IMG/VR virus record: IMGVR_UViG_3300017708_000377
Location: 1-35,763 of that record
Length of the DNA: 35,763 bases
DNA from: a virus
Strand: one strand, 5' to 3'
The notes beneath the pieces are model-generated. The model saw only the letters and a list, made by a program, of their open reading frames with translations, did not search any database and was not told the origin of the DNA. The position numbers and the translations under genes were made by a program. Below, one piece after another: positions 1 to 35,763 of the stretch. Position 1 is the first letter of the stretch. The number at the start of each line of letters is the position of its first letter.

Positions 1-939
1 GAACGTTTTATCTTTGCGTTAGGAGCAGGTGGTAATTCTCGCAAAGTTCAATGGTGTGATAAAGAAAATAATACTGTATGGGCTGCGGCTGCAACAAATG
101 AAGCAGGAGACATAGAGCTTGCTACTGTTGGTCAAATTATGCAAGGGATTAGAACAAGGGGTCAAGTTCTAATTATTACGGACACAGATGCCCACACAGC
201 ACAGTATATTGGCCCCCCTTATGTGTATGGATTTCAAAAAATAGGGCAGCATTGCGGAGCTATTTCTAGGTTGAGTGCAGTCTCGACTGATTATGGTGTG
301 TTTTGGTTTGGGCAAGAAAGTTTTCACTTTTTTGACGGTAACAGCGTTCAGGAATTACCATGCGAAGTTAGAGACTATGTTTTCAGTGATTTTAACCAAG
401 ACCAACAATCTAAAGTTTGGGGAATGGCATTAGGTGGTGAAAACGAAATATGGTGGTTTTATCCATCTGGAGGCAGTTTAGAAATTGATAGATATGTTGG
501 GTATAATTATGCTGATAAACATTGGTTGTTGGGTAATTTATCTAGGACAGCGGGTGCTGCAAGGGGTGTTTTTGCTAATCCTTTAATGGCTGACCACACA
601 ACGGTAACAAATTTGCAAAACCATGAGCAGGGTTTTAATTATGATAATTCGCCAGTATTTTGCGAAACTGGTCCTATAAGTGTAGGTAATGGTGACAATA
701 TTATAAAAGTGACAGAAGTTATTCCCGATGAAAAAACACAAGGTAATGTAGATTTAAAATTTAAATCTAAGTTTTATCCTAACGACACAGAGCGAACATA
801 CGGCCCTTTTAATCCAAGCAACCCAACTTCTGTTCGTTTTAGTGGTAGGCAAATAAAAATGAGGGTTGAAGGTGATAGCGCGACAAATTGGAATGTGGGA
901 ACTATGAGATTAGAAACTAAAACAGGAGGCAGACGATAA
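1..939 (+). CDS. Phage tail hub / tail stabilisation protein, C-terminal part (5' end outside window)
   Basis: The frame is open from base 1 to the stop at 937-939, and the residues before the first ATG (139) read as protein (ERFIFALGAGGN and so on), so this is the 3' end of a longer gene. The text resembles the C-terminal half of podovirus tail-hub proteins, with motifs such as GPPYVYGFQKIG and a following FWFGQESFHFFDG. The matching N-terminal half seems to be the partial gene at 33521-35763. The stop overlaps the next start (TAATG), so it is translationally coupled to the next gene. Family assignment is by recognition only, without a search. Confidence 0.75.
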   Translation, partial: ERFIFALGAGGNSRKVQWCDKENNTVWAAAATNEAGDIELATVGQIMQGIRTRGQVLIITDTDAHTAQYIGPPYVYGFQKIGQHCGAISRLSAVSTDYGVFWFGQESFHFFDGNSVQELPCEVRDYVFSDFNQDQQSKVWGMALGGENEIWWFYPSGGSLEIDRYVGYNYADKHWLLGNLSRTAGAARGVFANPLMADHTTVTNLQNHEQGFNYDNSPVFCETGPISVGNGDNIIKVTEVIPDEKTQGNVDLKFKSKFYPNDTERTYGPFNPSNPTSVRFSGRQIKMRVEGDSATNWNVGTMRLETKTGGRR

Positions 940-1286
940 TGCCTGTTCGCTCACCTTTGATTGGACCAGATTTGCGGCAGTGGGGTAGGCAACTTAATTT
1001 GTTTTTAAATACAAATTTAGGTAAACTTTTTTTTAAAACCGATGAAGATAATCCAAGCGAAAACGGTATATTTCTTTGGGATGAAGAAAAAAATTATCCT
1101 GTTGTTTCGGCGCAAAATTCATTTAGGCAAATAGCAATGAAGCAAGCAACGCCTAGTTCTAGTATAGGGGCTCCGGGTAACGTAATTGGAATGATTAGTT
1201 GGGATACAAATTATATCTATGTTTGCACTGCTAATTATGACGGAACAACAGCAATTTGGAAGAGGGTAGCATTAGCTGCATGGTAA
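939..1286 (+). CDS. Small virion-associated protein, unknown function
   Basis: A 115-residue protein whose ATG overlaps the previous stop as TAATG. It has a short N-terminal amphipathic segment (LRQWGRQLNLFLNTNLGKL) and a C-terminal beta-rich stretch ending in WKRVALAAW. There is no signal peptide or membrane segment. Its place between the tail-hub gene and the GNAT-like gene suggests a tail accessory or head-completion protein. I do not recognise a named family. Confidence 0.75.
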   Translation: MPVRSPLIGPDLRQWGRQLNLFLNTNLGKLFFKTDEDNPSENGIFLWDEEKNYPVVSAQNSFRQIAMKQATPSSSIGAPGNVIGMISWDTNYIYVCTANYDGTTAIWKRVALAAW

Positions 1287-1664
1287 ATGCCTAAAGATAT
1301 AGAACCAGTTAACGAAATAGAACGTTGTCGCCCTTGGATAGAGGCCGCGTTAGAATATAGCGGAGACACACATAGTTTCGAAGATATTGTTGACGGTATA
1401 CGAAAAGGCACAATGCAATTATGGCCAGCAAAGAAGGGGTGCATAGTCACAGAAATTGTGGTATATCCTAGAAAAACATACCTTAATATATTCTTGGCGG
1501 GTGGAGAATTAGAACAAATATTAGATATGGACAGCGATGTTAAGGCGTGGTGTATAGCCCAGGGTTGCGATGGTGCTATGATGTCTGGTAGAATAGGGTG
1601 GACAAAACCATTAAAGCCTTTGGGTTGGAAGCCCATACAAACACACTTTGTAAAGGAATTTTAA
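1287..1664 (+). CDS. Small GNAT-like / T7 gp13-type virion protein
   Basis: A 125-residue protein that starts directly after the previous stop. The pattern TEIVVYPRKTYLNIFLAGGE, then a helix, then a GC..AMMSGRIGW segment and a terminal LGWKP is typical of short acetyltransferase-fold proteins encoded beside internal virion proteins in podoviruses. The canonical acetyl-CoA pyrophosphate loop is not evident, so it may be structural rather than catalytic. Its position before the ejection-type genes agrees with a virion role. This is family resemblance from memory. Confidence 0.6.
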   Translation: MPKDIEPVNEIERCRPWIEAALEYSGDTHSFEDIVDGIRKGTMQLWPAKKGCIVTEIVVYPRKTYLNIFLAGGELEQILDMDSDVKAWCIAQGCDGAMMSGRIGWTKPLKPLGWKPIQTHFVKEF

Positions 1665-2111
1665 ATGTCTGGCGGGTCAAGTTCAAAGAAAGTAACGTTA
1701 CCGAAGTTTTATGAAAGGGGTTTGCAACAGCAAATCGGAATGGCCAGGGATGCTGCTGGAACGGGCTATGTGCCTTACTACGGGCCAGATGTTGCAGCAT
1801 TTTCTCCTATGCAGGAAGCAGCATTTCAAGGCACTGAATTGATGGCAGATGCGTTTGGAATGCCTACAAATCAAGGAATGCAATACATGCCAGCGCCACA
1901 ACAATTTGAAGGTGGAGCAATGGGTTATTCATCGGCACCTATTTTTGAGGGAGCCCAAGATGCATTAGCAACAAATAATCCAGGTCAGTTTGATTATATC
2001 AATAGTTTTACTATAGACCCGGTGACAGGCGCGAGGGGTAGCCGAATGGCAGCATCACAGCCTGTTAAATTAGAAATGACAGCGCCGCGTAAACGCGGGA
2101 AAAGAGGTTAA
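1665..2111 (+). CDS. Probable internal virion protein, small
   Basis: 148 residues, starting immediately after the preceding stop. It begins with a Gly/Ser-rich stretch, continues with a low-complexity Gly, Met, Gln and Ala composition, and ends in a basic tail (PRKRGKRG). Such a composition beside the next two genes suggests a capsid-internal or ejected protein. No catalytic motif is visible, and function is inferred from context only. Confidence 0.7.
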   Translation: MSGGSSSKKVTLPKFYERGLQQQIGMARDAAGTGYVPYYGPDVAAFSPMQEAAFQGTELMADAFGMPTNQGMQYMPAPQQFEGGAMGYSSAPIFEGAQDALATNNPGQFDYINSFTIDPVTGARGSRMAASQPVKLEMTAPRKRGKRG

Positions 2112-2112
2112 G

Positions 2113-2742
2113 ATGGCAGGTGGTGCAAATCCAGCAATGACGCAAGCGGTAGCTAATCCTTTTCAAAGGGCAAGCGCAGCAAATCAAATGGCGTTACAAA
2201 CTTACGCAAATCCAGGCGCTGCGGCTGCGAATATGATGAACCCATACCAGCAGCAGGTAGTCGATGCTACAATTCGAGATGTAGGAAATGCAGCGCAAAT
2301 GGGTCTTAATCAAATAGGTTCACAAGCTCAAAGTGCAGGTGCTTTTGGTGGCTCTAGGCAAGCTATAGCAGAAGCAGAAGCCTTAAAGGGTTTTAACCAA
2401 CAGGCGCTCGACCAAGTGTCTAGATTAAATCAGCAAGGCTACAACCAGGCTATGAATAATGCTTTTACGGCTGCATCAGGACTGCAAGGCGCAGGGCAAC
2501 AAGCTTTTGGAATGGGGCAAGACATACAAAGAAACCAATTAGTTCAAGGCGCAATGCAGCAGGATGCGATGCAAAGATTAATAGACGCTGGTAAAACACA
2601 ATATGCAGGATATGCTGGCCAGCCCCAAGCAGGATTAAATACTATGATGTCAGGGTTGACAGGTATGCCAAATATGGGTGGTTCAACAGCCTATCAAACT
2701 CCTGGATTACTCAATTATTTACAAGCGGCGGCGAGTTTTTAG
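2113..2742 (+). CDS. Probable internal virion / DNA ejection protein
   Basis: 209 residues, rich in Ala, Gln, Gly and Asn, with long predicted helices and the motif SAGAFGGSRQAIAEAEA in the middle. This motif recurs in ejection-type proteins of marine podoviruses as I recall them. There is no transmembrane helix. It lies one base after the previous stop and directly before another virion-like gene, so the block 1665-5347 looks like one set of internal virion proteins. No homology search was possible. Confidence 0.7.
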   Translation: MAGGANPAMTQAVANPFQRASAANQMALQTYANPGAAAANMMNPYQQQVVDATIRDVGNAAQMGLNQIGSQAQSAGAFGGSRQAIAEAEALKGFNQQALDQVSRLNQQGYNQAMNNAFTAASGLQGAGQQAFGMGQDIQRNQLVQGAMQQDAMQRLIDAGKTQYAGYAGQPQAGLNTMMSGLTGMPNMGGSTAYQTPGLLNYLQAAASF

Positions 2743-3735
2743 ATGTTAGGTGGATTTTTTACTGGTGAACGTGACCCGGCAACAGGGTTAACAGCTTTTC
2801 AACGTTTTGGGCGGGCATTAGACCCTTTAATTTTGCCTGAAATGCGTATGGGTGAACAAATAACTCAGAGAGGCAAAGACTATTTAGCAGGTGAAAATCG
2901 AAATAATACAATAGAAGCATTAACTGCTGAAGCTAATAAAGGCGATGTTTCGGCGCAACGCCACCTTATGATGGCGCAAAACGGCGTACCATTAGACCAG
3001 GTTCTTAGCAGTTTTGTAAACGAAAAAGCTGCCTTTGAGAGAGATGCTTTAAATAGACAAGCTATGTTGGGCAAGCAAAAAAGTTTTACAATGATGACAG
3101 GTAAGCAGATAAATGAAATAAGAGGGACAAATTTTCCACCTGACACAGTATTTAATGTTTCTTCAGATGGAAAAGTTACGCCTGTTGATACGACTGATAA
3201 ATTTCAAATTGGCTCTGGTGAAAAAGAATATGACAAAGAAGTCGGTAAAATATTTGCTAAACAATACGGAGACATACAAGAGAAAGCGACAAGCTCACAA
3301 ACGGAATTAGACCAAATAGGAATACTAAGAAGTATTTTAGATAGCGGTTTGCAAACTGGTGCATTTACTGAACAAAAAGCACAGTTTCAAAGAATAGTGG
3401 AATCACTTGGTGGCGACCCTGCTGAAGTAGACAGCGTTGAAGCGTTTGAAGCAATTTCAAATTCATTAATACTCGCAAAAATGGGCGGTTCACTAGGCGC
3501 AGGATTTTCTGAGGGTGATAGACAATTTGTTGTTGGTATGGGTGTGAGCCTTGGGAACACAACACGCGGTAACCAACTTATACTGACTTTGTTGGAAAGA
3601 ATTGCACAACGAAATATTATGGTATCTCAAATTGCAAACGAGTACGTTTTGGAAAATGGTAGATTAGACGCTGGTTTTCAGCAAGTTTTAAGAGATTGGG
3701 CAGAACAAAATCCGATAACAGCAGATTTGCAATAG
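2743..3735 (+). CDS. Probable internal virion protein (330 aa)
   Basis: 330 residues, starting right after the previous stop. The N-terminus is hydrophobic and Gly-rich (MLGGFFTGERDP), followed by a long helical, charged middle and a C-terminal part with GGSLGAGFSEGDRQFV (about 247-262). Its position between the Gln/Ala-rich protein and the 534-aa protein suggests a member of the ejection apparatus. I see no catalytic residues and do not recognise a named family. Confidence 0.7.
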   Translation: MLGGFFTGERDPATGLTAFQRFGRALDPLILPEMRMGEQITQRGKDYLAGENRNNTIEALTAEANKGDVSAQRHLMMAQNGVPLDQVLSSFVNEKAAFERDALNRQAMLGKQKSFTMMTGKQINEIRGTNFPPDTVFNVSSDGKVTPVDTTDKFQIGSGEKEYDKEVGKIFAKQYGDIQEKATSSQTELDQIGILRSILDSGLQTGAFTEQKAQFQRIVESLGGDPAEVDSVEAFEAISNSLILAKMGGSLGAGFSEGDRQFVVGMGVSLGNTTRGNQLILTLLERIAQRNIMVSQIANEYVLENGRLDAGFQQVLRDWAEQNPITADLQ

Positions 3736-3742
3736 GTGTAAA

Positions 3743-5347
3743 ATGGAAGAAAAAGAACTAAAAAAATTAAGTATTCCTGAATTAGAAGCTGTTTTATCTA
3801 AAGCTGATGCAGACGGTCGGTTACTTTTCGCTGTAAAAGTAGAAAAATTACTAGAAGATAAAAAGAAAACAGAAGCTGAACAGTCTACATCAATTGGCGA
3901 ACAAGCTTTGACAGGTTTCTACGATGATTTTGCAAACGCATTAGGAGCGCCAGTAGATATGGCTACTGCTGGCCTTAATAAATTAGGTTTAGGCAGTGAG
4001 CAGCCTGTTGGTGGCTCGCAGAGTATTAAAAATTTAATGCAGTTTGTTAGCGGTGGTGAAGCTTTAAACGCGCCTGACCCGCAAACAGCGAAACAAAGAA
4101 TTGCTAGAGGCACTGGTGAGGTCTTAGGTTCTACGTTGGCGGCTACGGGTGGTCTAGTAGCGGCAGCGCCAAAACAAGCATCAAACGCAAGCGCATCTAT
4201 TTACAACTCTCTTAGAAACGCATTGGCAGACCTTAGAGGGCAAGTAACAAAAACACCTGGCACAGCTTTAGCTTTAGAAACTGCTGCGGCAACAGGTGGC
4301 GGTGTAGCTGAAAGCACAGTTGCCGAATTAACAGAAAACCCGACAGCTAGGACAATGGCTGGTATTTTAGGTGCACTTGCGGTTGGTGGTACAGCCGGGA
4401 AAATGGATGATTTAATAAGACGTTATACAAACGTTGACCCTAACACGCCTATTAATGCAACAGAATTAAAATTTACTGCGGGTAAAATTTACGACAATCA
4501 AATAGATAATGGGTTGTCGGCTCAACCATCCATCACTGATAATATCGCTCGAAGAGCTTTTGAAGTAATAGATAATAATGGTTTATTAGTACCAGGCGCA
4601 AAGAATACATCTAATGTAGACCCAGAATATGCAAAAGTAGCTGGTTTAATGAGAATATTAGACGGTTTTGCTGACAAGGGTATGACTGGTGCTCAAATAC
4701 TAAGCCAAAGAAAAGGCATTATGAATAGGATTAATGACAGTAAAGGTACGGAAAGAAATGTTTTGCGTAACATACTGCGAACCTTTGACGAAGAAATGGA
4801 TGGGTTGACTGACGGTATTAGAATTGCCAACAAAATGTATTCAAGGGCTATGAAGGCAGAGCAGGTAGAAGAATTAATGGACTTAGCTAGAGCTTCTGCG
4901 GCTGGTGCTAATTTAAATTTAGAAAACGCAATAAGGACACAATTTAGACAGCTTCATAGGCGTATTATAAAAGGCCAAGAAACAGGTTGGACACCAACAG
5001 AAGTTGAGCAAATAAAAAATATTGTAGAAGGTGGTAATGTAGAAAACATATTACGTTTTGTTGGAAAACTTGCGCCTACAAATCCTGCTATCACCATTGG
5101 CCTAGGTAGCCCAGGGGCAGTTATGGCAAACCAAATAACTGGTGACCCGTTGCTTACTGCTGGCCTTGCAACAGGAGCTATGACAACAGGCATTGGTGCT
5201 AGAATGGCTGCAGGTCAAGCGCAAAAAGCTAATGCTCAAAGATTAGCGGCAACGGCTGTACAAGGTAGGGATATGACGCCCGCAGGACAAAAAAGAATGA
5301 TGGATGCAATTACAGCATATCTAGCGGGTCAAGCTGCAACCCAATAA
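3743..5347 (+). CDS. Large internal virion / ejection protein
   Basis: 534 residues. The N-terminal 50 residues are a charged helix. Ala/Gly-rich hydrophobic helices follow at about 130-150 and 205-220, then a long helical domain (about 260-420), and a second Ala/Gly-rich hydrophobic stretch towards the C-terminus (about 445-490). Alternating amphipathic and membrane-like helices fit a protein ejected into the host envelope. It lies 7 bases downstream of the previous gene and 10 bases before the portal gene. Function is from composition and context, not from a recognised domain. Confidence 0.7.
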   Translation: MEEKELKKLSIPELEAVLSKADADGRLLFAVKVEKLLEDKKKTEAEQSTSIGEQALTGFYDDFANALGAPVDMATAGLNKLGLGSEQPVGGSQSIKNLMQFVSGGEALNAPDPQTAKQRIARGTGEVLGSTLAATGGLVAAAPKQASNASASIYNSLRNALADLRGQVTKTPGTALALETAAATGGGVAESTVAELTENPTARTMAGILGALAVGGTAGKMDDLIRRYTNVDPNTPINATELKFTAGKIYDNQIDNGLSAQPSITDNIARRAFEVIDNNGLLVPGAKNTSNVDPEYAKVAGLMRILDGFADKGMTGAQILSQRKGIMNRINDSKGTERNVLRNILRTFDEEMDGLTDGIRIANKMYSRAMKAEQVEELMDLARASAAGANLNLENAIRTQFRQLHRRIIKGQETGWTPTEVEQIKNIVEGGNVENILRFVGKLAPTNPAITIGLGSPGAVMANQITGDPLLTAGLATGAMTTGIGARMAAGQAQKANAQRLAATAVQGRDMTPAGQKRMMDAITAYLAGQAATQ

Positions 5348-5357
5348 GGAAACGGAA

Positions 5358-7469
5358 ATGAAATTAGAACCATTAGACGAAATACAAATTGAAGGCATCG
5401 TTTCCAAAGCAATACAAGACGCTGTTGATTTTATAGATGGTGAGATAGCACCACAAAGAGTTAAGGCGCAAAGATATTTTGATGGCGAAACTGATTTAGG
5501 TTTTGAAGAAGGGCGCAGCCGGGTTGTGGCAACGAAATGCCGCGAGGCAGTAAGAGGTATTAAGCCATCAATACAAAGAATATTTTTAACAAATGAGAAA
5601 CCTGTCGAGTTTGTTGGTCGAAACGAAGAAGATGTTAGGTTGGCAGAGCAAGCCACACAATTTATTAGCTACAAGTTTCAAAAACACGACGGATATAGAA
5701 TTTTTAATGATGTAATGCAGGATGCTTTGGTCAAAAAAGGCGGCATCGCGCACGTTTTTTATAACGAGGAAATGGAAAACGAAATAATTACATTACGAAA
5801 TCTAACAGATGATGGTTATGCTTCAGTAACACGCGAAGACAATGTAAGCATTATAGCTCATTCTGAGGAAACAAAGGCTACTGTTGATGAAAATGGTTTA
5901 GAAATAGAAGAAACCAGGCACGATGTTAAAATATCAAGGTCAACACCATATGGCGATATTTGTATAGAAAGCATACCACCTGAAACTTTCTTCGTTGACA
6001 GAAATGCCCGGTCTATGGACGATTATTACATATGTGGCCATTCAACAGACGTAACTGTAGCTGACTTATTATCTATGGGTTTTAGTTTAGATGATTTGGC
6101 AGGTATTGATGGGTCTAATTATAGCACTGCTGACGACGAAGCGGAGTTTGAAAGAAGAGGGTATGCAACAGATGAAAGCGACGACGAAAATGCATCGTAT
6201 TCATCTAAAAAAATTACTTTAACTCAAGCTTACATGAAATTAGACGTAGAGGGCACTGGTGAGCCCGCACTGTATCAATTTATCTGTGCTGGGGTAAATT
6301 ATAAACTTCTTAATTTTTACGAAGCTGACATAGCTCCTTACGCAATATTTGAATGTGACCCGGAGCCCCATGCATTTTTCGGCACAAGTTTAGTTGACTT
6401 GCTTATTTCAGACCAAGACGCTGCTACTTCTATGCTGCGCGGTGTTTTAGATAATGTGGCACTAACTAATAATCCTGGCATAACATACATGGATGGCCAG
6501 GTTAACGTATCAGATTTATTAAACAACGAAATAGGACGACTTGTTAGAGTTAAAAATCCTAATGCGATTTCAGAGATGTCTGTCCCGTTTACAGCGGGCG
6601 CAACCTTACCTGCGTTGCAATACTTTGACCAGTTGGTAGACAATAAAACCGGAGTGTCTAAGATGGCACAAGGGTTAAACCCCGATGTCCTGGCTACAAC
6701 AACAGCAACAGCTATTGCAGCATCGACAGAAGCGCAAACGGGGCAGGCAGAAGTAATAGCAAGAAATTTTGCAGAAGGCGGTATGCGTCGGATGTTTAAA
6801 TTAATGCTCAATTTAATGGTAAGAAATGCTGACGCTGACGAAATGATGCGTCTTAATGGTGAGTTTGTTGCTGTTGACCCAACAAAGTTTGACCCAGACA
6901 TGGACTTAATAATTAATGTCGGCATAGGTACGGGTAGAGAGCAGGAAAGGGCAGTTATTCTAGCCCAAGCTTTACAGATACAACAAACTATCTACAGCAC
7001 CTACGGGCCACAAAATGGTCTTGTTACAATGACCCAAATTAGAAATACTCTTGCTGATATGCTGGCATTAGCTGGTATAAGAAATAGCGATAGATATTTT
7101 GAGCCAATGAACTTTGAGAAAGAACAAATGTTGCAACAGCAAGCAGCAGAGGCTGCTATGCAGCAACAGGCGGCTATGGGACAACAAGCAGACCCGGCGC
7201 AAATGCTTATGCAAACTGAAGGCATGAAAGCGCAAACAAGAGCGCAGGTAGATTTAGCCAGGGCACAACTTGATAATCAATACAAAATGCACAAATTAGC
7301 TATGGATGATGATTTAGCAAGAGATGAAATGGTGCAAGATTTAGCTGTTAAAGTGGCAGAAATATTAGGAAAGTATAATACAAGCGTTGATGTCCAAAAC
7401 ATCAAAGCTGAACAAAATGCTCCAAGAGAGCATAATGAACAAATGAAGGGTATGAGTGGTGGATATTGA
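5358..7469 (+). CDS. Portal protein
   Basis: 703 residues, the usual size for a P22/podovirus-type portal, which forms the dodecameric DNA channel at the capsid vertex. The N-terminal segment with YFDGETDLGFEEGRSRVVA and the following GIKPSIQRIF is characteristic. A central region carries FGTSLVDLLISDQDAATSML, again typical of portal proteins. The C-terminal 120 residues are Gln-, Ala- and Met-rich and helical, fitting the barrel. It sits directly upstream of scaffold and capsid genes. ATG at 5358 follows AAGGAAACGGAA. Confidence 0.92.
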   Translation: MKLEPLDEIQIEGIVSKAIQDAVDFIDGEIAPQRVKAQRYFDGETDLGFEEGRSRVVATKCREAVRGIKPSIQRIFLTNEKPVEFVGRNEEDVRLAEQATQFISYKFQKHDGYRIFNDVMQDALVKKGGIAHVFYNEEMENEIITLRNLTDDGYASVTREDNVSIIAHSEETKATVDENGLEIEETRHDVKISRSTPYGDICIESIPPETFFVDRNARSMDDYYICGHSTDVTVADLLSMGFSLDDLAGIDGSNYSTADDEAEFERRGYATDESDDENASYSSKKITLTQAYMKLDVEGTGEPALYQFICAGVNYKLLNFYEADIAPYAIFECDPEPHAFFGTSLVDLLISDQDAATSMLRGVLDNVALTNNPGITYMDGQVNVSDLLNNEIGRLVRVKNPNAISEMSVPFTAGATLPALQYFDQLVDNKTGVSKMAQGLNPDVLATTTATAIAASTEAQTGQAEVIARNFAEGGMRRMFKLMLNLMVRNADADEMMRLNGEFVAVDPTKFDPDMDLIINVGIGTGREQERAVILAQALQIQQTIYSTYGPQNGLVTMTQIRNTLADMLALAGIRNSDRYFEPMNFEKEQMLQQQAAEAAMQQQAAMGQQADPAQMLMQTEGMKAQTRAQVDLARAQLDNQYKMHKLAMDDDLARDEMVQDLAVKVAEILGKYNTSVDVQNIKAEQNAPREHNEQMKGMSGGY

Positions 7470-7692
7470 AAAAAAAGCTCGGCATAGTGCAGCACTGCTG
7501 GACAATGAGCATTTCATAGCTACTTTACATAATTTGCGGGAAGAACAAAAAACTCTTTTTGCAAATACTGGCGCAGAAGAATTGGAGCGTCGTGAGGAAT
7601 GTCATGCTATACTGCGGGCATTAAATGCAATACAAAATTCTCTACAAGCAGATGTTGATGCTTTAGAAATTTTGATGAAACAAAGGGATTAG
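7456..7692 (+). CDS. Small helical protein between portal and scaffold
   Basis: 78 residues, all-helical and charged. It starts at a GTG (7456) within the end of the portal gene, overlapping it by 14 bases, with a GAAGGG element about 7 bases upstream. A second in-frame GTG follows directly. Proteins of this size at this position are common in marine podoviruses, and I do not know their function. The overlap implies coupled translation with the portal. Confidence 0.75.
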   Translation: MVDIEKKARHSAALLDNEHFIATLHNLREEQKTLFANTGAEELERREECHAILRALNAIQNSLQADVDALEILMKQRD

Positions 7693-7699
7693 CACCGTT

Positions 7700-8698
7700 A
7701 TGGAAACGACTGAACCGTTAAACGTTGGAACTATTCAGGGGGTTGCCGATAGTTTATTAAATGTACCTGAAAATCAACCTGAAGTTACTGAAGCTATAAC
7801 AGAGGTAACTCAAGAAGAGCCCGAAGTTATAGAGGCAGAAGCCGAAGAGGTTGATGTCGTCGAGGCGTCAGACGACGAAGTAAATACTGGCGATGAGGAT
7901 ATTGAGGAATTTGAGCAAACAACCGAACCAGAACCTTTATACACTGTTAAAATGGATGGTGAAGAATTAGAGGTAAATTTGGAAGAGTTGAAAAGAGGCT
8001 ACTCAGGACAAAAGTATATCCAAAAAGGCATGGCAGAAGTGGCTGACGCTAAAAAACAAGTTAGTGCGAATAGAGCAGAACTTGAGCAAGCCCAAAGTCA
8101 GCTTGCAGAAGAACGGCAAGTTCTTATTAACATTTTTCAGCAAACTCAAAACGGTGCTCCGCAAGTCTTACCGTATCCACCGGAGGAACTAAAATCTAGT
8201 GACCCTATTCGTTGGCAGCAGGAAGCAGAGGATTATCGGCGCAGTTTAGAGAAAAAACAGCAATGGGACATACAACAAAATTTTGTCCTTAAAGGCCAAA
8301 GAGAAGCAGAAGCAAAGGCTGAACAAGCATACGACCAACAGCAAACACAATTGTTGATTGAGTGGTTGCCTGAATTAGCTGATGCGGAAAAACGTAAAAC
8401 TATTTACAAAAACGTTAAAGAACAAGCAAAAGAGCATTACAGCTTAACAGAAGACGATTTAAAAACTGTTAGGTCTGCTCAAGAGTTTGTTATCCTTAAT
8501 GATGCTTTGAAGTGGCGCAAATTTCAGAAAGAAAAACCTGAAATTAAAAAGAAAGCTGAAGGTTCTAGACCTGTTGTAAAAGCTGCGGCCAAACAATCGC
8601 AGCAAGCCGGGAATGCTAAAAAAAGTAAGCAGTCGTTCGATAAAATGAAAAAGACCGGGAGCCATAGTGATGTGGCGTCTTGGTTGTTAACTTCTTAA
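7700..8698 (+). CDS. Capsid scaffolding protein
   Basis: 332 residues with a very acidic N-terminal third (runs of Glu, Asp and Val to about residue 75), a central coiled coil (about 110-145), and a Lys-rich C-terminal end. This layout and its place between portal and major capsid are typical of podovirus scaffolds, which direct procapsid assembly and bind the coat protein through a basic C-terminal tail. No protease domain is visible. Confidence 0.85.
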   Translation: METTEPLNVGTIQGVADSLLNVPENQPEVTEAITEVTQEEPEVIEAEAEEVDVVEASDDEVNTGDEDIEEFEQTTEPEPLYTVKMDGEELEVNLEELKRGYSGQKYIQKGMAEVADAKKQVSANRAELEQAQSQLAEERQVLINIFQQTQNGAPQVLPYPPEELKSSDPIRWQQEAEDYRRSLEKKQQWDIQQNFVLKGQREAEAKAEQAYDQQQTQLLIEWLPELADAEKRKTIYKNVKEQAKEHYSLTEDDLKTVRSAQEFVILNDALKWRKFQKEKPEIKKKAEGSRPVVKAAAKQSQQAGNAKKSKQSFDKMKKTGSHSDVASWLLTS

Positions 8699-8723
8699 TC
8701 TTTTGTCAAAAAGGAAATAAATC

Positions 8724-9683
8724 ATGGCCGTAACTGCCGACACAAACGAGACATACGATGTCACAACCATAAGAGAAGATTTGCAGGAGGCATTAACCTC
8801 TATCTCTCCTACGGATAATATTTTTATGAGCACAATTGGCTCAAAAACTGTCGATAACACCTATTTTGAATGGGCTGAAGTCGATTTAGCTGCTGCTGCG
8901 GATAACAGGGCTGTGGAAGGCGATGTTGGATTGTCCAACAGCGCACCTACAAATGCCGTTCGCAAAGGCAACTATACACAAATCTCAACTAAGGTGGTTG
9001 AGGTTAGTAGCACAAACGAAAGTGTAAATGGAGTAGCTAACGCTCAGACAGTCGCAAAGCAAGTAGCTTATAAATTAAGCGAAATGAAGAGGGACATGGA
9101 AAAAATGCTCTTGGATAACGTGGCTGCTGGGGCTGGTGCCTCTGGTACTGCTAGACAGACTGCTGGTTTACCTGCATTCTTAACTACTAACGCTGATAGA
9201 GGCGCTGGTGGTGCTGATGGTACAACTTCTGGTACTGGTTCTTCTGGGTTTGTAAATGCTGCTGCTACTGATGGCACACAGCGTAATATTACTGAAACTT
9301 TGCTGAAATCAGTCGTAGCATCTTGCTGGAATGAGGGCGCTGAACCAAGTGTTGTTCTTTGTGGTTCTGCACAAAAGCAGACTATAAGTACCTTCACAGG
9401 CAATGCGACGCGCTTTAAGGAGGCGGAAGACAGTAAGCTCAATGCAGCCATAGATGTCTATATTTCCGACTTCGGCGAGCTTCAGATTGCTCCTGCGAGG
9501 CAGATTAGAGCCAGGGATGTTTTCGTGCTTGACCCAAGTTATGCAGAAGTTGCTTACTTGCAAACAGCAAAGCAAGAGCCATTAGCTAAAACTGGTCTGA
9601 GTTCAAGAAGACTAATTTCTGCGGAATACGGTCTACAAGTTACCTCAGAAAAAGCACATGGCGTTGTGGCAGACGTTTCATAA
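8724..9683 (+). CDS. Major capsid protein, SU10-like (DUF5309)
   Basis: 319 residues with the pattern of SU10-type HK97-fold coat proteins. There is an N-terminal YDVTTIREDLQEALTSISP segment, then FEWAEVDLAAA, a spine-helix-like region around SEMKRDMEKMLLDN, and a flexible Gly/Thr-rich loop (about 135-175). The late DVFVLDPSYAEVAYL segment is also typical. ATG at 8724 is preceded by AAGGAAAT. It directly follows the scaffold gene and is closed by a strong terminator. Fold family is by recognition, with high confidence for role. Confidence 0.93.
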   Translation: MAVTADTNETYDVTTIREDLQEALTSISPTDNIFMSTIGSKTVDNTYFEWAEVDLAAAADNRAVEGDVGLSNSAPTNAVRKGNYTQISTKVVEVSSTNESVNGVANAQTVAKQVAYKLSEMKRDMEKMLLDNVAAGAGASGTARQTAGLPAFLTTNADRGAGGADGTTSGTGSSGFVNAAATDGTQRNITETLLKSVVASCWNEGAEPSVVLCGSAQKQTISTFTGNATRFKEAEDSKLNAAIDVYISDFGELQIAPARQIRARDVFVLDPSYAEVAYLQTAKQEPLAKTGLSSRRLISAEYGLQVTSEKAHGVVADVS

Positions 9684-9693
9684 GTCAAATACT

Positions 9694-9714
9694 GGGGGGC
9701 TTTTGCCCCCCTTT
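9694..9714 (+). terminator. Intrinsic terminator after major capsid gene
   Basis: A G6C / G-C6 inverted repeat (9694-9700 with 9705-9711) closes a 7-bp stem with a TTTT loop and is followed by TTT. It lies 10 bases after the capsid stop codon, as expected for limiting or stepping down late transcription. The T-tract is short, so partial read-through into the next genes is likely. Confidence 0.8.
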
Positions 9715-9730
9715 ACCATTGGAGATTTTT

Positions 9731-9988
9731 ATGAAAATTAAAATAATTACAGATAGAAAACCTTGGGCTGACGGTAAAAAGTGGCACATGGGCGAAGAGG
9801 CAGATATTTCTGATTCTGACGCAAAAATTCTAATTAACGCAGGTTTTGCAGAAGCTATTGGCGGTTCTGAGCCTAAAAGAGCTAGAAACTCTAAAGGCCA
9901 GTTAAAAAAAGACGACCCTTCGACCCCTAATATCAATGAAGCTTGGGAAGGTGGAAAAGCTCCTAAGAAAAAGAAAGCTAAAAAATGA
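9731..9988 (+). CDS. Small Lys-rich protein downstream of capsid, unknown
   Basis: 85 residues. I chose ATG 9731 over the upstream TTG 9719, because the TTG overlaps the GGAG (9721-9724) that serves as ribosome binding site 6 bases before the ATG. The N-terminus reads MKIKIITDRKPWADG, and the C-terminus is a basic KKKKAKK tail. Its residues 15-45 resemble short capsid-linked phage proteins, but no function can be assigned. Its stop overlaps the next start (ATGA). Confidence 0.75.
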   Translation: MKIKIITDRKPWADGKKWHMGEEADISDSDAKILINAGFAEAIGGSEPKRARNSKGQLKKDDPSTPNINEAWEGGKAPKKKKAKK

Positions 9989-10260
9989 GCATACAAACGC
10001 GATATCTTGACGAAGACGGTAAAATAGTAATCAACCGCAGTCAGGATATTCAACGCATTCTGGATTTTAACAAAGAACGCAATATTGACGGTCATAACCG
10101 CAAGTCAGATATGAGGCTTGCAGGCTCAATACCTTTTGTTGTGATTGAAATGTGGATGAAAGAGTGTGGTGCTAAAATAGGGAGCCAAGAGCTAAACGAA
10201 TACATCAAGAAAAAATTGATGTCAGGTGAGTTTAGTAAGTTGGTGGCTAACGGTTACTAA
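9985..10260 (+). CDS. Hypothetical phage protein (91 aa)
   Basis: 91 residues, starting in an ATGA overlap with the previous stop. It has a helical charged N-terminal half and a central hydrophobic FVVIEMWMKECGA segment that looks like a buried helix rather than a membrane span. It lies in the small-gene block between capsid and lysis genes. I recognise the type from marine podoviruses but know no function. Confidence 0.75.
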   Translation: MSIQTRYLDEDGKIVINRSQDIQRILDFNKERNIDGHNRKSDMRLAGSIPFVVIEMWMKECGAKIGSQELNEYIKKKLMSGEFSKLVANGY

Positions 10261-10261
10261 C

Positions 10262-10642
10262 ATGGATATGCCCAAAGTAAATATTGCTGTTGCTGCTTCG
10301 GCGGTGGTAGCAATTGTTAGTACAGTGGGCGGTGGTATTTGGTATGCTTCTCAGCAAGCGTCAATCATTGAGGGGCTTACCTCTCAAGTGGAAAGATTGA
10401 CGATTGAGAACAACGCAACTGACCGCACCAACCTAATCAGAGATGTTGAGAACAATAGCGAGAATATTGATGAGATGATTGATATCCTTGCTGAAATTTA
10501 TGATGAGATGGAAGAAGCTGACGAAGAGATTTGGGATGAGGTAGGTAATATGGTTAATTACTTTACCCAGTTGGTTCAATTACAATCTCGCGTAGCAATT
10601 CTTGAAAAGACAGTAGAGTTTACCCGTAAAGACGGTATGTAG
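10262..10642 (+). CDS. N-terminally membrane-anchored coiled-coil protein (spanin-like?)
   Basis: 126 residues from ATG 10262. The upstream candidate at 10226 lies wholly inside the previous gene and is unlikely. One hydrophobic segment (about residues 6-26) is followed by a long acidic coiled coil (about 30-120). This N-in membrane anchor with a helical ectodomain resembles inner-membrane spanins, and it lies upstream of the holin and amidase. No partner outer spanin lipoprotein is visible, so the spanin role is only a possibility. Confidence 0.7.
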   Translation: MDMPKVNIAVAASAVVAIVSTVGGGIWYASQQASIIEGLTSQVERLTIENNATDRTNLIRDVENNSENIDEMIDILAEIYDEMEEADEEIWDEVGNMVNYFTQLVQLQSRVAILEKTVEFTRKDGM

Positions 10643-10644
10643 TT

Positions 10645-11100
10645 ATGGACCCCTTAACAATTTTGGGCGTTGTGAAAAGTTCTTTAGCCGCAGGCAGAAC
10701 TGTCGCAAGTCTTTCAAAAGAAATTGGGCAATTCTTTGATGCAACGGATGCAGCTAAGAAAAAACTGCAAAAAAAAGGTATCACTAGCTCCGATGTTAAT
10801 AGTGTAGCTCTAGACAGATGGGCTAAAGAACGCGAGGCTGCTCAGGCAGAAGAAGAGTTGCGCGAGTGGGTGACGAACAATTTAGGGTTAAGTCAATGGC
10901 AAGCATTACTCCGCATTCGCAAAGAGGTTTTGCAAGAAAAGCGCGAAGCAGAAGCACAGGCAAGGCGTGAGGCGCAAGAAAGGGCGGATTTTGCACTTAC
11001 CTTAATAGCAATCGCTTTGCTACTCTTAACGACCCTGATAGGCTCTGTGGGATATCTCCACTACATGGAATGGATAAATTTACGAAATTGGTTTAGGTGA
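10645..11100 (+). CDS. C-terminally anchored helical membrane protein
   Basis: 151 residues. The N-terminal 110 residues are charged and helical, with an Arg/Glu/Ala-rich coiled coil (about 90-115). One strong transmembrane segment follows (about 117-140). A tail-anchored helical protein next to the lysis block could be a lysis accessory factor. No named family is recognised. Its TGA overlaps the GTG of the next small ORF. Confidence 0.75.
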   Translation: MDPLTILGVVKSSLAAGRTVASLSKEIGQFFDATDAAKKKLQKKGITSSDVNSVALDRWAKEREAAQAEEELREWVTNNLGLSQWQALLRIRKEVLQEKREAEAQARREAQERADFALTLIAIALLLLTTLIGSVGYLHYMEWINLRNWFR

Positions 11101-11207
11101 ACTTAGTAGAGGTAAAGCACAATAGGTTTGTAGTATATACAGACGACGGTAAAGTTGCTATACAAACAAGTGACCTAAGAGTAGCAAGAGGGTTTTTAAA
11201 TGAGTGA
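11097..11207 (+). CDS. Tiny ORF (36 aa), GTG start
   Basis: A 36-residue frame that bridges two genes. Its GTG overlaps the preceding TGA (GTGA), and it runs 8 bases into the next gene. The predicted protein reads like a small beta-strand protein (HNRFVVYTDDGKVAIQTSD). Both junctions are typical of coupled genes and it fills a gap that is otherwise empty, which supports coding. No function is known. Confidence 0.5.
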   Translation: MNLVEVKHNRFVVYTDDGKVAIQTSDLRVARGFLNE

Positions 11208-11547
11208 ATTTGAAAAAGCCGACAGTAACGGTAATGGGGTTATCGAGCCCGACGAGTGGGAGAAGCTACGCTTAGAAGAAAGACGTTTGGAGATAAACGA
11301 CCGGGACTTAAAGAGGGATGCCGAGCGGCGCTATACTGGCTTTGCGCTCGCCGGGATGCTAATTTATCCCTTTATTATATTACTGGCTAGTGTTTTAGGT
11401 TTTGACCAGGCAGCGTCTTTAATTACAGACATTGCGTCTGTCTACGTTATTGCAGCTAGTGGTGTTGTTGCTGCATTTATGGGTTTCAATGCTTACTCCG
11501 CTAAGTCAGACAAGAAGACAACAATGAGTATGGAGGGCGAAAAGTGA
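11200..11547 (+). CDS. Two-TM protein with N-terminal EF-hand, holin-like
   Basis: 115 residues. Residues 8-19 (DSNGNGVIEPDE) form an EF-hand calcium-binding loop with Asp8, Asn10, Asn12, Ile15 and Glu19 in the canonical positions. A charged helix follows, then two transmembrane segments (about 47-66 and 73-94) and a hydrophilic tail. Size and topology suit a class II holin. It lies in the lysis block but a separate 3TM-type holin gene follows, so it may be a pinholin, antiholin or a calcium-sensing lysis regulator. GTGA-type coupling links it to the previous ORF. Confidence 0.75.
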   Translation: MSEFEKADSNGNGVIEPDEWEKLRLEERRLEINDRDLKRDAERRYTGFALAGMLIYPFIILLASVLGFDQAASLITDIASVYVIAASGVVAAFMGFNAYSAKSDKKTTMSMEGEK

Positions 11548-12050
11548 AAATTAGATTAGCCAATTTGACTGATTTAAAATATGTTCACTCTTTGTCAAAA
11601 AAAGAAAGTCATGCTTTGGGTTTTATCCCAAATACTGCATATGAAGCTGCAATCACTGGACATAAAACAGGTAAAAGATGGTCAAATACTTGTAACGATA
11701 AATTATGGTTATGCGAAGAAAACGGTGATACCGTAGGTTTTTTGTTGATGTCGTTTGGTAAGTGGTCAAAGGTTAATCAAATAGCTATTCAAGAGGATGC
11801 AAGAAGAATAGAAAGAGGTAAAGCATTGTTAGAGGCAGGAATAGAACATGGTCAAAGCAGGGGAATACAAGATTTTGCTTGTGGGTGTGCTGATGACCTT
11901 CCCAGTAATCAATTTTGGCAGGGTGTTGGATGGAAGCAATTAGGAGATAGAAAAGGCATTTCTCATAAAAATACTTGGAAAGAAACGTCAAAAAGAAAAG
12001 TTAATATCTATCACTTTCAGGAAAACAGTTTATTTTTTAGGGGAATGTAA
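11544..12050 (+). CDS. GNAT-family N-acetyltransferase
   Basis: 168 residues, starting in an ATGA-like overlap (GTG 11544, with the preceding stop at 11545-11547). The GNAT core is visible: LWLCEENGDTVGFLLM (strands 2-3), then VNQIAIQEDARRIERGKALL (strand 4 with an R-R-x-x-R-G-K version of the acetyl-CoA pyrophosphate loop) and the FWQGVGWKQLG end motif. The substrate is unknown. It is embedded between holin-like genes. It is different from the smaller GNAT-like gene at 1287. Confidence 0.75.
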   Translation: MKIRLANLTDLKYVHSLSKKESHALGFIPNTAYEAAITGHKTGKRWSNTCNDKLWLCEENGDTVGFLLMSFGKWSKVNQIAIQEDARRIERGKALLEAGIEHGQSRGIQDFACGCADDLPSNQFWQGVGWKQLGDRKGISHKNTWKETSKRKVNIYHFQENSLFFRGM

Positions 12051-12430
12051 TGTTACAGTTTTTAAATCCTATAGCTTCACTTGCAGGGTCTTGGCTTGAC
12101 GCAAAGACAACTAAGCAAGCAGCCGAGGCTAAACTAAAGCTAACAGAGGCAGAAGCTAAAGCGAAAATATTATTATCGGAAAAGACAAGCGTTGCCGACT
12201 GGGAGCGCATCATGGCTGAAAATAGTCAGTCGTCATGGAAAGACGAATTTTTCGTAATTGTTTTGTCAATTCCATTAATTTTAGCTTTTGTGCCGGGTGC
12301 CGAGGGCATTGTAGATAGAGGTTTTGAACAACTTCAAAAGGCTCCAGACTGGTATTTTTACAGTTTAGGTTTGGCAATCAGCGCGTCTTTCGGTGTGAAA
12401 GGCTATAAACAGTTTATTAGGAGAAAATAA
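12050..12430 (+). CDS. 3TM-type phage holin
   Basis: 126 residues. It has an amphipathic N-terminal helix, then the motif NSQSSWKDEFFVIVLSIPL, where SWKDE precedes a transmembrane segment, followed by a second segment near PDWYFYSLGLAISASFG. This matches the GTA/3TM holin family widespread in marine phages. Holins permeabilise the inner membrane to release the endolysin. It is immediately followed by the amidase, with overlap of one base. Confidence 0.82.
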   Translation: MLQFLNPIASLAGSWLDAKTTKQAAEAKLKLTEAEAKAKILLSEKTSVADWERIMAENSQSSWKDEFFVIVLSIPLILAFVPGAEGIVDRGFEQLQKAPDWYFYSLGLAISASFGVKGYKQFIRRK

Positions 12431-12858
12431 TGCGAGAAATAGACGAAATAATAATTCATTGCACAGCTACAAATCCAAGTTGGATGGCAGATAAACCTGT
12501 TGAGGATGTTGTTGCAGAAATCCGCAGATGGCATGTAGAAGAACGTAAGTGGTCTGACATAGGCTATCACGCTATTATTCATAGAGATGGCTCAGTAGGC
12601 TACGGTCGCCCCGTAGAACGAACAGGAGCGCATGTAGGCGGTCGAAACAAGACTACAATAGGTGTAAGTTTAGTTGGTGGAAGAGGCTCTGTAGCAGACG
12701 GAGAATTTAGCGACAGCTTCACACCAGAGCAAGAAGCGGCATTGCGACAATTGATAGAAGACTACAAAAAACAAATACCAGGTATTAAAAAAGTAAGTGG
12801 TCATAACGAATACGCTTCTAAAGCTTGCCCAGGGTTTTCTGTACTAGCTTGGCTATAA
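12430..12858 (+). CDS. N-acetylmuramoyl-L-alanine amidase (T7-lysozyme type endolysin)
   Basis: 142 residues, matching the compact amidase_2 fold of T7 lysozyme. The zinc ligands are His10 (IIHCTAT), His125 (SGHNEY) and Cys133 (ACPGF), and catalytic Tyr46 and Lys131 are also in place. It cleaves the amide bond between MurNAc and L-alanine in peptidoglycan. There is no signal peptide, so it needs the preceding holin for export. Its end overlaps the next gene. Confidence 0.93.
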   Translation: MREIDEIIIHCTATNPSWMADKPVEDVVAEIRRWHVEERKWSDIGYHAIIHRDGSVGYGRPVERTGAHVGGRNKTTIGVSLVGGRGSVADGEFSDSFTPEQEAALRQLIEDYKKQIPGIKKVSGHNEYASKACPGFSVLAWL

Positions 12859-13295
12859 ATAAAATTGAATTTGAAGTTGTAGGGCAACCTGTTGGCAAGG
12901 CTCGCCCAAGATTTACTAAATTTGGCCATGTGTACACGCCAGCAAAGACCAAAGATTATGAGGCTCGTTTAACAGCAGCAGCTTGGTCTGCAATGAAAGC
13001 TAAAAAGTTAGAAAAAACTGAAAAAGCTGTGCATCTTGAAGTAGAAGCTCATATGGAAATACCGAGTTCCTGGTCAAAAGTGAAAACTTTAGAGGCGCAA
13101 TTTGGCGCTATACGCCCTACAACAAAACCAGACATAGATAATATTTTAAAATGTGTCGGAGATGCAATTGAAAAGGCTGGGGTAGTAGAAAACGATAAAC
13201 AAATCTATTCCGTCAAAGCCACTAAAAAATATGCTGATACTGAAACGGGTGCAAAAATTTATATATCAGTTTCTTGGCCTAATGGTACAGAATAA
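12849..13295 (+). CDS. rusA: RusA-family Holliday junction resolvase
   Basis: About 148 residues from TTG 12849, which overlaps the amidase stop region. An in-frame TTG at 12825 is an alternative, and no ATG occurs near the N-terminus. RusA features are the N-terminal VVGQPVGKARPRF and the acidic catalytic stretch KPDIDNILKCVGDA (Lys93, Asp95, Asp97, Asp105), followed by VENDKQI. RusA cleaves four-way DNA junctions before packaging. It is the only recombination gene on the plus strand, and its 3' end overlaps the convergent Ref-like gene by 37 bases. Confidence 0.85.
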   Translation: MAINKIEFEVVGQPVGKARPRFTKFGHVYTPAKTKDYEARLTAAAWSAMKAKKLEKTEKAVHLEVEAHMEIPSSWSKVKTLEAQFGAIRPTTKPDIDNILKCVGDAIEKAGVVENDKQIYSVKATKKYADTETGAKIYISVSWPNGTE

Positions 13296-13600
13296 GACCA
13301 GTCAGACCCATATAACTCTCGCCACTTTTTTTTGTCATTATGTATCGCGCAATCTTTTGACTTATCCCACAAAGCTTGGTGGTGCCCATCGCATAGCGGT
13401 ATAGCTTCTAAGTCGCTAGATTTATTTGTGCCATATCTATCATGTATTGGGTGATGTGCTGTAGTCGGGCTATACTGTACCAGACCAAATTTTTTACAAA
13501 CGCAACAAGGCATTTCTCTTATTTTGTCTAAATACTTCGCGTTGCGTTTTGCTTTATCTGCTTTCAGTCCAAGCGGTGGTTTATTTGCTAAATTACTTAT
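13259..13600 (-). CDS. Ref-like HNH recombination nuclease, probable non-ATG start
   Basis: From ATG 13513 the frame gives 84 residues with a CCVC cluster, an AHH pair, a conserved IPLCDGHHQALW motif and a C-terminal AIH..KK.W..LYG segment, which is the pattern of the RecA-dependent Ref nuclease family. The frame stays open upstream for 29 more codons encoding a basic helix (LKADKAKRNAKYLDKIRE), expected before the first cysteines in this family. That extension has no ATG, GTG or TTG. An ATA at 13600-13598 overlaps the stop of the upstream gene as ATAA. The CDS is given from that codon; the safer start is 13513. Confidence 0.75.
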   Translation of the reverse strand: MSNLANKPPLGLKADKAKRNAKYLDKIREMPCCVCKKFGLVQYSPTTAHHPIHDRYGTNKSSDLEAIPLCDGHHQALWDKSKDCAIHNDKKKWRELYGSDWSYSVPLGQETDI

Positions 13601-13812
13601 GACAATACCAATTCTTGATGTTTTCTAATTATATCATTCATATTAGGTTTAGGCGGTATTTCTATCACTTTGTGGTTTACTTTGCCATTGGTTATTTTAT
13701 CAACAACTACTGAAGAACTTTTATCATCAAATAAATTGATTGTAACAACCATATTATTTTCGTGGTCAACTAAAGTAGTATAACTCCATCTTTTTTTATG
13801 CGAGTGGGTCAT
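13597..13812 (-). CDS. Small protein of unknown function (71 aa)
   Basis: 71 residues with a beta-rich core (WSYTTLVDHENNMVVTINLF) and a helical C-terminal end. It overlaps the upstream DUF1367-like gene by 17 bases and its stop overlaps the probable ATA start of the Ref-like gene, so it is within the minus-strand recombination operon. No family is recognised. Confidence 0.7.
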   Translation of the reverse strand: MTHSHKKRWSYTTLVDHENNMVVTINLFDDKSSSVVVDKITNGKVNHKVIEIPPKPNMNDIIRKHQELVLS

Positions 13813-14191
13813 AACCTATAGCCTCAGATAGTTTTTCCATAGCCAATTCAAAATAATCGTTAAATTCTTTTTGGCTCATATCATCAAACGAAATGCTGTC
13901 CATAATACGCATATGTGCGCTTGCTAGACTGTTCCACCTCATTTTGACATATCCACACGCCCATTTCAATTCGCTGTGCAAATGTTGTTCTGTCGGCCAT
14001 CTGTTGGTAGCATCACAAACATTTTTAAGTGTTGCCCAATACAAATTGTGATGTGGGTTTGAACGTTTACCAGTAGCTTTGATATCAAATACTTGATTAT
14101 CTTTGCAATCTCCTAGTTTTTTTGCATCATAGTCTGTAACGGGCAATAACTGCCCGTCACGTTTGATAACTTGTAATTTTATTGTGGCCAT
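13796..14191 (-). CDS. DUF1367-like phage protein (NinB-neighbour type)
   Basis: 131 residues. The segment SNPHHNLYWATLKNVCDATN, then LHSELKWACGYVK and a final SISFDDMSQKEFNDYFELA, follows the general plan of DUF1367 proteins, which occur in recombination/replication regions of lambdoid phages. No enzymatic motif is clear. It overlaps the HTH gene by 13 bases. The family match is from memory and moderate. Confidence 0.65.
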   Translation of the reverse strand: MATIKLQVIKRDGQLLPVTDYDAKKLGDCKDNQVFDIKATGKRSNPHHNLYWATLKNVCDATNRWPTEQHLHSELKWACGYVKMRWNSLASAHMRIMDSISFDDMSQKEFNDYFELAMEKLSEAIGYDPLA

Positions 14192-14409
14192 AATTCTTTA
14201 TTTTGGTCTAGAGAATATTGAGCCCAACTTTTTTTACCGTTACCTACCATAACTTTATCAATAGGCCACCCCTGGTCTTTTTTTAATCTGTGAATGACTG
14301 CTGCAAGTCTAAAACACCCAAACTGATTTAGTGCTTCTATAGGCGTTATTGTTTTGCCTGATTTAAGTAGGTGTAAAACATTCCCATCTTGTGTTGTAAT
14401 ATCTTCCAT
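14179..14409 (-). CDS. Helix-turn-helix domain protein (HTH_39-like)
   Basis: 76 residues. The stretch VLHLLKSGKTITPIEALNQF followed by GCFRLAAVIHRLKKDQGWPI is the signature of a short winged helix-turn-helix family common in phage recombination operons. It probably binds DNA. The start is preceded by an AAGGAG ribosome binding site (minus strand), and it lies 14 bases after the SSB gene. Confidence 0.78.
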   Translation of the reverse strand: MEDITTQDGNVLHLLKSGKTITPIEALNQFGCFRLAAVIHRLKKDQGWPIDKVMVGNGKKSWAQYSLDQNKELWPQ

Positions 14410-14423
14410 AATTTACTCCTTTT

Positions 14424-14750
14424 TTAAAATGGTATTTCTTTTTTGTCTTCTGTTGGTTTATTACCAAGAAGTTCTAAATTTCTTGCGAATATGTTTAAAT
14501 ACACTTTCTTTTGATTGTTATCGTCAATTGTTTCATTCATAGAAAAATCTCCAATAACACTTACTCTTTTACCTCTTTTTAAAAATTCACCGACCCCAAC
14601 AGAATGATATCTGCAACTAAAAAAAGTAGCCGGGGCATCTTTTTTATAAGTGTCATTTACTGCCACACTAAAACGTAAGCTTGGTTTTCCGTTATATTCT
14701 ACCTGCTCTGCGTCAGCAGTAAGGTTTCCAATAATTATTATTTCTTTCAT
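14424..14750 (-). CDS. ssb: Single-stranded DNA-binding protein
   Basis: 108 residues, an OB-fold SSB. It begins MKEIIIIGNLTADAE, has the conserved RFSVAVND strand, a W/F-containing FFSCRYHSVG segment, and the GEFLKRGKRVSVIGDF motif. The short tail ends KKEIPF, resembling the acidic tip (D-D-I-P-F) that binds host proteins. It is shorter than the 150-180 residues of bacterial SSBs because the linker is reduced. It starts in an ATGA overlap with the annealing-protein gene. Confidence 0.9.
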   Translation of the reverse strand: MKEIIIIGNLTADAEQVEYNGKPSLRFSVAVNDTYKKDAPATFFSCRYHSVGVGEFLKRGKRVSVIGDFSMNETIDDNNQKKVYLNIFARNLELLGNKPTEDKKEIPF

Positions 14751-15331
14751 AGTCCAAGTTCCTTTTTTCTTTTTTCATGTGCGTTAACAACATCATCATA
14801 TTGAGGTTCACTAATATCAGGAGCGTTTAGTAAATTTTTGTAACGCTTTTCATTAGCTATAAATTTGTCCATGTTGCAATCTTCATAGAATGTAATAGCA
14901 GCATCTACCCTAGCTTCTGTGTCTAGGTTCATTATTTTTTTAGGCATAGCTTCTTCTATTTCATCGGCTTCTGCCTGACTGTAAACGTGACCATGCAAAC
15001 CAATTAGTTTTAAGATTACCCGATCTTTTGCCCTTTTCTCACTCATAGCGTAGGGGTAATTGTTTTTATTATTGTAAGGTGTGGCTTCGCCAATAGACCA
15101 TTCAGTCTTGTCACCCATATGACCAGTAACACACATGACAGCGTGTTTTTTACCTGCGTCACTTTCAATCATAACTGGCGCATCGAATACAATATTATTT
15201 ACGGCAGCAATTCTTTCACAAGCTTTATGTAATAGAACAGGTGTACCATGAACATCCCATGTGGCTTCTTCTTGCGTCATGTCTATTGTCTTTAGTATTT
15301 CTAATAATTTTTTTGGTAATTGTTTCACCAT
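14747..15331 (-). CDS. Probable single-strand annealing recombinase (Erf/Sak-type)
   Basis: 194 residues. The middle region has KACERIAAVNNIVFDAP, a GHMGDKTEWSIGEA segment, and NNYPYAMSEKRAKDRVILKL followed by IGLHGHVYSQAEADE. This YAMxEKRAxDR pattern is that of phage annealing proteins of the Rad52/Erf superfamily. Annealing proteins pair complementary ssDNA and usually work with the phage SSB, which lies directly downstream. Exact subfamily cannot be decided by eye. Confidence 0.7.
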   Translation of the reverse strand: MVKQLPKKLLEILKTIDMTQEEATWDVHGTPVLLHKACERIAAVNNIVFDAPVMIESDAGKKHAVMCVTGHMGDKTEWSIGEATPYNNKNNYPYAMSEKRAKDRVILKLIGLHGHVYSQAEADEIEEAMPKKIMNLDTEARVDAAITFYEDCNMDKFIANEKRYKNLLNAPDISEPQYDDVVNAHEKRKKELGL

Positions 15332-15567
15332 TATACGTCCTCTCTTGATGCTGCTTCAGCTTGTTTTAAAGCAATCACGTTTTCCTCTAGTTTTTGTAAA
15401 AACAAATCATGGCTTATAACCGCCGTTTCTTTGCCCGCTATAATAGCGTCCAGTAGCGGTGTTATATATTCTGGTGGTATGTTTAGTTCATTTATTACAC
15501 GCAATACTTCTTTAGTAATGTGTAATGCCATATCGTTAGGTGATGGGTATTTTAATGGGTAAGTCAT
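15331..15567 (-). CDS. Small protein, first gene of recombination operon (78 aa)
   Basis: 78 residues, helical and slightly acidic. It is the first gene after the leftward promoter. Ribosome binding site AAGGAAAG precedes the ATG. Its stop shares one base with the start of the annealing-protein gene. No family is recognised. A role as recombination accessory or early regulator is only contextual. Confidence 0.7.
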   Translation of the reverse strand: MTYPLKYPSPNDMALHITKEVLRVINELNIPPEYITPLLDAIIAGKETAVISHDLFLQKLEENVIALKQAEAASREDV

Positions 15568-15588
15568 TTTCTTTCCTTTTAATTCATT

Positions 15589-15616
15589 TTGACTATTGCA
15601 ATATACACTTTAATTA
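15589..15616 (+). promoter_or_regulatory. Rightward sigma70-like promoter
   Basis: TTGACT at 15589-15594 and TAATTA at 15611-15616, spaced by 16 bases, form a plausible promoter for the HTH regulator gene at 15657. The spacer contains the perfect palindrome TATTGCAATA (15594-15603). No expression evidence exists. Confidence 0.5.
15594..15603. promoter_or_regulatory. Candidate operator palindrome
   Basis: TATTGCAATA is a perfect 10-base palindrome, placed in the spacer of the rightward promoter and over the -10 of the leftward one. A related CAATAGCAAT sequence occurs at 15626-15635. It is a candidate binding site for the HTH protein encoded next to it. Confidence 0.4.
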
Positions 15617-15627
15617 ATTAATTACAA
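15600..15627 (-). promoter_or_regulatory. Leftward sigma70-like promoter for recombination operon
   Basis: On the minus strand TTGTAA (complement of 15622-15627) and TATATT (complement of 15600-15605) are spaced by 16 bases. This would transcribe the operon starting at 15567. The -10 overlaps the palindrome TATTGCAATA, so a bound regulator would block it. Confidence 0.5.
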
Positions 15628-15656
15628 TAGCAATAAAATAAAAAAAGGTAAAAAAA

Positions 15657-15899
15657 ATGGAAAACTCTAATATAGAATTGATACCATTGGACAAAATAGC
15701 AAGTAAAATCAAACACTTAAATTTAGCAAAATTATCAAAAGAGACAGGTGTACACAGAACAACGCTGTATAAAATAATAGAGGGCACTATAGACCCCCGT
15801 TATTCTACTGTACGCACATTGTCTAATTATTTAAATTATTTGTCGCTTGTAGACAGATTTAAAAATTTAGGTAAAAATAATAAAAAGGCCGCAGAATAA
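15657..15899 (+). CDS. Small HTH regulator (Cro/CI-like)
   Basis: 80 residues. The segment LAKLSKETGVHRTTLYKIIE is a helix-turn-helix, with a second helix region RTLSNYLNYL that may mediate dimerisation. It lacks the CI cleavage and oligomerisation domain, so it is Cro-sized. It sits beside the divergent promoters and the palindrome at 15594-15603. No integrase was found, so it may act as a lytic timing switch rather than a lysogeny repressor. Confidence 0.75.
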   Translation: MENSNIELIPLDKIASKIKHLNLAKLSKETGVHRTTLYKIIEGTIDPRYSTVRTLSNYLNYLSLVDRFKNLGKNNKKAAE

Positions 15900-15909
15900 A
15901 CTGCGACCT
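15886..15909 (+). terminator. Weak hairpin after HTH gene (possible attenuator)
   Basis: AGGCCGCAG (15886-15894) pairs with CTGCGACCT (15901-15909), with one mismatch and an AATAAA loop. It spans the HTH gene stop codon and is followed by an A-rich, not T-rich, sequence. It is therefore weak evidence for a terminator and could be a processing or attenuation element. Confidence 0.3.
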
Positions 15910-15955
15910 AAAAAGCAATAATTCAACCTATACGCAAAACAGGAGAATGTAATCT

Positions 15956-16645
15956 ATGAGTAACCTAGTTTCGAACTTAATACAAACAAAAACAATAGGT
16001 TCACCCACAAAAAAAGCTATTTTAATGTATATGTCAGATAAAGCTAGTGATGATGGTAGCGGTATTTGGGTAAGCAAAGGCAATATGGCAGCAGACCTGG
16101 AAATGTCTAGTCGAGCAGTCCGTCACCATATAAAAGAAATGTTGGCAATGGGTGTATTGAAGGAGGCAGGACAAAAAGAATGCCGCTACGGATACACCAT
16201 AGATTATCAAATTAATTTAGATATCGTTGCTAAACTACCGTCGACTAGACCACCCCTGAATGACGTTCACCCCTACCAGGGCACTACATTCACCCCTACC
16301 CCTGAATGTGGTTCACCCAAACCATCCTATAAACCACCCAATGAACCATTATTAATGTCAGTTCTAGATAAACAATTTAACCAATTTTGGGACAAGTACC
16401 CTAGAAAGACAGCTAAACAACCTGCACAAAAAGCTTTTCCTAAAGCGATGATGAAAATAAGTTTTGAAGAGCTTATGGAAAAATTAGATGTTTTTATAAA
16501 ATTTTATAAAGATACGAAGAAACAATTTTTACCTCACGCTAGTACATGGTTAAATCAAGAGCGTTGGTATGATGAATATGAACAACCAGATAATAATTTA
16601 GATTTACAAAAAACAGTTTTAAGAGAGATGTTAAATGCGAAATGA
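15956..16645 (+). CDS. Replication initiator, lambda O-like
   Basis: 229 residues. The N-terminal part (about 1-80) is a winged-helix domain, with KNMAADLEMSSRAVRHHIKE-like helices (seen as GNMAADLEMSSRAVRHHIKE). A proline-rich linker follows (about 95-130). The C-terminal part carries FNQFWDKYPRKTAKQPAQKA and LPHASTWLNQERW, a motif set shared by phage replication organisers. The linker is encoded by DNA with iteron-like repeats. It probably binds these repeats and recruits host helicase. An AGGAG lies 9 bases before the start. It overlaps the next gene by 11 bases. Confidence 0.78.
   Translation: MSNLVSNLIQTKTIGSPTKKAILMYMSDKASDDGSGIWVSKGNMAADLEMSSRAVRHHIKEMLAMGVLKEAGQKECRYGYTIDYQINLDIVAKLPSTRPPLNDVHPYQGTTFTPTPECGSPKPSYKPPNEPLLMSVLDKQFNQFWDKYPRKTAKQPAQKAFPKAMMKISFEELMEKLDVFIKFYKDTKKQFLPHASTWLNQERWYDEYEQPDNNLDLQKTVLREMLNAK
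16252..16318. repeat. Iteron-like direct repeats inside initiator gene (candidate origin)
   Basis: TTCACCCCTACC occurs exactly at 16266-16277 and again at 16289-16300, with TTCACCC at 16312-16318; starts are 23 bases apart each time. A longer pattern, ACCCCTGAATG-NN-GTTCACCC, occurs at 16252-16272 and 16298-16318, 46 bases apart. The 23-base period is not a multiple of three, so this is a DNA-level repeat, as in the lambda origin within gene O. An A+T-rich stretch follows. Confidence 0.6.
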
Positions 16646-17105
16646 TGAACTTAAACAAAAAACGTTAAAAATGTTGGGGCGATTAAATGCTCCTAGAGCC
16701 GTTCAAAATAATGATGAAAACATGAAAAGCGAAGCAGAATTTTTATGTAATCAAATAATAAAATTAGCTCCAAGCAAAAATTATAATGATTGGTTTGTAG
16801 ATTTTGAGGAAAATTTGCTATCTAATTTAGAAACTAGAACCTGGCCTACTGCAAAAGAAATAAGCAAATCGGCAAAAGCTATAGCACCAAAAAGGCCAGA
16901 ATTTAGAGAGCTTCCGCTAGAAAAATACCAGCCAAATGAATTAAAAATAAATGCAAACAAGATTATTAATGGAGAAGAAGTTGGTGAAAGTTACGTTACC
17001 GGGGCTCTATCACAACAAATGTTAAGGGCTGGTTTAGTAACTAAAGAGCAGTTACAACCTTACGTCGATTATTTAAACTATACAAAAAAGCAAATATATG
17101 GTTAA
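16635..17105 (+). CDS. Probable replication accessory protein (helicase-loader position)
   Basis: 156 residues, overlapping the initiator gene by 11 bases. The region is helical, with EAEFLCNQIIKLAP and WPTAKEISKSAKAI as recognisable conserved-looking segments and a C-terminal YLNYTKKQIYG. Immediately after an O-like initiator one expects a helicase loader such as lambda P, but no ATPase or zinc motif is visible, so that is context only. Confidence 0.65.
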   Translation: MRNDELKQKTLKMLGRLNAPRAVQNNDENMKSEAEFLCNQIIKLAPSKNYNDWFVDFEENLLSNLETRTWPTAKEISKSAKAIAPKRPEFRELPLEKYQPNELKINANKIINGEEVGESYVTGALSQQMLRAGLVTKEQLQPYVDYLNYTKKQIYG

Positions 17106-17116
17106 ATACTGCCACT

Positions 17117-17143
17117 GGTAGTAAGTCCTCCCAGTATACTACC
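17117..17143 (+). other. Stem-loop downstream of replication genes
   Basis: GGTAGTA (17117-17123) pairs with TACTACC (17137-17143) around a 13-base loop. It lies 12 bases after the stop at 17105 and before the intrinsic terminator, so it might protect or process the transcript. Confidence 0.35.
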
Positions 17144-17156
17144 TCTCTCTGGAACT

Positions 17157-17202
17157 AAACCTGTCTTTACCCCACTTTAGGCAGGTTTTTTTTATTTTTT
17201 TA
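17157..17202 (+). terminator. Intrinsic terminator after replication genes
   Basis: AAACCTG (17157-17163) pairs with CAGGTTT (17182-17188), and a long T-rich run follows. The loop is 18 bases, longer than usual. It separates the replication operon from the accessory genes. Confidence 0.65.
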
Positions 17203-17212
17203 TTTTTTTTTG

Positions 17213-17240
17213 TGGACATCTAATAAAAAGTGTGTATTAT
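17213..17240 (+). promoter_or_regulatory. Promoter for first accessory unit
   Basis: TGGACA (17213-17218) and TATTAT (17235-17240) with a 16-base spacer precede the gene at 17268. Directly downstream are ATAGTATACAT and AGAGAGAGG, which recur at the second accessory unit. Confidence 0.5.
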
Positions 17241-17267
17241 AGTATACATAAAGAGAGAGGAAACAAA

Positions 17268-17534
17268 ATGAATAGTGTAAGAACAGACATAGAAATAAGT
17301 GTCAAAGGCCAAGATTTAAAAATAGAAATCTATGCTGATTTAGACGGTGACTATGTGCCGATAGACATTGAATTAGAATGGTACAACGAAGAAACTAAAA
17401 AACAAAGAGAATTACCGCGTCTTCTTAGAGACTTTGTTGAGACAAATTTTTATGACGATATTCACGATGCTATTGCCAGAGCGGATATAGAAATTGACGA
17501 CACTGCTTATGATTTGTGGAAGGAGAGTGTCTAA
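17268..17534 (+). CDS. Acidic small protein (88 aa), unknown
   Basis: 88 residues from ATG 17268, preceded by AGAGAGAGGAAAC; an earlier in-frame start at 17232 lies in the promoter. The protein begins MNSVRTDIEISVKGQD, is beta-rich in the first 45 residues, then helical, and is strongly acidic. Small acidic early phage proteins often bind host factors or mimic DNA, but I cannot assign a role. It is the first gene of the unit. Confidence 0.7.
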   Translation: MNSVRTDIEISVKGQDLKIEIYADLDGDYVPIDIELEWYNEETKKQRELPRLLRDFVETNFYDDIHDAIARADIEIDDTAYDLWKESV

Positions 17535-17812
17535 TGGCTAAAAAAGAAAAATCTGAACCGTCATATACAAAAACATTAATTAGAACGGTGTCGCATTTTA
17601 ATAAACATGAATGGGAAAGTTTGTTACATGTACAAACAAATGTTTTTCGTGACCCTGACCAAGAAAATTCTGCATACAACTACGAACATTTATCTATAGA
17701 AGACCCGCATGGTGAATATCAATACGTTTTTATTCACTCACAAGAGCAAGCAATAGAGTTAATGCGAGCAATTAAAGCAGCAGGTAGAGAGATAGGATGG
17801 TTTGATGATTGA
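17534..17812 (+). CDS. Small protein (92 aa), unknown
   Basis: 92 residues from ATG 17534, which overlaps the previous stop as TAATG; AGGAG at 17521 is the ribosome binding site. The text has a conserved-looking YEHLSIEDPHGEYQYVFIHS segment and a C-terminal helix with GREIGWFDD. It is soluble and has no recognised motif. Confidence 0.7.
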   Translation: MAKKEKSEPSYTKTLIRTVSHFNKHEWESLLHVQTNVFRDPDQENSAYNYEHLSIEDPHGEYQYVFIHSQEQAIELMRAIKAAGREIGWFDD

Positions 17813-17900
17813 TTGGCAAGATAAAATAATTTTTGTTCTAATGATTGTATTTATGACTATCATAGCCCTTAACATAGACAGCTTCATGGTGATGCAATGA
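17805..17900 (+). CDS. Tiny single-span membrane protein (31 aa)
   Basis: 31 residues. A short charged N-terminus (MIDWQDK) is followed by a hydrophobic span IIFVLMIVFMTIIAL. It overlaps the previous gene by 8 bases, and its TGA overlaps the next ATG as ATGA. Both junctions are coupling-like, and the protein has clean transmembrane composition, so coding is likely. Function is unknown. Confidence 0.55.
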   Translation: MIDWQDKIIFVLMIVFMTIIALNIDSFMVMQ

Positions 17901-18103
17901 GTAGAATGGAAACTTGGGAAGAAATAACAAATCGACATAAAAAAGAAAAATTCGATTTGGTGCAAGGGTTAGGTTTGCAGGGCTTAACCCAGGCACAAGC
18001 ATCTAGAAAATTGCAAGTCAAACGCACAATGTTGAATAATTACATTCATCGCAACAAAGTTCGCTGGCCTGTTATAAGACAGGGGGTTAGAATTAATGAA
18101 TAA
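17897..18103 (+). CDS. HTH protein (68 aa)
   Basis: 68 residues. LTQAQASRKLQVKRTMLNNY is a Myb/resolvase-like helix-turn-helix with a basic C-terminal end, so DNA binding is probable. It overlaps the tiny membrane protein as ATGA and the next zinc-ribbon ORF by 8 bases. Confidence 0.65.
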   Translation: MSRMETWEEITNRHKKEKFDLVQGLGLQGLTQAQASRKLQVKRTMLNNYIHRNKVRWPVIRQGVRINE

Positions 18104-18254
18104 ACTGGGCAGTAAAAAACCATGTAATAATTGCAAAATGATGTTTTTGGAGTTTCATCTAACGCCAGAACATATTTGCTTACTATGTGAGATTGAAAAA
18201 TTTATGGAGGCAAAAGATGTTGATAAACGCGAGCGACAGAGACACCAGGGATAG
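18096..18254 (+). CDS. Small zinc-ribbon protein (52 aa)
   Basis: 52 residues. CNNC (residues 10-13) and CLLC (residues 28-31) form a four-cysteine zinc ribbon, followed by a charged helix. It overlaps both neighbours, as usual in this cluster. Such proteins may bind DNA or host RNA polymerase, but no role is proven. Confidence 0.6.
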   Translation: MNKLGSKKPCNNCKMMFLEFHLTPEHICLLCEIEKFMEAKDVDKRERQRHQG

Positions 18255-18396
18255 CCTTAAAAGAACGATAGATAGGTTAGAGCCCCTAGCAACGATAAAA
18301 GGGGCTCCACCATCAGTTGTGCAGGAATACAGAGAGGCACGATTGGCAATGGAAACATTAATAAACAAATTAAGAGAAGAAGGTGTAAAAATATGA
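18217..18396 (+). CDS. Small helical protein (59 aa)
   Basis: 59 residues from ATG 18217, preceded by a perfect GGAGG at 18206-18210; the upstream in-frame start at 18187 is less likely. It is charged and helical, with LKRTIDRLEPLATIKGAPPS centrally. Its stop overlaps the next ATG as ATGA. Unknown function. Confidence 0.6.
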   Translation: MLINASDRDTRDSLKRTIDRLEPLATIKGAPPSVVQEYREARLAMETLINKLREEGVKI

Positions 18397-18542
18397 CTAA
18401 ATCAGCAGAAGAATTAATGGCTGAAAAAATGAAAGAAGAAGCAGAAAACAGTAAAGACAGGCACAGAAAAGCTTTGCATGGCAACACAAAAGTTACTGCT
18501 TCTGAAAATAGATTTAAACTTTTACAAAACGGGAACAAATAA
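18393..18542 (+). CDS. Tiny charged protein (49 aa)
   Basis: 49 residues, starting in an ATGA overlap. It is very rich in Lys and Glu, with a helical N-terminal half (EELMAEKMKEEAEN). No fold or function is recognised. It ends directly before the next gene. Confidence 0.5.
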   Translation: MTKSAEELMAEKMKEEAENSKDRHRKALHGNTKVTASENRFKLLQNGNK

Positions 18543-18749
18543 TTGGAATACTTTACGCTTTTAACGGTTTACTATGACTTTCTTGATTATCCTATGGAGT
18601 TTAGTGTTTGGTTTTACAATAAAAACGATTGTTGGGATGCGGTAATTAATAAAGTTTCTATTTATAAAATTATAGAAGCAAAAGAAGCTATTTGCCAAGA
18701 AACTGATATGATATCAAAAGCTATTGCACCTAAACTTAGACCCTGGTAG
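18543..18749 (+). CDS. Small protein (68 aa), TTG start
   Basis: 68 residues from TTG 18543, immediately after the previous TAA; GGGAA at 18531-18535 may be the ribosome binding site. It is aromatic-rich at the N-terminus (YFTLLTVYYDFLDY) with a C-terminal helix. It closes the unit before a strong terminator. Unknown function. Confidence 0.55.
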   Translation: MEYFTLLTVYYDFLDYPMEFSVWFYNKNDCWDAVINKVSIYKIIEAKEAICQETDMISKAIAPKLRPW

Positions 18750-18761
18750 TTTCCTCGAACT

Positions 18762-18788
18762 GGGGGTAAAAACCCCCCTTTTTTTTAT
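18762..18788 (+). terminator. Intrinsic terminator of first accessory unit
   Basis: GGGGGT (18762-18767) and ACCCCC (18772-18777) form a stem with an AAAA loop, followed by C and a long T run. A classic rho-independent terminator, 12 bases after the last stop. Confidence 0.85.
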
Positions 18789-18805
18789 TTTTTTACTTTT
18801 TTCCC

Positions 18806-18838
18806 TTTACATTTGTATAGAATAGTGTACATTATAAT
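18806..18838 (+). promoter_or_regulatory. Promoter for second accessory unit
   Basis: TTTACA at 18806-18811 and a perfect TATAAT at 18833-18838 are present, but their spacing is too long (21), so the true -35 is uncertain. ATAGTGTACAT lies between and AGAGAGAGG follows, matching the leader at 17240-17260. Confidence 0.45.
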
Positions 18839-18857
18839 TATAGAGAGAGGGAAGAAA

Positions 18858-19205
18858 ATGATTTACAATATAAAATCTATAGACGGAAAGCTACAAGGCC
18901 AGTTCGAAGGCACAAGTGCTAAAGATGCTGCAATTAATGCTTTCAATTCTTGGGGTTCAGAGTTAAAATCAAAAATAGAAGTTACAAAAGAAGCTCCAAA
19001 ACCTATTAGGGCGGCAAAGTGTTATACTTGCGATTATTGCCGAAACAACATTGACAAGGGTGATTTGTATTTCAGAGTTAACAGAACAATAGGTAACCCT
19101 AAAAACACTATCATACTCCCAGGCACTATTGTTCATAATCATTATTCTTATACAGCACACGTTTGCACAAATTGTAAAAGAGTATATAGTAGAAGTACGT
19201 CATAG
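18858..19205 (+). CDS. Four-cysteine zinc-binding protein (115 aa)
   Basis: 115 residues from ATG 18858, after AGAGAGAGGGAAG. The in-frame start at 18813 lies in the promoter and is unlikely. A beta-rich first half is followed by CYTCDYC and a C-terminal CTNC, which can make a zinc site. It is a single-gene unit between terminator and terS. Unknown function. Confidence 0.65.
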   Translation: MIYNIKSIDGKLQGQFEGTSAKDAAINAFNSWGSELKSKIEVTKEAPKPIRAAKCYTCDYCRNNIDKGDLYFRVNRTIGNPKNTIILPGTIVHNHYSYTAHVCTNCKRVYSRSTS

Positions 19206-19223
19206 GACGTTATACTGCTCGGA

Positions 19224-19266
19224 GCCCCTGACATAGTCTTCCAAATCTTTCCACAGTGTCAGGGGC
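19224..19266. repeat. Long inverted repeat upstream of terminase small subunit
   Basis: GCCCCTGACA (19224-19233) and TGTCAGGGGC (19257-19266) are perfect 10-base arms around a 23-base loop. No T-run follows, so a simple terminator is doubtful. Position just before terS is where pac or cos sites and TerS-binding sites often lie. Confidence 0.5.
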
Positions 19267-19269
19267 AAC

Positions 19270-19298
19270 TTGATATTTACTGTGTCCCGTACTATTAT
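19270..19298 (+). promoter_or_regulatory. Sigma70-like promoter before terminase genes
   Basis: TTGATA (19270-19275) and TATTAT (19293-19298) are spaced by exactly 17 bases. This is the best sigma70-like match in the window by eye. It would start transcription at about 19305 towards terS and the late operon. Confidence 0.65.
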
Positions 19299-19334
19299 AC
19301 ACAACATATAGACGCACCCACAATGGACGGTACT

Positions 19335-19703
19335 ATGGCGGGACGACCTACTAAATATACTGATAAATATTGCGATGATGTTATTTCCCTGGGAAAACAG
19401 GGTCTTAGCCTAGAACAAATGGCATTCGAGTTAGATATAGCCGTATCAAATTTCTACATATGGCAAGAAAAACATCCTGAATTTCAGGAGGCCGTAAAAA
19501 AGGGGCGAGCATTCGCGCAAGGTTATTGGGAAAATGAACTATCAAGGGCAGCACTTGGAAGAAACCCGGAAGGCATTACACCTAACCCTACGCTAATGAT
19601 TTTTCAGATGAAAAACCGTTTCCCTGACAAATGGCGAGAGAAACAAACTACAGAGCATGAGGTTAGTGGTGCTAAAAAGGTTGTCGTTGAATGGGGCGAG
19701 TAA
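19335..19703 (+). CDS. terS: Terminase small subunit
   Basis: 122 residues from ATG 19335 (MAGRPTKYTDKY). An upstream in-frame ATG at 19323 is possible, but GGACGG (19325-19330) precedes 19335 like a ribosome binding site. The N-terminal LEQMAFELDIAVSNFYIWQE is a helix-turn-helix, and the later NPTLMIFQMKNRFPDKWREK is the typical small-terminase end. It recognises the packaging site and hands DNA to TerL, encoded next in an overlapping frame. Confidence 0.88.
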   Translation: MAGRPTKYTDKYCDDVISLGKQGLSLEQMAFELDIAVSNFYIWQEKHPEFQEAVKKGRAFAQGYWENELSRAALGRNPEGITPNPTLMIFQMKNRFPDKWREKQTTEHEVSGAKKVVVEWGE

Positions 19704-20977
19704 TTGACGAAGGCGACACACTCCGGGTTAAAACTGGTTATGTACCAAGGCCGCAAGCAATTGACTTTCACAAAAGAACCGAACGATTTGCTTGTCTGGT
19801 TGCTCATAGACGGTTTGGTAAAACGGTTGCAAGCATCAACGACCTCATCAAAGCGTGTTACACAGTACCCCTCGAAAATGTCAGAGTAGCCTATATCGCA
19901 CCTTATCTTAGCCAGGCAAAAGCCATAGCCTGGGATTATGCACTAGAATACACTAGCTCGATACCTGACATTAAAGTAAATCATTCAGAATTACGCATAG
20001 ACTTCCCAAATGGTTCAAGGTTTAGATTGTATGGTAGCGACAACTACAACGCTATGCGCGGGCTCTACTTTGATTTAGTGGTTTTAGACGAACCAAGTAA
20101 CTTTCCTGTTAATGCATGGCCTACGGTCATTAGGGCTTGTCTGTCTGATAGAAACGGTAGGGCTGTTTTTATAGGAACACCTAACGGCAAAAATCAATTT
20201 TGGGAAATATACAATAATGCTTTGACCGACCCTAATTGGTTTGTTGCAATGTATAAATCCTCAGAAACTAATTTATTAGACCAAGCAGAGCTCGAAGAAG
20301 CAGAAAAGGCGATGGGCGAAGACCGATTTATGCAAGAGTTTGAGTGTTCATTTGAAGCAGCAACAATTGGTGCGTACTATGGTAATGAAATGAAAACAGC
20401 AACGTCTGAGGGCAGAATAACCAATGTGCCCTATGATAAGGCTGCTGGTGTAGTAGTGAGCTTTGACTTGGGTATAGGAGACAGTACATCAATTTGGTTT
20501 GCTCAATATGTTGGTCAAGAAATACATCTCATAGATTATTATGAAAGTTCAGGTGTAGGATTAGACCATTATGCGAAAGTCCTATCTGATAAAGGTTATC
20601 ACTACACAGATTATATTTTTCCGCACGATGTCCAAGCTAGAGAATTAGGAACAGGCAAATCACGTTTAGAGACATTAGAGGCATTAGGTATCAGAAATAC
20701 TACCATTGCACCTAGATTATCTGTTGACGACGGTATTCAAGCAGCCCGGTCAATGCTTAACAGGTGTTGGTTTGACGAGGTAAAGTGTGAAAGAGGCATT
20801 GAAGCATTGCGCCAATATCGTAGAGAATTTGACGAAAAATTAAAGACTTGGCGAGGGAGGCCATTACATGATTGGACTTCACATGGCGCAGACAGTTTTA
20901 GATATTTGGCTGTAGGTAAAACAGACGATTTCGATTGGGGTGAACCCATAAGAAGGAATTTGCAGGGAATAGCTTAA
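19691..20977 (+). CDS. terL: Terminase large subunit
   Basis: 428 residues. The ATPase domain has Walker A HRRFGKT (39-45), Walker B LVVLDE (129-134) and a coupling motif AVFIGTPNG (158-166). The nuclease domain has SFDLGIGDST (acidic Asp259 and Asp264) and SHGADSFRYL (Asp401). It cuts concatemers and drives DNA into the procapsid through the portal. It overlaps terS by 13 bases. The length is on the short side but all motifs are present. Confidence 0.95.
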   Translation: MGRVIDEGDTLRVKTGYVPRPQAIDFHKRTERFACLVAHRRFGKTVASINDLIKACYTVPLENVRVAYIAPYLSQAKAIAWDYALEYTSSIPDIKVNHSELRIDFPNGSRFRLYGSDNYNAMRGLYFDLVVLDEPSNFPVNAWPTVIRACLSDRNGRAVFIGTPNGKNQFWEIYNNALTDPNWFVAMYKSSETNLLDQAELEEAEKAMGEDRFMQEFECSFEAATIGAYYGNEMKTATSEGRITNVPYDKAAGVVVSFDLGIGDSTSIWFAQYVGQEIHLIDYYESSGVGLDHYAKVLSDKGYHYTDYIFPHDVQARELGTGKSRLETLEALGIRNTTIAPRLSVDDGIQAARSMLNRCWFDEVKCERGIEALRQYRREFDEKLKTWRGRPLHDWTSHGADSFRYLAVGKTDDFDWGEPIRRNLQGIA

Positions 20978-20981
20978 TGTG

Positions 20982-20996
20982 TTAAGGTAGCCTTAA
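20982..20996 (+). other. Short stem-loop between terL and small basic genes
   Basis: TTAAGG and CCTTAA flank a 3-base loop (tag), making a perfect 6-bp hairpin, without a following T-run. It could be an RNA stability or processing element. Weak evidence. Confidence 0.3.
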
Positions 20997-21009
20997 AAAG
21001 GAGTATCTT

Positions 21010-21165
21010 ATGGCAAAACGAGGTTTATACGATAATATTCATGCACGAAGAAAGTCCGGCAAGAAAATGCGTAAAAAGGGTGATAAGGGTGCTCCTACTG
21101 ATAAAGCATTTAAGCAAGCAGCTAAAACTGCTAAAAAACCCACAAGAAAAAAGAGCAAGAAGTAA
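21010..21165 (+). CDS. Small basic protein (51 aa), MAKRGLYDNIHA type
   Basis: 51 residues, strongly basic. It starts MAKRGLYDNIHARRKSG and continues KMRKKGDKGAPTDKAF, a type repeatedly found in marine and other podovirus genomes near structural genes. It could be a DNA-packaging or capsid-internal DNA-binding protein. AAAAAGGAG precedes the start and the stop overlaps the next ATG as TAATG. Confidence 0.75.
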   Translation: MAKRGLYDNIHARRKSGKKMRKKGDKGAPTDKAFKQAAKTAKKPTRKKSKK

Positions 21166-21341
21166 TGGCCAAAGGTGTTGCACATTATTTTAAAGATGGC
21201 ACAAAGCATAAAGGCGGTATGCACAAAATGCCAAACGGTCAAGTGCACTCTGGTAAATCACATGGGAAAACCAGTAAACGTCTGTATCATTTTAGTGATT
21301 TAAGTGCTACAGCAAAAAAGAAAGCGCGAAGGAGAAAATAA
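21165..21341 (+). CDS. Small basic His/Lys-rich protein (58 aa)
   Basis: 58 residues starting MAKGVAHYFKDGTKHKGG, with many His and Lys and an RRRK end. Both junctions are TAATG overlaps. Composition suggests nucleic-acid binding inside the virion. No function is known. Confidence 0.7.
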   Translation: MAKGVAHYFKDGTKHKGGMHKMPNGQVHSGKSHGKTSKRLYHFSDLSATAKKKARRRK

Positions 21342-21427
21342 TGCCTATGGGTAAAGGAACTTACGGAAGTAAAAAGGGTAGACCACCTAAGAAGGGCGGC
21401 AAGAAAAAAGGCGGCAAAAAGAAGTAA
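21341..21427 (+). CDS. Tiny basic protein (28 aa)
   Basis: 28 residues: MPMGKGTYGSKKGRPPKK followed by GGKKKGGKKK. The TAATG overlap with the previous gene, direct abutment to the next, and close resemblance to conserved tiny phage proteins support coding despite the size. Probably unfolded and nucleic-acid binding. Confidence 0.65.
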   Translation: MPMGKGTYGSKKGRPPKKGGKKKGGKKK

Positions 21428-22213
21428 ATGGTTATGATGCTATTGGGGCAAGCCCAGAAAAAAGACGACAAAACGCGCAAAGATGCCTACAAAAAAGTCG
21501 CTGGTGGCGGTGGTAAGGGCAAAAGTGCTAATCGTGAACACCCAAAAGATATAGATTTTGGTGATGGTGGCCCGACTAAAGCTCAAACAGCAAGAATGGA
21601 TGCTAGTAACGCGGCGGATAGCGGTTATGGTTATCACGACCGGGCAACAGGTAAGTATGTGCCCTGGTATATAGATATGTTTAATGGTGGTGGGGCAAAT
21701 GCTGCTGGTGATACATTTCAGGGCGGCGGTATACTGTCAGATATGGCAAATGCAGCTAATATTGCGCCTTATGGCTACAATAGACCAAGAGCTTACTCAC
21801 AACCGGGCATGTTAAATACACCTACTTATCAGGCTGCTACTACTACACAAACAAACACAGCCACACCAAGTGCTACAAACGTAGCACAAAATATACCTGA
21901 ATTAAGTACAGAGCCTTTTAACAACCAAACGCCAGTAACGCAGTATGCTACGGCTGGTATTATGAATGACCCTGATGAATTAACCATTCCTATGTTTAAT
22001 AACAGACCTAGAGGACTGTCTAACGAAGAGCTTTCTGCTTTAATAGATAATACACCTTTTAATCCTCCAGGCAAAACAATGGAGCAAGTGCGATTAAATA
22101 TGGCTAAACAAATGTTAGCCGACAAATACGGTACTGCTTTTTTTACTTTCCCGCCTAGTGTTCAACAACAGGAAATCCAAGAGGCATTACGACAAATGGG
22201 AACTGGTTTTTAA
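21428..22213 (+). CDS. Virion-associated protein, unknown (261 aa)
   Basis: 261 residues. A hydrophilic Lys/Gly-rich N-terminal third is followed by a Thr/Asn/Pro-rich middle (YQAATTTQTNTATPSATN) and a short helical C-terminal domain with FTFPPSVQQQEIQEAL. Starts at 21428, 21434 or 21437 are all in frame. No domain is recognised. Context in the structural operon suggests a virion part. Confidence 0.65.
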   Translation: MVMMLLGQAQKKDDKTRKDAYKKVAGGGGKGKSANREHPKDIDFGDGGPTKAQTARMDASNAADSGYGYHDRATGKYVPWYIDMFNGGGANAAGDTFQGGGILSDMANAANIAPYGYNRPRAYSQPGMLNTPTYQAATTTQTNTATPSATNVAQNIPELSTEPFNNQTPVTQYATAGIMNDPDELTIPMFNNRPRGLSNEELSALIDNTPFNPPGKTMEQVRLNMAKQMLADKYGTAFFTFPPSVQQQEIQEALRQMGTGF

Positions 22214-22215
22214 AA

Positions 22216-22431
22216 ATGCCAAAACGAAAGAAAGTACCAGCAAGTAAGAAATATGCTGACGGTACTACTTACAAGGATAGTAAAGGCAAAACACATAGAC
22301 GGGTTTCTCACCCTGGCACTAAACGAGGCAATTCTTATTGCGCTAGAACTGTTAGTCAAAAACGAACACCAAAAGTAAGAGTTCGTAGAAAAGCTTGGGG
22401 TTGTAGCGGCAAGAGGTCGGTAAAAAGATAA
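22216..22431 (+). CDS. DUF6321-like small basic protein (71 aa)
   Basis: 71 residues, very basic. The core SHPGTKRGNSYCARTVSQK is a signature I associate with a widespread family of phage proteins of unknown function (DUF6321). It overlaps the next start by one base. Nucleic-acid binding is likely by charge. Confidence 0.7.
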   Translation: MPKRKKVPASKKYADGTTYKDSKGKTHRRVSHPGTKRGNSYCARTVSQKRTPKVRVRRKAWGCSGKRSVKR

Positions 22432-23870
22432 TGGCGGTTTCAGAACAACTTAGACGGGTAAGAGAGCAAACAAGCCTATTTAGCGAATTGTTTGATTTCG
22501 TTGATGATTACGAAGAAAGCCTAAGAGAAGAAGGAAGGCGTTCTGTATTAGGTGGCCTGTTTTCTAAAGAACCTGAGTACGGTACTGATACATTAGAATA
22601 TGAAGGCATTAAACCATTTTTAGCAAATTTAGTCGAGCCTGTTGCAAGAGCAATAGATGCACCCAGGGCTGCTTACGAAGGTTTAATTCCAGAAGAAGAC
22701 ATGCTGGCAGAAGCTTTTAACACAGCAGGTATGGCTATGGGCGGTAGCTCTTTAGGTGTTGTGCCAGAGGGCGCTGTAGCAGCAAATGCATTAAGGGGTG
22801 GTAGCTTAAACAGTATAATTGACCAGTCGTTAGATAAAATTAATCAAGAAATTATTGACCCAGGCGGTTTAAGCAGTGTCAAAATGCCTATTAGACCGCA
22901 AGATTTAAGGGTAGTTACACAAGACAACGCGCCTATGCTTCCTAAACAAGATTTTTCTTTTGACGACTTGCCAAGCAACGCAGTTTTAGTTCCAGCTTTT
23001 GGTGACAGAACTTACGGCGGTAAATTATTAACAGAAGTGGGTGATGTAAAATTAAGTCGACCCGTTGATATGCAGGGCGGTCACGATTTTATGCGGTATG
23101 AGGATACTGGGTTGTGGGCGTCTGAAGTTGACGCAATGGCAAAAAAAGCAACTAGGATAGATAAAATTATAGAAGAGGGCGGTGACCCTTATTTAGTATA
23201 TGTTTCAATGGCAGGACAAAGTGCTGATTTTAGCCACATGATGTCAGATGTTATGATGGAGCTTATTGAGCAGTCTTCTATTACTAAAAAAGCAGCAGCA
23301 GAGTTTGATAAATTTGTCAGAAACACTGGTGGCAAATTTAAAGAAAGTCCTGGGGATAAAAATTGGCCAGGGATTTTGAGCCCGGACGCTAAAGATTATT
23401 TAATTAATAATATGAAAGGCACTAACAGGCGTTTGATTTGGCAGCAAATGGATAAAAATAAATGGACAGACCAAGGTTTTCCATTTGTAGGAGTTGCTCG
23501 CGCTGCTATAACCGACCCTGGATTACAAACAGTAGCACCTTTTTCATCAGGCCGGGCAGTCGGTCAAGCTACGGGTGGTGGTTTGTTAAACTTTGATGAT
23601 GTTAAGTATGATAACAGACCTGTTAGGCGTCATGGCAGTTATGCTTCACAAATAGAGGGAATATATAAGGGCGGTACAGAAGCGGATATTCCAGCGCAAA
23701 TGTTATTTAGAAATTTCTTTGATGCAAGGCGGGCAGCAGGAAAAGCAACAGGTAGCGACCAGAGGTCATTTTTAATGGGTGATATTTATCAACCTGTTGA
23801 CCAAAGATTAATTGATGATGTAGGTGGTTATTTAGAAAGAGTAAGGAATTTAGGTTATGGCAATAACTAA
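22431..23870 (+). CDS. Large virion protein, polyvalent-protein-like (479 aa)
   Basis: 479 residues. The N-terminal part is helical and acidic. The middle (about 180-290) has AFGDRTYGGKLLTEVGDV, then DMQGGHDFMRYEDTGLWAS, and a later MAGQSADFSHMMSDVMMEL; these recall domains found in large polyvalent or ejected phage proteins. No catalytic residues are certain. It precedes the tail adaptor gene and may be ejected or an internal protein. Its end overlaps the next gene by 14 bases. Confidence 0.65.
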   Translation: MAVSEQLRRVREQTSLFSELFDFVDDYEESLREEGRRSVLGGLFSKEPEYGTDTLEYEGIKPFLANLVEPVARAIDAPRAAYEGLIPEEDMLAEAFNTAGMAMGGSSLGVVPEGAVAANALRGGSLNSIIDQSLDKINQEIIDPGGLSSVKMPIRPQDLRVVTQDNAPMLPKQDFSFDDLPSNAVLVPAFGDRTYGGKLLTEVGDVKLSRPVDMQGGHDFMRYEDTGLWASEVDAMAKKATRIDKIIEEGGDPYLVYVSMAGQSADFSHMMSDVMMELIEQSSITKKAAAEFDKFVRNTGGKFKESPGDKNWPGILSPDAKDYLINNMKGTNRRLIWQQMDKNKWTDQGFPFVGVARAAITDPGLQTVAPFSSGRAVGQATGGGLLNFDDVKYDNRPVRRHGSYASQIEGIYKGGTEADIPAQMLFRNFFDARRAAGKATGSDQRSFLMGDIYQPVDQRLIDDVGGYLERVRNLGYGNN

Positions 23871-24480
23871 TTATACCGATTTACAAACAAGTATTGCAGA
23901 TTTCCTTAACAGGGATGATTTAACGTCAATAATTCCGACATTTATTCGACTTGCCGAAGAAGACATGAATTTAAGATTGCGGCATTGGAGAATGGAAGCT
24001 CGCAGTACAGCAACAATAAATGCTCAATATAGTGCTTTGCCGATTGATTTTATAGAGGCTGTAAGATTTATGATTGTAGGGGGCGACCCTAAAGCTTTAA
24101 CTTTAATTAGCCAGGGTGAACTAGCAAAGCAAAGAGAAGCTAATAATGACAGTGCTGGAACACCAAGATTTTATGCTATAACAGATGGCGCTATAGAAAC
24201 TTTTCCGAAACCAGATGGTGATTATACTTTAGAATTAGTTTATTATGCTGACATACCACCGTTAAATTCTCAAAATCTAGTTAATTTTGTAGTGCAACAA
24301 TACCCTTCTCTATATTTATATGGCTCTTTGTTACATTCTGCGCCATATTTAAAAGATGATGAAAGGCTACCAATTTGGGCATCATTATATCAACAGTCAC
24401 TTGATAAAGTGAATTTAGAGGGTCAACAGGCAATTTATGGCGGTCAAGGCCGTAAAATACAAATAAGGAGTTATGGCTAA
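23857..24480 (+). CDS. Head-tail / tail adaptor protein, SU10-type
   Basis: 207 residues. TDLQTSIADFLNRDDL at the N-terminus, FIRLAEEDMNLRLRHWRM next, and a C-terminal helix after YPSLYLYGSLLHSAPYL are the pattern of podovirus adaptor proteins that bind below the portal. Size fits. Upstream overlap with the virion protein and downstream overlap of one base with the next gene show operon coupling. Confidence 0.82.
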   Translation: MAITNYTDLQTSIADFLNRDDLTSIIPTFIRLAEEDMNLRLRHWRMEARSTATINAQYSALPIDFIEAVRFMIVGGDPKALTLISQGELAKQREANNDSAGTPRFYAITDGAIETFPKPDGDYTLELVYYADIPPLNSQNLVNFVVQQYPSLYLYGSLLHSAPYLKDDERLPIWASLYQQSLDKVNLEGQQAIYGGQGRKIQIRSYG

Positions 24481-24851
24481 TGGCAACACTAGCAGATAGG
24501 GTAATGGACAACGGTTTATCCGTACTGGATACAGAAGCAAATGCTCTTCATTTGACTTCACAAGAAGCAACTACATACACTGAAGCGACATCAACACATA
24601 GTTTGGGCAGTGCAACAGGAATTAGTATATCTGCTCCAACAGACAGGGCGGCTGGCGGTAGAAAAGTCACCCTTGCAGCAATTACAAACGGTGTATTCAA
24701 TGCCAACGGAACAGCAACCCACTACGCAATAGTAGATACCGTAAACAGTCGATTATTAGCGACAGATACATTAACAGCTTCGCAAATTGTGTATGCAGGC
24801 AATAATTTTGCTTTGACTACAATGGATATAGAATTTACAGACCCAACTTAG
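24480..24851 (+). CDS. Small beta-rich virion protein (123 aa)
   Basis: 123 residues, Thr/Ala-rich and beta-strand rich. The segment ANGTATHYAIVDTVNSRLLA with a following AGNNFALTTMDIEF is common in small structural proteins of marine phages. It probably forms a tail or decoration part. No enzymatic motif. Confidence 0.7.
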   Translation: MATLADRVMDNGLSVLDTEANALHLTSQEATTYTEATSTHSLGSATGISISAPTDRAAGGRKVTLAAITNGVFNANGTATHYAIVDTVNSRLLATDTLTASQIVYAGNNFALTTMDIEFTDPT

Positions 24852-24860
24852 GAGTAAGTT

Positions 24861-26855
24861 ATGGCATTGGTTATTGCTGATAGGGTTAAAGCTCGAACAA
24901 CAACTACGGGAACAGGCACATATAGTATTGGTGCAACTGCGGCAGGTTTCCAAGGTTTCGAAGTAATAGGTGATGGTAATACAACTTATTATGCCGTAAC
25001 AGATAATGCTTCTAATTATGAAGTTGGTTTAGGAACATATACTGGTGCAGGGAATACACTAGCTAGGACAGCCGTTCTAGAAAGCAGTAACAGTGATGCA
25101 GCAGTAAATTGGGGGGCAGGTGATAAAGATATATTTGTTACTGTGCCTGCAGCTAAATTTTTATACAAAGATAATGATGCTAATGTGGATATTGGTAGCG
25201 GTAGTTTAACCGTAGGAAGCCATATAGATTTAGATATACAGTCTGCTCATGCAGCGCATAACGAGGGGCGTTTATGGTATGATAGCATCCACAAAACCCT
25301 AAATTACTATTCTGATGATGCAAATGTTGTTCACGAAATAGGTATAGAAGAACATCAACGAGTTTATAATAATACTGGTTCTACTATAACCAAAGGTACA
25401 CCGTTATATTTTTCAGGAAACTATATATCAGGCGCTATAGATGTTCCGACTGTTGGCCTAGCAGATGCAACTGATGTAAATGCGTACAATGCTCAAGGTT
25501 TAGCAGCGTCAGATATACCAAACTCATCTTATGGTTATTGTATTATAGCAGGTCAGTTAACAGGACTTGATACAAGTGCTTTATCAGCAGGAACAAACTT
25601 TTTTGTAGGTTTAACACCTGGAGCGGTTCAAAACGCTTCGCCAGTATATCCAAACTTTCCGATGTCTTTAGGGTGGGTAGTTAATTCGGACGCTTCAAAT
25701 GGCATTTTACTGGTCAATCAGCAAAACCATTCAGTAAGAAGTTTTAGAGTTCAAACATCTGCACATATCGGTAACGATTTAACAGTAGATGGTGATTTAA
25801 ATGTTGTTGGCACAACTACGTCAACATCTTCAAATAATGTGGTTGCAGGTGCGCCATTCTACAGAGCCAACGAAGGTGACAGCATCGGTGAGGCAGGAAC
25901 TACATTTAGCGGTTCTGGACTTGATGATGCCTTTTTCTCTGGACACTTTACGGGTACAACGTCAACAACTTATTATGTTAAAATTGACAGTGTAGGTGGT
26001 GCGGCTGATACCTTTGCAGTATCTACAGATAACTTTGCAACCACACAAACATCTGGCACAGTGATAACAGGTGATAAACAGTTAATTCATAGTGCGGATA
26101 ATATTTATGTAGAGTTTGGCGCAACAACTGGTCACACGTTAAACGATTTGTGGACAGGTACAGCAGGACCAACAAATATTGATACTGGCTTTTGGTCAAA
26201 TAGAAATACCGGAACAACAGGCATAGGTTACACACACATTGGTTTGTTTTTTGATGTTACAGACACAAAATGGAAGCTAACAGACGAATATGACCCAGTT
26301 CCACAAGGGTCTATTGATACAAGTCATTCTAGTTATTCTACCGCAACGCTTGTTGCAAACATTGATGGTAACGTAAGTGGTAACATAACTGGCTCGGTAA
26401 CAGGCAACGCAAGTTCAGCAACAGCTTTAGCAACTGCTAGAAATATTGCTTTGACAGGACCAGTAACAGGTACAGTCAGCTTTGACGGTTCAGCAGACGC
26501 CTCTATAGCAACAACATTAACAGCCGCAGACGTTTTAACAGCAGTCAATTCTGTCGATGGTACGGGTTCTGGGTTAGATAGTGATTTGCTAGATGGGGAA
26601 GAAGGAACATATTATTTAGACGCAACAAATTTTACAAATATGCCATCTGGAGGTATAACCTTTAGCGACCTTTTATATGGCAGTTATGTAAACTCAGGAC
26701 AGGGTGCTACGAATGCTGCTTATTGGGGTTTTGCTGCATTAGATGATAATACTTGGCCTACAATGTATGCACAAATTAGTACATACTCAGGCGGTACTCC
26801 TGACGTACCTGCAACATATTATAGGTTTCGAAAAGTTTATAGGACATACGAATAA
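24861..26855 (+). CDS. Tail fibre protein (664 aa)
   Basis: 664 residues. It begins with a conserved phage fibre head (MALVIADRVKARTTTTGTGT). A beta-rich shaft follows, with repeats such as DGNVSGNITGSVTGNASSAT (about 500-520) and TGPVTGTVSFDGSADASI, typical for trimeric fibres. The C-terminal end YYRFRKVYRTYE may be a tip. Host attachment is the likely role. ATG at 24861 follows an AGGAG. It overlaps the next gene by one base. Confidence 0.82.
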   Translation: MALVIADRVKARTTTTGTGTYSIGATAAGFQGFEVIGDGNTTYYAVTDNASNYEVGLGTYTGAGNTLARTAVLESSNSDAAVNWGAGDKDIFVTVPAAKFLYKDNDANVDIGSGSLTVGSHIDLDIQSAHAAHNEGRLWYDSIHKTLNYYSDDANVVHEIGIEEHQRVYNNTGSTITKGTPLYFSGNYISGAIDVPTVGLADATDVNAYNAQGLAASDIPNSSYGYCIIAGQLTGLDTSALSAGTNFFVGLTPGAVQNASPVYPNFPMSLGWVVNSDASNGILLVNQQNHSVRSFRVQTSAHIGNDLTVDGDLNVVGTTTSTSSNNVVAGAPFYRANEGDSIGEAGTTFSGSGLDDAFFSGHFTGTTSTTYYVKIDSVGGAADTFAVSTDNFATTQTSGTVITGDKQLIHSADNIYVEFGATTGHTLNDLWTGTAGPTNIDTGFWSNRNTGTTGIGYTHIGLFFDVTDTKWKLTDEYDPVPQGSIDTSHSSYSTATLVANIDGNVSGNITGSVTGNASSATALATARNIALTGPVTGTVSFDGSADASIATTLTAADVLTAVNSVDGTGSGLDSDLLDGEEGTYYLDATNFTNMPSGGITFSDLLYGSYVNSGQGATNAAYWGFAALDDNTWPTMYAQISTYSGGTPDVPATYYRFRKVYRTYE

Positions 26856-27286
26856 TGAAATTTATTTTTAACAGTGCAGATAACAGTATCTGTCAAGGTG
26901 AGTGCTTTGGCGCACTTAATCCAATAGCATTAAAGCAAGCCGAAGATGTTCACGATAAAAAATTATTTGTTGTAGATTTACCTGATAATTGTTTAGATGG
27001 AATAGACCAAGAATATTGGGACGAGTTGTTTTATAATCCTGATAGCAATACCGTTTATAAAGACCCAAATCACATTCAATTCCACACTACACAAGGCAAA
27101 GAATATTTAGCTTCTGAGTTAAAAAGATTAGCACTTATACCTGCAGGACGTAGAGGTGACGAATTTGAGGTAATAGAACATTATGCTAGACGTTTACTTG
27201 GAAATGAAATGGTTGACGATGTTTTATCTGACAATATCCTTGATGATGATGAAATCCAAGATATGTTGAAGTATCTAAATGCCTAA
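26855..27286 (+). CDS. Small protein downstream of fibre (143 aa)
   Basis: 143 residues, acidic, with helices at the C-terminus (LDDDEIQDMLKYLNA). Position directly after the fibre gene suggests a fibre assembly chaperone, but no motif supports this. It overlaps the following gene by 8 bases. Confidence 0.65.
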   Translation: MKFIFNSADNSICQGECFGALNPIALKQAEDVHDKKLFVVDLPDNCLDGIDQEYWDELFYNPDSNTVYKDPNHIQFHTTQGKEYLASELKRLALIPAGRRGDEFEVIEHYARRLLGNEMVDDVLSDNILDDDEIQDMLKYLNA

Positions 27287-27791
27287 TTTTGAACGGCTAG
27301 AAGTCGATAAAAATATTACGAATGATTTGGGGCAGTATATAGAGTTAACCATGAAAAAGTGGTACAACTTAATTGAAAAACGCCCTGTCACATTAGAAGA
27401 ATTTAGAGGTTACTCGATACCAAAAGGCGATGTTGAAAACGTTGGCAACACTGTGCATCTTATTGGTGACGGCACAGAAGAACATATTATTAGAGTAAAA
27501 AATAAATTAGGTGCAGATGAAACAACAAATGTTGCTTACTATTCACCTATGTCTATGATGTTTTGGCACACAAACAGTAATCATCCAGGTAAAAGATTAT
27601 ATTATAGCTTTTCTATGGATAAATCACTTTTTGCATATAAAGATAATAAAACAGGTAAAATAGTAGAAGATTGGGACGATGAGGGTTGGACAGCTAGGTC
27701 TTTTGATATAACAAAAGATTTGTTTTGGCATAGTGTCTGGACATCGGGGAGAAGATTTAGTTTTGGTTTTAACTTTCGACCACAAGGCTAG
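27279..27791 (+). CDS. 2OG-Fe(II) dioxygenase-like beta-helix protein 1
   Basis: 170 residues. The C-terminal half has FWHTNSNHPGKRLYYSFSMD, then GWTARSFDITKDLFWHSVW, and RRFSFGFNFRP, the order of strands of a double-stranded beta-helix oxygenase. His97, His151 and Arg158/159 match the distal His and 2OG-binding Arg, but the residue after H-x is Asn99 and not Asp or Glu, so iron binding may be altered. It is the first gene of the modification cassette and overlaps both neighbours. Confidence 0.6.
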   Translation: MPNFERLEVDKNITNDLGQYIELTMKKWYNLIEKRPVTLEEFRGYSIPKGDVENVGNTVHLIGDGTEEHIIRVKNKLGADETTNVAYYSPMSMMFWHTNSNHPGKRLYYSFSMDKSLFAYKDNKTGKIVEDWDDEGWTARSFDITKDLFWHSVWTSGRRFSFGFNFRPQG

Positions 27792-28665
27792 TTATGAACC
27801 ACGCGATTATCACAAAATTTACTACTTGTATCGCAAGGATGTTCCAGAAAAGTTAATCAATGTAAAATATGTCAAAATGTTTGGTGACACGATACAGGGT
27901 CACATTCCCAAAGAGCAAATAGATTGGGAAGAAAAAATAAGAAAATATAGATATACTGGCGGCTATGCTAATTTTCATTTAATGCGATTTAGTAAAGGTC
28001 TTTATATAGACCAGTTTCCAGTTTGGGGTCAGTACAAAGATGCACCTGCTAATGAAGATATTTATAACTATTTTATAAACGAATGTGGAAACGATAGATA
28101 CGGACAGCATACAAAAACATTTGTAAAACAAAGGCCATACACATTATTTGCATTACAAATGACAGCAAGAAAAGATTTTAAAGAAACAGTTAAATATATT
28201 GCTTGGGCAACCAAATCTAAAACATATACAATATTTAAGACGCATCCATGTGCAGGTGGTGGCACTGATTACAAGGGGCTTTGGGCATATTGTAAAAAAC
28301 AAGATTTGTTATCGGAATATACACAGTTAGCAGACGGCTATCATAGTGAGGAACTTGTAAAAAATTGTGATAGATTTGTGAGCGTAGATAGTGGGCTAAC
28401 ATTCAAAGCGTTATTGCAAGACAAGCCTACTTGCACGTTAAGAGGGCCGAGTATGACAACCGACATCATACCTTTAGTAGAAACAGATGATAGTATTCTT
28501 GAAGTTAAGGCAGTTGATAAAAAACAAAAACTTAAATGGTTAAATTGGTTTTATAACAGGGTATGCTTGGATTATCACAAAGACAATTATGCGGAAAAAA
28601 CATTAGAAAAGTTATATAAATATGAAAAAAAAGGTTTGACAGATTATGAGGTTCACCAATGGTAA
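27763..28665 (+). CDS. Capsule-synthesis-type glycosyltransferase
   Basis: About 300 residues. I take TTG 27763, which follows GGGGAGAAG, over GTG 27733. The C-terminal half shows TYTIFKTHPCAGGG, DGYHSEELVKNCDRFVSVDS and SGLTFKALLQDKPTCTLRG, which is the HP...G and S..G..AL...KP pattern of KpsC/KpsS-type (Capsule_synth) GT-B transferases. These add sugars such as Kdo to capsule or lipid acceptors. In a tail-fibre operon it may modify virion glycans or host surface. Confidence 0.65.
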   Translation: MVLTFDHKASYEPRDYHKIYYLYRKDVPEKLINVKYVKMFGDTIQGHIPKEQIDWEEKIRKYRYTGGYANFHLMRFSKGLYIDQFPVWGQYKDAPANEDIYNYFINECGNDRYGQHTKTFVKQRPYTLFALQMTARKDFKETVKYIAWATKSKTYTIFKTHPCAGGGTDYKGLWAYCKKQDLLSEYTQLADGYHSEELVKNCDRFVSVDSGLTFKALLQDKPTCTLRGPSMTTDIIPLVETDDSILEVKAVDKKQKLKWLNWFYNRVCLDYHKDNYAEKTLEKLYKYEKKGLTDYEVHQW

Positions 28666-29180
28666 TATATGATAATCCTTGGCCGTATGCAGTAATTGAC
28701 AACTTTTACCCTGATGATGTTTTTGAAACGATACAGTTAGAAGCTAGAAGGTTTCTCGCTAAAAATGTAACTGTAGAAACTCGTAAGCAAGAATATCAAA
28801 ACCCTGACAATGATATACTTAAAGATTGCATCAATACAAAATTATTAGATACAAGTTATTTAGAAAAGTTTTCTAATCATAGACCATATAAAAATATAAA
28901 ACCTTACTGGGAACTAAATTATTTGCGTGGTCCTTTTTCTTATCCGATACACGATGAAGCACCTAGAAAAGTATTATCAAGTGTTGTCTATGTTGCACCA
29001 GAAGAAAATTTAGGCACACGATTATACGATAAGAACAAAAACTTTGTTACAGAAATAGAATGGAAGCCAAATAGAGCATTTATTTTTGCAGGTATAGACG
29101 GTTTAACTTGGCACGATTATCATTGTCCTAAAGGTACGCTAAGAATTACCATCAATCAATTTTTAGAACGTTATGAATAG
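28659..29180 (+). CDS. 2OG-Fe(II) oxygenase family protein 2
   Basis: 173 residues. The motif PIHDEAPRKVLSSVVYVAP carries His98 and Glu100 as H-x-[D/E] ligands, TWHDYHCPKGTLRIT carries the distal His152 (or His155) and 2OG-binding Arg162, and NRAFIFAG is the conserved strand before the distal His. Such enzymes hydroxylate proteins, sugars or lipids using 2-oxoglutarate. It overlaps the glycosyltransferase gene by 7 bases and the radical SAM gene by 8. Confidence 0.72.
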   Translation: MVIYDNPWPYAVIDNFYPDDVFETIQLEARRFLAKNVTVETRKQEYQNPDNDILKDCINTKLLDTSYLEKFSNHRPYKNIKPYWELNYLRGPFSYPIHDEAPRKVLSSVVYVAPEENLGTRLYDKNKNFVTEIEWKPNRAFIFAGIDGLTWHDYHCPKGTLRITINQFLERYE

Positions 29181-29967
29181 GTTTTTACAATATATAGAGT
29201 TAAATATAACAGAACTTTGTAATTTTACCTGTCCGTTTTGTCCTAGAGGTCATGGTTATCCAAACAGTAATAAACATATGTCGGTAGAAACGGCACAAGA
29301 AATAGCTAGACAAATAAAAGATTTAAAAGTGCCTGTTGCTATACAGTTTGCAGGGCGTGGTGAGCCAACGCTTGGTAAATATTTTAGAGAAATAGCACAA
29401 ATTATGCTTAATCTTAGGAAAGAAATACCTATTACTATTGAAATTAATACAAACGGCAATCGGACAGATAAATATTTAGATATAATAGAGCAATTTGATT
29501 ACGTTGTTTATAATGTATATGCGGAAAACAAACTTGGTTTTGAAAAATCACAAAAAAAATATAAAAAATTTACTGTAAAAGATAAAACTGACCCAACATC
29601 TAGAGAATGGAAAACAAGGTCAGGATATATGCCAGATGTTGTAAATGGGCATAAAGATTTTATAAATCATAGGTACGGCGGTCTTTGTCATAAACCTTTT
29701 GAAGTTGTATATATTGATTACCAAGGCAATTATAATCTTTGTTGTGATGTTTGGCATAACATAGAAGTTTTAGAAAATATTTATACACAACCTATTAAAA
29801 AATATACGACACAAAATAACAGGTTAATGGAATATCGAGCTAACCTTATGCAAGGCAAAAGAAGTTTAGAACCCTGCAATGCTTGTAATGTTCAATGCAG
29901 TGTCAGCTTTCTGCAAAAAGTAGAGGATTTGCGAAATGCAAATAGACAGAGCAGTCATAGAAGTTAA
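29173..29967 (+). CDS. Radical SAM/SPASM protein 1
   Basis: 264 residues. CNFTCPFC (Cys16, Cys20, Cys23) is the CxxxCxxC site for the SAM-binding [4Fe-4S] cluster. FAGRGEPTLGKY is the GGEP-like SAM motif. The C-terminal part has GGLCHKPFEVVYIDYQGNYN, then CCD, and CNACNVQC, a SPASM-type auxiliary cluster region. SPASM proteins commonly modify peptides or proteins. It overlaps radical SAM 2 by 32 bases. Confidence 0.82.
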   Translation: MNRFLQYIELNITELCNFTCPFCPRGHGYPNSNKHMSVETAQEIARQIKDLKVPVAIQFAGRGEPTLGKYFREIAQIMLNLRKEIPITIEINTNGNRTDKYLDIIEQFDYVVYNVYAENKLGFEKSQKKYKKFTVKDKTDPTSREWKTRSGYMPDVVNGHKDFINHRYGGLCHKPFEVVYIDYQGNYNLCCDVWHNIEVLENIYTQPIKKYTTQNNRLMEYRANLMQGKRSLEPCNACNVQCSVSFLQKVEDLRNANRQSSHRS

Positions 29968-30826
29968 CGGTGCTTGCAATTATAGTTGCAATATGTGCCC
30001 ACAAACAGATGGTAGAGATGCAGATTTTTTAACAGAAATGCCTTTAAGCACATTTAAAGGTTTGCTCTTAGAGTTAAGACCCAATGTTGTTAATTTAGAT
30101 GGTTCAGGAGAAGCTACACTTACAAAACAATTACCAAAATATATAGAGGCTGTTAAAGAAGTGGGGGCGAAAGCCTATTTGTTTTCTAACGGTTTAAAAA
30201 TGCGTAATCAATTTATGAAAGATTGCGTTGATGCAGGTTTAGATTTCTATAGGTTTTCTATTATAGGTTATACACCACAACTTTACGCCAAGTGGATGAA
30301 TAGCCGTTCTTTCTATTGGGTATTAGAAAATATGCAAATGATGCGTGATTATGCTAAAAAGTGTAAGGTTGCTAGTTACCATTTGATTTTAGACAACAAC
30401 AATATCGAATATGAAAAGCAAAAGTATTTAGAACTCAGTGACGGAGGTTTAGTAGAAATATGGAAAATGCATAATTGGTCAGGTGTTTATCACAGTGACA
30501 GAAAAGGCGAAAAAAGAACGTGTGGGAGGCCATTTAGTCCTGACGCAGTGATTAGAGCGAATGGAGCGGTTCACCCTTGCTGTCAGGTCTTAGGGCGCGA
30601 TAAAGAGGCTACTCTAGGCAATATTTACCAAGATAGTTTCGAAAATATTTATAAAGGAGCAAATTACAACAAATTAAGACAGGCGCATAAGCAAGAAAAA
30701 TATCCTAGTTACTGCAACGATTGTGATTTCTTAATAGCTGATAGTGAGGTTTTAGTGTATAGCAACTACGCAGAAGATTATAAAATGAACGGTGCAAAGT
30801 TTAGTTTGAAAGAATATCAATGCTAA
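29936..30826 (+). CDS. Radical SAM/SPASM protein 2
   Basis: 296 residues. CNYSCNMC (Cys14, Cys18, Cys21) is the SAM cluster motif, LDGSGEATLTKQ corresponds to the GGEP motif. A C-terminal SPASM-like region has CGRPFSPDAVIRANGAVHPC, CQVLGRDKEATLGNIYQ and a final YCNDCDF. This is a complete partner protein rather than a fragment. The start ATG lies inside the first radical SAM gene. Substrate is unknown; the neighbours suggest glycan, fibre or peptide modification. Confidence 0.82.
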   Translation: MQIDRAVIEVNGACNYSCNMCPQTDGRDADFLTEMPLSTFKGLLLELRPNVVNLDGSGEATLTKQLPKYIEAVKEVGAKAYLFSNGLKMRNQFMKDCVDAGLDFYRFSIIGYTPQLYAKWMNSRSFYWVLENMQMMRDYAKKCKVASYHLILDNNNIEYEKQKYLELSDGGLVEIWKMHNWSGVYHSDRKGEKRTCGRPFSPDAVIRANGAVHPCCQVLGRDKEATLGNIYQDSFENIYKGANYNKLRQAHKQEKYPSYCNDCDFLIADSEVLVYSNYAEDYKMNGAKFSLKEYQC

Positions 30827-31392
30827 AAATAGACGATATACTGTCAGACGATTTGTTCAGTAACTTTTATAGCTACGCAAAACAAATAGATAATATTGAA
30901 ATGAAACCGTTTCTTAAAGCAAACTGGCATATAAGTGTTGACCAAAAAAAAGTTGATTTTGGTTTTAAATTAAGAACAAATGAAACAGAAAACACACAAG
31001 AAAAAAGTCACCCTTCAATAAATAATAAACTGCAAAAAGAAATATTCTTGTCATTATGGGAATTGCACAAAGAAACAAAACCTTTATGGAGAATGACTGG
31101 TCAATCATTGCTTGATAAAAAAATAAAAATACAAAAATTTAGAGCAGAGTTTCAAATGACGGACAAAGGTGCTATGTTTAAGCAACATAGACACCCATTT
31201 TCGCAGGTAAACGGAGCTATATTTATTTATCCAGATAAGTCAGAAGGCACTATATTCCATGAGCCAGAGGAAAAAATAGCACCCTGGCAAGTAAATACTG
31301 GTGTTGCTTTTAAGCAAGAGTTACACAGTTTTAAAAATGATAGTCAGGAAAAAAGACGGTTTACGATAAACACATTTGTAGAGGTTGAATAA
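30820..31392 (+). CDS. Double-stranded beta-helix (2OG oxygenase/cupin-like) protein 3
   Basis: 190 residues. KQHRHPFSQVNGAIFIYPDK has His123 and His125 (H-x-H) where oxygenases have H-x-D/E. A distal ELHSF (His169) and KRRFTINTF (Arg179/180) complete the pattern. It is therefore a cupin-like variant or a phage 2OG oxygenase relative. It overlaps the radical SAM gene by 7 bases and ends one base into the next gene. Confidence 0.6.
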   Translation: MLKIDDILSDDLFSNFYSYAKQIDNIEMKPFLKANWHISVDQKKVDFGFKLRTNETENTQEKSHPSINNKLQKEIFLSLWELHKETKPLWRMTGQSLLDKKIKIQKFRAEFQMTDKGAMFKQHRHPFSQVNGAIFIYPDKSEGTIFHEPEEKIAPWQVNTGVAFKQELHSFKNDSQEKRRFTINTFVEVE

Positions 31393-31967
31393 TGTTAAGT
31401 TTTAGCCCAATAGCAGGCTCTACATTATCAGGTGTAGGTGCTACTTTAACGACTTTTACAAGTGGTGATTTAACATCTGCAAATATTACAATTAACACAT
31501 CAACGGGTAAACCAGTATTAACCCCAGATGTGCAAAGCTTTGCCAATGATAATTTAACAGTACAGATAAATATTTTAACGCCGCCTATGGTGCAAACAAA
31601 TAATCTGGCAAGCCCTGATATTGTTTCAAACAGTTTTCTTTCAACGCTGACATTACTTAATCAAACGCAAAACTTAACATCAAGTAACTTGCCAATAGAT
31701 ACAATTACTGGCAATCCGGTTATTACTCAAGACCATAATCTGAGCCAGGATAATTTGACTGTAAATACAATATTAGGAGATATAAGGTTTCCTTTTATTA
31801 TAGAAACCATTCCACCACTAGATTACACTGTTTTTACCCCGCAAGTGCCCGATTATGGAGGGGCAACTTCTCCTGGAGATTTTTGGACAGAGCAAACTGA
31901 TACAATAACTTCTAATTGGGCAGAACAGCAAAATGTCGATTTATCTAACGCATGGACGAAACAATAA
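31392..31967 (+). CDS. Beta-rich virion protein, fibre-associated (191 aa)
   Basis: 191 residues, Thr/Asn-rich repeats of beta-strand type, with a C-terminal Trp-containing segment (GDFWTEQTDTITSNWAEQQN, then LSNAWTKQ). This C-terminal form is common in marine phage tail proteins. It overlaps the oxygenase gene by one base and probably belongs to the tail. It could also be the substrate of the preceding enzymes. Confidence 0.7.
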   Translation: MLSFSPIAGSTLSGVGATLTTFTSGDLTSANITINTSTGKPVLTPDVQSFANDNLTVQINILTPPMVQTNNLASPDIVSNSFLSTLTLLNQTQNLTSSNLPIDTITGNPVITQDHNLSQDNLTVNTILGDIRFPFIIETIPPLDYTVFTPQVPDYGGATSPGDFWTEQTDTITSNWAEQQNVDLSNAWTKQ

Positions 31968-32004
31968 ATATTTGATACAGTAAGGCAAACAAAGAGGTTT
32001 TTTT

Positions 32005-32481
32005 ATGGCTATTACAATTACAAAACCCACAGTTGGCGGTTCTCAAGATACATGGGGCCAAACTATTAATGATGCACTAGATGTTATTGTGCAGGGTGTT
32101 AACGGTACTGGAACGGGAACAACAGCACCTAATTTAGAACAAGGTGCATTTAAAATAAGTGGCGCAGCAGTTACTGTTTCTGCTGCTGAATTGAATGTTT
32201 TGGATGGAATAGCGCCAACGTTAGAAAGTTCTGAGCTAGATTTGTTAGATGGCTCTGTAGCAAACACAGTTGTTAATGGAAAAGCTGTTATTTACGGTTC
32301 GGCAGGTGAATTAACAGCAACTACGATGAACGTTACAACTGTTGACTTAGGGGATTGGACGATAACGGAAACAGGTGGCTCACTGTATTTTGCGACAGGC
32401 GGCACAAATAAAATGAAACTAGACGCTTCAGGAAATGCTATATTTACTGGTGATGTAACAGCTTTTGGGACTATAACCTAA
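32005..32481 (+). CDS. Tail fibre-like protein (158 aa)
   Basis: 158 residues. MAITITKPTVGGSQDTWGQT and the following INDALDVIVQ are the conserved fibre start motif. Later AAELNVLDGIAPTLESSELD and LLDGSV resemble shaft repeats of phage fibres. It ends one base before the next start, with overlap. It may be a short fibre or an adaptor to the Gly-rich adhesin. Confidence 0.78.
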   Translation: MAITITKPTVGGSQDTWGQTINDALDVIVQGVNGTGTGTTAPNLEQGAFKISGAAVTVSAAELNVLDGIAPTLESSELDLLDGSVANTVVNGKAVIYGSAGELTATTMNVTTVDLGDWTITETGGSLYFATGGTNKMKLDASGNAIFTGDVTAFGTIT

Positions 32482-33521
32482 TGGTACTACCATCTAGCGG
32501 AGCAATATCACTAAGCCAAATCGAAACTGAATTTGGTGGTGCTGCGCCTACGAGCCTAAGCGAATATTATGCTGCGGCTGATGGTATTCCTGGCAATAAT
32601 AATCCTTTATCATTTAGCGATTTTTATGGAACTGCAAGTTTAATAGGTATAGAAACTATTGCAACCCCTGTTATTATAAACGGTCAAAACTCGCTGAAAC
32701 AAATTACCGTTAGTGATTATATAAGCAGCGGTGGAAGTTTAAGTATTCCTGCAAGTTGGTGGATTTGGTCAGATAACACTTCAGTAGCAGGAATGACAAT
32801 AGATATTCCATGCACAATTATAAATAACGGTAAAATTATTGGGCGTGGTGGTAATGGCGCAGGAACTATTGGTTATAATGGTCAAGCAGGTGGACCTGCA
32901 ATTCGCATTAACTCTGGTGTAAGTGGTGTTACTATTGAGAATGCTAGTGGTGCTTTTATAGCAGGTGGCGGCGGTGGTGGTGGTACACAAAACAGTACAG
33001 CAAACCGTAGAGGCGGCGGCGGCGGTGGAGCAGGCGGTGGATATGGTGGAACAGGCGTAAAAAATAGTGGCAACCATTCTTATAAAAACCCACCTGCTGC
33101 AGGTGCTGTTTTAAATGCTGCAGCTACGCAGGGAATTGCGGTCACATCACAAACAGCGCAAGCAGGTGGAGTTGGTGGTTATGTCAGCGAAAACAGTAGT
33201 GGCAGTGAAACACAAGGCGCTCACGGTAGCGGCGGTGGACGTATTTTGCCTGGAAATGATTGCAACCCAACAGTTTATTTTATTGCACAAGCAAGCCCCT
33301 TAGCAACGGGTGGTGCAGGCGGTCAAGCTGGGTCTAATGGGCGAAGAAGTGGTGATACATCCGTTGGTGCAGGTGGTGGAGGTTGGGGCGCTCGTGGTGG
33401 TAATGGCGCAAATGGACGCTCAGTTAATGGCTCTGGTGGTGCAGGTGGTAAAGCTGTTGAGGATACTGGCAACACATACACTCTCATAAATAACGGAACA
33501 ATTTTTGGAGCAACAACGTAA
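32481..33521 (+). CDS. Glycine-rich tail adhesin (gp38-like)
   Basis: 346 residues. The N-terminal LPSSGAISLSQIETEFGG and SFSDFYG motifs are typical of phage fibre attachments. From about residue 120 the protein has many poly-Gly segments (for example FIAGGGGGGGTQ, GGGGGGAGGGYGG), which in T4/S16 gp38-type adhesins form polyglycine-II helices that display receptor-binding loops. It probably sets host range. The stop overlaps the following start as TAATG. Confidence 0.78.
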   Translation: MVLPSSGAISLSQIETEFGGAAPTSLSEYYAAADGIPGNNNPLSFSDFYGTASLIGIETIATPVIINGQNSLKQITVSDYISSGGSLSIPASWWIWSDNTSVAGMTIDIPCTIINNGKIIGRGGNGAGTIGYNGQAGGPAIRINSGVSGVTIENASGAFIAGGGGGGGTQNSTANRRGGGGGGAGGGYGGTGVKNSGNHSYKNPPAAGAVLNAAATQGIAVTSQTAQAGGVGGYVSENSSGSETQGAHGSGGGRILPGNDCNPTVYFIAQASPLATGGAGGQAGSNGRRSGDTSVGAGGGGWGARGGNGANGRSVNGSGGAGGKAVEDTGNTYTLINNGTIFGATT

Positions 33522-35763
33522 TGCCTTTAGTACCTTTAAAACTTCCTGCAGGTTTTTACAGAAACGGAACAGAATACGAAGGTTCATACCGATGGCGAGA
33601 TGGCAACCTTGTTCGGTGGGTAGATGGTAGCTTACGTCCTGTTGGTGGTTGGCAGTTAAGAAAAAGCACATTTTTAAATAATGTTTGTAGAGGATTGCAT
33701 ACTTGGCAAGCTAACGATGGGACTGCTTGGATTGCAGGTGGCTCTCACGATCAATTATGCGGAATGACTGGCGGTGGTTTTAAATACAACTTAACGCCAG
33801 ATGATTTAGCAGAAGGCCGAGAGGATGCAGCAGTTGGAACTGGTTTTGGTAATAGTTTTTACGGCACTGGTTACTATGGGCAACCAAGACCTTCTAGTAG
33901 CGCAAGCATTCCGCAAGAAGCTACAACTTGGCAATTAGATAATTATGGGCAAAATTTAATAGGTTTTCATTACGACGATGGCAGATTGTGGGAATGGGAT
34001 TTAAGCACTTTTATTGGGCCAGAGTTAATAACAAACGGTGATTTTGCTACTGACAGTGATTGGACAAAAGGAACAAATTGGTCAATATCGGGCGGCGTTG
34101 CAGAGTATCAGTTATATAAGCCAACAATAAATGCAAATGATGCCACAATTGTTGATGCGGTCAACGATACAATTACAATAAATGCACATAAATTTGCTGA
34201 CGGTGATGAAATTACTTATGCAGTACCAACTGGTCAGGTAGCTATTGGTGGATTAACAACGGCAACAAATTACTTTATTGTATCTGCTACAGCTAATAAT
34301 TTTAAATTAGCAGCTACCTCTGGTGGCGCACCAATAAATTTAACGCCAAATTATGAAGTAATATTTGATGCAGATGATGGTGCAGTCAAAGATATAGCTA
34401 ATGATAAAATTGTTATAGCAAACACTTTTACAAATGGTGACGCTGTAACTTACAACAATGGTGGTGGTACTGATATAAGCGGCCTAACTAATGATGCTTC
34501 GTACTTTATTGTAGGAGCTAGTGCTTCTGAGTTTCAATTATCAGCAACATCTGGTGGTGCGCCAATAGATTTAACCGATGACCCGACAACAACTTTAGAC
34601 CCAAACAATACAGTTGTTGGACCATTAACTTATACCGTAACAGTTGTGAATGTAGGTGGTAATAATATATTTGCATTAGATGGTGCTGAAAAACCTCCAC
34701 TTAGACTGGTTCGAGGCCAAACGATAACTCTAGATGTAAGTGATGGTTCAAATGCTACCCACCCCATAGGAATTTTTGACGGTGCAACACCCTTTACATC
34801 AGGAGTGACAGTAAACGGAACGGAGGGAACCGCAGGCGCTACCATTACTTTTGCAGTTCCGTTAAATGCCCCTGCCAATTTGACATACCAATGCACTGTT
34901 CATGGTGCTAATATGGGAAATGCAATAACAACTATAGATAACATTCAAGCCATTGATTTTGCAACAGAAACTATCACAGCTACAGCGCATGGTTTAGTTG
35001 ATGGCGATGAAATAAAATATGCAAATGGCGGCGGCACTGACATTAATGGTTTAGTAAATGGCACTGACTATTTTGTTGTATCTGCTGCTACAAATTCATT
35101 TAAAGTTGCTGCAACATCTGGCGGCGCAGCTATAAACTTAACAGCCCCTAAAGCAGTAACAGTAGATGCCAGTGACGCGGCTGTGGCAGTTTTGGCAACT
35201 GACAAGATTGTAACAGCAAACACTTTTGTTGATGGTGAGGAGGTGCAATATTTTAACGGAAACGGTACAGACATTACTGGTCTGACCAATCTTACAAACT
35301 ATTTTATTGTCAATGCATCGGGTACTGAATTTCAATTAAGCGCAACATCAGGTGGCGCAGCTATTGCTTTCACAGCGCAAGGAGCAGGCACTAATCACAG
35401 TTTTACGCAGGTTATTGGCACAACACATACTTTTGATAAAGACATAGGTTCAACTCATGTAGTTAGATTAGACATTGGTTCTTCGCATGAGTTAAAAAGA
35501 ATTAATTTTGGTAATTTAGACCAAACGGTAACTGGTTTATTACCTCAAACAAATCCTGTAACTGTTAATGCCGATGATACATCTGTTGTTGATGTTGCTA
35601 ATGACAATATAGTAATTGCTAATACTTTTGCAGCAAACACTAAAGTTCGTTACTCGAACGGTGGTGGTTCAGACATAGGTGGTCTAGTTAATGATACTGA
35701 TTATTTTGTTTTAGGTAGTAGTGCGTCACAATTTCAATTAGCTTCAATTTCTGGTGGAACAGC
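33521..35763 (+). CDS. Tail hub protein, N-terminal part with E1-FCCH-like repeats and cupredoxin insert (3' end outside window)
   Basis: 747 residues seen, open to the right end. It starts at ATG 33521, in a TAATG overlap. Residues 1-170 match the N-terminal part of podovirus tail-hub proteins (MPLVPLKLPAGFYRNG, YRWRDGNLVRWVDG). A CBM-like fragment follows (ELITNGDFATDSDW). Then come five copies of a repeat like E1-FCCH (THGLxDGDEIxYxNGGGTD...ATSGGA). Between copies 2 and 3 lies a cupredoxin-like domain with His414, Cys458, His461 and Met465. The C-terminal half of the gene appears at 1-939. Confidence 0.75.
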   Translation, partial: MPLVPLKLPAGFYRNGTEYEGSYRWRDGNLVRWVDGSLRPVGGWQLRKSTFLNNVCRGLHTWQANDGTAWIAGGSHDQLCGMTGGGFKYNLTPDDLAEGREDAAVGTGFGNSFYGTGYYGQPRPSSSASIPQEATTWQLDNYGQNLIGFHYDDGRLWEWDLSTFIGPELITNGDFATDSDWTKGTNWSISGGVAEYQLYKPTINANDATIVDAVNDTITINAHKFADGDEITYAVPTGQVAIGGLTTATNYFIVSATANNFKLAATSGGAPINLTPNYEVIFDADDGAVKDIANDKIVIANTFTNGDAVTYNNGGGTDISGLTNDASYFIVGASASEFQLSATSGGAPIDLTDDPTTTLDPNNTVVGPLTYTVTVVNVGGNNIFALDGAEKPPLRLVRGQTITLDVSDGSNATHPIGIFDGATPFTSGVTVNGTEGTAGATITFAVPLNAPANLTYQCTVHGANMGNAITTIDNIQAIDFATETITATAHGLVDGDEIKYANGGGTDINGLVNGTDYFVVSAATNSFKVAATSGGAAINLTAPKAVTVDASDAAVAVLATDKIVTANTFVDGEEVQYFNGNGTDITGLTNLTNYFIVNASGTEFQLSATSGGAAIAFTAQGAGTNHSFTQVIGTTHTFDKDIGSTHVVRLDIGSSHELKRINFGNLDQTVTGLLPQTNPVTVNADDTSVVDVANDNIVIANTFAANTKVRYSNGGGSDIGGLVNDTDYFVLGSSASQFQLASISGGT
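34139..35763 (+). repeat. Five-copy protein repeat in tail hub gene
   Basis: Copies lie at about 34139-34345, 34379-34576, 34943-35143, 35174-35374 and 35582-35763 (last cut by window end). Each is about 65 residues and ends in a conserved ATSGGAxIxLT-like motif, with short DNA identities such as GCAACATCTGGTGG. Spacers between copies vary. This repetitive DNA is a likely reason for an assembly break here. Confidence 0.7.

Follow-up and report, generated by a model that had tools for sequence, protein, structure and literature searches.

A probable lambda-type replication origin, built of iterons and a second repeat array, within the O-like initiator gene of an IMG/VR virus contig

The in-gene iteron origin of phage lambda is a textbook case, and the origin of most phages is unannotated. 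The locus described here raises the question of whether repeats lying inside an O-like initiator gene constitute an origin of that kind in a virus with unrelated sequences, as a preliminary description of this DNA had proposed. The analysed DNA (hereafter the window) is a single IMG/VR virus contig of 35,763 bp, from a marine phage. From comparisons of the window with its relatives, the segment is very probably a phage replication origin of the lambda type, situated in the linker-coding part of the initiator gene and comprising iterons and probably a second array, with helicase loading that may involve a partner protein. The features are collected in Table 1.

Table 1. Features of the origin candidate and its surroundings (positions in the window)
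Feature	Position	Strand	Basis and remarks
O-like replication initiator gene, 229 aa	15956..16645	+	phrog_270 E 1.9e-33, several O-like PHROGs, 47 relatives; holds the origin candidate
Winged-helix domain, N-terminal, residues about 4-93	15965..16234	+	AlphaFold2 pLDDT 77-93; in the PDB it matches winged-helix proteins
Predicted recognition helix, residues 52-65, SRAVRHHIKEMLAM	16109..16150	+	helix in model; class co-varies with iteron core
Iteron 1	16252..16274	+	dyad TGAATGACGTTCA at 16257-16269
Iteron 2	16275..16297	+	right half ATTCACCCC intact, left half degenerate
Iteron 3	16298..16320	+	dyad TGAATGTGGTTCA at 16303-16315
Second repeat array, AAACCATCC / AAACCACCC / GAACCATTA, 12-bp steps	16319..16355	+	found at this position across many lineages and in every codon phase
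AT stretch, 80% AT, possible unwinding region	16350..16379	+	composition; after array
Partner gene, 156 aa, helical	16635..17105	+	overlaps initiator; lambda P position; conserved beside initiator in about 45 relatives

The initiator was compared with PHROG and Pfam profiles. The match to phrog_270 covers residues 14-213, and that to phrog_391, annotated as 'replication initiation O-like', has an E value of 2.4e-9; the O-like match is significant and spans both the N- and the C-domain. Unlike the lambda O class, the protein remains below the gathering cut-off of Pfam PF04492 Phage_rep_O (13.7 versus 28.7 bits). In the origins of iteron plasmids (Rep_3 / RepA), direct repeats stand beside a second region used for unwinding; the window likewise has direct repeats adjoining a second region, but iterons of the plasmids lie upstream of the initiator gene, whereas those of the window lie inside it, and a Rep_3 domain was absent from the Pfam matches of the initiator. 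An AlphaFold2 model built on an alignment of 29 relatives placed a winged-helix N-domain, already suspected in the preliminary description, before a low-confidence stretch at about residues 97-130 and a helical C-domain. Structure searches with the N-domain returned winged-helix proteins, a result that speaks for the fold only. The low-confidence interdomain stretch is the part encoded by the iteron repeats, and this linker is presumably disordered.

Three 23-bp units with the core TGAAY-NNN-RTTCA-CCC occupy 16252-16320. The unit is best given as TGAAY-NNN-RTTCA, a dyad of 13 bp, with CCC after it, recurring with a period of 23 bp, the middle copy being without its left half; a scan of the whole window located complete dyads at 16257 and 16303 only. 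The repeats first noticed at this locus, namely TTCACCCC(TACC) at 16266 and 16289 with TTCACCC at 16312, and two copies of ACCCCTGAATG-NN-GTTCACCC at 16252 and 16298, were all recovered, with steps of exactly 23 bp and a spacing of 46 bp (2 x 23), respectively. GTTCACCC occurs 7 times in the window (0.48 expected), several occurrences being scattered single sites, and the special feature is its clustering, not its count. An arrangement of at least three dyad repeats at 20-24-bp steps, within the gene and between the domains, is thus present, with two of the three window dyads complete. The best self-match of the initiator gene scored 17.0, a value reached by none of 1000 synonymous-codon shuffles and by none of 1000 codon-order shuffles.

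A 23-bp step is not divisible by 3, so the repeats fall in three reading frames (one iteron DNA unit is translated as VHPY, FTPT or GSPK), and the protein cannot keep them alike. Selection at the DNA level, postulated earlier from this lack of codon phase, is borne out by the shuffles and by the relatives of the initiator (47 contigs). Across the 38 unique genes entering the fourfold-site comparison, fourfold-degenerate third positions were identical in 89.5% of cases over codons 98-126, compared with 41-54% over codons 1-97 and 55-66% past codon 126, so that synonymous sites are frozen only in the repeat-coding codons. Amino-acid identity over the same codons was just 69%; because fourfold sites are 90% identical while amino acids vary, the conserved entity is the DNA. 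The persistence of the repeats despite protein drift, proposed at the outset as a check whose failure would refute the reading, was found in relatives with 56-85% protein identity, which retain the RTTCA cores with their 23-bp period. The number of iterons is not constant in this family, some relatives (L031, L035-L044) having one additional upstream iteron, four versus three.

The iteron core changes in step with the predicted recognition helix. The TTCA half-site is found with helices RAVR(I/Q/H)HI or RAVQ(I/L)AI; TGCA, changed together in all four copies, with R(T/A)LQTN(M/I/V) (L047, L138 and others); and the GTCCAC..GTGGAC core with STVKRT in most Rhodobacteraceae loci, the counts behind these pairings being raw and taking no account of shared ancestry among loci. 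Locus L047 combines an N-domain and iterons of the window type with a different C-domain, and in L117-L128 a C-domain of the L047 type is fused to another N-domain and accompanied by quite different iterons (TTGCCCCACAGGGCAA, 22-bp step). Because N-domain and iterons stay joined when the C-domain is swapped, they behave as one cassette. These observations support the view that the iterons evolve together with the helix predicted to read DNA, and that the N-terminal winged helix is their likely binder. A lambda-like iteron origin in an O-like gene, as originally put forward, is accordingly favoured by the DNA-level conservation, by the co-variation of helix and iteron and by the joint swapping of N-domain and iterons.

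Directly downstream of the iterons lies a second array, absent from the preliminary description. At 16320-16351 of the window, where the iterons end, it reads AACCATCC-TATA-AACCACCC-AATG-AACCATTA, with 12-bp steps; this copy is imperfect, and an array arises in 2.6% of the synonymous shuffles of the gene. It probably belongs to the origin as an unwinding or loading element. Elsewhere, AACCATCC arrays with 11-12-bp steps follow no fewer than 15 different iteron sequences and occur with several types of C-domain. Over 130 distinct contexts, a few of which may be other repeats, the array occurs in all three codon phases and with both steps (KPSYKPP, NHPKTIH, TILPTIP), and six combinations of phase and step were seen directly behind iterons across lineages. 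Synonymous shuffles gave an array at rates of 0.05-5% in most of the lineages shuffled, 7-18% in L031, L256, L271 and Decurro, and 67% in L135; as some of these rates are high, the case for the array is its recurrence across lineages and frames and no single gene.

A scan of viral contigs for AACCATCC-N4-AACCATCC, which itself selects for the motif, provided 101 testable new loci, 41 of them with upstream repeats of 19-26 bp, mostly of period 23. With the reversed motif as a control, such repeats were found at 14 of 107 loci; on visual inspection these were mostly simple repeats coding for Thr-Pro, with L388 in addition. The latter shows an apparent two-part origin of its own, a 24-bp repeat GATAGATAGGCCCAAAAACGGGCC followed by GAACCTACCAAT repeats, with GAACCTACC units. 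Loci chosen by protein alone gave the same picture: coliphage SfV and the Arthrobacter phages Galaxy, Marchesin and Decurro have close variants of the array, and in a set of Rhodobacteraceae loci the array was mostly present, with 11-bp steps and in other codon phases; the selection rule of this set is unbiased and its starting point is not, the query proteins having come partly from motif hits. These initiators (L238-L317) share with the window the N-domain family, the 23-bp dyad iterons and an array directly behind, and differ in the array steps, the codon phases (NHPKTIHKPP) and, mostly, the GTCCAC..GTGGAC core. In some 65 of the Rhodobacteraceae loci (L252-L317, e.g. L259, L291), a closely related initiator comes with iterons and array. 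Of the two loci viewed, L259 has a LacI-type regulator and Fic as neighbours and L291 an AbiE toxin-antitoxin; this difference suggests an integrated element or island that is widespread and has an origin of its own.

In most GC-rich lineages (GC >=0.5) the array ranks within the lowest 5% for duplex stability over the 800 bp around it, in part because its sequence is fixed. In the window, the least stable duplex within 800 bp is at +159, off the array, and the AT stretch behind the array has only a moderate stability rank (0.27) in an AT-rich genome. Four Rhodobacteraceae loci (L249, L256, L271, L292) have a GC-rich, hairpin-like ACGCGCAAGCGCG directly after the array, replacing the AT-rich tract. 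The canonical array is not universal, being absent in lambda, L058, Vibrio K67, KellEzio and AB1, and L117-L128 have AACCAG units in its place. Winged-helix-type initiators with repeats inside the gene and an AACC array of 11-12-bp step behind them were also observed in SfV, Escherichia PhiR49_2 and the Arthrobacter phages Galaxy, Marchesin and Decurro (array variants AACCAGTC in SfV and AACCGTCCTTG in Galaxy). Their iteron cores differ from that of the window, their proteins are distant (about 25-35% identity), and the records read give no origin annotation. The idea that the GGATGGTT strand forms a two-tier G-quadruplex was dropped, the AACCAGTC variants being without the second GG. A BLAST search of phages and plasmids with a 40-base consensus of the array was uninformative, probably because the low-complexity filter masks the repeats.

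Could the AACCATCC array be a recombination joint for swaps of the initiator module, with no working part in the origin? It does lie at the border between swapping modules. However, given the differing codon phases and the 11- versus 12-bp steps, an exchange would throw the gene out of frame, and the array comes in 2-4 copies and forms a duplex of low stability in GC-rich lineages; we consider such a role unlikely. Iterons, N-domains and C-domains differ while the array stays, so whatever reads it is probably common to the lineages. It is possible, and we propose it tentatively as a reading that stops somewhat short of an even chance, that phage origins have in this array a second element, widespread and undescribed, which is common to initiators whose iterons are unrelated and whose C-domains are of several kinds, the phages being those of alphaproteobacteria, actinobacteria and other hosts. 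Its reader might then be a conserved host replication factor, or the array might serve through single-strand contacts during melting, the iterons giving the initiator its specificity.

The binding of O and the role of the AT-rich tract in the origins of lambda and Stx phages are treated in PMC7466680. When lambda was used as a control, its iterons were located at 39034, 39054, 39078 and 39101, midway in O and followed by an A-rich tract. The two loci agree in having dyad iterons at 20-24-bp steps, in mid-gene between the domains of an O-like initiator, and a partner gene directly downstream. They differ in that the lambda iterons (ATCCCTCAAAACGAGGGA) are unrelated to those of the window and number 4-6 units instead of 3, and in that lambda has an A-rich tract (GACACAAAAGACACTATTACAAAAG...) without the AACCATCC array. 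This comparison bears on the proposal that the repeats are operator or roadblock sites, or incompatibility sites, for the initiator's own transcription, the origin being elsewhere. Although a winged-helix protein binding inside its own gene would also regulate that gene, the sites are about 300 bp into it, far from a promoter position, they sit in the interdomain linker of every relative read, usually followed by the second array, and they occupy the position of the lambda ori, all of which renders an operator function improbable.

Also improbable is an action of the array in RNA, as a C-rich Rho-utilisation-like or translation-pausing element of an origin-crossing transcript: CC dinucleotides at 11-12-nt steps and an A/C-rich transcript would be compatible with it, and the activity of the lambda origin is known to depend on transcription, but it gives no reason for the tie between array and iterons. 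Selection at the protein level for a proline-rich linker peptide, with the repeats as a mere consequence, is very improbable and was rejected for the iterons, for although the linker is rich in Pro, Thr and Ser and peptide motifs such as KPSxEPSxEP recur, the iteron steps are out of codon phase, synonymous shuffles fail to recreate the iterons, fourfold sites are frozen, and a given DNA repeat is translated in more than one frame, both inside a gene and from gene to gene (EPS, NHP, TIP). As to the array, the contexts compared indicate that lineages with other peptides keep the DNA, which speaks against a peptide origin there too.

For the origin in the linker-coding segment, a lambda-like scheme is the simplest reading of the mechanism. 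Initiator dimers would use the N-terminal winged helix to bind the 23-bp dyad iterons, as the co-variation supports, and the bound dimers would form an O-some-like complex. This complex could open the neighbouring AACCATCC array of 11-12-bp step and the AT-rich DNA that follows, whereupon the helical C-domain and the 156-aa partner would load a DnaB-type helicase onto the single strand so exposed, a step suggested by gene order. The order of the two genes is O-P-like, with SSB-like and NinB/Orf-like genes nearby, and in the Ruegeria locus L239 the initiator is followed by a small gene and then a DnaB-type helicase. The partner gene is also kept in L047, where the initiator has another C-domain. 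From its position, the partner is suspected to be a helicase loader or adaptor; the protein had no family or fold match and no detectable homology to a known loader. Lambda P appeared in its fold search with an E value of 6.8, which is not significant and is not taken as evidence.

The candidate resembles the known lambda-type in-gene iteron origin and departs from it in its unrelated iterons and additional array; in the open papers searched, no description of a AACCATCC array or of a two-part in-gene phage origin was found. A candidate origin becomes readable from sequence alone, as dyad iterons that co-vary with a helix and are followed by an 11-12-bp AACCATCC array, and this two-part pattern offers a route to predicting origins in uncultured phages. 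The relation of helix class to iteron would amount to a natural recognition code, with the array as a shared second element.

GC skew, suggested earlier as a check, gave no useful origin signal, since at this site it does not separate replication from gene orientation; it is negative over 13-16 kb, in agreement with the orientation of the genes. A divergent module on the minus strand (13796-15567), containing the NinB/Orf-like and SSB-like genes, adjoins the origin candidate. Further downstream, the ORFs at 17897-18103 and 19323-19703 both match phrog_309, a family of terminase small subunits, the former only weakly (E 0.00099), and the window may therefore hold a partial second copy of the terminase small subunit.
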